DNA from: Okeania sp. KiyG1
Lineage (GTDB): Bacteria > Cyanobacteriota > Cyanobacteriia > Cyanobacteriales > Microcoleaceae
Reading direction: 5' to 3'
Length of the DNA: 64,000 bases
Assembly (NCBI RefSeq): GCF_014132355.1
Contig: NZ_BLZO01000171.1
Coordinates: 1 to 64,000, forward strand
Part shown: one piece after another, positions 1 to 64,000 of the stretch
Layout: the number at the start of each line of letters is the position of its first letter
Numbering within the stretch: position 1 is the first letter of the stretch
Made by a program: the position numbers and the translations under genes
The notes under the pieces: generated by a model
Seen by the model: only the letters and a program-made list of their open reading frames with translations
Databases searched by the model: none
Told to the model about the DNA's origin: nothing

Positions 1-1254
1 CTGATAAATCAAAAATCCTCCCAAAGTTTGATAATCCTCAGTTAGAGGTAAATCCAAATTCAATAATTCATTAACTTCTTCTACACTTAACTGGGCCTGC
101 ACAATGAAAGTTTGATCGTCCAACATTTGCAGAGTAAACTCTTCAGTACCAGTTACTTCATAACTATTACCACCGATAATTTCAGCAATCAAATCCTCTC
201 GCGTAATTAATCCAGCAGTACCACCAAATTCATCTACTACTATTACCATTTCTGGGTGCTGACGACTATTTGGGATTTGACGCATTCTTTGCATCAATGA
301 TAATAACTCGCTCAAATACATTTGTTCAGATACAAACCTTACAGGGCGAACCCAAGAACTAATTAAGGTTTGTGGGGATAATAAACCTTTGGCTAAAGGT
401 TGGGCCAATTCTTTAAAATCTATAATACCCTGAATATCATCTATGGACTCACCAACTACAGGGTAACGAGAATGACCAGATACCTTAATTTCATCCAACA
501 AATTTTTAAAAGTAGCCGTACTAGAAATAGCATCTATATTAGTGCGTGGAACCATGACTTCTAAAGCTGATACCTCCCCAAATTCAAAGACATTACTAAG
601 TAACTGTCGTTCTTCCGCTTCTAAACCAGTTGATTCAGTAGAAGTAGAGATAATTAACTGTAATTCTTCAGGGGTAACTGGTGTTTTCCAGACATTATCA
701 GTGTATTTAATTCCTATCAGTCGTAATAACCAACGAGTAGATTGATTTAAGACCCAAATAAATGGATTAAAGAAGCGAGATATAGCTAGACTCAAAGGAC
801 CGAATAATCTAGATAACTTTTCTGAATACAATATTGCTACTGACTTTGGGCATAATTCTCCTAGTACAATTTGCAGGTAAGCCAAAATAAAAAAGGTGAC
901 AATTGGGATAGCTAGGGAGTGAGCGATCGCTTGACTAACATGAATAGAAAGCGGTAGTTCAACTATTGCAGCTTTAACAATCATGGCTATAGTTCCTTCA
1001 CCTATCCAACCCAAAGCTAAACTAGACAAAGTAATGCCTAACTGAGTTGTTGAGAGTAGTCTGTCTATATTTTTTTGAAGTTTTTGAACAATTTTGGCTT
1101 GAACATCACCTGCATCTACTAATTGATTAATGCGGGATCTACGCACAGAAACTATAGAAAATTCTGCTACTACAAAAAAGGCATTAATAGTAATCAGCAG
1201 AAAGACTGACAAAAGTCGCGACATTATCTCTGCCGATGTCAGGATTTGTGACAT
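1..1254 (-). CDS. CNNM/CorC-type (HlyC-like) membrane protein, 3' end beyond the window
   Basis: The minus frame is open from the ATG at 1254 to the window edge (418 codons), so the C-terminus is missing. The N-terminus reads MSQILTSAEIMSRLLSVFLL and is followed by several hydrophobic segments, as in DUF21/CNNM transmembrane domains. Next come two CBS-like segments (around VPRTNIDAISSTATFKNLL and VRPVRFVSEQMYLSELL) and the start of a CorC/HlyC transporter-associated domain (VDEFGGTAGLITREDLIAEI). The family is linked to Mg/Co ion handling or is simply called hemolysin-like; the substrate cannot be told here. The first codons ATG TCA lie inside the end of a tnpB element, so the internal ATG at 1224 (MSRLLSVF) may be the original start. 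Confidence 0.9.
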   Translation of the reverse strand, partial: MSQILTSAEIMSRLLSVFLLITINAFFVVAEFSIVSVRRSRINQLVDAGDVQAKIVQKLQKNIDRLLSTTQLGITLSSLALGWIGEGTIAMIVKAAIVELPLSIHVSQAIAHSLAIPIVTFFILAYLQIVLGELCPKSVAILYSEKLSRLFGPLSLAISRFFNPFIWVLNQSTRWLLRLIGIKYTDNVWKTPVTPEELQLIISTSTESTGLEAEERQLLSNVFEFGEVSALEVMVPRTNIDAISSTATFKNLLDEIKVSGHSRYPVVGESIDDIQGIIDFKELAQPLAKGLLSPQTLISSWVRPVRFVSEQMYLSELLSLMQRMRQIPNSRQHPEMVIVVDEFGGTAGLITREDLIAEIIGGNSYEVTGTEEFTLQMLDDQTFIVQAQLSVEEVNELLNLDLPLTEDYQTLGGFLIYQ

Positions 1255-1290
1255 ACTCCCACACTAAGCTGGCGCTATAGTGTGGGCTTC
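1249..1290 (-). repeat. Right end (hairpin plus TGTCA) of an F1 tnpB element
   Basis: Read on the minus strand this is a hairpin made of CACTATAG and CTTAGTGTG arms followed by GGGAGTATGTCAC. The same end is found at 43190-43219. Right ends of this kind end near TGTCA(A/C) throughout the window and mark the 3' boundary of tnpB elements and of their guide (omega) RNA. Confidence 0.7.
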
Positions 1291-1665
1291 TCGTTTCGCA
1301 GCCCCGGTATTCCGTCTGGCTCCACGAGCTTTAAGGACGGAATGCCATGCCGCCCTGTTTTTGATATTTATCGCTGCATTCAAGTCGCGCTCTATTACAA
1401 TTCCGCAATGTGGGCAAGAATGAGTTCTTTGTGATAATTTTTTAGGGACTTTTTCCCCGCAGTTTGAGCAATCTTGGCTAGTATTTTTGGGGTTTACTGT
1501 TGTAGTCTTTTGTCCAGCATTTGCCTCCTGGGTCGGAGCTGCGCTAACAGCTTTGATAGTCAAAATAGTTAGAAATTTACCCCATCCAGCATCGTTAATT
1601 GATTTACTGATTGGAAGTATAGCATTATTTTTGGGAATTGGTATTATATCTCTCAACATTTTCAT
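1264..1665 (-). pseudogene. TnpB C-terminal fragment (F1 lineage)
   Basis: Only the last third of an RNA-guided TnpB nuclease remains. It starts in the [16 protein letters not shown] segment, keeps the four-cysteine zinc ribbon (CSNCGEK...CPHCG) and the RuvC-III aspartate in RDLNAAINI, then reads into the element's right end. It is closely similar to the C-terminus of the copy at 41949-43219. Compared with that copy it carries a small in-frame insertion (SAAPTQEA) before NAGQKT. The N-terminus and RuvC-I and -II are missing, so it cannot be an active nuclease. Its right end abuts the start of the CNNM-type gene. Confidence 0.85.
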
Positions 1666-1847
1666 GTTTAATACTTACAATTTATACATACCATTAAATA
1701 TTGGGCAACTTGATGATATTTCTTTGCTCTTAAAACTTCAAACTTCATTAATTTTGCTTTCTATTAAAGCGATAAATTAATTAATTTATTTATTTATTTA
1801 TATTTTTATCTAAACTAACCACCTACTAAAAAAAATCCCTAATCCAC

Positions 1848-2516
1848 TTAATCTATTTTGATTTTAGACATCTTTAAATCTAGCTTTTGATCGGGATAAT
1901 CTGTCAATTCCAAAGAAAGTTCTTGAGCATTATCTAATAAGGCAACTGGAATCGTAATAATACCATAATATCTTCTACCATTTGGTGGTAATTCTCCTGG
2001 TAAATCTTCTGTACTTGCGCTGAGAGACCTTCCCTGGTCGTCTGTAACATTCAAAAAACTGTACAAAAACCTTATAGACCGGTCTCCTTCATTTTTTAAA
2101 TTGACATCTAAAACTAGAGAATTACCCCATCGACGAACATCATTAATTTCTAGAGCTACTCCTGCATCACTACTAACAATTGGAAAACTTTGCTGGGGTT
2201 GATTTTCTTTAGCAGATTGTCCCTTTGCTTGCTTTTTCTGGGAGTCTTTTTTAGTAGTTTCTTCCTCAATTACTCCACCATTTCTGATAATATTTTTCAC
2301 ACGGGCAATAACCTTTTCCTCTTCTAAAAATACCAATCCTTCTTGGCGATTTGAATTGTTTCTAGCACCTGCTAAATTATTAGTGGGACGAGTATCTGGT
2401 TGAGTAATTCCTTTTAAAGCTTCCCTCCCTAGTTGAAATCCCCAAGAGGCACTACTCAAACCGGCACCAAACATTAGGGTTAGTAAGCTGAGAGTTAGCA
2501 CAATACTAGAATTCAT
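1848..2516 (-). CDS. Hypothetical protein with N-terminal signal anchor and C-terminal beta-rich domain
   Basis: The protein is 222 residues long. A hydrophobic stretch at residues 4-22 could be a signal peptide or anchor. A polar, low-complexity linker follows (about 45-110, rich in K, E, Q and N). The C-terminal half (about 118-222) alternates hydrophobic and polar residues like an Ig-like or DUF4352-type extracellular fold (VALEINDVRRWGNSLVLDVNL). I do not recognise a function. It is probably envelope-anchored with a periplasmic C-terminus. The start ATG at 2516 has no clear Shine-Dalgarno sequence. Confidence 0.75.
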   Translation of the reverse strand: MNSSIVLTLSLLTLMFGAGLSSASWGFQLGREALKGITQPDTRPTNNLAGARNNSNRQEGLVFLEEEKVIARVKNIIRNGGVIEEETTKKDSQKKQAKGQSAKENQPQQSFPIVSSDAGVALEINDVRRWGNSLVLDVNLKNEGDRSIRFLYSFLNVTDDQGRSLSASTEDLPGELPPNGRRYYGIITIPVALLDNAQELSLELTDYPDQKLDLKMSKIKID

Positions 2517-2639
2517 AGTTTTTTATTTCTTAGGCATAATATTGTTTTCTGTTATGATATACTATATTTTAGTATAAATTTAGAGACATTTATGTCCAAG
2601 ATTTTAATACAGGGGGTGGACATCACCTCTATCAAAATA

Positions 2640-2707
2640 GCGGTTAGGGCTTCCCTGACTGAATAATTCTGTGTCGTCGCATAAGCGCAACGTCGGGAGT
2701 ATGTCAA
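2640..2707 (+). repeat. Solo tnpB-type right end
   Basis: The sequence CAACGTCGGGAGTATGTCAA at 2688-2707 matches the right ends of tnpB elements elsewhere in the window (for example 59155-59165 and 60000-60009). No tnpB reading frame is left beside it, so this is a scar of an excised or decayed element. Confidence 0.5.
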
Positions 2708-2722
2708 GTTAGGAAACTATGT

Positions 2723-2728
2723 TATAAT
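2723..2728 (+). promoter_or_regulatory. TATAAT -10 box ahead of the structured RNA region
   Basis: A perfect TATAAT lies 15 nt after TGTCAA, which is a poor -35. It would start transcription near 2735. The assignment rests on sequence similarity only. Confidence 0.35.
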
Positions 2729-2730
2729 GG

Positions 2731-3040
2731 GTTTACCAAAAAATTGGGTCTGAAGCCTAACCCTTGTAGGGCTGGTTTTGGTTTGCTTCTGGCGGAATAA
2801 ATTATGTTACATTATTATTAGTTACCGGGGGAAAACACCTCCAGAGGAAGAGCTGCAAATTGCGGAAATTCCAAACGGACGCGGAGGAGAGCGTCAGACT
2901 AATGTATTAGTTAGCAACATCCTAAAGAAACGTTAACCTGTGGAACAGCTATAGCTCAGTTTTATTTATCCGTTGCTTGAGCGCAGATAAAATGTCAATT
3001 ATCTGAGAAAATCTTAAACCAAATAAAGGTAAACTTGGAA
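2731..3040 (+). ncRNA. Structured non-coding region, possible group I intron-like or other ncRNA
   Basis: There is no reading frame here, but the stretch is rich in local hairpins. They include GAAGC with GCTTC (about 2750-2795), GGGGG with CCTCC (about 2825-2842), GACGC with GCGTC (2878-2895) and CAGATAA with TTATCTG (about 2984-3005). The succession UUGGG ... UUCCAA, then a GACGC/GCGTC hairpin, then AGACTA, then TATAGCTC is reminiscent of P4-P6-P7 of a group I intron. The P7 pairing would need a bulge, and no interrupted exon is evident. A string like a tRNA D-arm (TATAGCTCAGTT) also occurs near 2950-2962. The identity is unresolved. Confidence 0.35.
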
Positions 3041-3044
3041 ATAA

Positions 3045-3117
3045 GCGCCTTTGGCCGATTGGGGAGGCAGCGAGCTCATAATTCGCTTTCAGGCTGGTTC
3101 GATTCCAGCAGGGCGCA
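3045..3117 (+). tRNA. Probable tRNA-Met (CAT anticodon), divergent
   Basis: The region folds as a cloverleaf. The acceptor is GCGCCTT with AGGGCGC (7 pairs, one G-U). The D arm is GCC/GGC with a 9-nt loop. The anticodon arm is GCGAG/TTCGC around the loop CTCATAA, giving CAT. The T arm is GCTGG/CCAGC with loop TTCGATT. The discriminator is A and CCA is not encoded. The variable loop is 6 nt and the D arm has only 3 pairs. It does not resemble the usual cyanobacterial initiator or elongator tRNA-Met sequence as I remember them, so it may be an accessory tRNA, or tRNA-Ile if the C is modified to lysidine. Confidence 0.6.
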
Positions 3118-3288
3118 TACAACTAAATCAAAGTAATTCCTCGAAATAGACTAAGGTCTTTGCTAGTTAAAGATTTTAGAATTTTCTAGTAAATTTCAGG
3201 ACTTACGCATAAGCACCAAAATATAGTAGGGTTTAACGGCCGTTAACCCCTAAAAATGATGTCTAGTCTGGTCTTCTGGTTGACTACT

Positions 3289-3537
3289 CCTCGGAGGTCA
3301 GTCACGGGGATTCTAAGTAGATACTACGTAACCGGATAAATCCGTGTTGCTTCGTCTATTCGAGCGCTGACCAAAGATATATTCTTTGGGGACAATTTCC
3401 GCGGTGCCCCTACACAGTCAGCTAAGGCCAATACTTAGCGTTCTGCTTACTTTTTGTTAAAAGTAATAGCACAGGACAACTAAAGTTGTCTAGTCTAAAC
3501 GACTCCCTTGTTTTCATCCCCTGGTTAAAACACGCAG
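3289..3537 (-). mobile_element. Internally deleted derivative (MITE) of the F2 tnpB element
   Basis: The left part (3289-3480) matches the right end of the F2 element at 15738-15925, beginning with TTGACTACT and the GTCACGGGGATTCTAAG block. The right part (about 3456-3537) matches the tnpB upstream region at 17095-17175 (ACAGGAC...GTCTAGTCTAAACGACTC...TTTTCATCCC). The whole tnpB frame between them is gone. It is therefore a short element keeping both flanking regions but no protein. Confidence 0.65.
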
Positions 3538-3689
3538 GGCTGTTTCATCCGATGCGAAAAACAGAGAGGGAGATAGAAACATGGGGATAACTAGGAAATT
3601 TTGCCAAAATACTCAGAATTTAAGTCAAATTTCTCAATTATACTTGAAGGTCAAAAATAGGAATTTTTGCCATTTAAGCTAAGTGAACC

Positions 3690-3832
3690 AAATATCCTCT
3701 CAGAGCTTAACGACGCTTATTGGCTCAAAAATCGGCAAATTTTGGTAAATTTCACTGTTCCACTATCTCCTCATATCCCTTTCTACCTAAATCGTTAATA
3801 TACAATACTTTGACCGAAAAATTGGCTCAAGT
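3690..3832 (+). repeat. Dispersed repeat shared with 60380-60515
   Basis: Blocks GAACCAAATAT-CTCTCAGAGC, AAAATCGGCAAATTTTGG, CACTGTTCCACTATC and TACAATACTTTGA occur in the same order at 60380-60515. The terminal CAATACTTTGAA motif also occurs reversed at 17504-17520. Nothing coding was found. Confidence 0.6.
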
Positions 3833-3833
3833 C

Positions 3834-3856
3834 TCGCCCTTCAAGGGCGACTTTTT
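3834..3856 (+). terminator. Terminator-like hairpin
   Basis: TCGCCCTT and AAGGGCGA pair around a single C and are followed by CTTTTT. This has the form of an intrinsic terminator on the plus strand. No gene lies directly upstream, so it may belong to the surrounding repeat. Confidence 0.45.
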
Positions 3857-4423
3857 ATTTGCTAAATGTTTCAATCAAATTGGTATAATACTGTTAGTAT
3901 AGTTAGCAAATTATGAAAGCTAAATTTAAGTATCGTATATATCCTACACCGGGACAAAAGCATCGATTAGCAAAGCTATTTGGTTGTGTTTGCTGGTGCA
4001 ACACTTCGTGAACGTGTTGTTTGGAATGATAGCCTAGCTTGCTGCCTTTGAAAAATACAAATCAGGAGGTAAGAAACCTAGTAACGAAAAGCTGCAAAAA
4101 CAGTTTATTACTCAAGCAAAAAATACTGAAGATAGAGAGTGGCTTAAAGAAGTTTCTAACATACCATTGCAGCAATCTTTGAATGATTTAAACCAAGGTT
4201 ATCAAAACTTTTTTAAATCGACTAAGGGCCAGAGAAAAGGTAAACCTGTTAAACCTCCTAAATTTATGCATTAGTAAAGTCACGCGCAAACTGCGAGGTT
4301 TACAAAGGGAGGGTTTAAAGTTGGTCAACATAAAGTCTAGAAGCGCCAAGATTGAAAAGCTAAAAATAGTTTCGCCTGTGAGAGTTACCTGCTACTCCAT
4401 CATCAGTAAAAGTAGTCAAAGAT

Positions 4424-4476
4424 TGTAGGGGCGATTTCCTGCGGAATGCTGCGCAAACGCGAATCGCCCCTACTAG
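4424..4476 (+). repeat. Nested short palindromes inside the F3 tnpB
   Basis: The palindrome TGTAGGGGCGA ... TCGCCCCTACT is inserted in the tnpB frame and is itself split by a segment with TGCGGAATGCTGCGCAAACG. The undivided palindrome occurs at 30426-30453, 36189-36216 and (degenerate) 21111-21138. Confidence 0.7.
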
Positions 4477-4651
4477 ATATTTTTTGAGTTTTGTAGTAGA
4501 AATACAACCAGAAATCTTACCTCAAACTGATAGTTCAGTAGGTATAGATTTAGGAATTAAAACCTTTGCTACATTCAGCAACGGTGAAAAAATTAATGCA
4601 CCAAAACCGTTGAAAAAACGGATTAAAAAATAGCCTCTTTCAGAGGAGCTT

Positions 4652-4674
4652 TCCTATGGTCATGCTGCGCAAAC
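4652..4674 (+). repeat. Micro-repeat, ~22 bp
   Basis: This is a copy of the TCATGCTGCGCAAAC micro-repeat with the 5' extension TCCTAT-G. Other copies are at 24036-24057 and 55537-55558 (reverse). It lies inside the F3 tnpB frame. Confidence 0.6.
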
Positions 4675-5226
4675 GCTAACGCAAGTTGAGTAGGTCATTA
4701 TCTAACAAAACTAGAGATTCTAAACGATATGAAAAAGCAAGACTAAAAATAGCTAAGTTCCATGGAAAATTGAAAGATGCCAGGACAGATTTTCTGCATA
4801 AATTATCTACTAAAATAATTCGTGAAAACCAAACAGTTGTTTTAGAGGTATCCGAGGCAATGTTTCTGGGATGGTGAAAAAGCGGTGCGACCCCGCGACG
4901 ACGCCAGCTCGCTTGCGGAACGCGCACCAAGAGACCGCAAATTATCCAGAGCTATATCTGATTTAGGTAGGCGACAATTTAGAACTTTATTAGAAGAAAA
5001 AGCTGAGAAATACGGTCGTGATTTTAGAATAATTAGCCGTTGGGAACCTACAAGTCAAGTTTGCTCAAATTGTGGCTTTAAAGGTGGTAAGCTAGACCTT
5101 CAGGTAAGAGAATGGGAGTGTATCAACTGCGGTGCAAAACATGATAGAGATGAAAATGCAGCAATAAATATATTAGTCGCGGGCGGGCAGTCCGAGACAT
5201 TAAACGGACGTGGAGGCAAGCGTAAC

Positions 5227-5269
5227 CCACCCCCATCCCCTCCCGGGAGGGGAGCAAGAGGGGTGGGTG
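5227..5269 (+). repeat. GC-rich palindromic repeat (family D)
   Basis: CCCACCCC...CCTCCCGGGAGGGG...GGGGTGGG forms a long hairpin. Related copies are at 30873-30915, 36637-36679, 11298-11325, 48484-48515 and 60275-60303. Here it lies in the 3' part of the F3 tnpB. Confidence 0.65.
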
Positions 5270-5498
5270 CAGCAGCCTGTGTTAGCGGAGCTTTGCGCCA
5301 GCAAAACGTCAACTCGCCGAGGAGCTACGGCTCAGTAGGAATCCCCGCGCCTTTAGGCCGGGGAGGATGTCAAACAGCCCTGCGGTTAAAACACGGGGGC
5401 CTTCAGCGTCGCTTTTCGGTAATTCCTATAATAAATATGTCTGAAAATTTCCCCATTTTCCCATCTCTGCTATCCCACAACTTCAAATCACAAAAATG

Positions 5499-5836
5499 CT
5501 CATTTTGTGAAGCTTTAAAAAAATCAAGAGAGGAAGATAAATCAAATTCGGCAAAAAACCGTGATAGTATAAGTATGATGGGGGTTGTTTGCCCATACGC
5601 ATGATTTTTTATTCAACAAAAAAAAGAGACTTTTGGATAACAGAATAGCGATCGCTCAGAGTAGTGATTTCCAGTTTACTCATTTTGTGAAGCTTCGAAA
5701 AAATCAAGAGAGGAAGATCGATCAAATTCGGTAAAAAACTGTGATAGTATAAGTATGATAGGGGTTGTTCGCCCATAAGCATGATTTTTTATTCAACACA
5801 AAAAAAAGAGACTTTTAGATAAAAAGAGCGATCGCC
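5499..5836 (+). repeat. Two ~160-bp direct repeats with a 180-bp period
   Basis: Unit 1 (5499-5657) and unit 2 (5679-5836) share CTCATTTTGTGAAGCTT, ATCAAGAGAGGAAGAT, GTGATAGTATAAGTATGAT and GCATGATTTTTTATTCAAC. Each ends in a GCGATCGC. Differences are scattered substitutions. No gene lies inside. The repeats sit 3' of the aldo/keto reductase gene and carry promoter-like TATAAG strings. Confidence 0.75.
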
Positions 5837-5934
5837 ATTTCAGCTCAACTCATAAATAATTAAATTAACCCCAACGTTGTAGTTATAGGAAAGACAAAAG
5901 CAAAGTTTCAAAGCTTCCATCTTCCCTTAATTCC

Positions 5935-6879
5935 TTAATTTAACCAAGGGCGAGTAACCTCTTCCAACTGATTAAATTCCTCTTGACTAATCTCCCAACC
6001 AATAGCCCCTATATTTAGTCGAACTTGTTCAGAATTTTTACAACCAGCAATAGGAATCACACCATCTTGAAAAACCAACCAATTCAGAGCAACCTGAGCC
6101 AGAGTTTTGTCATATTTTTCACCAATTTGTTTTAACAAAGACATAACAGGAGCAATTTTTTCCAAACCCTTTTTCTGGAAACGAGAGTCAAATTGACGAG
6201 CGCCAGTCGGCGGTTTTTCCACAGTATATTTGCCAGTTAATAAACCTTGAGCCAAAGGACTATAAGCTAAAATTGTCACACCTAACTCTCTAGCTGTATC
6301 CAAAATTCCTTTAGCTTCAATTTGTCGAGAAAGCAGAGAATATCTCACCTGATTAGTTGCTAAAATCACCCCTCGTTTTTCCAGAATTGCATGAGCTTGA
6401 CGCATCTCTTCGGCCGAATAATTACTAACACCAACCGCTTCAACTCTGCCCTGTTTTACTTCATCAGCCAAAGCATTTAATAAAGTTTCCTGACTCATAA
6501 AAAAAGTAAACGGCCAATGTACTTGATAAAGAGTAACTTTCGGCAACATTAATCGTTTCAAACTAGCAGTAACAGCATCAGCAACAGACTCTGGAAAAAA
6601 ACGCCAAGGTACAGGACCATATTTAGTAGCAATTTGCACAGTTTGTTCAGTTTTTTGCATGAATTTTCCCAGCAATTCTTCTGATAAACCATTGCCATAA
6701 ACTTCAGCAGTATCAAAAAAATTTATCCCTGCTTCTAAGGAAGTTTGAAAAGCAGCTTCTACTTCATTAGCTCCATAATTACTGCCATAATTCCAAAAAA
6801 ATTTATCCCCCCATGCCCAAGTGCCAATACAAATGGGATTAACAGTTATTCCTGTTTTACCTAAAGTAGTTGTTGCCAT
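5935..6879 (-). CDS. Aldo/keto reductase
   Basis: This 314-residue protein is an NAD(P)H-dependent oxidoreductase of the aldo/keto reductase TIM-barrel family. The catalytic tetrad is visible: D56 and Y61 in FFDTAEVYGNG, K86 in IATKYGP and H121 in YQVHWPF. The cofactor-binding C-terminus has the IPIAGCKNSEQVRLNIGA signature. I chose the ATG at 6879 rather than a TTG two codons upstream because family members start with a strand such as TTTLGKTG. The physiological substrate cannot be deduced. The gene stands alone, with repeats on both sides. Confidence 0.93.
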   Translation of the reverse strand: MATTTLGKTGITVNPICIGTWAWGDKFFWNYGSNYGANEVEAAFQTSLEAGINFFDTAEVYGNGLSEELLGKFMQKTEQTVQIATKYGPVPWRFFPESVADAVTASLKRLMLPKVTLYQVHWPFTFFMSQETLLNALADEVKQGRVEAVGVSNYSAEEMRQAHAILEKRGVILATNQVRYSLLSRQIEAKGILDTARELGVTILAYSPLAQGLLTGKYTVEKPPTGARQFDSRFQKKGLEKIAPVMSLLKQIGEKYDKTLAQVALNWLVFQDGVIPIAGCKNSEQVRLNIGAIGWEISQEEFNQLEEVTRPWLN

Positions 6880-6885
6880 GTTCAA

Positions 6886-7546
6886 AAAAATTCTAATTAG
6901 TGTATAATACTCAAAACTAGACTAACAATTTTTAGTTAAATTTTAATCTAGATAGATGTTAATTTACCAAAAATAATTCAGTTATCAGTCTTCTGAATTG
7001 AAAATAAAATTCAGTAAGGCTTATGTATGAATAACGTAAGCATTCAGCTATCAGCAATTAGTAATGAATAATTATTTCTCAGGTTTTATCCTGGGACTTT
7101 GGCAGTAATTTTTTATTATTTTTCAATTTCAAAGGTGGCTTTTACGCCGACCCAAAATTATAGCTAATAGGTGACGGCTGTTTGCGCAGCATTCCACAGG
7201 AAATGCTTACTCAATAACAGGGTTTAAAAGCCCCACTAAATCATAAAATTGATAGTTTTCAATTAGTTCATAGTCAGCAATTCTAGAATAATTATTTTGT
7301 CTTCTAGTTTATGGCAACTGACCAAAAAAATCAGGTATCAAACCTCCCTTTTTCATAGGATAAAACAGAAAATCCTGTATCTTCTCGCCTCCTTATTATA
7401 GGAGGTACTGAAAAAGGAGGCTATAGCAATCATAAATCATTAGAAATATCCAGAAAAGAGGGAGTAGGGAGTAGGGATAAATTATCAATTATTTATGTAC
7501 GATAATTGATTTGATTTTTTATTATTAGAGATGTCTATTTTTCATT
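6886..7546. other. Intergenic, repeats only
   Basis: This stretch is AT-rich with no supportable gene. It holds a half-palindrome TTTGCGCAGCATTCCACAGG (about 7184-7203) followed by AAATGCTTACT, related to 25581-25612. Confidence 0.5.
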
Positions 7547-7810
7547 AATGGATAATTGATAATTACCTCGGGTTTTAACCGTTACGGAATTGAATATAAG
7601 GAATATTGTCTTTTCTCTTGGTCGATTGGATATGGTTAGGAAACCCATCCATCCCACCCTACGGGAAGCTGCGCTTTTTCCTGACGGAATGCTCCGCAAA
7701 CATGTCGCGTAGTGTTAACGTAGTTATGCGCCAGCAAAACGACCGCTTTTTCCCTTAAAAGGGGAGGCTTTAAACCTGAATTATTTAATTATTAATTATT
7801 AATTATTCGG
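7547..7810 (+). repeat. Family A repeat, copy 1 (with internal insertion)
   Basis: It begins in an AATTGAT-type run, then has GGTTTTAACCGTTACGGAATT, CTTGGTCGATTGGATATGG, a variable core, GACCGCTTTTTCCC, AAAAGGGGAGGCTTTAAACC, and ends in TTAATTATTCGG. The core holds an extra segment with AATGCTCCGCAAAC and GTTATGCGCCAGCAAAAC. Confidence 0.75.
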
Positions 7811-8072
7811 TAAAAATGTAAGAATATATAAAAAGTCTGAAACTTTTACCCCTATTTCCTGTTCCCTGTTCCCTAAATTCAAAGATTTTTTTACCCGCAA
7901 CTGAAATAGGATTGCTATATCAGTTATGGCAAGGAAGGAGTTGGTTAGGACATAGATTGATGATGAACCTCAGACAAAGAAAAGCTTTTGCCACTGTTCC
8001 CTATTCCCTATTCCCTATTCCCTGCTATAACTGAATTTACTCCTTATTCAATACTTAAATAATAATATAGTT

Positions 8073-9491
8073 ATGACAATAAAAGATTCTTCCAGTCCAC
8101 TCAAATTTCTCAAATTAATCCAAGAAAACTTTCTATTTTTTAGATTAGGTTTATATCAAATGGGGTTAGGAACAATGTCAGTTTTAACACTTGGAGTTTT
8201 GAACCGAGTGATGATTACTGAATTAACAATTCCTGCCACAATCGTAGCATTTACTTTGTCATTATATCAATTTATGGCACCAGCAAGGGTTTGGTTTGGT
8301 CAAATGTCTGATGTTAAACCTTTGTTCGGTCAACACCGTACAGGTTATATGTGGATAGGGGCAGTTTTGTTTACTTTAACTGCTTTTATTGCTGTACAAG
8401 TTATGTGGCAAGTTGGTGATAGTTTAGAAGTCAATGGTTGGACGAATCCTACATTTTTTTTGGTCGGAATGTTGGGTTTAATGTTTATAATTTATGGTTT
8501 GGCTTTAAGTGCAAGTTCTACACCTTTTGCTGCATTATTGGTAGATATTTCTGATGAGGATAATCGTTCTAAAGTTGTCGGTATAGTTTGGTCGATGTTG
8601 ATGGTAGGAATTATTATTGGAGCAATTACCAGTAGTATTTTACTTAAACAAGTTGGTGTGGGGGCACCATTAGAAACTGTGAAGGCATCTGTTAATAGTT
8701 TGTTTATTAAGGTGCCGACAATTGTGTTAATTCTTGCTTTTATTGCCACAGTGGGAGTTGAACAAAAACACTCTCGTTATCGTACTCGTTCAACTATTGC
8801 TAATCGAGAAGATAAAGTGACTTTAGGAACAACTTTAAAAGTTTTAAGAGCTAGTCGTCAAACAGGTTTATTTTTTACATTTGTATTTGTATTAATTATT
8901 AGTTTATTTATGCAGGATGCAGTTTTAGAACCCTATGGTGGAGAAATATTTTCGATGCCAATTTCTGAAACTACAAGATTGAATGCTGTATCGGGTATGG
9001 GAACTTTAATCGGATTAGGTACAACAGGATTTTTAGTAGTACCAAGATTGGGTAAGAAAAATTCTCTAAAAGTGGGATGTGTGGCAACAACAATTAGTTT
9101 TATCCTGATAGTTATGTCCGGGTTTACTGGCAACCCTTCTTTATTTAAGGGGGCTTTATTTTTATATGGTTTAGCTGCTGGTTTAACTACTACTGCTTCT
9201 CTAAGTTTAATGTTAGATTTAACCGTGGCAGAAACAGCAGGAACTTTTATCGGTGCCTGGGGATTAGCTCAAGCAATGGCAAGAGGATTATCTACAGTTA
9301 TTGGTGGTGCGTCTTTAGATTTAGGTAGACTTTTATTTAATATTCCAATGCTTGCTTATGGCTTAGTTTTTCTCATGGCAGGAATAGGAATGATACTGTC
9401 AATTTTTCTATTAAATCGAGTCAATGTACGAGAATTTCAAGATAATTCAAAACAAGCGATCGCTACTATTTTAGAAGGAGAATTAGATTAA
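8073..9491 (+). CDS. PucC/BCD-family MFS transporter (pigment-linked)
   Basis: The product has 472 residues and about twelve hydrophobic segments. The N-terminus (RLGLYQMGLGTMSVLTLGVLNRVMI) and the APARVWFGQMSD and QHRTGYMWIG motifs are typical of the BCD family, which includes PucC/LhaA and cyanobacterial relatives implicated in chlorophyll or bacteriochlorophyll delivery to photosynthetic complexes. It should sit in the thylakoid or plasma membrane. The ATG at 8073 follows an AT-rich leader without a strong ribosome-binding site. The gene is monocistronic, and a heptamer repeat starts immediately after its stop codon. Confidence 0.9.
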   Translation: MTIKDSSSPLKFLKLIQENFLFFRLGLYQMGLGTMSVLTLGVLNRVMITELTIPATIVAFTLSLYQFMAPARVWFGQMSDVKPLFGQHRTGYMWIGAVLFTLTAFIAVQVMWQVGDSLEVNGWTNPTFFLVGMLGLMFIIYGLALSASSTPFAALLVDISDEDNRSKVVGIVWSMLMVGIIIGAITSSILLKQVGVGAPLETVKASVNSLFIKVPTIVLILAFIATVGVEQKHSRYRTRSTIANREDKVTLGTTLKVLRASRQTGLFFTFVFVLIISLFMQDAVLEPYGGEIFSMPISETTRLNAVSGMGTLIGLGTTGFLVVPRLGKKNSLKVGCVATTISFILIVMSGFTGNPSLFKGALFLYGLAAGLTTTASLSLMLDLTVAETAGTFIGAWGLAQAMARGLSTVIGGASLDLGRLLFNIPMLAYGLVFLMAGIGMILSIFLLNRVNVREFQDNSKQAIATILEGELD

Positions 9492-10131
9492 TTAATAATT
9501 AATAATTAATAATTAATAATTAGGATTTGCTGAAAAAGTCTTTTAGTTAGGAGTAGGAGACAGGATAAATAGGAATGAGCGAGGAGGTTTGAAGAAGAAT
9601 TCAGTATACAGGATTCTGGAGAGAAATTAGGTTGGGGTTTAATTAACAAGAGTGACAATTTTTCCGTATCTCCATCATTTTTTCTCTTCTTGCTCCCTAC
9701 TTCTTACTTGTTACTTCTTGCAGATAAATTGACCAATGAAAATTCCTCAACTAATCCTGATTAATCATCATCTAGGTATGAGGTGGTAGGTGAATAAATT
9801 AGTTGGAAATTGGTGGTAAAAACTAAGTTTTGAACAAGAAGTTCAGAATATAGGAATCTGGGAAGAAATTAGATTTGGTTTTGATTAACAAGAGTGGCAA
9901 TTTTTTTCGTATCTCCATTATTTTTTCTCTTCTTACTTCCTAACTATAGTGAACACCGGAGTGAGTAAGAAAGCTAATGTTTGGTTAGAAAGGCTATTGA
10001 ATATGTCTGATTTCTTAAAGCTTCTCTAGCCTCGCAACTTGATATAATCAATTTATAGAATGAAAAAAGGAATAATACAAATTGGGGATAAATTTAGGGA
10101 TAATCCATTTTTTGACCGACTTTAATTCGGG
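9492..10131. other. Intergenic, TTAATAA microsatellite and family B remnants
   Basis: A TTAATAA heptamer run follows the transporter stop (9491-9522). Then a family B end (GGATTTGCTGAAAAAGTC, 9523) runs into degenerate duplicated segments: AATTCAGTATACAGGATTCTGG-type text near 9600 recurs near 9845. No gene is supported. Confidence 0.5.
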
Positions 10132-10364
10132 CTTGCTGAATAAATCTGAAAGTATTGACTGATATTGATTTTAGAATTTTAGAATTGAAAAAAGTACCAG
10201 CTTTTCAGTGGAAAAATTTCAAAAAGCTAGTATTTTGGGATGATTATGGCAGAAAAATTGAGAGACAAAACTTAGCTCCTACCTCTCCTCTCATTCCCCT
10301 AATTCCTGTCTCCTGTCTCCTACCTCAGCAAAAAGACTTTATTCAGCAAACTTTAATTCTTTCC
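10132..10364 (-). mobile_element. Family B MITE-like repeat, inverted copy, overlapping the fdhD 3' end
   Basis: The ends are GGGCTTGCTGAATAAATCTG on the left and CAGCAAAAAGACTTTATTCAGCAAAC on the right (shown in two parts: CAGCAAAAAGACTTT and ATTCAGCAAAC). The interior matches other family B copies in reverse. The small frame across 10155-10376 is just this repeat. The right end supplies the last codons and the stop of fdhD. Confidence 0.7.
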
Positions 10365-11182
10365 ACACCAGAATAAATATTAAACTTTTTCCCCCGCAAA
10401 AATCCGATTAAAGTAATATTAAATTCCCTAGCTATTTCTACCGCTAAACTACTAGGTGCAGAAACTGCACAAACTATCGGCACACCTACAGTTATACATT
10501 TTTGTATAATCTCAAAACTCGACCGCCCACTCACCATAACAATATGATTATTTAAAGGTAATATACCTGCTAAAAATTCTGACCCTATCAACTTATCTAA
10601 AGCATTATGTCTACCCACATCTTCTCGCAATTTCAACAATTCTCCTTGAGTATCAAATAAAGCAGCAGCGTGTAAACCACCAGTAGATTTAAAAACTCTT
10701 TGAGCATTACTTAATTTATCAGGCAAACTATAAATAACTTCCGCCGGAACTTCTGATTTTAAAGGAATAGCTGAAAAACCTTTAATATGCAGAGATTCTA
10801 TACTTGCTTTACCACAAATCCCACAAGCGCTAGAGGAAAAAAAATGTCTTTCTAAGGTTTTTAAGTTTGGTTTTAATTCAGACTTAAGAGTGACATTAAC
10901 AATATTTTGGAGTTGTTCTCCATCAATTTCTGGGTCTACACAATAACTAATTTTTTCAATATCTTCACGATTTTTGATAATTCCTTCACTATAGAGAAAT
11001 CCTGCTGCTAAATCAAAATCATTTCCTGGAGTCCGCATAGTAACTGCTATAGTTTGTTTCGGAAAAGTTAGACGAATTTCTAAAGGTTCTTCTGTTACTA
11101 ATTGGTCGTTACGAGTAAAAGAAATGTGATTTTCTACTACTAAAATTTGTGCTTTGCTTTTGCTACTAGAAGAATAGTTCAT
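10343..11182 (-). CDS. fdhD: FdhD, sulfurtransferase accessory protein for formate dehydrogenase
   Basis: The protein has 279 residues and the FdhD signatures: TEEPLEIRL near residue 30, RTPGNDFDLAAGFL (50-63), the conserved CGICGK (C120 and C123, the sulfur-carrying pair) and the LREDVGRHNALDKLIG motif. Known family members carry sulfur from IscS to the molybdenum cofactor of formate dehydrogenase in the cytoplasm. Its partner is probably the molybdopterin oxidoreductase at 12986. The C-terminal ERIKVC and the TGA stop are read from a family B repeat end, so the original terminus may have been replaced. Confidence 0.95.
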   Translation of the reverse strand: MNYSSSSKSKAQILVVENHISFTRNDQLVTEEPLEIRLTFPKQTIAVTMRTPGNDFDLAAGFLYSEGIIKNREDIEKISYCVDPEIDGEQLQNIVNVTLKSELKPNLKTLERHFFSSSACGICGKASIESLHIKGFSAIPLKSEVPAEVIYSLPDKLSNAQRVFKSTGGLHAAALFDTQGELLKLREDVGRHNALDKLIGSEFLAGILPLNNHIVMVSGRSSFEIIQKCITVGVPIVCAVSAPSSLAVEIAREFNITLIGFLRGKKFNIYSGVERIKVC

Positions 11183-11258
11183 ATTTCAAGAAGGAAAGTT
11201 TGTATCAGAAGTCTGGATTGAGAAATAATTGAGATTAGATCGACTCCCCTTAATTAAG

Positions 11259-11532
11259 TAGGGTTTGCTGAAAAAGTCTTTTTCAGGATTAGGGGACCCA
11301 CCCCTAACCCCTCCCTGGAGGGGAAGAAGAGAGCAGAGAGTAGTTAGGAGAAACGAGGAATTAATTAGGAGATAGTCGGATATATTTGTCAGAGTGATTT
11401 TTCTGCTAAAATTTCTGCCTTTTATGCTAAGTTTTTGAGGGTTTTCAACTGAAAACCAGGCACTTTTTTCGCTCCTTTAAAGGCTGAATCCTTTATCTGT
11501 CAGTGCTTTTATATTTGATCGGTAAGCCCTAA
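11259..11532 (+). mobile_element. Family B MITE-like repeat, copy at 11.3 kb
   Basis: It starts TAGGGTTTGCTGAAAAAGTC and ends GATCGGTAAGCCCTAA. It contains a family D GC-rich block (ACCCACCCCTAACCCC), then GATTTTTCTGCTAAAAT and the CTTTATCTGTCAGTGCTTTT segment shared by the family. Confidence 0.75.
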
Positions 11533-12390
11533 GTATAATAAAAACCCGATCATCTTCCTCAATTGTTTGTCTACTGCTACTATATATAGTTGGAAATATA
11601 CAACAGATTCAGAAGGTAAAATTTATCAAAACTGGGAAAACATTTAGTGAATCATTAAGGTTAAAAGCCTCTTTTTTTTAAGCGTTCAGAGTTCAGCAGT
11701 CAGCTTACATTTGTACTGAAACAAATTTTATGTCAGGTTAGACAGAATTATGAAATTTATTAACTTGTCTGTCTTGATCTAAAGTCAAATCTGATTAAAA
11801 TATAGCAATATGATTTTAGTTGTGAGATATTGGAGACTTTTGTTTTAGGTATGGAGGGAATAGGGAATAGGGAATAGGGAATAGGGAATAGGGAAGAAAC
11901 GAATGCATAAGAATAAGATAACAGCTATATTCTATGCTTTAAAGAAACACCTCAATTCTCACATCTGATTCCTGATTGCTATATTATTCTATGTAACTTC
12001 ATATTAATTTTGAAAATACAGAATTTTCTTTTTGATCCCTTTAATACCAGTTTAAACAAAGAATGCTACAAACAGGTGCATATCGCTCGGAGATACTTAA
12101 AAAAAATAGCTTCTCCAATTCATTTTAGATAGTTATCTATATGTAAGTATTCAGCATTCAGCATTCAGAATTCAGTTTGTGAAAGAATCAAGAAATTACT
12201 AAGGTTAGCTGAAGACATTTTTTTTATAAGTTTTAATTATCCTTGGAGACTAATTCCTCTTTTGAGTTGATAATGAGCTAACAACTCATAGCTAACAACT
12301 CATAGCTGATAGCTGATAGCTGACGGCTGAATACTTACATCTATATTATTTTCACATTTTTTTATTCAATATTTCTTCCCTCTTCTTTAC
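11533..12390. other. Intergenic with several heptamer repeats
   Basis: No gene is supported. It holds a GGGAATA heptamer run (11856-11896), CATTCAG repeats (about 12150-12176) and AGCTGAT-type repeats (about 12285-12335). Confidence 0.5.
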
Positions 12391-12637
12391 CGAATTATTA
12401 ATAATTAATAATTAATAATTAATAATTAATAATTAAATAATTCGCGCCTTGAAGCCTCCCCTTGATCGGGGAAAAAGCGGTCGAGGGATGGCGCAATTCA
12501 GAGCGGCTCTGTCAAGAGCGGGTCTCCTCGCCATATCCAATCGACCAAGAGAAGAAATAATATTTCCTTATATTCAATCCTCTCGGTTTTAACCAGAGGT
12601 AATTATCAATTATCCATTATCAATTATCAATTAATGA
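12391..12637 (-). repeat. Family A repeat, inverted copy 2
   Basis: The full repeat lies in reverse, from CGAATTATTAATAATTAATA through AAGCCTCCCC, GGTCGAGGGATGGCG, CGCCATATCCAATCGACC and GGTTTTAACC to ATTATCAATTAATGAA. Confidence 0.8.
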
Positions 12638-12985
12638 ATTCTACCATTTGTAACAAACATTTATCAGGCTTTATATAAAAGTTGAAGTTTTCAAACCAAA
12701 TTTTCGGTAATTATTAACTATTAATTGTTAAACTGTCTAAAGTTCATCATCAGTTTATATTCTAACCAATTCTTTCGAGTGCTAGATATACGATATATAT
12801 AACCTTGAATAAATACATAACATGAGAATTTCCAGCTCTTAGACAAAAAGTTATTTCTATCCTCTGCCTTTACTATTGATGAAAATATTAAGATGAGATT
12901 AATTTCTCTTCAAAAATAACATAACCCTAAAAATTTACCCGATAATTATCGTGCAATAAAAATTTTTATATTAGCCAAATAAATT
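12638..12985. other. AT-rich leader of the molybdopterin oxidoreductase gene
   Basis: No reading frame or repeat is recognised. It is probably promoter territory of the downstream gene, but no clear promoter was identified. Confidence 0.4.
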
Positions 12986-15211
12986 ATGTTACCCAAGCCA
13001 AATAAAATCTGGAACCCGGAAATTTGGGCAAGTTGGAAACCCTTCGGTATTGGCGAACAATACCCCAATAACTACTGGGAATTAATACGCGCAACAATTG
13101 AAAATCTCGACCAACTCCCCTACGCTTGGGAAATTCTCAATAAAGGAGTCTGCGATGGGTGTTCCCTCGGTACCACTGGGATGAAAGATTGGACCCTCGA
13201 TGGCTTTCATTTATGTAATGTACGCCTACGACTATTGCGCCTTAATACTATGCCTGCTTTTAACCCAGAAATACTAGCAGATGTTTCTCAACTACAAAAT
13301 AAAAGTAGTGCAGAATTGCGAGAAATGGGACGACTACCTTACCCCATGCGTCGTGACAAAGGGGACAAAGGGTTTCGGCGAATTAGTTGGGATGAAGCTT
13401 TAGAAGTAATTAGCGATCGCCTTAAAAATACTCATCCAGAACGTCTGGGTTTCTACCTCACCAGTCGCGGCACTGTGAATGAAACTTATTATGTGGCCCA
13501 AAAAGCTGCACGGGCAATGGGCACAAATAACATTGATAATGCGGCCCGCATTTGTCATTCCCCTAGTACCGGAGCGCTTAAAACTACTATTGGTGCTGCT
13601 GCTACTACTTGTTCTTACAAAGACTGGATAGGTACAGATTTATTAGTATTTATCGGTTCTAACGTAGCAAATAATCAACCTGTTACTGTTAAATATTTAC
13701 ACTGGGCGAAAAAAGCAGGTACAAAAATTGTCGTTATTAACACTTATCGGGAACCAGGAATGGAACGTTATTGGGTACCATCTATTCCTGAAAGTGCTTT
13801 ATTTGGTACTAAGTTTGCCGAAGACTTCTTTTTAGTTAATGTTAATGGCGATTTGGCTTTCCTGAATGGCACTATTAAACATCTAATTGTTAATGATTGG
13901 ATAGATAAATTTTTTATCGATAATTATACGAATCAATTTGAAGAATTAAAAGCTTCATTGGATGCTCAATCTTGGGAAGAGTTAGAACGCTTTTCTGGAA
14001 GCACCCGCGATGAAATGTATGCCTTTGCCAAAATGGTAAAAGCAGCAGAAAAAGCTGTATTTGTTTGGAGTATGGGTATTACTCAACATGAATGTGGGGA
14101 AGATAATGTCAGAGCTATTATTAATTTAGCTTTAACTAAAGGTTTTGTAGGTAGAGAAGGCTGTGGTTTAATGCCAATTCGGGGACATTCTGGGGTGCAA
14201 GGTGGAGCAGAAATGGGATGCTATTCTACGGTGTTTCCTGGAGGGAGAAAGATTAACCAAGAAAATGCGGAAGTTATGAGTAATTTTTGGGGTTTTTCTG
14301 TGCCTAATTCTCCTGGTTTAATTGCTTCGGAAATGATTGAGCGTGCAGCGGAAGGAAAGTTAGATGTTTTGTTTTCTGTAGGGGGAAATTTTTTAGAAGT
14401 TTTGCCAGATCCAGATTATGTAGAAGCTGCTATAAAAAGATTGCCTTTGAGAATACATCAGGATATTGTTTGTTCTAATCAAATGTTGGTTGAACCGGGA
14501 GAAGCGGTAATATTGTTACCTGCCACAACTCGTTATGAAATTCCGGGAGGAGTAACAGAAACAACTACGGAAAGAAGGGTGATTTTTAGCCCGGAAATTC
14601 CCGGACCGAGAATTGGAGAAGCTCGCCCGGAATGGGAAGTTTTTATGGATTTAGCAAAGTTAGTACGTCCTGATTTGGCAAATCAATTAGAGTTTGAAAA
14701 TACTTCAGAAATTCGTCAGGAAATTGCTTTAGTAATTCCGCAATATTCAGGAATTCAGCATTTAAAGGAACCAGGGGATAATTTTCAATATGGTGGTTCT
14801 CATTTATGTTTTGGTTGGAATTTTCTCACACCAGATAGTAAGGCTAATTTTTCAATACTTTCTTCATCTCAAGAAGAGTTAAAAGAGGGATATTTTTTAG
14901 TAGCGACTCGTAGAGGTAAGCAGTTTAATAGTATGGTGCAGTCAAAGAAAGATGCTATTACTGGAGCTATGCGAGAAGCAGTTTTAATTAATCCTATTGA
15001 TGCGGAAAATTTGAGTTTAAAAGATGGGGATAAAGTACTGTTGAAAAATGATTTGGGTGAGTTTCAAGGAAGAGTTTATTTAGCTCCGATGAAACCAGGT
15101 AATTTACAAATACATTGGCCGGAAGGAAATGTATTATTAGATCAGGGTAAACGTTCTGTTGAAGGTGTGCCTGATTACAATGCTTTGGTCTGTTTAGAAA
15201 AGTTAGATTAG
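12986..15211 (+). CDS. Molybdopterin-dependent oxidoreductase, FdhF/YdeP-type (formate dehydrogenase-like)
   Basis: The protein has 741 residues, the usual size for the family. The N-terminal GVCDGCSLG (C56, C59) and C77 may bind an iron-sulfur cluster. The molybdopterin domain follows, with ISWDEALEVISDRL, FYLTSRGTVNETYY, NAARICHSPST and LLVFIGSNVANNQP. The C-terminal dinucleotide-binding domain has RRGKQFNSMVQ and INPIDAENLSLKDGDKV. Such enzymes bind Mo- or W-bis-MGD and are annotated as formate dehydrogenase-like or YdeP. The exact substrate is unproven. The nearby fdhD supports a formate dehydrogenase-like role. Part of its 3' end is duplicated downstream. Confidence 0.9.
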   Translation: MLPKPNKIWNPEIWASWKPFGIGEQYPNNYWELIRATIENLDQLPYAWEILNKGVCDGCSLGTTGMKDWTLDGFHLCNVRLRLLRLNTMPAFNPEILADVSQLQNKSSAELREMGRLPYPMRRDKGDKGFRRISWDEALEVISDRLKNTHPERLGFYLTSRGTVNETYYVAQKAARAMGTNNIDNAARICHSPSTGALKTTIGAAATTCSYKDWIGTDLLVFIGSNVANNQPVTVKYLHWAKKAGTKIVVINTYREPGMERYWVPSIPESALFGTKFAEDFFLVNVNGDLAFLNGTIKHLIVNDWIDKFFIDNYTNQFEELKASLDAQSWEELERFSGSTRDEMYAFAKMVKAAEKAVFVWSMGITQHECGEDNVRAIINLALTKGFVGREGCGLMPIRGHSGVQGGAEMGCYSTVFPGGRKINQENAEVMSNFWGFSVPNSPGLIASEMIERAAEGKLDVLFSVGGNFLEVLPDPDYVEAAIKRLPLRIHQDIVCSNQMLVEPGEAVILLPATTRYEIPGGVTETTTERRVIFSPEIPGPRIGEARPEWEVFMDLAKLVRPDLANQLEFENTSEIRQEIALVIPQYSGIQHLKEPGDNFQYGGSHLCFGWNFLTPDSKANFSILSSSQEELKEGYFLVATRRGKQFNSMVQSKKDAITGAMREAVLINPIDAENLSLKDGDKVLLKNDLGEFQGRVYLAPMKPGNLQIHWPEGNVLLDQGKRSVEGVPDYNALVCLEKLD

Positions 15212-15339
15212 GTTGAAGTTTTGAGGATATTCAGTAAATTTGAGTTTAAAAGATGGGGATAAGATACTGTTGCAAAATGATTTGGGTGAGTTTCAAGGAA
15301 GAGTTTATTTAGCTCCGATGAAACCAGGTAATTTACGGA

Positions 15340-15434
15340 ATAATTAAGGTTTAAAGTCTCTCCTTTTAAGGAGAAGCAAGAAAAATTTTTCCTTTGAGTC
15401 AATTCTTTTCTTTTCCAGGAGAGGTAATTATTAA
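15340..15434 (+). repeat. Family C repeat
   Basis: TAAGGTTTAAAGTCTCTCC, then AGAAAAATTTTTCCTTTGAG and GGAGAGGTAATTATTAATTA. Copies are at 18731-18815 and 61538-61640. Confidence 0.65.
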
Positions 15435-15669
15435 TTAGGGTTTGCGCTCAAAAGTCTTTTAGTAGGGGTAGGAGACAGGAGACAGGAAGAACGGGCAATG
15501 AGCAAGGAGGTGGGAGCTAAGTTTTGTAAGAATGATTTTTCTGCCATAATCGTCCCAAAATACTAGCATGCATGAGCTTTTTGAGCTGAAAAGCTAGCAC
15601 TTTTTTAGACAAAAAAATGCGTTCAACCTTTATCTGTCAATGCTTTTAGATTTAATCAGCAAGCCCTAA
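15435..15669 (+). mobile_element. Family B MITE-like repeat
   Basis: It runs from TAGGGTTTGCGCTCAAAAGTC to ATTTAATCAGCAAGCCCTAA (each end written in pieces of 20 or fewer: TAGGGTTTGCGC and CAGCAAGCCCTAA). The interior includes the AATGCTTTTAGATTTAATC block. Confidence 0.75.
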
Positions 15670-15737
15670 TTATTAATAATTAATAATTAATTGTTGAACA
15701 GTACATTGGCCGGAAGGAAATGTGTTATTAGATAAGG

Positions 15738-17289
15738 TTGACTACTACCCGGACTCAAGTCACGGGGATTCTAAGTTGATACTGCGCAACAGGATAAATC
15801 CATGTTGCTCAGTTTTTTCTTAGCTGACCAAAGATAGACTCTCTGGGGACAAGTCAAAGTGCCCCTACACAGTTGGCTTAAGTTTAACCCTAGCTTTCTG
15901 CTTACTTTTGTGATTATATTTGCAGCCCCATTACAGTCTGCATTAATTAACCAATTATTACTACTTCTATACAAACCACGCTTTATTCTTTTTCCTGACG
16001 GTTTCCAATCATTGGGTTTTTGACCATAAATAGGCAGATCGTCACCATCTAAAAATGAAGCAATACTTGTATAACTTTCTTCTGTTTCTATAAAGATTAT
16101 CCCATATTCATCGCACAACTGAGCTACTCTTTCTTTGAGTCTAGCTGTGGGAATTGGTACAAATTCTGAATTACTTTTTTTTCCTAACTCTATTTCATTT
16201 TTCTGACCTTTATTCCAACCAAATACAATTGTACCAATAGAATTTTTTAAACAATGATTAATGACTATTCTGGCTGCTTTATTTATAGCGTCACGAATTT
16301 GGCGGTTACGCTTTTCTGTAATAGCAGCTAGTTTATTTGACCAAAATCCAGTCGGTTTATTTTCTTTAATAGTTGATACCTGTTTGTTGTACCAACGATT
16401 CATTGATTTGAGATGTTTACCATCTACTATCAAGCTAGTACCCACATTCGATACACAGGTCAACCAATTATTTAAACCGTGGTCTATTCCTAATACATTG
16501 TCTTGATTTAATTCAGGTTTAACTACTACTTTTTTTTCATAGACAAATTCTTGGGTAAAGCATCGATTTCTTGGTAATATTCTCAGTTCTTTAAGAGAAG
16601 CAAAGTTGAGATTACTTGGCATAGTCATATAAAAGCAATCTAGACCAAACCAGCGCTTACAAGTATTACAAGCGTGGAACTCTAATTTGATTACCTTTAA
16701 GTTTTAATGCTTGTTTGGGATAGCTAACTGTAGCCATTCCTCCTTTTTTTCTGTATTTAGGAATCCTTGGTCTTTCTGAGATTTTTCCTTCACTATAGGC
16801 TTTTATTAGACCATAATAAGAGCGAAATGATTCAGCTACAGTCCTCAATATTTGTTGTGCTGCTTGAGAATGTAAAACTTTGTAATGATAGTTCTTTTTG
16901 TAGAGCTTTTCCAAGTCATACTTGCCGAGAGTTTTGTGAGACTTAAAAAATAATTGCCGACCATAATATATTCCCATGTTAGTGAGCTTGTGAGACTGTT
17001 CACATAGGAATGTTAAAATAGCAATTAATTCGGGATTTTTACCTACTAAAACTTGCTGACAAGAGTACATTTGAAACGGTGGTTGGATGGCTTTATTGTT
17101 AGTAATAATAACACAGGACTACTTTAGTTGTCTAGTCTAAACGACTCGGTTGTTTTCATCCCCGGTTCAAACACGGGGGCCTTCAATGTGGTTTTTTGGT
17201 CAAATAAAATACATCTCCTTAAAATCCGACTCCTCGCCTTTCATCCATCGCTTAAAAGACGATGGCTTTCATGCTCCCATGTTATTTAG
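15738..17289 (-). mobile_element. F2 tnpB element with readable target site
   Basis: In tnpB orientation the left end starts CTAAATAACATGGGAG directly after TTTAC of the duplicated oxidoreductase gene. The right end finishes GGGTAGTAGTCAA directly before CCTTATCTAA. The uninterrupted parent at 15147-15165 reads TTTAC|CCTGATCTAA on that strand. The element is 1552 bp and inserted 3' of TTTAC without target duplication, as expected for IS200/IS605-type transposition. A left-end hairpin (CCATCG...CGATGG) lies at about 17242-17266. Confidence 0.8.
15771..17070 (-). pseudogene. TnpB of the F2 lineage, broken in two frames
   Basis: The N-terminal part (17070-16666) starts MYSCQQVLVGKNPELIAILT and ends near KLKGNQIRVPRL. 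A second frame (16628-15771) carries RuvC-I GIDHGLNNWLTCVS, RuvC-II IFIETEESYTSIASF and RuvC-III LINADCNGAANI. The frames are interrupted around 16630-16665. This lineage lacks the CxxC zinc ribbon and instead has the GKRIKRGLYRSSNNW stretch, as in the ribbon-less TnpB branch. All three RuvC acidic residues are present, but the frame break makes it inactive as a single polypeptide. Confidence 0.85.
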
Positions 17290-17344
17290 GTAAACGTTCT
17301 GTTGAAGGTGTGCCTGATTATAATGCTTTGGTTTGTTTAGAAAA

Positions 17345-17519
17345 GTTGGATAGTCGAAAAAAGTGCGCTTGTTTCAGTCTAAAACGCTCAAAAAGTTAGT
17401 ATTTTAGGCGCATAGTTGGGCAGAAAAATCAAAGGACAATTCTTATTCCTACCTCCTCGCCATTCCCATTTCTCCTATCTTCCCCTCCTGGGAACAGGGC
17501 TGGTTCAAAGTATTGTAAA
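17345..17519 (-). repeat. Partial inverted family B repeat plus CAATACTTTGAA repeat end
   Basis: GAAAAAAGTGCGC, AGTATTTTAGGCGCATAGTTG and GGCAGAAAAATC are family B interior in reverse (written here in pieces). The segment GGGCTGGTTCAAAGTATTG is the reversed end of the repeat at 60498-60521. It truncates the dehydrogenase fragment next to it. Confidence 0.5.
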
Positions 17520-17702
17520 TTAAATGAAAGTTGCAGTACCTCCCAAGTCAACGATTTCGTCCGCGACGTTACTCCCCAGCATTTGTTTGTCCAGGATAAT
17601 TACCTTGGCACCTTCTTCAGCAAAGAGAGTTGCAGTCGCTTTTCCAATCCCCTCTGCTGCCCCTGTTATCACAGCGACTTTATTTTTAAGTCTTATCCCC
17701 AT
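17520..17702 (-). pseudogene. N-terminal fragment of a short-chain dehydrogenase/reductase
   Basis: From the ATG at 17702 (preceded by AAGGAAG) the frame reads [20 protein letters not shown], the classical Rossmann TGxxxGIG motif. After about 60 codons it ends at GGTATFI, where the sequence runs into a dispersed repeat. Family members have about 250 residues, so three quarters are missing, including the catalytic Tyr-Lys. The substrate is unknown. Confidence 0.85.
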
Positions 17703-17852
17703 AGTATAAACTTCCTTCAAAAGGTGAAAAAAACAAATTCCATCATATAATGAAAATCTAAAAACTCATAAGTAATAATTTAAGTTTACTGACAGATTAA
17801 TCTTCCTTCAATCAACTTCCAAACAACAATATAGTGAGATAACAAAGCTAAA

Positions 17853-18671
17853 ATGACAGAATTCTGGAATCAAGTTTTAAACTTCGCAGAAACAACAACT
17901 TTTCGAGTAGGAAATCAATTATTAAAAGACTTCGGAAATGTCACAGCAGATGAAAAAACCGACGGTAGTTTAATTACTAAATCCGATAAATGGGCAGATA
18001 GAGAAATTAGAGAAGCGATCGCTCGTACTTTTCCCACTCATGGAATTTTAACAGAAGAAACTCAACAGATATTTCCTAGTAATGAATGGTGTTGGATTAT
18101 TGACCCCTTAGATGCTACAACAAACTTTGCTCAAGGTATACCAATTTGGGGAACTTCTATAGCATTATTACATCAAGGTATTCCCATATTTGGCTATATA
18201 CATTTACCTCCATTACATCAATCTTATTATGGTTTTTATTATCAAGAAAATCAGACTTATTTATCGAACCCACCCATCACCAGAGCATTTTTAAATCATC
18301 AACCAATTCAACCAAATCAAGACAAAATTACTGGCAATCATTTATTTAATCTTTGTTCTCGAAGTACCAAAATTTTACCTCAAATTCCCACAAAAATTAG
18401 AATGTTAGGCATAGCAAGTTATAACTTTTTACTTGTTGCTTGTGGTGCATCTATTGCAGGAGTTGAAGCTACACCTAGAATTTGGGATATTGCAGGGTCT
18501 TGGGTAATAGCAAAAGCTGCAGGTGCAGTATGGATACCATTAGAATCTACAGATATTTTTCCTTTAAAAATTGGCAAAGATTATTCGAGTCATCCCTTTC
18601 CTACTTTGGTCGTCGGAAATCAACAATTAGTGTCATATTTTTTGCCTTTAGTACAACCTTTAAGAAAGTAG
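17853..18671 (+). CDS. Inositol monophosphatase family protein
   Basis: The protein has 272 residues. Metal-binding motifs of the Li-sensitive phosphatase fold are present: EE at 68-69 (ILTEETQ), DPLDATTNF at 84-92 (the family usually has DPIDGTTNF, so the Gly is Ala here) and WDIAGSWVIAKAAGA near 210. Such enzymes dephosphorylate inositol phosphates, histidinol phosphate or related sugars. The exact substrate is not clear. The ATG at 17853 fits the family N-terminus. It stands alone between two repeat-rich gaps. Confidence 0.92.
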   Translation: MTEFWNQVLNFAETTTFRVGNQLLKDFGNVTADEKTDGSLITKSDKWADREIREAIARTFPTHGILTEETQQIFPSNEWCWIIDPLDATTNFAQGIPIWGTSIALLHQGIPIFGYIHLPPLHQSYYGFYYQENQTYLSNPPITRAFLNHQPIQPNQDKITGNHLFNLCSRSTKILPQIPTKIRMLGIASYNFLLVACGASIAGVEATPRIWDIAGSWVIAKAAGAVWIPLESTDIFPLKIGKDYSSHPFPTLVVGNQQLVSYFLPLVQPLRK

Positions 18672-19214
18672 GATAAGGAAGAAGGAAGAGGGAAGAAGGA
18701 AGAAGGAAGGAGGAAGGTTGATGACCAAATAATTAAGGTTTAAAGCCTCTCCTTTAAAGGGGAAACAAGAAAAATTTTTCCTTTGAGTCAGTCCTCTTCT
18801 TTTCAAGGAAGGGAACTCTTAACAGGGAATAAAAAATGAATAAAAATTATAAATGGGAAATAACTTAGGTTAGAAAAAAACGAACACTAAAACTGATATA
18901 TTTTGGTTAGTGATTTTATTATTTATCAAAATAATATGGGTCTAAAACCCCGCCTTTTAAGGCGTAATATTTTTGGAGCGTTGCTCACGCATCCCCGTTA
19001 CAAAAATAACTTCTGACTTCTGACTTCTAACTTCTGACTTCTGACTTCGTTAAGCTGCTCTGAGGTTAGCTAGATATAGGAGTAACTTTGGGTATTACTC
19101 CCAGAGCTTTTTTATGTAGAAATTTTCCGACTGGCGATCGCTTCTACAATACAGTTTGAAAATTTGCTTTAATTACGGAAGGGCGATTAATTTCCCGTAG
19201 TTGAAGGTATAATT
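18672..19214. other. Intergenic with GAAGAAG heptamers, family C repeat and TGACTTC repeats
   Basis: GAAGAAG repeats (about 18676-18715) follow the phosphatase stop. A family C copy lies at 18731-18815 and a TGACTTC heptamer run at 19013-19047. A hairpin of GCTCTG with CAGAGC followed by TTTTTT at 19054-19113 looks like a plus-strand terminator without an obvious gene. Confidence 0.5.
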
Positions 19215-21029
19215 TTAGGCAACAAAAATTCTGTTTCCTTCAGACATTACATTATCAATGTTAACTAAAGTGTCGTTAAAGTCGTTCGGGGTTTCAACTT
19301 GTACGCCCAACCACGTTCCACTAGAACCATCTTCAAACCCAAGCCAAGCCAGACCTGAAGAGGTAACTTCTATAGAGGCACTATCAGGAAATTTTGAATT
19401 TAAGGTTAGGTTACCTGCAAAATTAGTCGAACCACTTTTATCTAGAGGCCCTTCCACACGAGTTTCAAACTCCAGTTCAGTACCTACAGGGAATGTTCCT
19501 ATGGATCTCCACTGCGCATCTGCACTGTTACCAAGACCGCCGAAACTATTTGGCGCAGTGCCAATGAACTTTTCTTCTGGTGAAACTAAGTACAGGTTGC
19601 TCAGAGTCCAAGGATTTCCGTGTGGTTGAAAATACACTCTTACTTCCTTTTTTTCTATATCACACCAATCAATGCCTAAACGCTTACGAATTTTCTGCAT
19701 CAAACCATCAGAGTCCTTACTATTTTCAATTAACCCTGCAGTTTTTAGAATCGAAGTAATGAAATTATAACTATTTTTAAATTGACTTTTTGTTAGGCTG
19801 AAAATACCTCCAAGTCCTTCATCTATTAAACTTATCCCCAAATCGAAGTCATTACCATACAACATCAGGCAGCCGTATCCAAAAGCTTTAGCACCAAGAG
19901 CTACAGCTCCAAAAGCTGCTGATGCACTAGCTCCAACACCAGTAAGAGCAGTTGCAGCTGCTAAACCACTAGCAACATCACCCATAATTCCTACACCCTT
20001 GCAAATATTTTGACCTGCTTTACACAAAGCTGATTGAACAACAGATTCCTCTATACTTGACTTTATTTCTGGATCGATAGGAGCTTCTGCTATTTTGGTC
20101 TCTCCTGTTGGAGTTTTCTTGATAACATCTACAGTGTTTTCATCCCTTTGGTTGTCAAATATATAAACATCTGAGGAACCATCAAACTGTAACTCAATTC
20201 GAGAACCTTCTGAATTAACTTCAGCAGTAAAAGGTTTATTACCCTTGCGTCTTTCTGAAGGAGATGGTGTATATCTTACCGATTCTTGATATGCCTCTGT
20301 ACCAGTGTTTTTGATAGTAATAACAAAATTACTTTTGTTACTACCAGTTAACTTCATTTCATAGGTATCAGAAGATTTTTGTTTAACCGTAGGAGCCTTA
20401 AAAGTTACCAAATTTTCAATTACATTGGGTTTACCATCTACAGATGTAAAATTCCACTTGAGGTCTTTAGGTTTAACACCTCGTACTACTCCCAAAATTT
20501 TACCTGTTTTCTTGACCTTAATTACAGTCGAATTGCCAGATAACTGTAAATTAAGATCATTCTCAGTCAGACCACTATCTAGGCCAATCATATCAAAATT
20601 TGGCTTAAAGTCTGTGATAATGTCGGCCGCAGATTTTCTGTTAACTGCACTGTTTTGTTTCAAGAAAAATACATCATCTCCAGCACCCCCAGTTAGGGTA
20701 TCTTTACCAAAATTGCCTACCAAAACATCATTGCCAGGGTTGCCAGTAAGGATATCGTTACCTTTTCCACCGTCTAAAAAATCATTGCCAGAACCACCAA
20801 TTAAACTGTCTCTGCCGCTGCCACCATTTAAAGTATCTTGGCCACTGCCACCGTTTAAAGTATCTTTACCTGCACCACCGTTGAGTTTGTCGCTACCTCC
20901 ATTCCCATTGAGTTTATCATTGCCGCCACGACCATTAATTTGATCGTTACCCCCCTTGCCATTAATGGTGTCTTTTTTAGCAGTTCCTTTGAGATTGTCT
21001 TTTTTATTAGTTCCCTGAACAAGAGCCAT
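19215..21029 (-). CDS. RTX-type calcium-binding protein with N-terminal nonapeptide repeats
   Basis: The protein has 604 residues. Residues about 10-125 hold roughly a dozen GGxGxDxLx repeats (GGSGQDTLNGGSGRDSLIGG), which bind calcium in RTX proteins. They are followed by a DDVFFL-type capping segment at about 120. A middle beta-rich region lies near 200-330, and a Gly/Ala-rich hydrophobic segment near 340-400 (GLAAATALTGVGASASAAFG) could touch membranes. A beta-rich C-terminal domain of about 140 residues has no match I recognise. No signal peptide is visible. RTX proteins are usually exported by type I secretion. Having the repeats at the N-terminus is less usual. Confidence 0.85.
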   Translation of the reverse strand: MALVQGTNKKDNLKGTAKKDTINGKGGNDQINGRGGNDKLNGNGGSDKLNGGAGKDTLNGGSGQDTLNGGSGRDSLIGGSGNDFLDGGKGNDILTGNPGNDVLVGNFGKDTLTGGAGDDVFFLKQNSAVNRKSAADIITDFKPNFDMIGLDSGLTENDLNLQLSGNSTVIKVKKTGKILGVVRGVKPKDLKWNFTSVDGKPNVIENLVTFKAPTVKQKSSDTYEMKLTGSNKSNFVITIKNTGTEAYQESVRYTPSPSERRKGNKPFTAEVNSEGSRIELQFDGSSDVYIFDNQRDENTVDVIKKTPTGETKIAEAPIDPEIKSSIEESVVQSALCKAGQNICKGVGIMGDVASGLAAATALTGVGASASAAFGAVALGAKAFGYGCLMLYGNDFDLGISLIDEGLGGIFSLTKSQFKNSYNFITSILKTAGLIENSKDSDGLMQKIRKRLGIDWCDIEKKEVRVYFQPHGNPWTLSNLYLVSPEEKFIGTAPNSFGGLGNSADAQWRSIGTFPVGTELEFETRVEGPLDKSGSTNFAGNLTLNSKFPDSASIEVTSSGLAWLGFEDGSSGTWLGVQVETPNDFNDTLVNIDNVMSEGNRIFVA

Positions 21030-21074
21030 GGCTATTATCCTTGTAGTTGATAGTTTTCAGGTTTTTCAATCTAT

Positions 21075-21165
21075 CAGGACTTACGCAAAATATAAAATTA
21101 TACACCATCTGTAGGGGCGAATGGCATTCGCCCTCCCTGTATGTAGAGTCTCTGCGTAAGTCCTG
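21075..21165. mobile_element. 91-bp MITE with CAGGACTTACGCA termini and 5-bp target duplication
   Basis: CAGGACTTACGCA at the left and TGCGTAAGTCCTG at the right are perfect inverted ends. TCTAT flanks both sides (21070-21074 and 21166-21170). A degenerate GTAGGGGCGAATGGC palindrome is nested inside. A lone end occurs at 3198-3210. Confidence 0.85.
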
Positions 21166-21318
21166 TCTATGTTAAATCGAGGCTAGCAAAAAAAAAGTTA
21201 AGTTTTATGTATGTGGACAGATTTGTATTGCTCAAAACCAATGAGTTCTCTTTCCTAATTTTAGCAGAAGGAGAAGTTACAGGACATTCTCATCCTTTTT
21301 ATTTCTCCCTTCTTCCTT

Positions 21319-23229
21319 CTATTCAGAACTTTTTACCCATTCTACAATTCCATCTGCTAATACCTTTGCTAACTTCTGTTGTTCTTGAGAATTCATAATC
21401 CATTCAAACTCATAAGGATTAATCATAAACCCTAACTCCAACAACACAGAAGGAGCTATTGTCGGACGAGCTAAAGCTAAATTATTCCAAAATACCCCAT
21501 AAGAAGGTCGGTCTAATTTTTCCACTAAATAATTATGTAAAAATACTGCCAAACTATGAGCTTGAGAATGATACCAAAAAGTACCAATTCCCTGAGTTTT
21601 TAGTGCATCGCCAGAATCAGGTAAAGCATTATAATGAACCGAAAGTGCTAAATCTGGAACTTGTTGATTAATCATTTCCACACGGTCTTTAGGATATAAA
21701 TCCTCTTCTGCTTTTCGTGTCATATATACTGAAGCACCCCGTGCAATTAACTCATCCTGTAATAACTTCGACACAATTAATGTCACATTTTTTTCCGGAT
21801 AACCAGTCGGACCTCTTGCACCTAAATCATTCTCACTACCATGTCCAGCATCAATCAAAATTTTCATCCCACTCAGAGGTTTATTAATAAAATTAATCCC
21901 ACTATTTACCACCGGAGGATGTCGCAAAGTTAATCGCAAAGTTGTACCAACATATTCTAATTTATAACCCCATTGTTGCTCTGTTTTTAAATAAAACTTA
22001 TACCTAACTCCCTGCTCATTTTGCACTGTTGAAGTCAAGATTGGTTGCCAGTCTAATCGCTCAATTAAAGGGTCATCATCTAAACGAATAGTATCAGTTT
22101 GAGCTGTCGTATTATGCAGAATTAAAGTTAAATAACCATCACCTTGTTCGACTGTAACTGGTACCGGTACTTGCAAAGGAAATCTAATTTCTGTTGCACC
22201 TTCAACTTGACGAGCAATAGCACCCCGAATTACCGAACGTGGTGGAGCAGCATCTGTAAATATCCTAGTTTCATCAGCTTTTATCCACCCACCATAGTCA
22301 AGACGTAAATAGTCTCCTTCCTTCCCTGTAATCAAAGCTTTTGTGCCTTTTGGCAAAGGCGTCAAACGAGAATAAGTGGTACTCGGTCCAGTTCTGGCCA
22401 CACCCTCTTCTACTGTTACCTCCGCCACCTCAAATGTAGTGGGAGAAAGAATAGTCACTTTCCCCGGTGCTTTTTGAGTAACAGTTTGACCACTCACACT
22501 CAGTCTAAATTCAGGTTGACCTAAATCTCCTGATTTTTCTGCTTTAGCACAACCTTGATAATATTCTCCCGCAGAAGGAATTGGTTGATTTTCTCCTGTT
22601 AATACTGCCAAATTTCCTGGTAAATTTACTACTTGAGACTGAGAAAGTAAGGGAATAGTTTGTTCAGCTAATAATACAGAAATATTAGCATTTGGAGGAG
22701 CGATCGCCTGAAAACAAATTAATTCTCCTGGCATTCTGGCAATATCTTTTGCTGGAGTCAAAGAATTTTGACCAAAAGCTATTCCCACTGGTAAAGGTGG
22801 TTGGTTTGAATTGCGTGTTACCGTAATTATTTTTTCTTCATCTTGATGACGCACAGTAAATATATTTTTCCCTATTTGTAATGGAAAACTAGGGGCAAAA
22901 TGACCTGATTTACTACGTTCATTAATTGCTTTCCCATTAACAGTAACTTCTGCTTCTGGAGAAGCTGTACCAATTAAAAAAAATCTATCTGAAGTGGTTT
23001 TGTGGTTTGCGGAAGGATAGGCAATAAATAGAGATTTTTTTGTTGCTTCAGAGTCTGATTTAAGCTGAGTATTTTCTCCATTATTGTGTGACATAGCAAT
23101 AGGGCAAATGGTACTTATTACCCCTAAAAATATCATTAATCCTAAAGTTGATGAGCCGATAATTTTGCTAAATTTTTTGGTAATTATTGTTTTTTTTGTC
23201 GCCATTAGCAGTGGATTGAAATTTGCCAT
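21319..23229 (-). CDS. N-acetylmuramoyl-L-alanine amidase, SH3b plus Amidase_3
   Basis: The protein has 636 residues. It has a basic N-terminus and hydrophobic segment (residues about 25-48, signal peptide). Beta-rich cell-wall targeting regions follow, then an SH3b-like segment (ARTGPSTTYSRLTPLPKG, about 280-330). The C-terminal 190 residues form the zinc amidase: ILIDAGHGSEN (His), GYPEKNVTL (Glu), LALSVHYNA (His) and VLLELGFMINP (catalytic Glu). It cleaves the bond between MurNAc and L-Ala in peptidoglycan. It acts in the periplasm and probably in septal splitting or recycling. Start: ATG 23229; a second ATG eight codons later is also possible. Confidence 0.93.
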   Translation of the reverse strand: MANFNPLLMATKKTIITKKFSKIIGSSTLGLMIFLGVISTICPIAMSHNNGENTQLKSDSEATKKSLFIAYPSANHKTTSDRFFLIGTASPEAEVTVNGKAINERSKSGHFAPSFPLQIGKNIFTVRHQDEEKIITVTRNSNQPPLPVGIAFGQNSLTPAKDIARMPGELICFQAIAPPNANISVLLAEQTIPLLSQSQVVNLPGNLAVLTGENQPIPSAGEYYQGCAKAEKSGDLGQPEFRLSVSGQTVTQKAPGKVTILSPTTFEVAEVTVEEGVARTGPSTTYSRLTPLPKGTKALITGKEGDYLRLDYGGWIKADETRIFTDAAPPRSVIRGAIARQVEGATEIRFPLQVPVPVTVEQGDGYLTLILHNTTAQTDTIRLDDDPLIERLDWQPILTSTVQNEQGVRYKFYLKTEQQWGYKLEYVGTTLRLTLRHPPVVNSGINFINKPLSGMKILIDAGHGSENDLGARGPTGYPEKNVTLIVSKLLQDELIARGASVYMTRKAEEDLYPKDRVEMINQQVPDLALSVHYNALPDSGDALKTQGIGTFWYHSQAHSLAVFLHNYLVEKLDRPSYGVFWNNLALARPTIAPSVLLELGFMINPYEFEWIMNSQEQQKLAKVLADGIVEWVKSSE

Positions 23230-24035
23230 ATTACTTTTTTGTTTTTTTTAGTTATATTTCTTTATTGTACTAAATTTTTCTGTTTGGTAATCAGGAGACA
23301 GGAGATAGGAGATAGGGAAAAAAGTGTTGTCATCACTAATTATCCGGACATGGTATTAGGAGGCGCGGATAAATATTGGATTTGAACTATTAAATTTTTA
23401 AATTCGTATTCAATAGAACATCTGTAATTTAGAGGAAGTAATTTGGCGATTACTGTATAATATCATGTCCGGTTGAATACTTATAAATAAACGACGGAGT
23501 CCTCAGGAGTCAGTCATCAGGAGTCAGGAGGGAAGCAAAAAGTAAGAAAGAAGAATAAAAAATAAAGAGGAGGAAAAGGAGAAAGTTTTTTTTATCACTA
23601 ATTATCCGGACATGATATTAATTTAAATTATATTGTTCTGAGCTGATACTGAATCCTTAAAGCCTAGTCTCAGCTTTTTTTCTAGCTTTGTCCAATCTGC
23701 ATGGTATCAGTTTTCCTCAGTTTTCCATGGTTAAAAAAAAATTCAGTTTTTCAGCTAATATCTGAACGTGAGGTTCACTCAACGGTTTAATTAATGATCA
23801 ACCTGCCATAGGGCGATCGCGTAGCGGTGCGTAGCACTATCGCCACCCTTCCTACTTCATCTAAAATTTATTTTGCAATAGTTTAATTATAGAAGCCATT
23901 TGGTATCTTTGAGTCATCTGTGGAGATAGGAAATAAACCGAAAAGATGGAAAAATATTCCAATACACCGTTCTACTAAAATCACCCAAACTTACCCATAC
24001 ATGGTTGCATGAGCTTTGGAGCTAGCTTCCTGCTT
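23230..24035. other. Intergenic with paired CCGGACATG repeats
   Basis: ATTATCCGGACATGGTATTA (23342-23361) and the inverted TATAATATCATGTCCGG (about 23457-23473) look like the ends of a ~130-bp inverted-repeat element. A second direct copy of the left end lies at about 23600-23622. AGGAGTC heptamers lie near 23500-23530. No gene is supported. Confidence 0.55.
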
Positions 24036-24057
24036 TCCTAGGTCATGCTGCGCAAAC
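24036..24057 (+). repeat. Micro-repeat, ~22 bp, intergenic copy
   Basis: TCCTAGGTCATGCTGCGCAA plus AC. It is identical to the copy inserted in the tnpB relic at 55537-55558 (reverse strand). Confidence 0.7.
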
Positions 24058-24087
24058 ACAGAAGACCACTGACCAAGGATTTTTTTT

Positions 24088-24351
24088 TCATAAGTTAGCG
24101 GTTACGATTTGACCTCCAGATTTGAGTTCTTTAGCTCTAGCCAGGAGAATGGTACTCCAGTCAATTTGTGGACTTTGGCTAGTTTTTTTACTGCTTTGCG
24201 TCTGTTTTTGGAGCCAATAATTTTTTTTCGGAGTTCGTTCTACTTGCGCTTCAAATAGCTGATGCAGACAAATATCCGGGGGGTAATTTACGGCAGTCTT
24301 GTTCCACTCTCTTAAAAACTTATAATTTTCTTGATATTGACTCAATCCCAT
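24088..24351 (-). pseudogene. Fossil of a natural-product gene: NRPS C/A linker joined to a methyltransferase tail
   Basis: Residues 10-42 (FLREWNKTAVNYPPD, then LHQLFEAQVERTP) match the well-known linker between the condensation and adenylation domains of non-ribosomal peptide synthetases. Residues 62-87 (IDWSTILLARAKELKSGGQI) resemble SAM-dependent carboxyl methyltransferases. The two pieces adjoin within 87 codons with no domain complete, so this is a deletion remnant of a biosynthetic cluster. It is not expected to encode a working enzyme. Confidence 0.7.
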
Positions 24352-24780
24352 ATACCCTGGTTTTTATTGTTAAAATAGCAACATTCGTTTGTGATTATAA
24401 TTGACTTTAAGCTTTTTACCTGATGCCTTTCAAAAATATTATCCAGTAATGATTTCAGCTAACCTGTTTACCTCTATGGATATAACTAAATCTATATTCA
24501 TATCGGGCAGTTTAATTTATTTAAAGGTTGAAGAAAATAAATCTTGACATATTGTTATATATTGTCATGTATTATTGACAAAAACTCGAGCAATTATTAC
24601 AATCATACATAAATAAAATAGACAATATATATTCTTTCAGATTCTTAGTAACTCAGTTAACTAATCAGAGCTAGTTATTCTGGCAATTCGCTAACTTTTA
24701 AATCTGTCTGAGAAGTCAAAGTATTAGTCTATTTTTTGATAAAAACATAGTTTTCAATTAAATCATATCAAGTCAAAATT
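24352..24780. other. AT-rich upstream region of the stress-protein gene
   Basis: No gene is seen. A TTGACATATTGTTATA string near 24544 resembles a -35/-10 pair but the spacing is unconvincing. Confidence 0.35.
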
Positions 24781-25080
24781 ATGACAAATAAACCAGAAAC
24801 AAAACAAGCATACGAAGCTAAAACAAAAGCTCAAATTGATAAACTTAATGCTCAAATTGATGAAATGAAAGCTAAAGCTAAACAAGCTAAAGCTGATGTT
24901 GCGATTAATTATTACAAAAAGATAGAAGAATTGTCCACTAAGCGTGATGCAGTCAAAGTGAAATTTCAGGAACTACAAAACTCAAGCGAGCAAGCATGGA
25001 AAGATGTAAAAGTTGGTTTTGAAAAGGCTTGGAATGATTTACACGGAGCTTTTGATAGTGCAGTTTCTAAATTTAAATAA
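24781..25080 (+). CDS. Sll1863-family coiled-coil stress response protein
   Basis: The protein has 99 residues, almost all helical and charged. Heptad-like runs cover residues 8-65 (AKTKAQIDKLNAQIDEMKAK) and are followed by an amphipathic C-terminal segment AWNDLHGAFDSAVSKFK. This matches small cyanobacterial proteins related to Synechocystis Sll1863, annotated as stress response proteins and often induced by salt or high light. No enzymatic motif is present. The gene is monocistronic. Confidence 0.8.
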   Translation: MTNKPETKQAYEAKTKAQIDKLNAQIDEMKAKAKQAKADVAINYYKKIEELSTKRDAVKVKFQELQNSSEQAWKDVKVGFEKAWNDLHGAFDSAVSKFK

Positions 25081-25719
25081 CTGATATAGCAGAAGCAAGA
25101 AGGAAGAAGGAAGGACCGAAGGAGCGAAAAGTCTGGCGTTGTCTCAGTTTGAAATTTTTGATACTTCCACACCCTTTCCTTCGACAGCTACAGAACTTCC
25201 CGCTGTCATGAGGTACTTATGCTCCCACAGCAATAGTTTTAATATTTACGCTTTTTCTAAAGTAGCAAATACATTTAACTTCATTAAAACTAGAGCGATC
25301 GCCACATTATTAAGTAGGGGAGTAGGGGAGTAGGTAGGGACATTTCATGCAACGTCCAAGAGCGAGAAGTAAATATAATAATAATAATTAATGCGCTTCT
25401 AGGGTGCTAATTATCAAAAAGGTGATTCTTTCTGTTTTAATTACTTAATAATTGAAGTGCTACCTAAGTTAAGTATAATATTACTTTAATAAGTTTAACA
25501 TAGAATGTCTATACAACTAGATGAAAAGTGTTTAATATTAAGTATTAAATGCTTATAGATAATTAAATTCAAGTATAAAATTAGTAAGCATTCCACAGGA
25601 AATGCTTACTAAAATTAAAATATAAAATTTTTACGGTCAAATATGTCAATTTATTATTGTAGGGAATAAATTAAAAAAATAATCTGACAAATAATAAATT
25701 AGCAGTCTACTGGTATAAA
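25081..25719. other. Intergenic, with a perfect hairpin repeat at 25581-25612
   Basis: The hairpin TTAGTAAGCATT ... AATGCTTACTAA with an 8-nt loop (25581-25612) belongs to the short palindromes seen in part at 7190-7208 and 28215-28240. GAAGGAA-type repeats and GAGTAGG repeats are also present. No gene is supported. Confidence 0.55.
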
Positions 25720-27135
25720 TCAAAAGTAGATAATCAAGAGTATTATCAATATATTTAGAGTAAAATTTATCCAATTATTTCTAACTTTTTTTCTTTTTTG
25801 ATTTGGTAATTTAATCACAAATTCTGTTCCTTTTTCACAAATAGAATTACATTCCAATTTTCCTCCATGCTTATTGACTATAATTAAGTGACTCATAGAT
25901 AATCCTAAGTTGCTGACTTTACTGTTAGTATTGGTATTTTCAAAAGCTTCATATAGTTTATCTTTGAGGTTTTCCACTATTCCCAGTCCATTGTTAGCTA
26001 TTCTAATTTCTACTCCATAGGATTCAATAATTGAAGTCGTAATAGTAATTCGATTTGGATTTTGCAGAATTTCTTGATAAGTTTTAAATTTTTTATGGTT
26101 ATATTCTTCTAAATAATTAATTGTATTTACTAACAAACTCATAAAAACTTGATTTAAGGTATTTGGGTAACAATTAATCTGAGGTAAATTTCCATAATTT
26201 TTGACAATTTTAATTGCGGGACGCTGGTGATTAGCTTTGAGTCGATGCTGTAAAATTATCAGAGTATTATCTATGCCTTCATTAATATCAAAAGATACTT
26301 TCGAGGTACTATCTTCCCTAGCAAAACTTCGCAATGATACACTAATTTTACTTATGCGATCGCTTGCTTTTTGTACGGAAGATAATATTTTTGGTAGCTC
26401 TTCAATCATAAAATCTATATCCTTTTCTTCTGCATCTTTTTCAATTATTAGACCAGGGTCAGGAAATTGTTTTTGATATAATTTAATGTGGCTAATAATT
26501 GCTGTGAGATATGTTTCCGCTAAATTAACATTACCGACAGCTATACTAACTGGATTATTTAATTCATGGGCAATACCAGCAACTAATGCCCCAATGTTAG
26601 ACATTTTTTCACTGTTAATTAGTTGCAATTGAGCTGCTTGAAGTTCTTCTAAAGATTGAGAAAGTTCCGCAGTTCTTGCCTGTACTTTATCTTCCAGTTC
26701 CGATGCAGATTTTTGCAATTCTATTTGTGCTGCCGTCCGTTTTTTTATCTCTTTTTGTAAGCGTATATGTATATTTATTCTAGATAAAAGTTCTTCTGCT
26801 TTAAACGGTTTAACAATATAGTCTACAGCTCCTAAATTTAAACCTTTTATTTTTTCAGTAGATTCAGAAAGTGAAGTCATAAAAATAACAGGAATATTTT
26901 TAGTTCTTTCTGAAGCTTGCAAAGTTCTACAAACCTCAAAACCATCTATTCCTGGCATGAGTATATCTAATAAAATCAAATCTGGTAATACATTTTTTGC
27001 CTTCTCAATTGCACTTGCTCCATCCTCTACTACAATGACATTAAAACCAGACTTTTTTAATACATTCAATATTAAATTGGCGTTTCGATATTCATTATCT
27101 ACCACCATAATTGTGTGTTCTTTTTTTTGATTCAT
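25720..27135 (-). CDS. Response regulator/histidine kinase with a degenerate ATP-binding motif
   Basis: The protein has 471 residues. An N-terminal receiver domain (8-125) has phosphoacceptor D57 in LILLDILMPGIDG and K109 in VKPF. A coiled coil covers 125-175. The dimerisation box with H190 is in GALVAGIAHELNNPVS. The ATPase region has an N-box-like MSLLVNTINYLEE, but the G1 box reads IRIANNGLGI where kinases usually have a catalytic-site Asp (DxGxG). G2 is NLGLSMSHLIIV. A hydrophobic tail (WINFTLNILIILLIIYF) ends the protein, which is unusual for this soluble class. It may bind ATP poorly or act as a scaffold. Confidence 0.85.
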   Translation of the reverse strand: MNQKKEHTIMVVDNEYRNANLILNVLKKSGFNVIVVEDGASAIEKAKNVLPDLILLDILMPGIDGFEVCRTLQASERTKNIPVIFMTSLSESTEKIKGLNLGAVDYIVKPFKAEELLSRINIHIRLQKEIKKRTAAQIELQKSASELEDKVQARTAELSQSLEELQAAQLQLINSEKMSNIGALVAGIAHELNNPVSIAVGNVNLAETYLTAIISHIKLYQKQFPDPGLIIEKDAEEKDIDFMIEELPKILSSVQKASDRISKISVSLRSFAREDSTSKVSFDINEGIDNTLIILQHRLKANHQRPAIKIVKNYGNLPQINCYPNTLNQVFMSLLVNTINYLEEYNHKKFKTYQEILQNPNRITITTSIIESYGVEIRIANNGLGIVENLKDKLYEAFENTNTNSKVSNLGLSMSHLIIVNKHGGKLECNSICEKGTEFVIKLPNQKRKKVRNNWINFTLNILIILLIIYF

Positions 27136-28299
27136 GGAAACTCCTTTGATGTTTTTTATTAGTTCAAACTACATAAGTTTTAGACTTGATTCAGTACAAT
27201 TTTTTATGAGCATTACCAATAGGAAATCAGGAATATAAATCAAGATTAAAATGCACCCAATTATTCTCAAAAATTCTTGATTTTATGAATTAACTAGATT
27301 TATTGATAACAAAATAAAAGTAAATATCAGATCATTTATAATGTAAGCATTTGTAAGCATTCAGCTAGCTCGCATTTCCGTTTGTCATGCTCCGCAAACA
27401 GCAATCAGATGCATGAAAATATTCAAACAATAACTGAGGTTAGGTTATGGGCAATTTAATTAATGAACTTTAATTCTCCTTGGTGGATAATTCCCTTCTA
27501 GTATGATAATGAGTTTATAACACATAGCTGATAACATAGTTACGACCATAGGAGGCTAGCTGATGGCTGACTGCTGAATGCTTACAAGCATTTCCGTTTG
27601 TCATGCGGCGCAAACAGCTATTAGCAGTCAGCTAGCCTCTTACAGAGGAACTGCGTTATCAGCTTTTGAACCTAATAACTTACTAAGGTTATCAGATAAC
27701 CTTTTTCTTTCGGTGCGGAATGCGGAAGCAAACATATTTCACTCCTTGGAGACTAATTCCTCCTTCAGTGCGATAATGATCTAATAACTTATAGCTGATA
27801 GCTGACCGCTGAATACTTACTTTATAATTACTTTTTTCCAGCTACTTATTATTTCCCTAAATACTACTTATACTCATAAAAAAAATTAATTTTTTATTGT
27901 ATTATTAATCATGTTAACATTTTTATTAAAATAAGAGTAATTCTTTATCAAAAATTTTCACAATAGTATAATTACGATTGTATGAATTTTTGTATTGAGA
28001 TAGATACAATGCTGTAAAAATCCTAAGCATTCAGCATTCAGCATTCAGTTATTAACTTATTAACTTATTAACTTATTATCTGAGAAGGAGAATTGAAAAT
28101 TATGTTGACGCAACATTTCGCACCGAAAGAAAAAGGTAACAAGCTAACCTTAGTAAGTTCTGTACCTTCATGCATCTGTTTGCGCAGCATAACAAATGGA
28201 AATGCGAGCTAGCTGTTTGCGCCGCATTCCGCAGAAAATGCTTACTAAAAATCTCAACTATGACTACTAAAAATCAGAATATTTAGGAGTATTAACCCA
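27136..28299. other. Intergenic with clustered short repeats
   Basis: Two related blocks (about 27355-27560 and 27575-27830) share GCATTTCCGTTTGTCATGC, GC(T/G)CGCAAACAGC, TGATAATGA-type and AGCTGATAGCTGA segments. A third block lies at 28130-28250 with AACAAATGGAAATGCGAGC in reverse. CATTCAG and TTAACTTA repeats lie at 28024-28078. No gene is supported. Confidence 0.55.
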
Positions 28300-29499
28300 T
28301 TGCATATTATCATCCAAGGTTGGCGTTTTTTACCCCATTCTTATGCGATCGTAAATCAATTCCAACTACTAGAAATGCTGAACCGAAAACATCTACAAAT
28401 TTATCATCAGGATATGCCTTACATTAGCAAAAGTTGGCAACCCGTCACAGGTTTATTTTCTCCTAATGCAGAAATAGCATTACGCAACATCCCTAAACCA
28501 TCTCCTCAAAAAACTGCTGATGCCACATTACGGATATATGCTCCTTTTAATCTCAGTTTCTCCACGAGCAAACGAACAGCAGTTTTTGCTTGTACTGAAT
28601 GGGGTATTGTGAGCAAATCTATTGTTAACGGAATGGGTGTAAAATCTTTTGCAGAAGCTCATGCTCAAGGAGATGCAATTATTATTACCCCCTCCCACTG
28701 GTCAAAAGACGGTTTTATTCGCAGTGGTGCTCAAGAAAGTCGTGTTGCTGTTGTCCCTCTTGGTGTCAACCCTGATATTTATCATCCTTTACCAACTTCT
28801 CAGAGAACTATCCTCCGCCAAAAATTGGGCATTCATAACTATTTTGTGTTTCTCAATATTGGGGTGATGTGCAATAGTAGTCAAGGAGTGGGACGCTTAC
28901 TCAAAGCATTTGCCACCATTGTTGAGCGTTATCCAGATACTAAACTTATCCTTAAAGGTAGGGATGCTATTTTTCCTTCTCAAGATTCTATTCTCAAGGC
29001 TAGCAAAGTTGCCCTCACTAATGAACAGATGGAAAAAGTGAAATCTAGAATTATCTATGTTGGTGAAACTCTTTCATTTTTTGAATTAGCTCAACTTTAT
29101 CAAGTTGCTGATGCTTATGTTTCTCCCTATTTAGCTGAAGGTTTTAATTTGCCAGTATTGGAAGCAACAGCTTGTGGTTTGCCTGTAATATGTACAAAAG
29201 GTGGCCCAACAGATGATTTTACTAACTCGGACTTTGCTTTAAAAATTGATAGTAAACTCCAAAATAATTATACAAAGGATGGAGATACCCTCTGGTGTGT
29301 AGTACCAGAACAAGAGCATTTGATTGAGTTAATGCAAACAGTTATTGAAAAATCTTTATTGTTAGACCATGCTCGTCAAACTGGACCGAAATGGGTACTT
29401 CAGCATTTTACTTGGAAGCAAGTGGTGGATCGATTATTAGATGTGCTTATTCCGTCTGTAAAATTTGGTAGACCGACTTTTGAGCCAATTATTCTTTAG
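28300..29499 (+). CDS. Glycosyltransferase (GT-B fold, group 1 family)
   Basis: The protein has 399 residues. The N-terminal half starts MHIIIQGWRFLPHSYAIVNQ. The C-terminal half has the donor-binding signature AYVSPYLAEGFNLPVLEATA with the EX7E pattern typical of GT4-like enzymes, and VAVVPLGVNPDIYHP before the second Rossmann fold. It probably transfers a sugar to a glycan or lipid in the cytoplasm. The best start is TTG at 28300, 10 nt after AGGAG; the next in-frame ATG would cut off the conserved IIIQGWRF strand. The pathway is not evident from neighbours. Confidence 0.88.
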   Translation: MHIIIQGWRFLPHSYAIVNQFQLLEMLNRKHLQIYHQDMPYISKSWQPVTGLFSPNAEIALRNIPKPSPQKTADATLRIYAPFNLSFSTSKRTAVFACTEWGIVSKSIVNGMGVKSFAEAHAQGDAIIITPSHWSKDGFIRSGAQESRVAVVPLGVNPDIYHPLPTSQRTILRQKLGIHNYFVFLNIGVMCNSSQGVGRLLKAFATIVERYPDTKLILKGRDAIFPSQDSILKASKVALTNEQMEKVKSRIIYVGETLSFFELAQLYQVADAYVSPYLAEGFNLPVLEATACGLPVICTKGGPTDDFTNSDFALKIDSKLQNNYTKDGDTLWCVVPEQEHLIELMQTVIEKSLLLDHARQTGPKWVLQHFTWKQVVDRLLDVLIPSVKFGRPTFEPIIL

Positions 29500-30425
29500 T
29501 ATTTACAATGGGCAATATTAATTTAGAGATTTTTGGTTAATTAGTCTAGTGCAGGATTGCGGAAATAACTGACCAGTTACAAAATTCTAAAAGCCTTACT
29601 AAGCAATACTTTTGACTTTTAACTTCCGCTACGCGGAACTAGACTTTCCATCATCGGTTAACCTTACCATTATAATAATTTATTTTAACCATTGGCAAGT
29701 TACTAAATCTACAATAAAATATCAGTATGTTCAGAAAGTAATAGATTGTCAATGATTACTTTGACTTACCAGTACAAACTTAAGCCCAACAAACAACAGG
29801 AAGCTGATATTAATCTTATGCTTGATGTCTGTAAAAGCGTGTATAACTATGGCTTAAGAGAGCGTAAAGACTGGTTAAATTCAAGAAAGTCACCAATTAA
29901 TAGTTGTTCAATTGTTTCTGAATATATTATCCCTGCTGATACTCCTTACCCTAATTACAATCATCAGGCTAAAAACCTAACAATAGCTAAGAAGACTAAT
30001 ACTAAATTAAAGTCAGTTAATGCTCAAGTTTTACAACAAACTTTAAAGACTTTAGAACGAGCATTTTCTGACATGAAATATCTTGGTAAAGGCTTCCCTA
30101 GATTTAAGAAAAAATTGAGAAGTTTTGTTTTTCCTGCAATGCTCAAGAATTGCTTAGGCAATAATAGAGTTAAACTACCTCAACTAGGTTGGATAAAAAT
30201 TAGACAAAGTAGACAATATCCAGATGGTTTTCAAGCTAAACAAGCTAGGATAGTCAAAAAAGCAACTGGTTATTATTTGATGATTATTTTTACTTCATCA
30301 GAGTCAGCTCCAGATAATCCAGTAGGTAAAAAGTCGTTAGGGATAGATGCAGGGATAGAAAGTTTTGTAGCTACTTCGACTGGAAAGTTAATCAAGTCTC
30401 CTAAGTTTTTATTGAGTCAACTACG

Positions 30426-30453
30426 GTAGGGGCGAATGGCCATTCGCCCCTAC
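30426..30453. repeat. 28-bp perfect palindrome inside tnpB
   Basis: GTAGGGGCGAATGG and CCATTCGCCCCTAC form a perfect palindrome. It is at the same position as in the second F4 copy (36189-36216). Confidence 0.85.
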
Positions 30454-30872
30454 AATTGCTGCAAAGAAGACTTAAGAAAAAAAACAAGGGGTCAAATAAT
30501 TGGTTAAAACTTCAGAGGAAAATAGCTAGACTACATGAAAAAATAGCTAATACTAGACGTGATTGGCACTTCAAATTAGCTCATCAACTTTGCGATTTAA
30601 CAGACAATATTTTTGTTGAAGATATTAACTTTAAATCTTGGTCTAGAGGTCTTGTCAGAAAGCATTCTTTAGATTCTGGCATAGGTCAATTTATCAATGA
30701 AATACTGCCTTATATCTGCTGGATCCGAGGCAAGTATTATGCCAAAGTTGATAAGAATTATACCTCTCAAGAATGTCCTAAATGTGGGCATAGAAACAAG
30801 AAAAAACTCTCACAGAGAAATCACAATTGCAGCAACTGCGGATATCAAATAAATCGTGATATAGTTGCTGCA

Positions 30873-30915
30873 CCCACCCCTACCCTCCCGGGAGGGGAGC
30901 AAGAGGGGTGGGTGA
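30873..30915. repeat. Family D GC-rich palindrome, in frame in tnpB
   Basis: CACCCACCCCTACCCTCCC and GGGAGGGGAGCAAGAGGGG plus TGGGTG. It is translated as PTPTLPGGEQEGWV without a stop. Confidence 0.7.
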
Positions 30916-31174
30916 GGTTTAATAGCCGTGGGGCACGCGGTTAAAGAAAAGCGCACCGCCTGCGCTGAGGTTCCCGAGCGCGTAAAGACGGAGCAAGAGA
31001 GCTTGTGGAGATGGTCTGACGGGGGTACAACTCAACTTGTTTGATTTGTTACCAAGCTTACGAATCTGTTAAACAAGAATCCCCGGTTATAATCGAGCGA
31101 TTTAACGGCGGGAGTGTCAAAATAATTGTACTTCTGGTCAACAATAAACATTAAAGTAATTTAACAGGACAATT

Positions 31175-32311
31175 ATGCAATCAACAACAACTCAATCAAA
31201 TACCTCAAATATGGATATGCCAAAAAGTGGTTTACCAGTAACAATAATTACAGGTTTTCTTGGTAGTGGTAAAACTACTTTACTGAACCATATATTGCAA
31301 AATCAACAGGGTGTAAAAACTGCGGTTTTAGTAAATGAATTTGGAGAAATTGGTATTGATCATGAATTAATTGTTTCTCCCGATGGAGATGACACAATGG
31401 TCGAACTTAGTAATGGTTGTGTTTGCTGCACTATTAATGAAGATTTAGTTAATGCTGTTCATCAAGTTTTAGACAGACCAGACAAAATTGATTATATAGT
31501 TGTAGAAACGACTGGTGTAGCTGACCCATTACCAGTAGCTTTAACTTTTTTAGGTACTGAATTACGAGATATGACTCGCCTAGATTCAATTATTACTTTG
31601 GTCGATGCTGCTAACTACAGTCTTGATTTGTTTGACAGTCAGGCAGCACATAGTCAAATTTTTTATAGCGATATTATTTTGTTAAATAAAACTGACCTAG
31701 TTGAGCAGAAAAATTTAGACTTATTAGAAGTGAAGATTAGAGATGTTAAAAAAGATGCGAGAATTATGAGGACTAGCCAATCACAAGTGGCTTTGCCGTT
31801 GATTCTCAGTGTGGGTTTGTTTGAGTCGGAGAAGTATTTTGAAATAAAAGAAGAAGCTCATAGCCATGACCACGACCATGACCATGACCATGACCATGAA
31901 CATCATCATCACGGCCATGACCATGACCATGACCATGAACATCACGACCATGACCATGACCATGACCATGAACATCACGGCCATGACCATGACCATGAAC
32001 ATCATCATCATTCCAACCACTTAGAAAATGATGGTTTTACTTCTATTTCTTTTCAAACCGATAAGCCTCTTTCTCTTAAAAAATTCCAAGATTTTTTGGA
32101 TAATAAATTGCCTGCAAATATTTTCCGAGCAAAGGGAATTTTGTGGTTTGAAGAAAGCCCTCTACGACATATTTTTCATTTGAGTGGTAAGCGGTTTACT
32201 ATTAATGATGATGAGTGGAAAGGTTCTCCAAAAAATCAGTTAGTTTTGATTGGTCAAAATTTAGACCACGATCAGTTGCGATCGCAATTAGAAAACTGTG
32301 TTATTTCTTAA
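31175..32311 (+). CDS. CobW/COG0523-family GTPase with a His-rich metal-binding insert
   Basis: The protein has 378 residues. Walker A is GFLGSGKTT (27-35), the metal motif is GCVCC (81-85), the Walker B-like region is VVETTGVADP, and the guanine motif is NKTD (171-174). Residues 229-279 are almost only His, Asp and Glu with a few Gly, in HDHDHDHEHHHHGHDH-like units. The C-terminal CobW_C domain follows (FRAKGILWFEESP). Family members are zinc or cobalt metallochaperones using GTP. The His-rich loop suggests metal storage or sensing, most likely zinc. A tnpB right end lies 55 nt upstream of the start. No Zur-type operator was recognised. Confidence 0.93.
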   Translation: MQSTTTQSNTSNMDMPKSGLPVTIITGFLGSGKTTLLNHILQNQQGVKTAVLVNEFGEIGIDHELIVSPDGDDTMVELSNGCVCCTINEDLVNAVHQVLDRPDKIDYIVVETTGVADPLPVALTFLGTELRDMTRLDSIITLVDAANYSLDLFDSQAAHSQIFYSDIILLNKTDLVEQKNLDLLEVKIRDVKKDARIMRTSQSQVALPLILSVGLFESEKYFEIKEEAHSHDHDHDHDHDHEHHHHGHDHDHDHEHHDHDHDHDHEHHGHDHDHEHHHHSNHLENDGFTSISFQTDKPLSLKKFQDFLDNKLPANIFRAKGILWFEESPLRHIFHLSGKRFTINDDEWKGSPKNQLVLIGQNLDHDQLRSQLENCVIS

Positions 32312-33430
32312 AAAGTCATTCAGAAGGAAGAAGAAAGAAGGAAGAAGGAAGAAGGTAATAAATTTGACTTTAAATTCCTACAAGCCAAAAATACTTTCTC
32401 TCTTCTTTTTCTAGGGTAGGAAGTGCTGCACATTGATTTTGCCTAGGAAAATAGACATCTCCAAAAATACCAAATAAAATCAATTATTATCCATAAATTA
32501 TCAATTATTTCTCTCTGTTACCCGTTCCCTCTTCCCTTTTTTGGAGGAAATGTCTAATTATTATAGTGAGATGAAAAGCAAAAGTTAAAAATTTAGGAAT
32601 GAGGAAATAATTTAATGTTTAATAATGAGCAAATTTCTTGGTTTCCTAAATCTAACTGAATAATACCCAATTCACGCATTTTTGCTACATCTTCTTGAGA
32701 GCAGGGAGTAGGGAGTAGGGAGTAGGAAAACAACGAATAAGATATCTTGACTTTATAGAAATAATGCCTAAAAACATTACTGAATCTGACTTATTAGTTA
32801 TTTAATTTAAGAAGAAAGAAGAAAGAAGGAAAGACCGAACAACTGAATCGACGGGGATAGTAAACAACCTACTACTTCCTGTTTTATAACCCCAACAAGC
32901 TTGTCAACACCCTGTAGACGGCGGGGTATTAAACCCAAAATCAAAAGATTATGAAATCGGTAATTATTAATTATTAGTTGTTGAATCCCTACTCCCCTCT
33001 ACCGAAGATAATTTCAGTTATCAGTTATCAGTTATACCAATTCCTAAAAGTAACGCTATACTTGGGTAAAACTTCAGTTATTAATTAATCAAAACAGGTA
33101 AAATCACCTTTTTGCTAAAAATAGCCCAGTTAATGTTAATTATTCTTACTTTTTACTTCTCCCCTACTCCCCACTCCCCTACTCCCCTGCTCAACAAAAT
33201 GTAGAAAAGTTTTTGAGAAATGGTATTAGCATCCTCTGGAGGAACTGCGGACTTCAGTACCTCTGCAATAAGGAGGCAATAAAATACGGAATTATCTTTT
33301 TTTATCACCTTAAAAGGGGAGGCTTTAGACCACAATTTTTCGATAAATTATACTAATTTAGATTTATTATTGCTCCCTAGTTTCTTCTTTGCCAGAAGAA
33401 AAATTATTTTTAACTTTTAACTTTTTTGTT
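32312..33430. other. Intergenic, microsatellites and fragments
   Basis: It contains GAAGAAG heptamers (32325-32360 and about 32810-32835), GAGTAGG repeats (about 32702-32728), TTATCAG repeats (about 33012-33035), a CCCCTACTCCC-rich stretch near 33160-33190 and a family A or C-like AAAAGGGGAGGCTTTAGACC at 33312-33331. No gene is supported. Confidence 0.5.
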
Positions 33431-33901
33431 ATGCGAATTATTATCCAAAGAGTGAATTTTTCTCAAGTAAAAGTAAATGGAGAAATTGTCGGTAAAATTG
33501 GCAAAGGATTAAATTTACTTGTAGGTATTGCGACTACTGATACTGAAGTAGAAATAGATTGGATGGTGCGTAAATGTTTAGAGATTCGTTTATTTCCTGA
33601 CCCAGATAGTAATAATAATCGTTGGGAAAAATCAGTCAAAGATATTAATGGTGAATTGTTAATAATTAGTCAATTTACTCTTTATGGAGACTGTCGCAAA
33701 GGTCGCCGTCCATCTTTTGATAATGCAGCATCTCCTGAAGTTGCTAAACAACTTTACCAGTTATTTTTAGACCGATTAAAATTGAGTTCCTTAAAGGTAG
33801 AAACTGGTATATTTGGAGCAATGATGGAAGTTGAAATTGATAATGACGGTCCGGTAACTCTCTTGTTAGAAAGAGAATCTACTTCAACAATTAATAATTA
33901 A
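33431..33901 (+). CDS. dtd: D-aminoacyl-tRNA deacylase
   Basis: The protein has 156 residues. It removes D-amino acids (and mis-attached Gly) from tRNA in the cytoplasm. The family motif SQFTLYGD is in the middle, with RRPSFDNAA after it and the cross-subunit [10 protein letters not shown] near the C-terminus. The N-terminus [18 protein letters not shown] is typical. I chose the ATG at 33431; the longer frame upstream lacks conservation. The last residues STINN and the stop are encoded by a TTAATAA heptamer repeat, so the natural C-terminus was probably replaced or trimmed at this point. Confidence 0.95.
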
Positions 33902-33918
33902 TAATTAATAATTAATAA

Positions 33919-34162
33919 TTAGGGTTCGCGCTCATAAAGTCTTTTTGTTAGGTTAGGGAGTAGGCAGTAGTTAAGAGTTAGAATTCAGGGGAGTTGTAGA
34001 AGAGGTAGTCATTCATCATTGCCCCTTAGTTTTTCTCTCATAATTACCCCACGCATCCTCACTTTTTCTGCTCCATCAACTGAAAAGCTGGTACTTTTTC
34101 AGTACCTAAAATTCTTCAAACCAATATCAGTTAATGCTTTGATATTTAATCAGCAAACCCTA
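33919..34162 (+). mobile_element. Family B MITE-like repeat after dtd
   Basis: It runs from TTAGGGTTCGCGCTCATAAAG to ATCAGCAAACCCTA (the left end can be read as TTAGGGTTCGCG). The interior ATTACCCCACGCATCCTCAC and CCAATATCAGTTAATGCTTT blocks match the family loosely. Confidence 0.65.
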
Positions 34163-34510
34163 TTTAATGAAATATCTATGAATAAAGCTATTTTTTCCAC
34201 CACAAAAATATTTCTATACTTAATTCTCTATTCTCTGTTGCCTATTTACTTTTTCTCAAAAGGATTTTCATAACTTAAATGTAAACTCTATATAAATGCG
34301 ATTAATAAAATTTCGGGTTGACGAACCAAGATAGGGGTATTTCCACACCATTTTTTTTCAATGGTCGAGACAAAATTAATGTTATAGTACTATAAGTAAT
34401 GGATTTACCTAACAAACAGGTGTCATGTTAATATCACAATTGTTAAATTAGGGTATTTCTAAACTTAAAAATTTAGTTAATATAATTTCAGATTTTAAAT
34501 AAGGAAAGCT
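34163..34510. other. Intergenic upstream of the DUF1825 gene
   Basis: A 31-codon hydrophobic frame (34178-34273) has no recognisable family and no clear ribosome-binding site, so it is not called. The rest is AT-rich. Confidence 0.4.
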
Positions 34511-34833
34511 ATGGGATTTTTGATTCAGAAGTAGTTCAACAGGAAGCTAAACAATTATTTGAGGATTATCAATCCTTAATTAAGGTAGGAAGTGACTATG
34601 GTAAGTTCGACCGAGAAGGTAAAAAGATTTATATTGAAAAGATGGAATCTATTATGGAGCGCTACCGCATTTTTATGAAGCGTTTTGAATTATCAGAAGA
34701 TTTCATGGCTCAAATGACTATGGAACAACTTAAAACTCAGTTAAATCAATTTGGCATTAGTCCTCAACAAATGTTCGATCAAATGCACACTACTTTAGAA
34801 AGAATGAAGTCGGAATTAGAAAAACAGTCTTAA
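34511..34833 (+). pseudogene. DUF1825-family protein gene with a one-base frameshift at codon 4
   Basis: After AAGGA and ATG GGA TTT the frame should continue F-D-S-E-V-V-Q-Q-E-A-K-Q-L-F-E-D-Y, but a run of five T rather than six shifts it to a stop at the eighth codon. In the corrected frame the protein is continuous to 34833: YQSLIKVGSDYGKFDREGKK, MERYRIFMKRFELSEDFMAQ, TQLNQFGISPQQMFDQM. This is a small helical protein conserved across cyanobacteria with unknown function. Either a real null mutation, slippage during expression, or a sequencing error in a homopolymer could explain it. Confidence 0.85.
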
Positions 34834-35017
34834 TTGAATCACTAAAAATAACTATTTAATATTTTAAGCAAATTATTTTAAACAGTTTAGGAAAAACTAT
34901 TTACTTTTTGAAACTATAGGAATAAACGGTTTTCTTTCCTTGGCTGAATGGCCGTATGATTTTAAGCGATGGGGATTCACTTTCAATCTATCTGAAAATG
35001 TTGCAATTTATCTACCG
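34834..35017. other. Intergenic, AT-rich
   Basis: No gene or clear repeat was identified between the DUF1825 gene and the small divergent gene at 35018. Confidence 0.4.
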
Positions 35018-35203
35018 TTATAATCTTCGATTTAGCGGGATATGAATTGCAGCTATAAAATTAATTGAGCGGTAGTGAATTCCTATTTTAGGTTGCTTTG
35101 GCAGGTTTTTACAATAGCCTTGAATTATTTCCGACATTGATACTTGCATTACTCTTGCATAATATTTTAGTCTAGACTTTCCATCATCCGTTAATCTTAA
35201 CAT
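35018..35203 (-). CDS. Small ribbon-helix-helix-like protein divergent from F4 tnpB
   Basis: The product has 61 residues. The N-terminal part MLRLTDDGKSRLKYYARVMQ, then SMSEIIQGYCKNLPKQPK, looks like a strand followed by two helices, as in ribbon-helix-helix DNA-binding proteins. The last 20 residues do not fit and may result from a 3' disruption. The first ten codons (MVRLTDDGKS) also occur upstream of the other F4 element at 29642-29672, where the gene is cut short. It therefore travels with, or lies next to, this tnpB lineage. The function is inferred only from the shape of the sequence. Confidence 0.45.
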   Translation of the reverse strand: MLRLTDDGKSRLKYYARVMQVSMSEIIQGYCKNLPKQPKIGIHYRSINFIAAIHIPLNRRL

Positions 35204-35284
35204 TAAATTATTTCTTCTAAGCCATTGGCAAATTACTAAAGCTACAATAAAATATCAGTATGTTCAGAAAGTAATAGATTGTCA

Positions 35285-36839
35285 ATGATTACTTTGACTT
35301 ACCAGTACAAACCTTTTGCCCAATAAGCAACAGGAAGCTGATCTTAATCTTATGCTTGATGTCTTTCAATAATTGATAATTGATAATTGATAATTGATAA
35401 TTACCTCTCCCTAAAAGGAAGAGGATTGAATAAAAGGAAAAATTTATTCTCTTGGTCGATTGGATATGGCGCAGGTTTCCTCGCCATCCCTCGACCGCTT
35501 TTTTCCCCTTGAAAGGGGAGGCTTTAAACCTGAATTATTGAATTATTGAATTATTGAATTATTAATTATTCGGTAAAAGTGTGTACAATTATGCTTTGAG
35601 AGAGCGTAAAGATTGGTTACGTTCAAGGAAATCACCAATTAATAGTTGTTCAATTGTTTCTGAATATATTATTCCTGCTGATGCAGCTTATACTAATTAC
35701 AATCATCAAGCAAAAAACCTCACAATAGCTAAAAAAACTCATCCTAGATTAAAGTCAGTTTCGGCTAAGAGCCGACATGAAAATGCTCAAGTTTTACAAC
35801 AAACTTTAAAGACTTTGGATAGAGCTTTTTCTGATATGAAATCTCTTGGTAAAGGTTTTCCGAGATTTAAGAAAAAATTGAGAAGTTTTGTCTTTTCTGC
35901 AATGCTCAAGAATTGCTTATAAAATAATAGAGTTAAACTACCTAAACTAGGTTGGATAAAAATTAGACAAAGTAGACAATATTCAGATGTTTTTCAAGCT
36001 AAACAAGCTAGGATAGTCAAAAAAGCAACTGGTTATTATTTGATGATTACTTTTACTTCATCAGAGTCAGCTCCGGATAATCCAGTAGGTAAAAAGTCAT
36101 TAGGAATAGATGCAGGGATAGAAAGCTTTGTAGCCACTTCAACTGGAAAATTAATCAAGTCTCCTAAGTTTTTATTGAGTCAACTACGGTAGGGGCGAAT
36201 GGCCATTCGCCCCTACAATTGCTGCAAAGAAGACTTAAGAAAAAAAAGAAGGGGTCAAATAATTGGTTAAAACTTCGTATGGAAAATAGCTATACTACAT
36301 GAAAAAATAGCTAATACTAGACATGATTGGCATTTCAAACTAGCTCATCAACTTTGTGATTTAACAGACAATATTTTTGTTGAAGATATTAACTTTAAAT
36401 CTTGGTAAGCGAGGTATTGTCAGAAAACAATCTAATGACAGTGGTATCGGTCAATTTATTAATGAAATACTTCCTTATATCTGCTGGAGCCGAGGCAAGT
36501 ATTATGCCAAAGTTGATAAGAATTATACCTCTCAAGAATGTCCTAAATGTGGGCATAGAAACAAGAAAAAACTCTCACAGAGAAATCACAATTGCAGCAA
36601 CTGCGGATATCAAATAAATCGTGATGTAGCTGCTGCACCCAACCCCATCCCCTCCCGGGAGGCGAGCAAGAGGGGTGGGTGAGGTTTAATAGCCGTGGGG
36701 CACGCGGTTTAAAGAGAAAGCTTGTGGAGATGGTCTGGCGGGGGTACAACTCAACTTGTTTGATTTGTTACCAAGCTTACGAATCTGAGAAACAAGAATC
36801 CCCCCTTATAATCGAGCGATTTAACGGCGGGAGTGTCAA
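35285..36839 (+). pseudogene. TnpB element of the F4 lineage, copy 2, with family A insertion
   Basis: It is collinear with copy 1 at 29752-31120. It has a family A repeat at 35365-35572 after codon ~25, a stop within the KNCL segment (about 35920), the same 28-bp palindrome at 36189-36216, a frameshift near LKLRMENS (about 36275), and the same family D palindrome at 36637-36679. RuvC-I (SLGIDAGIESF), RuvC-II (FVEDINF) and the zinc ribbon are recognisable. The right end finishes GGCGGGAGTGTCAA at 36839 and touches the 3' end of the penicillin-binding protein gene. Confidence 0.85.
35365..35572 (+). mobile_element. Family A repeat inserted in tnpB (filled site)
   Basis: Copy 1 reads GATGTCT|GTAAAAGCGTGTA at 29824-29843. 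Here GATGTCT is followed by 208 bp of family A and then GTAAAAGTGTGTAC. The ends are TTCAATAATTGATAATTG and AATTATTAATTATTCG. No target duplication is visible. This gives exact boundaries for the family. Confidence 0.9.
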
Positions 36840-38770
36840 GGCCTATCAAACTTATATGCTGGAGGAAAATATTCGCGACGCTGGCCTCTCAAAGCTTGGT
36901 TCATAAAATCACGCCAGATCGGTGCAACAGTAGTACCACCAGTAGCACCATAGTTTAGAGGCCGATAATCATCATTGCCCACCCAAACAGCAGTTGCCAA
37001 CTGAGGCGTATAACCTACAAACCAAACATCTCGCTCAGAAGAAGTAGTACCAGTTTTTCCAGCAGCCTGACGACCAATCTTAGCCCTAGTAGCAGTACCT
37101 CGTTCTATTACCCCCACCAATACACTATTAAGTGACGCGACAGCCCATTGATTTAAAACCAACTTAGGTTTAGGAGTATTGTCCAACAACACATTTCCAC
37201 TGGTATCTGTCACCTGCACAATAAAAGTAGTATCAGAATGCCAACCATTATTAGCAAAAGTCGCATAAGCACCAGCCATCTCCAGAGGTGTCAAATCAAC
37301 CGAACCAAGTGGTAAAGAAATAACAGGTTCCATCGGACTCTTAATTCCTAGAATGCGACAAACCTCAATTACCTTATTAAGTCCAACATATTGACCAATT
37401 TTCACCGCTGGTATATTCAAAGAAGACTCCAAAGCCTTACGAATACTAACAGAGCCAGAATATCCACCACCATAATTTCGAGGAGTGTAATAACCATTAC
37501 CATCTGGATAACTAACTCGAGTATCAGACACAATTGAATATGGGGAATATCTACCCGAAGCAAAAGCAGTGTAATAAACAAAAGGCTTAAAAGCAGAACC
37601 TGGTTGTCTGCGAGCTTGAACAGCACGATTATATTGACTACTCTTAAAATCTGCCCCACCAACCATGGCCCGCACAAAGTGGGTGCGGGGGTCAACTGCC
37701 ACTAATGCCATTTGACCTTTGTCCCAACTCCGATAAGTCCCACGGTAATATAAAATTTGATGCCATTCAGTCACAGTTCTTTCAGCCATCCGTTGGAAAT
37801 TCATATCAATGGTCGTTTGTATCCGCATTCCTCCTTTAAGAACAGCATCTTTACCAAACCTTTCAGTTAACTCCTGAACAACTGCCTCAGTAATATAAGG
37901 AAGTTCACTCTGACGAAAAGAGGTAACTTTACCCACTAATAATGGTTGCTTGAGAGCCTCCGCTTCCTCTTCAGCAGTAATCCAATTAAGTTCGCGCAGT
38001 CTTGCTAAAACAGTGGCCTGGCGTTGCTTGGATTTTTGGTAATTAATAAATGGACTATATTCTTCTGGCGCAGGAATCATACCTGCCATCAAGGCAGCTT
38101 CAGCTAAAGTTAAATCCTTGGACGACTTATTAAAATAGCTTTTTGCTGCAGTTTCAACTCCATAGAGATTATGACCCCAGTAAATTTGATTGAGGTACAA
38201 TTCTAAAATTTCGTTTTTATCGAGAATTTGTTCCATCCTAATTGCCAAAACTGCTTCAGCCACTTTCCTACTGAGTTTGGCTGTGGGGGAGAGAAACAAA
38301 TTTTTCACCAACTGCATAGTAATAGTAGAACCACCTTCAACAGTTCTACCCCGCTCTAAGTTGGCCACAAAAGCACGCATAATTCCAATAGGATAGATTC
38401 CGTAGTGGTTGTAGAAGTTACTATCCTCGATCGCTAGAACTGCTCGTTTTAAGTCTGGAGAAATTTGGTTTAGGGGTATGACTTCTCGGTTGGCCTCGTC
38501 GTGGAGACTTGCTAATGGTCTACCTTTGACATCATATATGTGAGTTGTTTCTGAAGGTGTGTAATTTTTTAGAACTCGAACATCCGGTAGATTACGAAAG
38601 CTGATTGCTAAACCTACCAGTCCACCAGCCACTAATGAGCTAGTTAACATGGTAATGCCTAGTACAGTACCTGCTGTCACCTTACTGACAGATTGAACAA
38701 ATTCAAAGACTGGTGAAATTTCAGAATGAGATTTTGTAGTTTGCTTATGTGGGAGGGCGTTAGTGGACAC
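36836..38770 (-). CDS. Class A penicillin-binding protein (transglycosylase/transpeptidase)
   Basis: The protein has 644 residues. An N-terminal cytoplasmic tail and a single membrane segment (about 35-58) precede the GT51 domain with IEDSNFYNHYG and EGGSTITMQLVKNL. The transpeptidase domain has the catalytic SxxK in PGSAFKPFVY, SLN in ESSLNIPAVK and the KTGT triad in AAGKTGTTSSERD. It polymerises and cross-links peptidoglycan on the periplasmic side. The start is GTG at 38770. The last codons (FDRP) and TGA stop run into the right end of a tnpB element, so a few residues of the natural C-terminus may be lost. Confidence 0.95.
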   Translation of the reverse strand: MSTNALPHKQTTKSHSEISPVFEFVQSVSKVTAGTVLGITMLTSSLVAGGLVGLAISFRNLPDVRVLKNYTPSETTHIYDVKGRPLASLHDEANREVIPLNQISPDLKRAVLAIEDSNFYNHYGIYPIGIMRAFVANLERGRTVEGGSTITMQLVKNLFLSPTAKLSRKVAEAVLAIRMEQILDKNEILELYLNQIYWGHNLYGVETAAKSYFNKSSKDLTLAEAALMAGMIPAPEEYSPFINYQKSKQRQATVLARLRELNWITAEEEAEALKQPLLVGKVTSFRQSELPYITEAVVQELTERFGKDAVLKGGMRIQTTIDMNFQRMAERTVTEWHQILYYRGTYRSWDKGQMALVAVDPRTHFVRAMVGGADFKSSQYNRAVQARRQPGSAFKPFVYYTAFASGRYSPYSIVSDTRVSYPDGNGYYTPRNYGGGYSGSVSIRKALESSLNIPAVKIGQYVGLNKVIEVCRILGIKSPMEPVISLPLGSVDLTPLEMAGAYATFANNGWHSDTTFIVQVTDTSGNVLLDNTPKPKLVLNQWAVASLNSVLVGVIERGTATRAKIGRQAAGKTGTTSSERDVWFVGYTPQLATAVWVGNDDYRPLNYGATGGTTVAPIWRDFMNQALRGQRREYFPPAYKFDRP

Positions 38771-38911
38771 TTTGATTTAATTTCCTTGACTAAATTTCAA
38801 ATTTTAGATGACTAAAGACTAAATATAGGATTGCTGGATAACTTAAACCATAGTTGCTCTAAATTTAATTTAACCCCCCAAAGTAAAGCTATATCAATAA
38901 ACTAAAAGTAA

Positions 38912-40345
38912 TTGACACTCCACGGGATAAATCCGCGTGGATTCTTAAGGGTCACAAATTTGCCGGGATAAATCCACGTCAAATTTTACCCTTAATGGCA
39001 TAGCCAAAGATGCCTAAGCGTCTGTCCGGGGTAAACCCCATTAAGGTTGCTTTTGACTCCAATATTTGCAGCACCGTTACAATCTGCATTTATCAATTTA
39101 TTCTTGCTTAGTTTTGTACAAACCGCGTTTGACTCGTTTGCCACTAAAACTGTATTCACTTGGGTTATCAGCATTGTAAACAGGTATCCGATCGCCGTCT
39201 AAAAAACTAGCCTTAGAGGTATAAGACTCCTCCTGTTCTATATAGGTTAATCCATACCTATCACACATAGCTTTTAGTTTAAACCTGAAACTATGGTGTG
39301 GTATTTGTACAAATTTTTGGTTAGTTTTTTTACCTAAATTGATACTTTGTTTGATCTCGGTGATTTACGCCAACAACAATAGTAAATATCTTGTTTTCAC
39401 TACACCAGTTGATTAAATATCTAGCTGCTTTATTCAGGTAATCTCTAACTTTATTGTTCCGATTTACTGTTATGCTGACTTGCTTTTTGGTTAAATCTTT
39501 GATGCTTTGTTTATCCTTTATAGACTGTAATCTAGAATTTTCCTTGTTGTACCACTGGTTGATTGATTTAAGTTTTCTACCGTCTAAAATAAACGATGAC
39601 CCAGTATTTGATACACAAGTTGCTAGATTGTCTAGACCACAGGTCTATTGCTAAAGCATTGTCAGATTTTACTATCTGCTGTGGTTCATCTTCTGTAATA
39701 AATTCTACCTCAAAAAACCTAGCATCATATCTAGGAATTATTCTAACTTCCTTCAGGTTTTTACCTACTAATCTTTCTGGAAATGGAATTTTGACTGCAC
39801 CATATTCAGCCTTGAATTTTATAGACATTGGGATGTTAAAATACCCATTTTTCACCTTAATTCGAGGTATGATTAAAGGAAAATACCCTTCTTTTTTGAG
39901 GTATCTAGGTATTCGTATTTGTTCCCAACGATATAGACTTTCCTGAGCTTTCTGGATTAAGTTAAAAAATGACTTAAAAGACCTATCTACAACTTTTAAA
40001 GTTTGCTGTGCAATATCAGTTTGAAGTAGTTGATAATTTTCGTTATCTTTGCAGTAATGGTAATTTGACTCGTATCTGAGATATCCACCCTCAGCAAAAT
40101 AAAACTGTCGTACAGAATAAAGGCCTACATTGTACATATTCTTGGTCAATCTGCACAATTGCCTTAAGGCTTTAAACTCCTGGCTAGACAGGTTTCTAAT
40201 TTTGTTCTTTTGGGTAAGATACATAATTTACTTTCGCTGTATAGTATATATATTAGTGAAAACCTCGAAAAATGTCAAATTGACTACGGGTGAAAACCCG
40301 CGCCTGTCGTTTCCATCCACCTCTTAAAAGACGGTGGTTTCCCAC
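38912..40345 (-). pseudogene. TnpB element of the F2 lineage, copy 2, decayed
   Basis: N-terminal part at 40224-39577: MYLTQKNKIRNLSSQEFKAL, QLCRLTKNMYNVGLYSVRQF and IRIPRYLKKEGYF. The middle is broken by several frameshifts. The RuvC-III part at 39174-38992 reads NKLINADCNGAANIGVKSN. The right end (minus strand) finishes CCGTGGAGTGTCAA at 38912, and the left end has the hairpin CCACC...GGTGG near 40308-40332. The element sits between the penicillin-binding protein gene and tyrS; its left end is about 15 nt from the tyrS start. Confidence 0.8.
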
Positions 40346-40359
40346 TTAACCGAAAGTTT

Positions 40360-41580
40360 ATGATGATGACTGATAAATTTACATGGCTGCGTCGCGGTAT
40401 CAGTGAAATTTTTCCAGATAGACCAGATTCTACAAACCCTGATGAAAACTTACTGCAAAGATTGGCCAAATCAGACCGACCTTTGCGAGTTAAATTAGGA
40501 ATTGACCCCACTGGAGCAGATATCCATTTAGGTCATAGTATCCCGGTTCGTAAACTCCGAGCATTTCAGGATGCTGGACATACAGCAGTATTAATCATAG
40601 GAGATTTTACTGCAAGAATTGGCGACCCTACAGGGAAATCTGAAGTCCGAAAACAGTTAACTTCCGAACAGGTGCGGGAAAATGCCAAAACTTATTTAGA
40701 GCAAGTCCGGCCTATATTAGATTTTGACACGCCAGGGCGCTTAGAAATTCGCTACAACTCAGAATGGCTTTCTAAATTAGATTTGGCAAATATTCTGGAG
40801 CTTTTGGCAACAATGACGGTGGGGCAGATGTTGGCTAAGGAGGGTTTTGCTCTTCGTTATCAGCAGGAAAGCCCAATTTATATCCATGAGTTTCTTTATC
40901 CTTTGATGCAAGGTTATGATTCTGTGGCTGTGGATGCTGATGTGGAGTTGGGGGGTACTGACCAAAAGTTTAATATTGCTGTGGGACGAGATTTACAACG
41001 GCATTTTGGTAAAAAAACTCAGTTTGGTCTGTTGATGCCGATTTTGTTGGGGACTGATGGGGTACAGAAAATGTCTAAGTCTCTGGGAAATTATGTGGGT
41101 TTATCGGAAGACTCTCTGAGTATGTATTCTAAGTTGGAAAAAATTCCTGATGACCAGATAGAGCAGTATTTTGAATTATTGACAAATTTAGCTCTTGAGA
41201 CTCTGCCAGAAAATCCTCGTGAAAGACAAAAGTTGTTGGCCTTGGATATTGCATCTCAGTACCACGGTAGGGAAGCTGCTTTGTTGGCTCAAAAAACGGC
41301 TTTGAAGGTGGTGCTTGAGGGAGATATGAGTCAAACTGAGGCAGTGCCAGAGTTTTCTTTGGCTAATGTGGAGTTTCCAGCGAAGTTGTTTTATGTTGTT
41401 AGTGCTAGTGGTTTGTGTAAGAGTAGTTCTGAAGCTAGGAAAAAAATTGCTGGGGGAGCTGTACGTTTGGATGACGACCGTATTTCAGACCAGAATTTGA
41501 CTTTTGACTCCCCGGCAGACCTTGATGGTAAAGTTCTAAGGGTAGGTAAGAAAAATTTTGTCCGCTTGGTTAAAAATTAA
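40360..41580 (+). CDS. tyrS: Tyrosyl-tRNA synthetase
   Basis: The protein has 406 residues. It is a class I aminoacyl-tRNA synthetase that charges tRNA-Tyr. The HIGH-type motif is HLGH (56-59), preceded by [13 protein letters not shown]. The KMSKS loop is QKMSKSLGN near residue 238. The C-terminal S4-like RNA-binding domain has [19 protein letters not shown]. Three consecutive ATG codons (40360, 40363, 40366) are possible starts. A decayed tnpB element ends about 15 nt upstream, so the leader was replaced by transposon sequence and the original promoter is probably lost or rebuilt. Confidence 0.96.
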
Positions 41581-41948
41581 TCAATACTTTTGTTTAGACT
41601 CACAGTCTGAACAAATTAGTAGACAAAAATTCTGACTCACAGGGAGGGGAAAATCTCTAGGTAGAAATGACTCAAAACTACAACGTCTTAGTTTTTTTTC
41701 TTTGACTGCCCAGAAATAGACAACCCTCGAATTTCTGATACTGAATACTCAGACTCAAAGTCTCAAAAAATTAGCTGAATCGCCGAGAAGCCTCACACCA
41801 TATTTATGCAGATTTGGTGTTAGATGAATCGGCAGCAAATTGAATGGGTTCGATGCTCATTTAATTTGCAAATATCCTACCAGAAGCTTTCGCCCTGGTT
41901 GAAAAATTTGTATTATGATCTTGCCTATAACCCTGGAAATTTTCCACC
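41581..41948. other. Intergenic between tyrS and F1 tnpB
   Basis: GACTCACAG occurs at 41597 and 41634. No gene is supported. The right part probably belongs to the tnpB element's left end. Confidence 0.4.
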
Positions 41949-43219
41949 ATGCGCACTGCCTACCAATATAAATTAAGGCCAAACAAAGAACAGTTAGCCA
42001 CTATAGAATTGTGGTTGGAATTGTTGCGTCGGCAGTACAACTATAGGTTAGGGGAGCGGTTCTCGTGGTGGGAAGAAAATCGCTGTCCGGTTAATGCTTG
42101 CCCCTTGGTGATGCCCATTCCTCAACTAAGAGAAATTCCAGATTATTACTCTCAAAAACGAGATTTGGTCAATACCAAAGATAAGTTTTGTGAATACAAG
42201 CTAATTCATTCTCAAGTTTTACAGGATTGCATAAAACGGGTAAAACTTGCCTTTGATAGATGGTTTAAGGCAGACAAAAATGGCCAGAAATTAGGGAAAC
42301 CAAGATTTAAAGGAAAAGGACGTTATCGCAGTTTTACTTATCCTCAAATCAAACAAAACTGTATTGAAGGAAATAAAATTAATTTGCCCAAAATTGGCAA
42401 TATAAAGTTGATTCAACATCGGCCTTTACCTAATGGTTTTCAAATTAAAACAGTGACGATTAGTCGTAAAGCAGATGGTTATTACATTACTTTATCCTTA
42501 GAAAACAAATCAGTTCCAGCTTTAACAACTAAAGTTGAACCTACACTAAAAAACACTCTGGGAATTGATATGGGTTTGAAAGAATTCTTAGTAACAAGTG
42601 AAGGAGAATCTGTCCCCATACCTCAATACTATCGCTCATCTCAGAAGCGATTAAAAACTTTACAGAAACGTTTATCTCGAAAGAAAAAAGGAAGTAAAAG
42701 GAGGCTCAAGGCTGTTAAAGCTGTAGCCAAACAACATAAAAAGGTTGCCGATAAACGTAAAGATTTTCATTTCAAAACAGCCAATGAATTGTTATCAAAA
42801 GCTGAAGTTATTGCCCATGTAGACGCGGAGCGGCGTGCCGGAGGCAAACTTAAATATTAAAGGGCTAGCAAAGACCCGTTTGAGTAAATCAATTAATGAT
42901 GCTGGATGGGGAAAATTTCTAACTATTTTGACTGTCAAAGCCGGAAATGCTGGACAGAAAACCATAGCAGTAAACCCCAAAAATACTAGCCAAGATTGCT
43001 CAAATTGTGGGGAAAAAGTCCCTAAAGAATTATCGCAAAGAACTCATTCTTGTCCACATTGTGGTGTTGCGATAGACCGTGACTTGAATGCAGCGATAAA
43101 TATCAAAAATAGGGCGGTAGGGCATTCCGTCTTTAAAGCACGCGCTTGCCCGACGGGATACCGGGGCTGCGAAACGAGAAGCCCAGACTATAGCGTCAGC
43201 TTAGTGTGGGAGATGTCAC
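41949..43219 (+). pseudogene. TnpB element of the F1 lineage, nearly complete but frame-broken
   Basis: The frame starts MRTAYQYKLRPNKEQLATIE and keeps RuvC-I (TLGIDMGLKEFLVTSEG). At the RuvC-II site (VIAH) a GC-rich insertion (about 42821-42848) adds [12 protein letters not shown] and a stop. Another frame resumes with [20 protein letters not shown], zinc ribbon CSNCGEK...CPHCG and Ruv[13 protein letters not shown]. The RuvC-II glutamate is destroyed. The right end (hairpin CTATAGCGTCAGCTTAG, then TGTGGGAGATGTCAC) closes at 43219. This is the least decayed tnpB in the window. Confidence 0.88.
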
Positions 43220-43279
43220 TTTTTTTGTTTGATTGCCCAAAAATAAGCTACCGAAAGTTAAACAATACTAACGAAATTG

Positions 43280-43984
43280 ATGAATATTAATAAAATTATT
43301 GTCCCGTTGGATGTTCCGACTGAGGTAGCAGCGATCGCTCTGATAGACCAATTACCGGAAATAATCTGGTGGAAAGTCGGTCTAGAATTGTTTGTTAGTT
43401 GTGGCCCTAAAATTATCTCAATTCTCAAAGAACGTCAGAAGCAGATTTTTCTGGATTTAAAGTTTCACGATATTCCTAATACTGTTGCTGGAGCTTGTCG
43501 AGCTGCTGCTAGTTATGGTGTCGATTTGTTGACCATCCATTCTACTGCTGGCAGAGTGGCTTTGACTGCTGCTCAAGATGCTGTTGTGGAAGGGGCAAAA
43601 GTTACAGGAGAAAACCCACCGAGGTTAATCGCTATTACTATTTTGACCAGTTTGACTTCTCGTGATGTGGCTTTTGACCTCAAAATTCCTCTGGAGTTGC
43701 CAGAGTATGCTTTGCAGATGGCTTTGTTGGCTCAGGAATCTGGTTTAGGTGGGGCGGTTTGTTCTCCTCAAGAGGTGGAACAGTTGAGACGGGTTTGTGG
43801 TGATGATTTTGTGTTGGTTTGTCCCGGAGTGAGGCCAACTTGGGCAGATAAAGGAGACCAGAAGCGATCGCTTACTCCTGGTCAGGCTATTAAGGCTGGT
43901 GCTGATTATCTTGTTATTGGCCGACCTATTACTGCTGCTACTGACCCAAAAGGGGCTTTGGAGCGCATTTGTCAGGAAATTTAA
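43280..43984 (+). CDS. pyrF: Orotidine 5'-phosphate decarboxylase
   Basis: The protein has 234 residues. It makes UMP from OMP in pyrimidine synthesis. The family signature [14 protein letters not shown] carries the catalytic Lys-Asp pair. [13 protein letters not shown] at the N-terminus, LTIHSTAG in the middle and [19 protein letters not shown] at the phosphate-binding C-terminus all fit. I chose ATG at 43280 over the TTG just before it. The gene begins 61 nt after the right end of an F1 tnpB element, so its leader is short. Confidence 0.96.
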
Positions 43985-44046
43985 GGGGCTTTTTTCTAAA
44001 AATATTATGTTTGATGATCGATCGTTTCAAACATCACTTCACATAA

Positions 44047-44247
44047 ATAGGGTTTGCTGAAAAAGTCTTTTTTTAGGAGTAGGGGAGCGGGGGAGTAGAG
44101 GAGCAGGAAAGTAATTTTTTTTTGCCCAACTTTTGCCTAAAATGGTAAATTTTTGAGCATTAAGAGCTGAAAACCAAGGTATTACAGACCCAAAAAGGCA
44201 CTTACCTTTATCTTTAAAGACGTTTAGGTTTAATCAGCAAGCCCTAA
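44047..44247 (+). mobile_element. Family B MITE-like repeat after pyrF
   Basis: It runs from TAGGGTTTGCTGAAAAAGTC to AATCAGCAAGCCCTAA, about 200 bp. The terminal inverted repeats are clear. Confidence 0.8.
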
Positions 44248-44602
44248 ATAGTACTCTGATTTGAGTTGAACAAAAAGTCATGCGTAGGTGCGTTAACGAT
44301 AGTTATGCGAAGCAAACGCCTCCCAATGATTACATACTATCAAAATTTTTGGCAGAATGCAAGGCTAAATATCTTTCGATTTTTTTGAGCTTCATAAAAT
44401 GATAAATTGCCTTTACTTCTAAGCCATCACTCATAAAAATTACAAAAATATTGCTATAACAGTGGCGATTAATTACCGTTAGGAATTTCTCAAATCCTCC
44501 AACTTATTAAATTTTTGGAAAAAACTGCTGAACATTAAATATTTTTCAGACATGATAACTTTCAGGGAAATGGAAATATCAATCTGAAAATCCTAAAGTT
44601 GA
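44248..44602. other. Intergenic, AT-rich, with a GTTATGCGAAGCAAACGCC fragment
   Basis: A short repeat fragment lies near 44303-44320. Otherwise nothing is recognised. It is probably the leader of the gene at 44603. Confidence 0.4.
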
Positions 44603-45280
44603 ATGCTATTTTATTTGAAAATATTCATTTCTATAATCACGATTATTAGTACAGTTAGTAACGATTTATCTTTACCTAATTCCCTACCTAATTCCCTATT
44701 TTTGACCATTGACAATTATTTGATGGTCAGAAAAAGACGACCGAGAAAACCTAGAAGACCTAGAATAGAAAAAAGAGAATCAACTGAGCCACTCAAACCA
44801 AAATCTACTTGCCCGGAAAATTCTGAAGATTTAGAAATTCTCATGGCAGATTTAATATTAGACTTGCCGGGTTATGTTAATCGTGAAATTCAACGTGATC
44901 GCCAATCCAATGAAGATTATTTAGAACGGAATATAGTTATAGCAGGTCGTCCTGAGTTTGAACCTTTACCGATAGATGATCTGCCTTTTTTTCAGGAGGA
45001 TATTAATCAAATTTTCCTGACTACTTTAGAAAGGCAATATCGAGATGACCAGGTAGTTGAATTACAACAATTTCATTGGTTATTTCTGAAAAAAAGTCAG
45101 AGACAATGGGAGTTAGTTAATATGTTTTCTATAGAAGAAAGTTTCCCAGAAAATTTACCACCACAACCAGAAGATAGTAGTAATGGAGTATTTGCTAGAG
45201 GTATTAGAGTTTGGTTAGAAAAATGTTATTTTGAACATAGGATTCAGGAGTCAGAAGACAGGAGTCAGGAGTCAGAATGA
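44603..45280 (+). CDS. Hypothetical exported protein, conserved cyanobacterial type
   Basis: The protein has 225 residues. The first 25 residues (MLFYLKIFISIITIISTVSN) form a likely signal peptide. A basic Arg/Pro/Lys segment follows (VRKRRPRKPRRPRIEKRE). The core has DLPGYVNREIQR, IVIAGRPEFEPLPI, IFLTTLERQYRDDQ and WLFLKKSQRQWELVNMFS, which I recognise as a family of unnamed cyanobacterial proteins. The function is unknown. The last dozen residues (IQESEDRSQESE) are encoded by an AGGAGTC-type tandem repeat and are probably an acquired tail. Confidence 0.75.
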   Translation: MLFYLKIFISIITIISTVSNDLSLPNSLPNSLFLTIDNYLMVRKRRPRKPRRPRIEKRESTEPLKPKSTCPENSEDLEILMADLILDLPGYVNREIQRDRQSNEDYLERNIVIAGRPEFEPLPIDDLPFFQEDINQIFLTTLERQYRDDQVVELQQFHWLFLKKSQRQWELVNMFSIEESFPENLPPQPEDSSNGVFARGIRVWLEKCYFEHRIQESEDRSQESE

Positions 45281-45405
45281 GGCATGAACTCTTAATTTTT
45301 CTGGTGGAATTTATGTAATTTTTTATTTGTGAGTTAATTAGGGCTATTTTCAAGCTGAAAGTTAAACTGAATTCTCAACAACAAAATATTGAATAACAGA
45401 GGAGA
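45270..45405 (+). repeat. Degenerate upstream duplicate of the DUF167 gene start
   Basis: GGTGGAATTTATGTAA at 45303 recurs at 45442, and TATTTTCAAGCTGAAAGTTAA at 45349 (best read as ATTTTCAAGCTGAAAG) mirrors the first codons at 45482. The period is about 139 bp. The upstream copy has a stop after about 17 codons. Confidence 0.75.
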
Positions 45406-45478
45406 CAGGGGTCAAAATTAGAAATGAGTTATGACTTTTAGGGTGGAATTTATGTAAATTTTTATTGGTAACTTAATC

Positions 45479-45712
45479 ATGGTTATTTTCAAAGTAAAAG
45501 TTAAACCAAATTCTCAAAAACAAAGTATTGAAGCAGAATTAGATGGTAGTTTCAAAGTATGTTTGAAATCTCCGCCTGTAGATGGTAAAGCTAATCAAGA
45601 ATTAATCAAACTATTGGCAAAAAAGTTTAATGTAAAAAAATCAGAAGTTACGATTAGATCGGGTTTATATTCAAAAAATAAATTGATTGAGATGCCTCTA
45701 CCAGAAATTTAA
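45479..45712 (+). CDS. DUF167/YggU-family protein
   Basis: The protein has 77 residues. The whole of it matches the small DUF167 fold: [18 protein letters not shown], then [20 protein letters not shown] and [16 protein letters not shown]. In this family the SxxK-like RSG...SK region is conserved; the role is unknown, although structures exist for related proteins. The start is ATG 45479. An old, degraded duplicate of the gene's beginning lies immediately upstream. Confidence 0.88.
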
Positions 45713-46086
45713 TAAGTTGTTTTGCTTAGAAGTGAGAAGAAGAAGAATTTTCCCCTATCTTCATATCAAGAAGCTCTTTAGGCTTTCGCTTTTCTAGTGG
45801 TGCCTAACATTAAACCACCTAGGGCGATCTAAGCTATTACTAAGCTTGGTTCTGGGGTGTCTGCTGTTATAGTGATATTATTTTTGTCTATTGAAATGTT
45901 ACTTTAGTTTCTTGATGACAAGGGTGGGGTACTACTAGAAGTTAGAAGGTATTAGGAGGTAGTAGAAAACTATAGTCATTAGGGTTTTGCCTAGGTAAAA
46001 GCTATTTTGTTTCAGTTCCCACCTCACATTTGCATACAGTTTTAATTAGTTGGGGAAAACTTCTTCGACTTTTTCTAGCTCCTTGT
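45713..46086. other. Intergenic, no feature seen
   Basis: Short GAAG and GTAGTAG fragments are present but there is no supportable gene or clear repeat family. Confidence 0.4.
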
Positions 46087-46815
46087 TCAAAAATCTATGG
46101 AATTATTTTCACCTTCTAATTCATCTAATTTTTGTTTAACTGCCTGAATATCTTGCCACATTAACCACTTTGGTTTGCCTGGATCCCGAGAAGGATTTCG
46201 CAAAAGATAAGCTGGATGAAAAATGGGCATACAAAGTCGTCCTTCCCATTCCAACCATTGGCCTCTAATTTTAGTAATACCTCGTTTCTCACCAGTCAAA
46301 GCTTTAACTGCCGTTGCTCCAGTTAAAAGAATAATTTTCGGGTCTACAAGACGTATTTGCTCTAGTAAGTATGGTTTACAAGCTTCTATTTCTTGAGTTG
46401 TCGGAGTCCGATTTTCTGGTGGCCTACATCTAATAGCATTAGAAATATAAACGTGGCGATCGCTACTTAGCTCCACCGACTCCAAAATTTTGTCCAGTAG
46501 TTGCCCAGACCTACCAACGAATGGTAAACCTTGTTCGTCTTCATTTTGACCGGGTGCTTCGCCAATAATCATAATTTCTGCCTGGGGGTTTCCTCTACCA
46601 ATGACAGCATTGGTACGGTTTTCTCCTAGTTCACATCTGCAACATTGGTTACAATGGACTGCTATTTGCTCCATTGTTTGATATGTTTCTGATGGAATGG
46701 GAATTTTAGCATCTGTGGGAATAAGCTTGGAGTCGAAGTCTGAATCAGAGGTAGATTCTGAATAATCATTATTGTTTGACCAGTCAAAGAGACTAAGTTG
46801 TTTTTCGTTAGACAT
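46087..46815 (-). CDS. Uracil-DNA glycosylase, family 4 (iron-sulfur type)
   Basis: The protein has 242 residues. A polar, Ser/Asp-rich N-terminus of about 40 residues precedes the type-4 domain. CNQCCRCELG supplies iron-sulfur cysteines. The uracil-binding motif is IIGEAPGQNEDEQGLPFVGRSG. RCRPPENRTPT carries another cysteine, and the C-terminal catalytic loop is FHPAYLLRNPS. It removes uracil from DNA. The family is common in cyanobacteria and often annotated as phage SPO1 DNA polymerase-related. The ATG at 46815 is preferred over the upstream TTG at 46836. Confidence 0.92.
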   Translation of the reverse strand: MSNEKQLSLFDWSNNNDYSESTSDSDFDSKLIPTDAKIPIPSETYQTMEQIAVHCNQCCRCELGENRTNAVIGRGNPQAEIMIIGEAPGQNEDEQGLPFVGRSGQLLDKILESVELSSDRHVYISNAIRCRPPENRTPTTQEIEACKPYLLEQIRLVDPKIILLTGATAVKALTGEKRGITKIRGQWLEWEGRLCMPIFHPAYLLRNPSRDPGKPKWLMWQDIQAVKQKLDELEGENNSIDF

Positions 46816-46902
46816 GAAAGGAGATTGAGGAATCAATTGCTACTATATATTTACTCTAAAGTTTTGGGTAGAAAGTCTCAACTTGAAGGCCATTAGGTAA
46901 AA

Positions 46903-47121
46903 TTTCATTAATTGATAATGGATAATGAATAATGGATAATTACCTCGGATTTTAACCATTACGGAATTGAATATAAGGAAATCTGATTTCTTATCTTGGT
47001 CGATGGTCGGACAGCTAGGAGACCTCACCATCCCTCGACCGCTTTTTTCTCCTTAAAAGGAGAGAGAGGCTTTAAACCTAGATTCGATTAATTATCAATT
47101 ATCAATTATCCATTATCCATT
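46903..47121 (+). repeat. Family A repeat, copy 4
   Basis: It runs from TTCATTAATTGATAATGG, through GGATTTTAACCATTACGG, CTTGGTCGATGGTCGG, CCATCCCTCGACCGC and AGAGGCTTTAAACC, to ATTATCCATTATCCATTGG. It sits between the uracil-DNA glycosylase and phosphoribosyltransferase genes. Confidence 0.8.
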
Positions 47122-47148
47122 GGTAAGTGCCAGTAGCTGGAGAAAATT

Positions 47149-47817
47149 ATGTCATCTATTCCCATATTTCGAGACCGCACTGATGCGGGAGAAAAATTGG
47201 CTGAGGTTATTTTTTCAGATTTCTGTCAAATGAATTTGACTACTGAGTGGATGATTAAGCCTATTGTCTATGGTCTACCAAGAGGGGGGTTGCCAGTAGC
47301 AGTGATGGTTGCGCGTCGGTTGGGTTGTCCTTTGAGTGTGGTGGTGGCGAAGAAAATTACTTTACCGGATAATCCAGAATTGGCTCTTGGTGCTGTGACA
47401 GCGGATGGTTGTATAGTGTGGTCGAGGCACAAACCAAGGAATTTACAAGTCCAAAAGACTATAATTGAAAGAGCAAGGGAAAAAGCACAGTCTCAATTAG
47501 AATGTCTTAGTGGTGGAAAGCCTGAAGTTATTCCTCTAGGTAGGTTAGTAATTTTAGTTGATGACGGTATAGCTACGGGTATGACTATGATAGCTGCGTT
47601 AAAGTCTATTAAGTTGCAGAAGCCGAATGCTGTCTGGATATCTGTGCCAGTTGCTCCACCAGAATTGGTTAAATTTTTGGAAGATTGTTGCGATCGCTTA
47701 ATTGTATTGGAAACTCCTCGGCCTTTTTTGAGTGTGAGTCGATTTTATGCTGAGTTTTCTCAGGTGGAAATGGAGGTTGCTTTGGCTTGTCTCCAGCAAC
47801 AGACTGAATGGTTGTGA
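47149..47817 (+). CDS. Phosphoribosyltransferase family protein
   Basis: The protein has 222 residues. The PRPP-binding signature VILVDDGIATGMTM lies near residues 134-147, and the N-terminal YGLPRGGLPVAVMVARRLG is typical of the stand-alone phosphoribosyltransferase domain proteins often fused to or paired with hydrolases. It resembles proteins annotated only as phosphoribosyltransferase; the acceptor base is unknown. The ATG at 47149 lies just downstream of a family A repeat. Confidence 0.9.
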   Translation: MSSIPIFRDRTDAGEKLAEVIFSDFCQMNLTTEWMIKPIVYGLPRGGLPVAVMVARRLGCPLSVVVAKKITLPDNPELALGAVTADGCIVWSRHKPRNLQVQKTIIERAREKAQSQLECLSGGKPEVIPLGRLVILVDDGIATGMTMIAALKSIKLQKPNAVWISVPVAPPELVKFLEDCCDRLIVLETPRPFLSVSRFYAEFSQVEMEVALACLQQQTEWL

Positions 47818-47907
47818 GAATACAATTTTTTTTGATTTTGGATTACTATGCATTCTTTTTTTCTAGTAATTAATCGTAATTTTGTGATTTGATTTAATGC
47901 CAAAAAT

Positions 47908-48198
47908 ATGAGAATTTTACAACTGTGGTTTGAAAATATTAGGAGTGGTATACAGTATAATCCACCGGGCTTTATCGAGTTAATAATGTTAGTCTTTGCC
48001 ATAATATTACTATTGTGTTGGAGTGTTACAGATAAATGGCAATATTTAGTATTATGTCTGAGTTATGTAATGGGTTCTTCTATTTCTATTTTAGTTAGAG
48101 AAGCACTGACACCATCTCCTCAAATACAAGCTTCCCAATTTACAGCCGTACTATTATTAATTCTTAGCACTTTTAGTTTTGCTGATTTAATTCGTTAA
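47908..48198 (+). CDS. Small hydrophobic protein with about three membrane segments
   Basis: The protein has 96 residues. Hydrophobic runs are at about 22-40 (FIELIMLVFAIILLLCWSV), 46-64 and 76-93. It follows the phosphoribosyltransferase gene by 90 nt in the same direction, so it could be co-transcribed. I recognise no family. Codon use and length are compatible with a real gene, but no ribosome-binding site is clear. Confidence 0.5.
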   Translation: MRILQLWFENIRSGIQYNPPGFIELIMLVFAIILLLCWSVTDKWQYLVLCLSYVMGSSISILVREALTPSPQIQASQFTAVLLLILSTFSFADLIR

Positions 48199-48434
48199 AG
48201 AATAAACTTCTTACAAAATTCAAAATTAAATCTTTTTTCTTCCTGCTTGGTATATATATCTTTTCTATTTCCAGTTCCTAGCTTTTGGAATAAGTCTAAT
48301 ATTTGAAAGTTGTCGATTTGTTTGATCTTGATTTAATTAATACTTTTTGAGTTTTGATTGCTTGTTTGATTTAGAAATCTTAACAAAATTTGAAATTACT
48401 TTAGAGCTGATTTATAAACTAAAGTAATTGTTAA
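48199..48434. other. Short AT-rich intergenic part
   Basis: Nothing recognised. Confidence 0.4.
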
Positions 48435-48709
48435 TTAGGGCTTGCTGAAAAAGTCTGATGGGTAAGGGTAGGAGATAGGAGACAACCCACCCCTCGCCCC
48501 TCCTAGGAGGGGGAGGGGAAGAAAGGAGAAATGGAAATTTAGAGCAGGTAGGAGCTAAGTTTTGTCCCAAGATTTTTCTGCCCAACTATGCGCCTAAAAT
48601 ACTAACTTTTTGAGCCTTTTAGACTGAAATAGGCGCACTTTTTTCGACACAAAAAAGGCTAAATTATTTATATGTCAATGCTTTTAGATTTAATCAGCAA
48701 GCCCTAATT
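48435..48709 (+). mobile_element. Family B MITE-like repeat, well preserved
   Basis: It runs from TTAGGGCTTGCTGAAAAAG to TTAATCAGCAAGCCCTAA, about 275 bp. It contains a family D block (ACCCACCCCTCGCCCCTCC), GCCCAACTATGCGCCTAAAAT and GACTGAAATAGGCGCAC segments. Confidence 0.85.
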
Positions 48710-48753
48710 ATTAATTATTGAAATCACCTATCTTTTATACCATTTTGAAAAAA

Positions 48754-48904
48754 CTGGAGTTTAGACTAAATTCTATTTAATTGGCTGGAACCCTTAGTTT
48801 AGTAACCCTTTTCCCCTTTTATTTAAATAGACATCCGTTAAGTCTCAAATCCCATCAGGGTAATAGTTTGGTGGTTTGAGCTGTTCAATTAGTCTAAACT
48901 CCAG
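48754..48904. mobile_element. 151-bp inverted-repeat element (MITE)
   Basis: CTGGAGTTTAGACTAA at the left pairs with TTAGTCTAAACTCCAG at the right after one small mismatch region. GAAAAAA-type flanks on both sides could be a target duplication. Confidence 0.75.
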
Positions 48905-49441
48905 AAAAAAGAATGTTACGAATAGTTTGGTCAACAAAAATGGTTAAAGTCAGATGTTTATTTAGCAGAATAGAATTATTTTAGGGTCAAAAATGATAAT
49001 AATAGTTCTTTCTACTGACTATTGGCTACTAGAAACAGTTCAAGTATTTGTAGAAAACATTTATCAAATTGGCATTAGGAGTTTGAGAACTACGGAAAGA
49101 TAATTCAACAAGCCCTAATACTATTTCTCCATGAAGTTGCACTTAATAAAAGATAACAGCTATTAGTAAAATTCAGGTTTTGGTAAGAATTATTAAGCGC
49201 ATTGTTACAGATAAATAGTATAAGTATAACAATAAATTCAGCCTCTTAATATTTACTTTATAAATCAGTGGTTAGAGTGAAAATTTCAGACTGTTTTATT
49301 GAAAAAGTTACAAAAGAGAGATAATATATTTAATATAAGTGTTGAAAATTGTAGTATCACTAATAGTCAATAAATCTAATTCTATTAATGTCCTACTTTG
49401 TTGGTATTGAGTGAAATTTTTGTTACACCAGGAGAGGTAAA
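48905..49441. other. Intergenic, AT-rich
   Basis: A lone family B end (AACAAGCCCTAATA) lies at about 49107-49120. No gene is supported. Confidence 0.4.
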
Positions 49442-49766
49442 ATGAAGCAAAAAAATATAAAAAATATGACTTAGAGCAGAGAAAAAAGAACTCCAAGAGA
49501 GAGAAAGACAAATTAGATTAAAAGAACTAGAACTTGAAATAAATAAAAAAACTCCTTTATATAATACTGAAAAGTACAATTCACCAGAGAAACCAAATAA
49601 GTTTCAGTTGAAAAAACTGCTAAAGATAGGTGAATTTTTAGGGATTGTAGTGGGAGTAGTAGCAGCAGTTTATATTGGTTTTTGGGTGGGTAAAGCAGTT
49701 TTAGTAGTAGGGGTAGCTTGGGTAGGGTACAAAATTATATTTGGCCAAAATGATTCAGATAACTAG
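49442..49766 (+). pseudogene. Remnant of a coiled-coil membrane protein gene
   Basis: ATG AAG CAA AAA starts a short frame at 49442 that stops after ten codons. A different frame from about 49470 to the TAG at 49766 reads EKKELQERERQIRLKELELE, a coiled coil, and then KIGEFLGIVVGVVAAVYIGF and WVGKAVLVVGVAWVGYKII, two membrane-like segments. A one-base slip in an A run (CAAAAAAATA) would join them. The family is not recognised. It stands upstream of the dynamin-like genes and might have belonged to that locus. Confidence 0.5.
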
Positions 49767-49939
49767 AGCTTCTAAAAGCATTACCTTGCTTAATTTGATG
49801 CTTTTAATAATCTCTTTTCTTCTGTTTCCTAGTTATACAAAAGCTGAGAATACTTATTTCAAAATCAGGAAATAATAAATAGTATAAATTATCCCTTCAT
49901 CAAGTAATACTAATTAAATTAGTTATTAAGGATTAATCA

Positions 49940-50323
49940 ATGAATAACCAAAATAGTCATTCACTAGAGTCTGACTTATAAAAGGTAGTCAGAGCTCGTT
50001 ATGAGATTTCTGAGAACCTGAGAAATATTATTGATTAAAGTTACGAAAAAGAATTGATTAAGTATTTGCCAAAATTAGCAGATTCACAATGGGAAGAGAT
50101 TCATCAAACAGTAATATAATGCTTTAAAGATTATGAACGAGAAGTAATGAAGCGAATTAATGATGATATTGAATCACGCCGTCCAGAATTAGATAATTTA
50201 GTTAAGCAAAAAGAGTCTAGTGAAATTAATCAAGAAAAAGAGGTAAAGCGTCTCCAAAGTTTAGATGCTGATGTATTATCTGAATGTCGTAATATTGAGT
50301 TGATTTACAATTATTTAGTCTGA
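49940..50323 (+). pseudogene. Relic of a third dynamin-like gene, GTPase core deleted
   Basis: MNNQNSHSLESDL then KVVRARYEISENLRNIID resembles the N-terminus of the protein at 50509 (IQDLERVAKVRAEVAASLST). After a stop, EKELIKYLPKLADSQWEEIH, ERINDDIESRRPELDNLV-like text (actual MKRINDDIESRRPELDN), and VKQKESSEINQEKEVKRLQ mirror its C-terminus (KKELVKHLPEVANEQWQPIY). About 550 residues in between are missing, and in-frame stops occur at about 49979, 50036 and 50118. Confidence 0.8.
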
Positions 50324-50508
50324 GAGTGTAGGAGAAATTAAAAAAGCAGTCAAAACTCAGTACTCAGCACTCAGCAGTAAACGTTTAGAAGGGGACTATT
50401 ACCTCTCCACGCACCTTCCGGCTTATAGAAACCGGGGATTTAAACCAGAGCTACTAAAAGCTGATAGCTGAATGCTAATTAAAACAAAACTTATTTATTC
50501 AAATCAAA

Positions 50509-52587
50509 ATGAGTCACAAAATAGAAGCAGAAAATTTTATCCAAGATTTAGAAAGAGTAGCTAAAGTTCGAGCCGAAGTAGCTGCTAGTTTATCTACAAT
50601 AGCTGAAACTTTAGAAAAAGCAGAATCAGAAGGTAAAAATACTTCTGGAAAATTAGGTTTAGAGAGAGAAATAGAAGATATTAAAAATGCTGGCAAAAAT
50701 CTCCGCCTAGGCGTTTTTCGTCTGATGGTATTGGGAGATATGAAACGGGGAAAAAGCACATTTCTTAACGCTTTAATAGGTGAAAATATTTTACCTAGCG
50801 ATGTTAATCCCTGTACAGCATTATTAACTGTATTAAAATTTGGACCAGAAAAAAAAGTTACTATACATTTTAATGATGGAAAAAAACCTCTGTCACTAGA
50901 TTTTAAGAACTTCAAACGAAACTATACAATTGACCCAGCAGAGGCAAAAAGATTAGAACAAGAAAAAAAACAAGCATTTCCTGATATTGATTATGCAGTG
51001 GTTGAATATCCCCTACCAATTTTAGAAAAAGGCATAGAAATTGTTGATAGTCCTGGTTTAAATGATACAGAAGCAAGGAATGAATTATCTCTTGGTTATA
51101 TCAATAATTGTCATGCTATTTTATTTGTGATGAGAGCAACTCAACCTTGTACTTTAGGAGAACGTCGCTATCTAGAAAATTATATTAAAGGTAGAGGGTT
51201 GAGCGTCTTCTTTTTAATTAATGCTTGGGACCAAGTACAAGAGAGTTTAATTGACCCAGATGACCGAGAAGAATTAGAAGAAGCAGAGATAAGATTAAGA
51301 AGAGTTTTTCAAGCTAACCTCAATGAGTATTGTATAGAAGAAAATAAAAATATCTATCAAGAAAGAGTTTTTGAGCTATCTTCAATTCTGGCATTAAGAA
51401 GGCGGTTAAAAAATCCTTCAGCTTCTCTAGAAGGAACAGGTTTTCCAGAATTTTTTGGTGCATTAAATAAATTTTTGACTCAGGAAAGAGCAGCTCAAGA
51501 ATTTCGGCAAGCAAAAACTTTAGCAGCTCAAACAGATAGTCATTTACAAGAGGCGATCGCTCGTCGTACTCCTTTATTAGAACAGAATATTGAAGAGCTA
51601 AAAAATAAGATTAATTCTGTCGCACCAGAGTTTCATAAACTTGCTGAAATTCGCGACCAATTTCAGTCAGAAATTAGAACAGTTCGAGATAGAGAAGCGA
51701 CTGAAATTGCTAATTCTTTTCGTTCTTATATCCTCGACCTGGAACATACTTTTGAATCAGATTTTTTGCGTTATCAACCAGATATGAAATTTCTCGATTT
51801 TATTAACCCTGGCAAAAGAGAAGCTTTTGAAATAGAACTAAAAAAAGGATTTGAACAATATATTAGTGATAAATTAGCAGCATGGACTATTACTGTTGAA
51901 AATAAGATGGATGCAGCATTTTTACAACTTTCTCGAAGAGCTGCTCATTATGGTGCTTCTTATACAAAAGTCACAGATAAAATCACTGAAAAATTAACAG
52001 GAAAAAAAGTTAAATCTTTCCCTTCTATTTCCACTGAAGATAACGCTCCTAGTTGGGCAAAATGGGCTATGGGATTATTTTCATTAGCTAGGGGTAATAT
52101 CGCAGGTATTGCCATGGCCGGAGCTGGTTTTGATTGGAAAAATATCTTGCTAAATTTATTGGCTGTAGGAGGAATATATACAGCAATTACTTTCTTTACA
52201 GGGATAACTTTAGGACCTATTGGTTTAGCTTTGTTAGGTTTAGGTGTGGGTGTAATGCAGGCAGATGAAGCACGGAAAAAAGTAGTTCAAATAGCGAAAA
52301 AAGAGTTGGTCAAACATTTACCTGAAGTAGCAAATGAACAGTGGCAACCTATTTATGATGCCATTAAAGAATGTTTTGATACTTATGAAGGGGAAGTAAA
52401 AGAAAGGATAGATGATGATATTAAATCTCGGAAGTCGGAATTAGATAATTTGCTGAAGCAAAAACAGGAACAAGAAATTAATAATGATTCAGAATTAGCT
52501 CGTTTTCAACAGTTAGAAGCTGATGTGTCATCTGAGTATCAAAAAATAGCTGCTGTTTATCAGGATTTTCTAGAAGCAATGATTTAA
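50509..52587 (+). CDS. Bacterial dynamin-like GTPase A
   Basis: The protein has 692 residues. An N-terminal helical part (1-68) precedes the GTPase domain: P-loop GDMKRGKS (76-83), the T of NPCTALLT (G2), DSPG (180-183, G3) and NAWD (238-241, G4). A long helical stalk follows (about 340-520), then a hydrophobic paddle-like segment (about 540-590: LLAVGGIYTAITFFTGITLG) and a C-terminal coiled coil. Such proteins bind and remodel membranes using GTP. Several bacterial dynamins work as pairs encoded side by side; the partner is probably the gene at 57123. ATG 50509 has no strong ribosome-binding site. Confidence 0.9.
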   Translation: MSHKIEAENFIQDLERVAKVRAEVAASLSTIAETLEKAESEGKNTSGKLGLEREIEDIKNAGKNLRLGVFRLMVLGDMKRGKSTFLNALIGENILPSDVNPCTALLTVLKFGPEKKVTIHFNDGKKPLSLDFKNFKRNYTIDPAEAKRLEQEKKQAFPDIDYAVVEYPLPILEKGIEIVDSPGLNDTEARNELSLGYINNCHAILFVMRATQPCTLGERRYLENYIKGRGLSVFFLINAWDQVQESLIDPDDREELEEAEIRLRRVFQANLNEYCIEENKNIYQERVFELSSILALRRRLKNPSASLEGTGFPEFFGALNKFLTQERAAQEFRQAKTLAAQTDSHLQEAIARRTPLLEQNIEELKNKINSVAPEFHKLAEIRDQFQSEIRTVRDREATEIANSFRSYILDLEHTFESDFLRYQPDMKFLDFINPGKREAFEIELKKGFEQYISDKLAAWTITVENKMDAAFLQLSRRAAHYGASYTKVTDKITEKLTGKKVKSFPSISTEDNAPSWAKWAMGLFSLARGNIAGIAMAGAGFDWKNILLNLLAVGGIYTAITFFTGITLGPIGLALLGLGVGVMQADEARKKVVQIAKKELVKHLPEVANEQWQPIYDAIKECFDTYEGEVKERIDDDIKSRKSELDNLLKQKQEQEINNDSELARFQQLEADVSSEYQKIAAVYQDFLEAMI

Positions 52588-52757
52588 AGAGGGAAAACCA
52601 AAATTTGACAAAAGCAGCAGCTTTTAACAAACGAGACAAATTTATGCGATTTTGATTTAAATAGACTACATAGAACCTGTCTTAAAGGCAGCAGGAGTTT
52701 CGAGAGTTGAGGGCAGAAGTTAGCTGTTTGATTAAAGTGAAAAATATTATAAGCAGT
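52588..52757. other. Short spacer after dynamin A
   Basis: Nothing recognised. Confidence 0.4.
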
Positions 52758-52996
52758 TCATTAATGGATATGGATAATGGATAATGGATAATTGATAATT
52801 ACCTCTGGTTAAAACCGCTACGGAATTGAATATAAGGAGATATTATTTCTTCTCTTGGTCGATTGGATATGGCGAGGAGACCGCTCTTATCAGAGCCGCT
52901 CCGCTTTTAGCGCAGCTTTGCGATAGCAAACGCCATCCCTCGACCGCTTTTTCCCCTTAAAAGGGGAGGCTTCAAGGCGCGAATTATTTAATTATT
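52758..52996 (+). repeat. Family A repeat, copy 5
   Basis: It runs from TTCATTAATGGATATGG, through GGTTAAAACCGCTACGG, CTTGGTCGATTGGATATGGC, GCCATCCCTCGACCGC and AAGGGGAGGCTTCAAGG, to TTAATTATTAATAATAG. It carries an extended core with CTCTTATCAGAGCCGCTCCG. Confidence 0.85.
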
Positions 52997-53042
52997 AATA
53001 ATAGAGTTGTTGGGAAATAAGGTAAAATGATTCAAGAATAAA

Positions 53043-53890
53043 TTGGCCAGGAAAATGCTAAATATTGAACGAGCCTTAAAACAAGACAGGTTACTCAGAG
53101 CATTAACAGGATTAAACCATAAAGCATTTGAATCTTTGTTGAAGTCCTTTAATCAAATATATGAGCAAGCATTGCACTCAAAACCTCGTCAACGGTCTGT
53201 TGGAGGAGGCCGTAAGGCTCGTTTACGCACCACTCAAGATAAATTATTCTACATTCTCTTCTACTTTAAATGTTATCCAACCTTTGATGTGGCCAGCATC
53301 TTGTTTGATATTGATATTGGGTTAATCGTTTACAACCTATATTAGAAGCTGCCCTGGGAGAAAAAAAAGTACTACCCGAGCGTCAAATTAATTGTGTCCA
53401 AGTATTTATAGAGCGTTTCCCTGGAGTAGAACGAGTAATTATGGATGGCACAGAACGGCCAGTGCAACGACCCACTGACTCAGAAAAACAAAAACTGAAT
53501 TATTCGGGAAAAAAAACGTCATACTCGCAAACATCTAGCAGCAGTAGACCAAAACAAGCAAGTGTTAGTATTAACTCAGGCACGAGAAGGAAAGTTACAT
53601 TCAGGAAAAGTTCCATGACTCAGAAAAGCTAATAGGAAATATACCGGTCGTGATACCAATTGAAGTGGATAGTGGTTTTCAAGGTATTCAACACCAGTAT
53701 GAAAATATCCGTATCCCACATAAAAAGCCGAAGGGAGGGCAATTAAGTGAGCAACAAAAATCGGAAAATAAGAAATTGAGCCAATCAAGGGTGATATGTG
53801 AAAACGCCTTTGCGGGTGTTAAACGTTATGGAGCTGTCAGCCAAATTTACCGTAATCACAAGAATGATTTTGATGACAAACGGTCTATAC
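53043..53890 (+). pseudogene. IS5-like DDE transposase, frameshifted and 3'-truncated
   Basis: Frames in order: LNIERALKQDRLLRALTGLN and the helix-turn-helix part (53043-53340); GEKKVLPERQINCVQVFIER with MDGTERPVQRP (first Asp, about 53440); VVIPIEVDSGFQGIQHQYE (second Asp, about 53660); SRVICENAFAGVKRYGAVSQ (Glu, about 53790). All three acidic DDE residues are present but spread over at least three frames. The C-terminus ends at RNHKNDFDDK, where it meets a group II intron fragment. It has the shape of IS5-group (DDE_Tnp_4-like) transposases. Confidence 0.8.
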
Positions 53891-55079
53891 CAGATGTATC
53901 CTTGCCCTGATTTTCTTGAGTGACTCGTTTTACAGACAGTAGCGTATTGGAGAGGCTGCGTAACATGAGTTTCTGTAAGTTTCTCACTTGTTTCCATTCA
54001 CCGCTTTGAGTTGCCCGATAAATCCTTTGTCTGAGATTCCTAACGGTCTTGTTAACTTTGTCCCATTTGATGGAGTGCCAGTCAACGAGTCCATTCTTTG
54101 GTTCAGTTATCATTATTGATTCCAACTTGCACTTCGGTTTGGTTTCTTTACTCTGATTTATCGTTTGTGACCATACAGAAGTCTGCTACCTTTCGGTATA
54201 AGGCAAATTTAGTAGCCGAAGGCTTCTCGAAGAGTACCTTTATCTCTTGCATTACCAAGAGCATTTGCTTTTTCTGTTTTCCTTTACCCTCTGAATATTC
54301 CGTCTCCCTTTCGGTTGACCTACTTTAAGCTTCGACTTTTGCTTAAAGAATCCATAGGGTTTACCAAGAAGTTCCATGTGCTTAACTTTCGATTTAGTTA
54401 GGGTCTACGAACTGTTCTGACATCTCCACGACGTGACGCTTTGTAAATCCGATGAATGCAACTTAAAGACACATCTTTGGGCTTTTCGCCAGTTGATGTC
54501 CCTCCATCCATACATCGGCTTTGGTTCCGTGTTCATAACTTGACATTGCTACTTGTAGCTTTACATTCGGTATTACCGTGAGTCCGTCTGCATATCCTCA
54601 TCATTACAATGAGGCGTTGGCAATTGAGCTCAATCTTTCCCATCTATTACCTACACCTGTGGTAGATTTTCCGTCTTAGCTGACTACTTAATCAATCGAC
54701 CTTGACTAAGAGTAATAAATGGGTTACTTCGTTCCAAATGACCATTGGTTTGTTCCTTTAGGATGATACTTTCCGCCTATATTCGGGAAACACATATCAG
54801 ATTGAGAAATGACCTCTCTGATTCCCTTAGTTTTTGCCCTTTTGGGACTCAAGCGTGTATCAACCTATTTCACTGGTTTTCACTCAAGACGGTTCGGATG
54901 TATCTTTGTATTTCTATCCATAGGAACTTGCTGAGGTGGCATTGACTCTAGGTTGAGTTACCTTTACCCTTTCATCCCTGCTTCAAAGATTGATGGCTAG
55001 TCGCTACCTTGAGGGAAAGTGCTTTCACTCCTGTGTCTGGAGGACTGGACTTGATTTTTCGTTTGATACTTGCTCGCAC
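53890..55079 (-). mobile_element. 5' part of a group II intron with the N-terminus of its reverse transcriptase
   Basis: On the minus strand GTGCGAGCAAG at 55079 fits a group II intron 5' boundary. About 950 nt of frame-less, structured-looking RNA follows. Then the intron-encoded protein starts at 54125: MESIMITEPKNGLVDWHSIK, VRNLRQRIYRATQSGEWKQV, LQKLMLRSLSNTLLSVKRVT and ENQGKDTSGID. This is the usual N-terminus of LtrA-type reverse transcriptase-maturases. It stops at the junction with the IS5-like transposase; domains V and VI and the rest of the protein are missing. Confidence 0.8.
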
Positions 55080-55142
55080 CAGTATGGTTATTTAGTTGTC
55101 ATCTGTTGAGGTAAAAAGTGCGAACTCTACCTTATCGGTTAC

Positions 55143-56425
55143 TCAACACAAGCCAATCATCCCCCTATTTCTAGGTTTCGACTGAACGAATCGCACCAAT
55201 GCATGAGAAGTGGGTTCCCACCTAGAAATAACTCTAAATTCCCTACCATATTTCTCGCATTTAGCCTCAGTTAAAGTCCTAAATTCCCTCCATCCTAAGT
55301 CGCTGATTGCTTTAGCGCTCCTTACGGTCTCTTGGTGCGCGTTCCCTTGCGCCTGTCGGCGACGCGGGGTCGCACCGCTTTTTAACCATGCCAGAAACAT
55401 TTCCTTCGGACTGCTTCCCTACGGGATGCTACGCAAACGCAAACAAGTCTTCTAAAACAATAGTGTCGTATTTTTTGAACCAAATTAGTTGATAATTTGT
55501 GCAGAAAATCCGTTCTAATATCTTTAATTTTGCCATGTTTGCGCAGCATGACCTAGGAAAGTTTAGCTATTCTTAATCTACGTTTTTCACGAGGTTTACT
55601 GCCTTTTTCTGTCTTGGCAAATTTACGCTGGAATTTAGCTAACTTTTTGAGGTTGTTTTTCAGGGGTTTGGGAGCATTGATTTTATCTCCGTTACTCAAG
55701 GCTGCAAAAGTTGAAATACCTAAATCAATGCCTATTGATTTGTTAGTTTTAGTCAACAGTTCAGGATTTATTTCTGCTACAAAGCTGGCAAAGTAGCGAT
55801 TAGCTGAATCTTTGATTATTGTTAGAGAACTGGGTTCAGTAGGCAATTTTCGCTTACCAACTATTTTAATCTTACCTACCTTTGGTAAACAGGTTTTATC
55901 TTGACCAATTTTGTAATTAGCACCTACAAATCTTGCAGTTTGCTTTGACTTTCTACTCTTGAATTTAGGTGGTTGTAAGGGTGCCATTCGTCAGCTATGC
56001 GTCAGCAAACGGCCGTTTGCTTCGCATACTTCGCAGGCGTCCCTACTCCTTTTCGTTTACCTTTACAACTATCAAAAAAGTTTTTGTAAGCTTGGTCTAA
56101 ATCCTTGAGAGACTGTTGTAATGGAGTAGATGCAACTTCCTTTAACCAAAGTAATTCAAGCTTTGCTTGAGTAATGAATTGTTTAGTTAACTCCACATAG
56201 CTAGGTTTCTTTTGGCCGTTAGAATATAGTTGATTACAATGTGAATCGCGTACTATTCCAAACATATCTACAACAACCAAATAGTTGATTTAATTTGGTT
56301 ATTTGAATATGATTTGGATAGATGTGGTACTTGTATCTAGACTTCAATGTTTTTGGCCTGTCACTAACATTAAGTGATTTCATTGTAGCACTGGTTGGCA
56401 TTCCCATACGACACCAAATCTGCAT
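55143..56425 (-). pseudogene. TnpB of the F3 lineage, copy 2, in at least four pieces
   Basis: Pieces in order on the minus strand: LKSRYKYHIYPNHIQITKLN and FGCCRYVWN (from about 56360), VELTKQFITQAKLELLWLKE (56200), PKVGKIKIVGKRKLP and RuvC-I SIGIDLGISTFAALSNGD (55990-55560), and ISDLGWREFRTLTEAKCEKY with ISRWEPTS (55300-55190). It is interrupted by repeats at 55990-56045 (TCAGCAAACGGCCGTTTGC), 55537-55558 and 55310-55385 (GGTGCGCGTTCCC and GACGCGGGGTCGCACC). The zinc ribbon is lost before the group II intron begins. Confidence 0.83.
55537..55558 (-). mobile_element. 22-bp micro-element with an empty site in the paralogue
   Basis: Read on the minus strand TCCTAGGTCATGCTGCGCAA plus AC is inserted between AAACTT and ATGGCAAAATT. 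Copy 1 of this tnpB (4755-4775) reads AAGTTCCATGGAAAATT without it. Confidence 0.75.
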
Positions 56426-56502
56426 ATTATGGTGCGGGTATAAATGCCAACATTAGATAAATTAGACTTTATTTAAAATCTAAAAACTCAGACGTTATAG
56501 TT

Positions 56503-57072
56503 ATGACTACAACAGAAGCTACTACAACAGAAGCAGCTTTCCTGCTTAATATTTCAACAGGTAGATTACGAACACTACTGAATCAAGGCCGCGTTATAGG
56601 TGCTCAGAAAGTCAAAAGACTGTGGAAGATTCCTCTCAATCATCGTGGAATGCCAGAGATTAAACCAGGTCGTCGCGGTCCCAAAGGTACTTGGAACAAA
56701 AATCTACGCTCGGGTAATACTTTTATTCATGTTTTACGAAAGACTATTGACTATAACCGAGACCATGGAACTTCTCATCCAGCAATTGCCGTGAAAGTTG
56801 GAGATAAAAAATATTATTGCCACGCCCTGAAAATTGATGGACCTTGCCAAATCGTCTATCAACCTCATCAACCTAATAGAAGTCAAGCCGGGGGTGCTCG
56901 TCTGTGGATTGAAGTGGAACCAGAACATATAGTAGAGCGAGTATACTTCTGTGATGGAGATTATGGTCCACCTCCTGAAGTGGTTGAGCAGAGGGCAATA
57001 TTGAAAAATAAATATCAAAAAAATAAAAAATTAAAACAGAGAAAGTCAAAAATTAGAGGAAAAAGGAAATAA
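56503..57072 (+). CDS. Helix-turn-helix protein with a basic tail, upstream of dynamin B
   Basis: The protein has 189 residues. Residues 8-45 (AAFLLNISTGRLRTLLNQGR then KVKRLWKIP) look like an excisionase/MerR-type winged helix-turn-helix. The middle (about 68-155) has conserved-looking hydrophobic strands (AIAVKVGDKKYYCHALKI, GARLWIEVEPEHIVERVYF) of unknown fold. The C-terminal 25 residues are highly basic (KYQKNKKLKQRKSKIRGKRK). It ends 50 nt before the dynamin B start in the same direction, so the two are probably co-transcribed and this protein could regulate them. That role is inference. Confidence 0.75.
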   Translation: MTTTEATTTEAAFLLNISTGRLRTLLNQGRVIGAQKVKRLWKIPLNHRGMPEIKPGRRGPKGTWNKNLRSGNTFIHVLRKTIDYNRDHGTSHPAIAVKVGDKKYYCHALKIDGPCQIVYQPHQPNRSQAGGARLWIEVEPEHIVERVYFCDGDYGPPPEVVEQRAILKNKYQKNKKLKQRKSKIRGKRK

Positions 57073-57122
57073 TAAAATTAATTAGATAACATAGTTTGGC
57101 TATAAATAAGGATAAGTGAGAA

Positions 57123-58775
57123 TTGCAAACTAATTTTAATAACTTAATTCGCTATTTTAATTCTGCTCTAGGTATGCTCGAACTTGAGCCAGATTCTCAA
57201 CTGAAAAAAGATGTAATTTCTATCTGTGAATACCTGACAAACCCCTCTTTTAAAATTGCTGTTTTTGCTCCATTCAACTATGGCAAATCTACTTTGCTAA
57301 ATGCTTTATTAGGTCAACGAACATTACCCATCGATTTAATTCCTACTACTGGAGCTGCAATTTTTGTAAAATATGGGAGAGAGTTACAGACTAAAATTAA
57401 TCTGAAAGATGGAAGCCAAGTTTGTGAAACTGGTACGGATATTCTCAAACAATATGCAGTTTTAGATAATAACCGCCGAATGCGAGATGATGTGACTTCA
57501 GTAGAAGTTTATTTTCCTCATTCTTTCCTGGAAAGAGATGTAGAATTTATAGATTTACCAGGAACTAATGATCGGGAAACTCAGGATATTTTGGTGCAAG
57601 AAAAACTGTTGACTGCTGATTTAGTAGTACAGGTTTTAGATGCCAGAAAGTTGATGACTTTAGGAGAGCGAGAAAATCTCAAAGATTGGTTGGGGGAACG
57701 AGGAATTAAGACTGTGGTTTTTGTGGTTAATTTTATGAATTTACTCGAACCTGAAGAACAGAAAGAAGTCTCAAACCGAATGGGCTTTGTGGCAGAAAGT
57801 TTTCGCTCAGAACTACCAAATAATATTAGTAATTTGTATCGAGTTGATGCTTTGCCTGCTTTGCGGGGTCGGTTAAAAGGCGATGTTTCTGTGGCACAAA
57901 CAACGGGTTTAGCAACTTTTGAATCTGCTTTACAAAATATTGTTGAAACTCATGGGAAAAAGATAGATATTCAATTGCCGAGAATACAGGTTATCGCTTC
58001 TCAGTTATGTCAAGTTATGGAAGCTAGTGCTAAGGAGGTAACTAAAGAGTTAATTGCTATTCAAGAGCGGAAAAGTGAAAAATTTGAGGTTCAAAAAAGA
58101 GCAGAAAAGTTAATTAAACAAGGTTTTCAAAGGAGCAGTTCAAACTTCCAAAGTTGGCTATATTTAACTAAACTTTTGGAGCGCCATCAATTTGAATTGG
58201 CTATAGTTTTGGAACAAAGAACTTTTAATATTTGGGAGTCGGAAAAATTTCGACCAGAAGCTCTGAAATATAAACAAGAAATTACCGAATGGATAGATAA
58301 AGCTTGTGAGTTTTTTCAACAAGAAGAACCAGCAGAATTAATTATCACATTTCCTGAAGCTCCTAAAGTTTTTTTGCCATCCCCACCCCCATCAGAAACT
58401 AAAAAATCAGGAGGGGTAAGAAATATAGCGATCGCCACTGGAATAGGTTGGTTATTAGGGGGTCCGATGGGTGCCGCAGTTGCTGGTGGTGCGACCTATT
58501 TTTTGAGCGATAATCAACAGAATAAATCACAAAATTTAGACAGTTATCAGCAACAGGTAAAACAAGCTTATGCTAATGCGGCTAGAGATTATTTAAGTCG
58601 TTTTAGTGCTGTAGCTTTAAAAGCAGTTGAGGAATATGAAGAAAAAGCAGAAAAAGTGATTAAGGTTCCTGTTAGTCAGCAGTCACCGGAGGCGATTAAC
58701 TTAAGAAGTAAATTACAGTTATTGAATAGTTTATCAGCAGAAATCAATCAAGAATTAGAGTTTTTAGCTGGTTGA
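57123..58775 (+). CDS. Bacterial dynamin-like GTPase B
   Basis: The protein has 550 residues. The GTPase domain has P-loop APFNYGKS (49-56), TTGAA (75-79, G2) and DLPGTND (144-150, G3). The G4 position reads VVNFMN (202-206) instead of the usual N/T-KxD, so guanine recognition may be altered. A helical stalk follows, then a short Gly-rich hydrophobic segment (about 434-460: GIGWLLGGPMGAAVAGGATY) and a C-terminal coiled coil. It is shorter than protein A and probably its partner. The best start is TTG 57123; no in-frame ATG precedes the conserved domain. Confidence 0.88.
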   Translation: MQTNFNNLIRYFNSALGMLELEPDSQLKKDVISICEYLTNPSFKIAVFAPFNYGKSTLLNALLGQRTLPIDLIPTTGAAIFVKYGRELQTKINLKDGSQVCETGTDILKQYAVLDNNRRMRDDVTSVEVYFPHSFLERDVEFIDLPGTNDRETQDILVQEKLLTADLVVQVLDARKLMTLGERENLKDWLGERGIKTVVFVVNFMNLLEPEEQKEVSNRMGFVAESFRSELPNNISNLYRVDALPALRGRLKGDVSVAQTTGLATFESALQNIVETHGKKIDIQLPRIQVIASQLCQVMEASAKEVTKELIAIQERKSEKFEVQKRAEKLIKQGFQRSSSNFQSWLYLTKLLERHQFELAIVLEQRTFNIWESEKFRPEALKYKQEITEWIDKACEFFQQEEPAELIITFPEAPKVFLPSPPPSETKKSGGVRNIAIATGIGWLLGGPMGAAVAGGATYFLSDNQQNKSQNLDSYQQQVKQAYANAARDYLSRFSAVALKAVEEYEEKAEKVIKVPVSQQSPEAINLRSKLQLLNSLSAEINQELEFLAG

Positions 58776-58914
58776 GATATCGGAATATTTCGATGAAAAT
58801 CTAGGTAACAACTCTATTCAATATCAATATATAGATATAGCAATCTTATTTTAATTGTGAGAGATTGTAGATTTTTAGGGAACACCGGATCTGGGAACAG
58901 TTCATTAATTGATA
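58776..58914. other. Short spacer
   Basis: Nothing recognised. Confidence 0.4.
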
Positions 58915-59165
58915 TTAGCTTTAGCTCCTCCAGAGGAGGCTAGACGCAAGGGAACGCCCAGCAAGAAGGCTGCGGGAGGAGCAGTGTCAGCGCCAGTCGC
59001 TCATGGGGGAAGCCCCCAAGACCGCGCTGGCTTGTCTGTGGAGCGACTGTAAGACCTTCTGGGAGTAAGTCCCCGAAGGCAGGTGCTAAGAAACAGAAAG
59101 CCCCTAGCAGTGATGGAGCGGGAATCCCGCGCTGTCTCGTGAGAGCCGCGTCGGGAGGATGTCAA
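58915..59165 (+). repeat. ORF-less tnpB right end (omega RNA relic), first
   Basis: The stretch is unusually GC-rich for the window and full of hairpins (AGCTCCTCC with GGAGGA; GGGGGAAGCCCCC; GCGCTG...). It ends in GCGTCGGGAGGATGTCAA, the shared tnpB right end. GGAATCCCGCGCTG (about 59120-59133) recurs in the next relic. No tnpB frame remains. Confidence 0.65.
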
Positions 59166-59839
59166 TCTGGAAGTTAAACCAACTTTATATATACCTTATA
59201 TATAAGGAGAAATAGTAAGGTACACCCATAGCAGGCAAGATGCCCGCACTTGCATTCATTTAATTGTTAATATCTGTACTTCTTAATGCGAGGAATTTGC
59301 TGTATCAAAAACTTAAAACTCAGGCAACGAAAGATTTTTCCCACTTCGGTCCTTCCTTCTTACTTTTTCCTTCTCCATACCACAAAATAGGCAATCTATC
59401 AATCTGCCGAAAAATTAGGCGAGGAAAATTAGTCATTCATGGTAAAAGAACTGAAGAGTCTTTGCCTCTAAAAACAACGATATTATAGGCATTTGGAGCT
59501 TTATTTTTAAAAAAATCCATAAAAACCCCTTGGATCATAATATTATTTAGAGTATCACAAAACCTAGCTTAAGTGCTAAAAATATTGAAACCTCGTGAAG
59601 TTAATCAGAGAAATTTTCCGATTTTTTGTCATCAACTCCTGACAAAATTAAAAATTTTCAAACTAAAAGACTAAAATTTATCTCAACGTTGGCCCTTGAC
59701 CCGCGCTCTCCTGTAGGGGAGCGGAGGGATGGGAAAACCAATCAATAACAGCGGTTTTACAGATAACTTGTTAAAATGCAAGTGTTACTCAACTAAAAAC
59801 CAAGGTTAAGACTACTATCACTTTTTAATCAAGTCGCCG
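59166..59839. other. Intergenic, no gene seen
   Basis: AT-rich, with a GGGGAGCGGAGGGATGGG fragment near 59716. No supportable feature. Confidence 0.4.
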
Positions 59840-60009
59840 AGGGGCACTGGTCGATTATTTATCGGACACGGAGGAAGCGTGCTTGGCAAGCCAGCATTTT
59901 CCAGTGAGGTGTCAACCCGCCCTGAGTCATTTGTGAGCGCGAGTGTCTGTTTGAATGATGGATGGGAATCCCGCGCTGCATGAGCAGGTCAGCGTCGGGA
60001 GGATGTCAA
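59840..60009 (+). repeat. ORF-less tnpB right end (omega RNA relic), second
   Basis: The text GAATCCCGCGCTGCATGAGC then CAGGTCAGCGTCGGGAGG forms a strong terminal hairpin (CCCGCGCTG with CAGCGTCGGG). It ends with GATGTCAA. Upstream GCCGAGGGGCACTGG and GTGCTTGGCAAGCCAGC also form hairpins. No protein is encoded. Confidence 0.65.
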
Positions 60010-60106
60010 AACTAAAACTTAAGGATAAACCTAAATTTGTGAGATATGGCAATTTTTGTAGTGATCGCTTAACAAGCAAGACAGTCGCGACAAAATATAA
60101 TGACTA

Positions 60107-60310
60107 ATTAGGGCTTGCTGAAAAAAGCAAAGTGTGGGAACCTACCCCAGGGCAAACGCATCTAAATTCTGGAAACTTGTACTGTTAAGCTTTACAAAAG
60201 TGATAAGTATAAATACTTAGGACCCTGACATCCTTACCCTGTCAGAACTTCAAAATAAGATGCGTTTGCCCTGGAACCTACCCCTAACCCCTCCCAGGAG
60301 GGCCAGGGCT
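60107..60310 (+). repeat. Family B start with family D block, split by a MITE
   Basis: TTAGGGCTTGCTGAAAAAAG begins a family B copy. The family D sequence AACCTACCCCTAACCCCTCC continues it after the nested element at 60147-60274. The 3' end of family B is missing. Confidence 0.6.
60147..60274. mobile_element. 128-bp MITE with 17-bp inverted ends and 8-bp target duplication
   Basis: CCAGGGCAAACGCATCT and AGATGCGTTTGCCCTGG are perfect inverted ends. AACCTACC flanks both sides (60139-60146 and 60275-60282). No coding capacity. Confidence 0.88.
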
Positions 60311-60379
60311 GTTTCATTCTCGATAGACACGGGGACGCACCAGACACACCAGACACGGGGATGGAGGCTTTTAAGCGGC

Positions 60380-60560
60380 GTTGAACCAAATATTCTCTCA
60401 GAGCAAAAAGGAGGCTTATTGGCGCTCAAAATCGGCAAATTTTGGCAAATTTCACCGTTCCACTATCCCCTAATCTATCGTTCTCCCGCTCATCTTTAAT
60501 CTACAATACTTTGAAACAACCCTGCTCCCAGGAGTGCAGGGCTGTTTCATCCGATGCGAA
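60380..60560 (+). repeat. Dispersed repeat shared with 3536-3832
   Basis: It shares GAACCAAATATTCTCTCAG, AAAATCGGCAAATTTTGG and CTACAATACTTTGAA with 3690-3832. The following GCAGGGCTGTTTCATCCGAT, then GCGAAAAA, recurs at 3537-3565. Confidence 0.65.
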
Positions 60561-60622
60561 AAATTCTGATTTAAGTCCATAAATACTCAAAATTCAAAAT
60601 TTCAAGATTATTCAAAAAATCC

Positions 60623-60653
60623 TTGACAAATCCCTGGATATAAGTGTTAATAT
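60623..60653 (+). promoter_or_regulatory. Promoter of tRNA-Gln
   Basis: A perfect TTGACA (60623-60628) is followed by TAATAT at 60648-60653 (spacer 19) or GTTAAT (spacer 17), just ahead of the tRNA. Confidence 0.55.
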
Positions 60654-60670
60654 AGTAATTGTTGACGAAT

Positions 60671-60742
60671 TGGGGCGTCGCCAAGCGGTAAGGCAGCTGG
60701 TTTTGGTCCAGCCATTCGGAGGTTCGAATCCTTCCGCCCCAG
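60671..60742 (+). tRNA. tRNA-Gln (TTG)
   Basis: The acceptor is TGGGGCG with CGCCCCA, the D arm is GCC...GGC, the anticodon arm is GCTGG/CCAGC with loop TTTTGGT giving anticodon TTG, and the T arm is GGAGG with loop TTCGAAT. The discriminator is G. CCA is not encoded. Confidence 0.97.
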
Positions 60743-61537
60743 TAATAAAGTTATGATAAACATAAGCTGTCCCTATATAACATAACTAAAGTGGGGCTAT
60801 GTTCGCTTTTTTCTATCTTATATAGATAGAATATTAGTCCTATATCTCAAGATAAACTTTTTTTGCTTTACTTATAGCCTTGTTTGATTAACTTTTAACT
60901 TGCTTGTACAGAATAAGGAAGAAGGCGTTTAGTTATCTACCAGATAAGGAAAAATCTTGCGTTGTTTAAGTTTTGAGTTTTTAGTATGTCCGCGCCCTTT
61001 GCTTCGACTGCTATACTAAACAACAAAATCTTCAGAACTAGCTTTCTGAAATTCTTTAGTTTTTCATTTATTTTCTACTTAGCTTTTTTAATGCTTTTAA
61101 AGTTTGGCAAAACTAACTTATGTTAAAGAGATAGAGGTATTTTAAAGGCTATTAGTTTATTTGAATCTAATTAACTTAATATTAAAGCACTTTTTAAAGT
61201 AGTGATGTATAGTTTAATCTTCATATCTATTCTCTATTGCTCCAAAATTATATATAGCAGTTGAAGTAAAGGTTAGGACAGATTGAGAGCTGAAAACTCA
61301 GACAACACCAGATTTTTCCTTCTTCCTTCTTCCCTCTTCCTTCTTTTTTCTGCTATACCTCATAAAATGAAAAACTGCTTTAACATTAAATCTATTCAGT
61401 GTTTTTATTCGATCTAATAAATGTTCAAAATTACAGCAGTTTTGGAGTTGAAGAGGTACATAATTTTAGGACTTTAGGGAGTAAAGAGCAGTGAAAAAAA
61501 AATTAATCTTAAAACTTTACCGATAAATTGTGCTTTA
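60743..61537. other. Intergenic, AT-rich
   Basis: Short CTTCTTC/GAAG repeats lie near 61318-61350. No gene was found. Confidence 0.45.
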
Positions 61538-61645
61538 AAGCCTCCCCTTTTAAGGGGAAAAAAGAAAAAAATTTTCCTTTTAGTTAATCCTCTTCTTTTC
61601 AAGGAGAGGTAATAATTAATAATTAATTATTAATTATTAATTAGG
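61538..61645 (+). repeat. Family C repeat with TTAATAA tail
   Basis: TTTAAAGCCTCCCCTTTTAA, AGAAAAAAATTTTCC, CTTTTCAAGGAGAGG and then AATTAATAATTAATTATTAA. A lone family B end (TTAGGACTTGCTGAA) follows. Confidence 0.6.
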
Positions 61646-61726
61646 ACTTGCTGAACCCACCCTTCCTAAAAAGTGCTGTAAGTGAAACTTGGTAGAGAAG
61701 GAATAGTAAATAAACACAGTATTTTT

Positions 61727-61869
61727 GGGGTTGCACAGTGACTAATGATTTGAGATTTTTGATGAATAGGATTTGGGATTTTAAAATTGCTATAATTATT
61801 AATATTAGGTTTTTTTAGTCAAAGTCGAACACCTATTTTTTGCAGTATCATTCCATAATGTGCAACCCC
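61727..61869. mobile_element. 143-bp MITE with GGGGTTGCACA ends and 8-bp target duplication
   Basis: GGGGTTGCACA and TGTGCAACCCC are the inverted ends. GTATTTTT flanks both sides (61719-61726 and 61870-61877). No coding capacity. Confidence 0.85.
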
Positions 61870-62193
61870 GTATTTTTTATCTTATTTATGACTTTCACCA
61901 TTTTTGGTAGTGGTGTACAAGTAGTAATTTTTGTAGTTTTTTTATGACAGTAAAAGAGATTGACTGATAAATATAACTACATCTACAGCACTACCCCATT
62001 TTTCAAAACTTGAGACATTATCCTATACAGACTTTAATATTGGTTGTTAATGCTTATCCCTCGATATCAAGTTAAAAATTAAATCTAGACATTCTTGCAA
62101 ATTGATAAATATCTTGCTTCCAATAAACATTGAAATTTTATGATATAATCAGCAATAATTGCCTAAAATAGTGCTTTGAGAAACTAGGGTTAG

Positions 62194-63441
62194 ATGGAAA
62201 AAGAGTGTAACTATTATGAAGTTCTAGGAGTATCACAAAATGCTTCCACAGAACAGATTAAAAAAGCTTATCATAGCCTAGCACGCCAGTATCATCCTGA
62301 TGTAAATCCAGGAGATATAAATGCAGCAGAAAAATTTAAAGAAATCAACTCAATGTATGAAATTCTTTCCGATCCATTGAGGCGATCGCAATACGATAAA
62401 ACCGTAGGAGAAGCTAAAGAACTATATAAACAAGGAGTTGCAAAAAGTCAGCTTGGAGATTATCAAGGTGCAATAGTAGATTACACAAAAGCACTAGAAA
62501 TTAACTCTAACTGGGCAGAAGTTTTGTATCACAGAGGATTTGCTAATTATAAACTGCAAGATTACCGGAGTGCCGATCTTGATTATACAAAGGCATTATT
62601 TTTAGACCCAAATTTAGTAGAAGTTTATTATTATCGGGGTCTATGTCGTATGAAATTAAGATACATTCAGGCGGGTATGGAAGACTATAGCAAAGCATTA
62701 GAAATAAATCCCTATTTTGCTCATGTTTATTATCAACGTGGTTTAGTTTATCTAGAGTTGCAAGAACATCGTCTGGCAATAATTGATTTTAAAAAAGCTG
62801 CTCAACTTTTTGCAGATCAAGGAGATAAAGCTAATTCTCAAAGAGCGCTAGAAGCTATTAAAAATTTACGCCATTTTTCATGGTTAGAAAAACTAGAAAT
62901 ATTTCAGACAACTTTTCAGGATGCTTGGATAGCAGTAAAGATTTTTCTTCCTAATCCCATAGGAGGTTTATTACCAGCTTTTACTAAGTTAGAACAAAGA
63001 AGAGCATTTAATGTAGCAGTTTTATTGGGCATAATATTTGAAATTTGCTTTGTAGTAGGAATTAGTCTGATTTTACAGAGATTAGATCAAGCAAATCATA
63101 CAGAACTTTTATTATTAATAATTATCGGTATTATTCCCTTTGTAAATTTGACAGTTACAAGTGGTTTTGCCAGACTTATTTTCAAAGCTGATGGTAGTTT
63201 AACAGGAGATTTATTTACAGCAGGTGCATCACTATTACCTCTAGGTTTGATGGTGCTAGTCAGTGGAATTTTAAATAATTGGGTAATTAGTATTATTTTA
63301 GCTATTTTTGCTTTGTGTTATACAATTTTAACTATGTATAGTGGTTGCCAAAAAATTTCTAATATTTCTGAAGAAAAATCAGCTATAACACTACCTATTA
63401 TGTTCCTTCTGACTGGGTTGCCATTTGCTTTAATTAATTAA
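62194..63441 (+). CDS. J-domain protein with TPR repeats and a C-terminal membrane domain
   Basis: The protein has 415 residues. The J domain (5-70) has the Hsp70-stimulating HPD at 34-36 ([10 protein letters not shown]). About four TPR units follow (75-210; [20 protein letters not shown] is typical). From about 262 there are five hydrophobic segments resembling the Yip1-type membrane fold ([37 protein letters not shown]). It is probably a membrane-tethered co-chaperone that recruits DnaK to a client held by the TPRs. The ATG at 62194 fits. It is monocistronic. Confidence 0.88.
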
Positions 63442-64000
63442 AGGGTAGGAGTCATTTCAGTTATCAGTTATCAGTTATCAGTTATCAGTTATCAGTACCT
63501 CTGACTTTAGGCAGAGGCTTAAAATATTGAAGTTGATTTTTTCTTGGTCGATTGGATATGGCGAGGAAACCCGCTCTTATCAGAGCCGCTCCGCAGTCCG
63601 CCATCCCACCCTACTGGACTGACACACCTTAAATGGTGCATTAGAAAATGGGGAGATGGGGAGATGGGGGATGGGGGATGGGGTGACGAAAAAAGCTAAT
63701 GCACTATTTTAGGTGAAACAATCCACTACGGGAAGCTCCGCTACGACCACTGTCTTGGTCAATTGGATATGGCGAGGGGACCCGCTCTTGACAGAGCCGC
63801 TCCGAATTGCGCCATCCCTCGACCCCTTTTTCATCCCCTTGTAGAGCGGTAGCTCGCGGCGCAGCCAAGGGGAGACTTGAGACCTAATTTTTTGGTCAGG
63901 AGTCAGGATAATTATAGAACCCTTATGGTATCTTTGTCTGCAATGAAATTTTTGAGTTACGAGTCGAGAATGGAATAGAGTAGAGGCTTTTTTTGGCAGG
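63442..64000 (+). repeat. TTATCAG heptamers and two degenerate family A copies
   Basis: A TTATCAG run at 63455-63496 follows the J-protein gene. Family A cores lie at about 63538-63615 (CTTGGTCGATTGGATATGGC) and 63750-63885 (CTTGGTCAATTGGATATGGC, CAGAGCCGCTCCG, GCCATCCCTCGACC). A GGGAGATGGGG-type run lies between them. No gene is supported up to the window end. Confidence 0.65.

What the first reader, a model, noticed from the sequence alone, without database searches (positions are those of the whole stretch)
35365..35572. Family A is a mobile, strongly structured 208-bp repeat with exact boundaries
Seen: tnpB copy 1 gives the empty site GATGTCT|GTAAAAG; copy 2 has 208 bp inserted with no target duplication. 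Its ends are AT heptamer or octamer runs and its core pairs GGTCGA...ATGGCG with CGCCAT...TCGACC. At least seven copies are seen (7547, 12391, 35365, 46903, 52758, 63538, 63750). It encodes no protein and its mobilising enzyme is unknown.
Basis: partly seen in the sequence, partly recalled or inferred. Interest (0 to 1): 0.7.

Follow-up and report, generated by a model that had tools for sequence, protein, structure and literature searches.

The report
Transposase-free IS608-type hitchhiking elements
The 208-bp repeat is a small jumping element without its own enzyme, of the single-strand IS608 (IS200/IS605) type, which sits in hundreds of copies in a marine cyanobacterium and appears to choose its insertion sites by pairing a few of its own bases with the target.

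Summary
In detail: a paralogous empty site shows an exact 208-bp insert without target duplication. Read on the minus strand the unit starts immediately 3' of TTAC; 40 of 41 genome copies found without using flanks have TTAC (37 distinct flanks), and the other side carries no signal. Four further empty sites in same-genus genomes agree, one with TGAC. Both ends carry a subterminal hairpin preceded by a four-base guide (AAAG left, CAAT right). Guide and site covary by Watson-Crick pairing in 131 of 150 listed compact left ends (shuffle mean 59), following the rule published for IS608. Related genomes hold IS608-like elements whose tnpA ends in a closely similar left end; one has intact divergent tnpA and tnpB. 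So this is a transposase-free IS200/IS605 element (PATE) in the genus Okeania. The window's genome has no TnpA closer than 46% to that partner, and the partner's right end differs. Known kind; new are the family, coexisting target specificities, heptamer spacers, and a link to unexplained TAACTGA repeats.

The parts
35365..35572 (-). complete element (208 bp), read LE to RE on the minus strand, inside a tnpB copy
   Evidence: empty paralogous site; ends re-read
35573..35576 (-). target tetranucleotide TTAC (GTAA on the plus strand), kept as the LE flank
   Evidence: present in the empty site; TTAC in 40 of 41 own-genome copies, 37 distinct flanks
35526..35572 (-). left-end spacer, mostly tandem heptamers, pairs with the right spacer in the fold
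35504..35525 (-). left guide AAAG plus left hairpin (TCCCC / GGGGA)
   Evidence: sequence; DNA fold -4.9 kcal/mol, z -0.67, 50 of 200 shuffles as good, so not exceptional by itself
35454..35496 (-). optional core hairpin GGTCGA...TCGACC
   Evidence: DNA fold z -4.4; absent from the shortest of three orthologous copies elsewhere
35404..35428 (-). right guide CAAT plus right hairpin (CCTCTTCC / GGGAGAGG)
   Evidence: sequence; DNA fold z -3.0, 1 of 200 shuffles as good; TCAAT in 53 of 56 own-genome copies (41 by script, 12 by eye)
35369..35403 (-). right-end spacer made of tandem heptamers
35365..35368 (-). right cleavage site TGAA, last four bases of the element
   Evidence: junction
7541..7809 (-). 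complete element (269 bp), TTAC flank
12391..12638 (+). complete element (248 bp), TTAC flank, guide GAAG (G.T wobble)
46904..47122 (-). complete element (219 bp), TTAC flank
52757..53003 (-). element with clear right end, left boundary uncertain (no TTAC)
63451..63894 (-). sister-subfamily element (444 bp): TGAC flank, left guide CAAG, right guide TAAG, terminal TGAC, TAACTGA array, two core hairpins
   Evidence: empty orthologous sites L448 and L449; sequence
61521..61643 (+). short relative without core, TTAC flank, right end interrupted
15337..15437 (+). short relative without core, TTAC flank, right end interrupted

Best explanation
The unit is a non-autonomous element of the IS200/IS605 (IS608-like) kind, a palindrome-associated transposable element (PATE). 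A Y1 HUH transposase (TnpA), supplied in trans, binds the two subterminal hairpins on one strand. The left guide (AAAG) pairs with TTAC in the flank and in the target, and the right guide (CAAT) pairs with the terminal TGAA. TnpA excises the single strand as a circle and inserts it 3' of a new TTAC without target duplication. Shown here: exact insertion 3' of TTAC or TGAC, absence of target duplication, conserved hairpins and guides, guide-site covariation, presence/absence differences between closely related genomes, and encoding elements with a closely similar left end in those genomes. Inferred: single-stranded circle, trans-mobilisation, identity of the enzyme.
For: Five independent empty/filled loci: window 35365; three loci among same-genus genomes; window 63451. 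Flank-free copies: TTAC in 40 of 41, 37 distinct flanks; information 1.15-1.89 bits at -4 to -1, at most 0.22 at -20 to -5 and at most 0.24 in 20 bases beyond the right end (computed with four miscalled boundaries still in). The pairing rule g1:site2, g2:site1, g4:site4 fits the published IS608 pairs AAAG/TTAC and GAAT/TCAA (PMC5934647, passages) and, here, AAAG/TTAC, CAAG/TGAC, GAAG/TCAC and CAAT/TGAA. Covariation of g1 with site2: 131 of 150 Watson-Crick, shuffle mean 59; 132 of 150, shuffle mean 108.6; 0 of 20,000 shuffles reach either. Encoding partner: tnpA with a similar LE at its 3' end; in G003 an intact Y1 gene (Pfam Y1_Tnp E 2e-35) divergent from an intact tnpB (OrfB_IS605 E 6e-31); the G001 TnpA matches ISHp608 transposase at E 6e-20.
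Against: Best TnpA in the window's genome is 46% identical to the partner (genome 92% complete). No Y1 gene checked is framed by both ends of the repeat: 24 of 24 in the own genome, 70 of 133 in nine carriers. The partner's right end, read by eye in one copy without a second copy to fix the boundary, looks like GAAT/TCAA, not CAAT/TGAA. The IS608 preference for C after the target is not seen (A13, C9, G9, T5 of 36). One of 41 copies has no TTAC (L182). Guide exceptions: long left ends with TCAC and AAAG 6, TGAC and AAAG 4; TAAC with CAAG in 6 of 8; a repeated subfamily with GGGTATGCGCC-like sequence before the hairpin. The right-end guide of the TAACTGA subfamily is noisy (CAAG/TGAC 8 of 25).
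Confidence: 0.93

Rival explanations
1. A REP/BIME-like repeat spread by a TnpA-REP (RAYT) enzyme.
For: The own genome also holds Y1 genes of RAYT-like length (181-226 aa for four read). RAYTs are Y1 enzymes for which guide-led cleavage is proposed (PMC8266576, passages).
Against: The guides are AAAG/CAAT, not GTAG; the element has two different ends and inserts exactly 3' of TTAC; the IS608 pairing rule fits. None of the RAYT-like loci read is framed by the ends.
Confidence: 0.04
2. A classical MITE with terminal inverted repeats moved by a DDE transposase.
For: The heptamer runs at the two ends are largely complementary and give a long terminal stem.
Against: No target duplication at TTAC loci, a one-sided fixed flank, asymmetric ends. 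In the Cyanothece BG0011 relatives read, the left end has no array.
Confidence: 0.01
3. The repeats are mainly functional RNA or transcription-level hairpins (terminators, processing sites) kept by selection, mobility being old.
For: Strong folding.
Against: No Rfam match at gathering score in the window except one tRNA; insertion differences at orthologous sites; the internal module is gained or lost.
Confidence: 0.02

Closest known systems
IS608 (ISHp608), IS200/IS605 family (PMC5934647, abstract and passages seen)
   Same: Insertion 3' of TTAC, no target duplication, subterminal hairpins, left guide AAAG. The proposed partner element has tnpA and tnpB in divergent orientation with LE at the 3' end of tnpA; that IS608 itself is divergent is recalled.
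   Different: No genes; right pair CAAT/TGAA instead of GAAT/TCAA; spacers expanded by tandem heptamers; no preference for C after the target.
PATEs of Haloquadratum walsbyi (PMC3119063, passages seen)
   Same: Palindromes near the ends, no target duplication, too short for a transposase, ends resembling IS605-type elements, high copy number.
   Different: Archaeal host. Here at least two target tetranucleotides coexist with matching guides; I saw no such statement in the passages read.
REPs and TnpA-REP / RAYT (PMC6006769 abstract and passages, PMC8266576 passages)
   Same: Y1 enzyme family, guide-plus-hairpin logic.
   Different: No GTAG; two distinct ends and IS608-type insertion.
TAACTGA direct repeats of Beggiatoaceae, cyanobacteria and Bacteroidetes (PMC4679880, abstract and passages seen)
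   Same: The same heptamer arrays form the right-end spacer of the TGAC subfamily (window 63451-63894).
   Different: The paper treats the arrays alone, favours translational regulation and sees no transfer mechanism; it mentions in passing that they might mark transposon excisions.

Membership tests
Non-autonomous IS200/IS605 (PATE) | no target duplication | tested here: met
   4 empty/filled loci at TTAC. At the TGAC locus the element's own terminal TGAC equals the target, so a 4-bp duplication cannot be told apart
Non-autonomous IS200/IS605 (PATE) | insertion 3' of a fixed tetranucleotide | tested here: met
   TTAC in 40 of 41 own-genome copies, 37 distinct flanks
Non-autonomous IS200/IS605 (PATE) | subterminal hairpins at both ends | tested here: met
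   the left hairpin is not exceptional energetically (z -0.67), the right is (z -3.0)
Non-autonomous IS200/IS605 (PATE) | guide paired with cleavage site | tested here: met
   covariation, with the exceptions listed in the report
Non-autonomous IS200/IS605 (PATE) | ends shared with an element that encodes TnpA | tested here: inconclusive
   left end yes; right end of the encoding element differs in the one copy read
Non-autonomous IS200/IS605 (PATE) | too short to encode a transposase | tested here: met
   208 bp; no listed ORF of 100 aa or more overlaps 35365-35572
Non-autonomous IS200/IS605 (PATE) | moved by TnpA in trans through a single-strand circle | not testable with these tools
   needs biochemistry
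IS608 itself | preference for C at +1 of the target | tested here: not met
   A13 C9 G9 T5 of 36; preference stated in PMC5934647
REP / RAYT system | GTAG (or GT[AG]G) guide at the hairpin foot | tested here: not met
   AAAG 51 and GAAG 19 of 90 left ends, GTAG none (a set partly fetched by TTAC); CAAT on the right in 53 of 56
Classical MITE | target duplication | tested here: not met

The most novel reading that the evidence does not exclude
In one bacterial genus, natural mutation of a four-base DNA guide has repeatedly re-aimed a transposase-free IS608-type element family to different target tetranucleotides (TTAC, TGAC, TCAC). The unexplained TAACTGA and similar heptamer arrays of cyanobacteria, and perhaps of giant sulfur bacteria, are in large part the right-end spacers of such elements rather than translational signals.
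Probability: 0.4. Interest if true: 0.65.

Novelty: new variant of a known kind. Interest (0 to 1): 0.5.

Why it matters
IS608 retargeting by guide change is known from the laboratory (cited in PMC5934647). Here hundreds of natural insertions show guide and target changing together, so the pairing rule can be read and tested from genomes. It also gives a concrete mobile origin for abundant structured repeats in filamentous cyanobacteria, and a candidate origin for TAACTGA arrays, for which the published proposal is translational regulation with no transfer mechanism evident (PMC4679880).

Tried and rejected
An autonomous copy with the same two ends. Own genome: 24 of 24 PF01797 matches were read with up to 1.5 kb on each side; none is framed by both ends. 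Nine carrier genomes: 133 matches, of which 30 loci and 40 further regions, 70 in all, were read; the other 63, mostly fragments, were not.

The tnpA-like gene in L129/L040 with a short family member directly downstream looked like an autonomous element. It is an orthologous locus whose gene is flanked by other palindromes, so I take the neighbour as a chance insertion (a judgement, not a test).

The automatic left-boundary caller was bad (it walked past the true start); its flank table is not used. In one search four of 37 flanks were miscalled; all 41 were printed again, where 40 read TTAC and L182 does not.

A first test on long left ends with TCAC or TGAC was inconclusive. Of 31 distinct rows: TCAC with GAAG 6, AAAG 6, AAAA 1, CAAG 1, unread 4; TGAC with AAAG 4, AAAA 2, TTTA 1, unread 6 (the printed counter counts some rows twice). 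The compact left ends gave the clear answer. Only listed rows were tabulated, 150 of 572 and 150 of 1058, from few genomes (G002, G003, G004, G012; G003, G004, G012); reversed-pattern controls gave 17 and 26 matches. Distinct strings only: 61 of 80 and 73 of 91 Watson-Crick.

Of 69 pairs listed only 13 were printed; further flagged pairs were not worked out.

Full report
WHAT IS THERE. The two tnpB copies of the window differ by one exact 208-bp insert at 35365-35572 without target duplication. The host genome has 10.98 Mb in 198 contigs and 92% completeness; the window's GC is 36%.

COPIES. The unit as query finds 49 places in the own genome, 41 of them long. The left-end pattern finds 500 places against 2 for the reversed pattern. 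A tighter pattern matches in 14 of 60 genomes searched, the own one included: own 250, five same-genus genomes 74 to 234, G012 58, G017 107, G022 187, G035 95, and four others with 1 to 3.

JUNCTIONS. On the LE-to-RE strand copies read TTAC, then usually CGAA..., and at the far end ...TGAA. In 41 own-genome copies found without using flanks, 40 have TTAC and L182 does not; 37 of the 40 flanks are distinct, the rest lying in duplicated DNA. One search gave 1.15, 1.34, 1.19 and 1.89 bits at -4 to -1, at most 0.22 at -20 to -5, and at most 0.24 in the 20 bases after the right end, with four miscalled boundaries still in the count. Comparing orthologous DNA of five relatives, 69 candidate pairs were listed and 13 printed. 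Three independent loci in the printed set are insertions of this family, and all three show TTAC|element|flank with the empty site intact (L194, L201 and L202 against L203; L201 against L197; L203 against the window at 23542). The other printed pairs are another repeat family, an internal length difference, or plain indels. The element at 63451-63894 is absent from G002 and G005, where the site reads TGAC on the same strand. G004 also lacks it, with a slightly different junction; in G001 and G003 the place has diverged and tells nothing. Because this subfamily ends in TGAC itself, four bases there can be read either as target or as element end.

ENDS AND GUIDES. Left end: TTAC, spacer, AAAG, two bases, hairpin TCCCC/GGGGA. 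Right end: CAAT, hairpin, spacer, TGAA. TCAAT precedes the right hairpin in 53 of 56 own-genome copies (41 by script, 12 by eye; exceptions 2 AAAT, 1 CAAC). That set was chosen for a TTAC-like start and the TGAA end. For IS608 the published pairs are AAAG/TTAC and GAAT/TCAA, with A+16:T-3 and A+17:T-4 (PMC5934647, passages); PMC8266576 speaks of linear and cross complementarity (passages). The rule g1:site2, g2:site1, g4:site4 is my reading of this; it fits those pairs and CAAT/TGAA.

COVARIATION. Patterns that fix only T-AC-C and -AAG-YCTCC, at two spacings, give 572 and 1058 matches in 13 genomes, with 17 and 26 for the reversed patterns. The listings show 150 rows each, from four and three genomes. 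First base of the guide against second base of the site, first listing: T-A 72, G-C 46, C-G 12, A-T 1, other 19 (131 of 150 Watson-Crick, shuffle mean 59.0, 0 of 20,000 shuffles reach it). Second listing: 132 of 150, shuffle mean 108.6, 0 of 20,000. Distinct strings: 61 of 80 and 73 of 91. Copies are related by descent, so these are not independent events. Outside this family of cyanobacteria, Cyanothece sp. BG0011 shows TGAC with CAAG in 3 of the 5 distinct left ends read; the other two are TTAC with CAAG and TGAT with AAAG. L400 (BG0011) and L365 (Crocosphaera) also have TGAC with CAAG. Results against: TAAC goes with CAAG in 6 of 8; among long left ends TCAC goes with AAAG as often as with GAAG (6 and 6), and TGAC with AAAG in 4; a repeated subfamily with GGGTATGCGCC-like sequence before the hairpin has TTAC.

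ENZYME. None of the 24 Y1_Tnp matches in the own genome is framed by both ends. In G001, G003 and G022 an intact Y1 gene carries, at its 3' end and on the opposite strand, TTAC (G001, G003) or TGAC (G022), then a left end close to that of the repeats: G001 TTAC CGGAAAATTGGGTTT AAAG CC TCCCCC; compact repeat in G001 (L194) TTAC CGATAAATTGTGGTTT AAAG CC TCCCC. In G003 (L282) the Y1 gene (135 aa, Pfam Y1_Tnp) is divergent from an intact 400-aa tnpB (OrfB_IS605, Cas12f1-like TNB). Degenerate or more distant copies occur in G006, G011, G029 and G032. Of 12 left ends beside such genes (L244-L250, L259-L261, L272, L273), 8 are TTAC with AAAG, 3 are TGAC with CAAG (L246, L259, L261), and 1 (L249) is unclear; one further TGAC left end elsewhere has AAAG (L158). 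The one right end I could read (G003) ends TGTCAA with GAAT before its hairpin (by eye; no second copy fixes the boundary), that is IS608-like and not CAAT/TGAA. The G001 TnpA matches ISHp608 transposase, with solved structures, at E 6e-20, and keeps HVH and the tyrosine motif YIQNQ. The window's genome has at best 46% identity to it, so its own copies may now be immobile or served by a more distant enzyme.

HEPTAMERS AND CORE. The spacers contain heptamer runs; spacer and core lengths vary, which gives 127-312 bp among 56 own-genome copies. The core is optional: one orthologous insertion is 114 bp in G001 and 187 bp in G002, differing mainly by a 70-bp core. In the subfamily at 63451 the right spacer is a TAACTGA array of five units. 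Of 86 distinct TAACTGA arrays in the fetched DNA, 48 are followed within 16 bases by TGAC, against 3.9% by chance. By my strict script only 16 show a hairpin arm just before, and 11 show both; more show it by eye. The fetched DNA was partly chosen for this repeat family, so the share is not a genome-wide figure. PMC4679880 (abstract and passages) reports such arrays in Beggiatoaceae, cyanobacteria and Bacteroidetes, favours translational regulation, sees no transfer mechanism, and mentions transposon excision only as a possibility. Whether the arrays there have the same context was not tested.

LITERATURE. Searches of the held library: PATE with cyanobacteria gives only PMC3119063; IS608 with guide, TTAC and non-autonomous gives none; RAYT with cyanobacteria gives 4 papers, of which PMC6006769 was opened; IS608 with guide sequence, cleavage site and TTAC gives 2, of which PMC5934647 was opened; miniature inverted-repeat elements with cyanobacteria and IS200 gives 8, of which only PMC3119063 was opened; Okeania with transposable elements and repeats gives none; Trichodesmium with MITE gives 1, not opened; short tandem repeats in cyanobacteria gives 16, of which PMC4679880 was opened; IS200, IS605, guide, target site, non-autonomous and palindrome gives PMC8266576. 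Within these searches I saw no description of this family. ISfinder was not available, so an entry there cannot be excluded.

Noticed in passing
window 7035-7213; L195 6618-6816; L201 9152-9337: Another short repeat with inverted ends GTAAGCATTCAGC...GAATGCTTAC; overlaps at the empty sites suggest target duplications of 6-8 bp.
   Followed up: partly
window about 15431, 61644; L129; L040: A second repeat family (GGGTTTGCTGA...TCAGCAAACCC) sits inside the right ends of several family members, so elements nest in one another.
   Followed up: no
L002 and L003: One copy lies exactly between TTAC and the left end of another family member, that is at the other element's own target site.
   Followed up: no
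window about 30424 and 36187: Both tnpB copies carry the same short palindrome (GTAGGGGCGAATGGCCATTCGCCCCTAC) inside the gene.
   Followed up: no
L375 (Trichodesmium MAG), L324: The core hairpin occurs without recognisable element ends, so it may be a repeat of its own that was captured.
   Followed up: no
window 31826-32041: CobW-like metallochaperone gene with a long histidine-aspartate repeat.
   Followed up: no
L331, L338, L344, L351, L353, L357, L403: Repeated subfamily with GGGTATGCGCC or a close variant before the left hairpin; TTAC flank visible in L338, L344, L351, L357 and L403; the guide rule does not explain its target.
   Followed up: no
G060 (Cyanothece BG0011), L416-L424: Right ends with guide CAAG and terminal TGAC in most of these copies; left ends with the same pair were read in other copies (L426, L427, L429).
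   Followed up: partly
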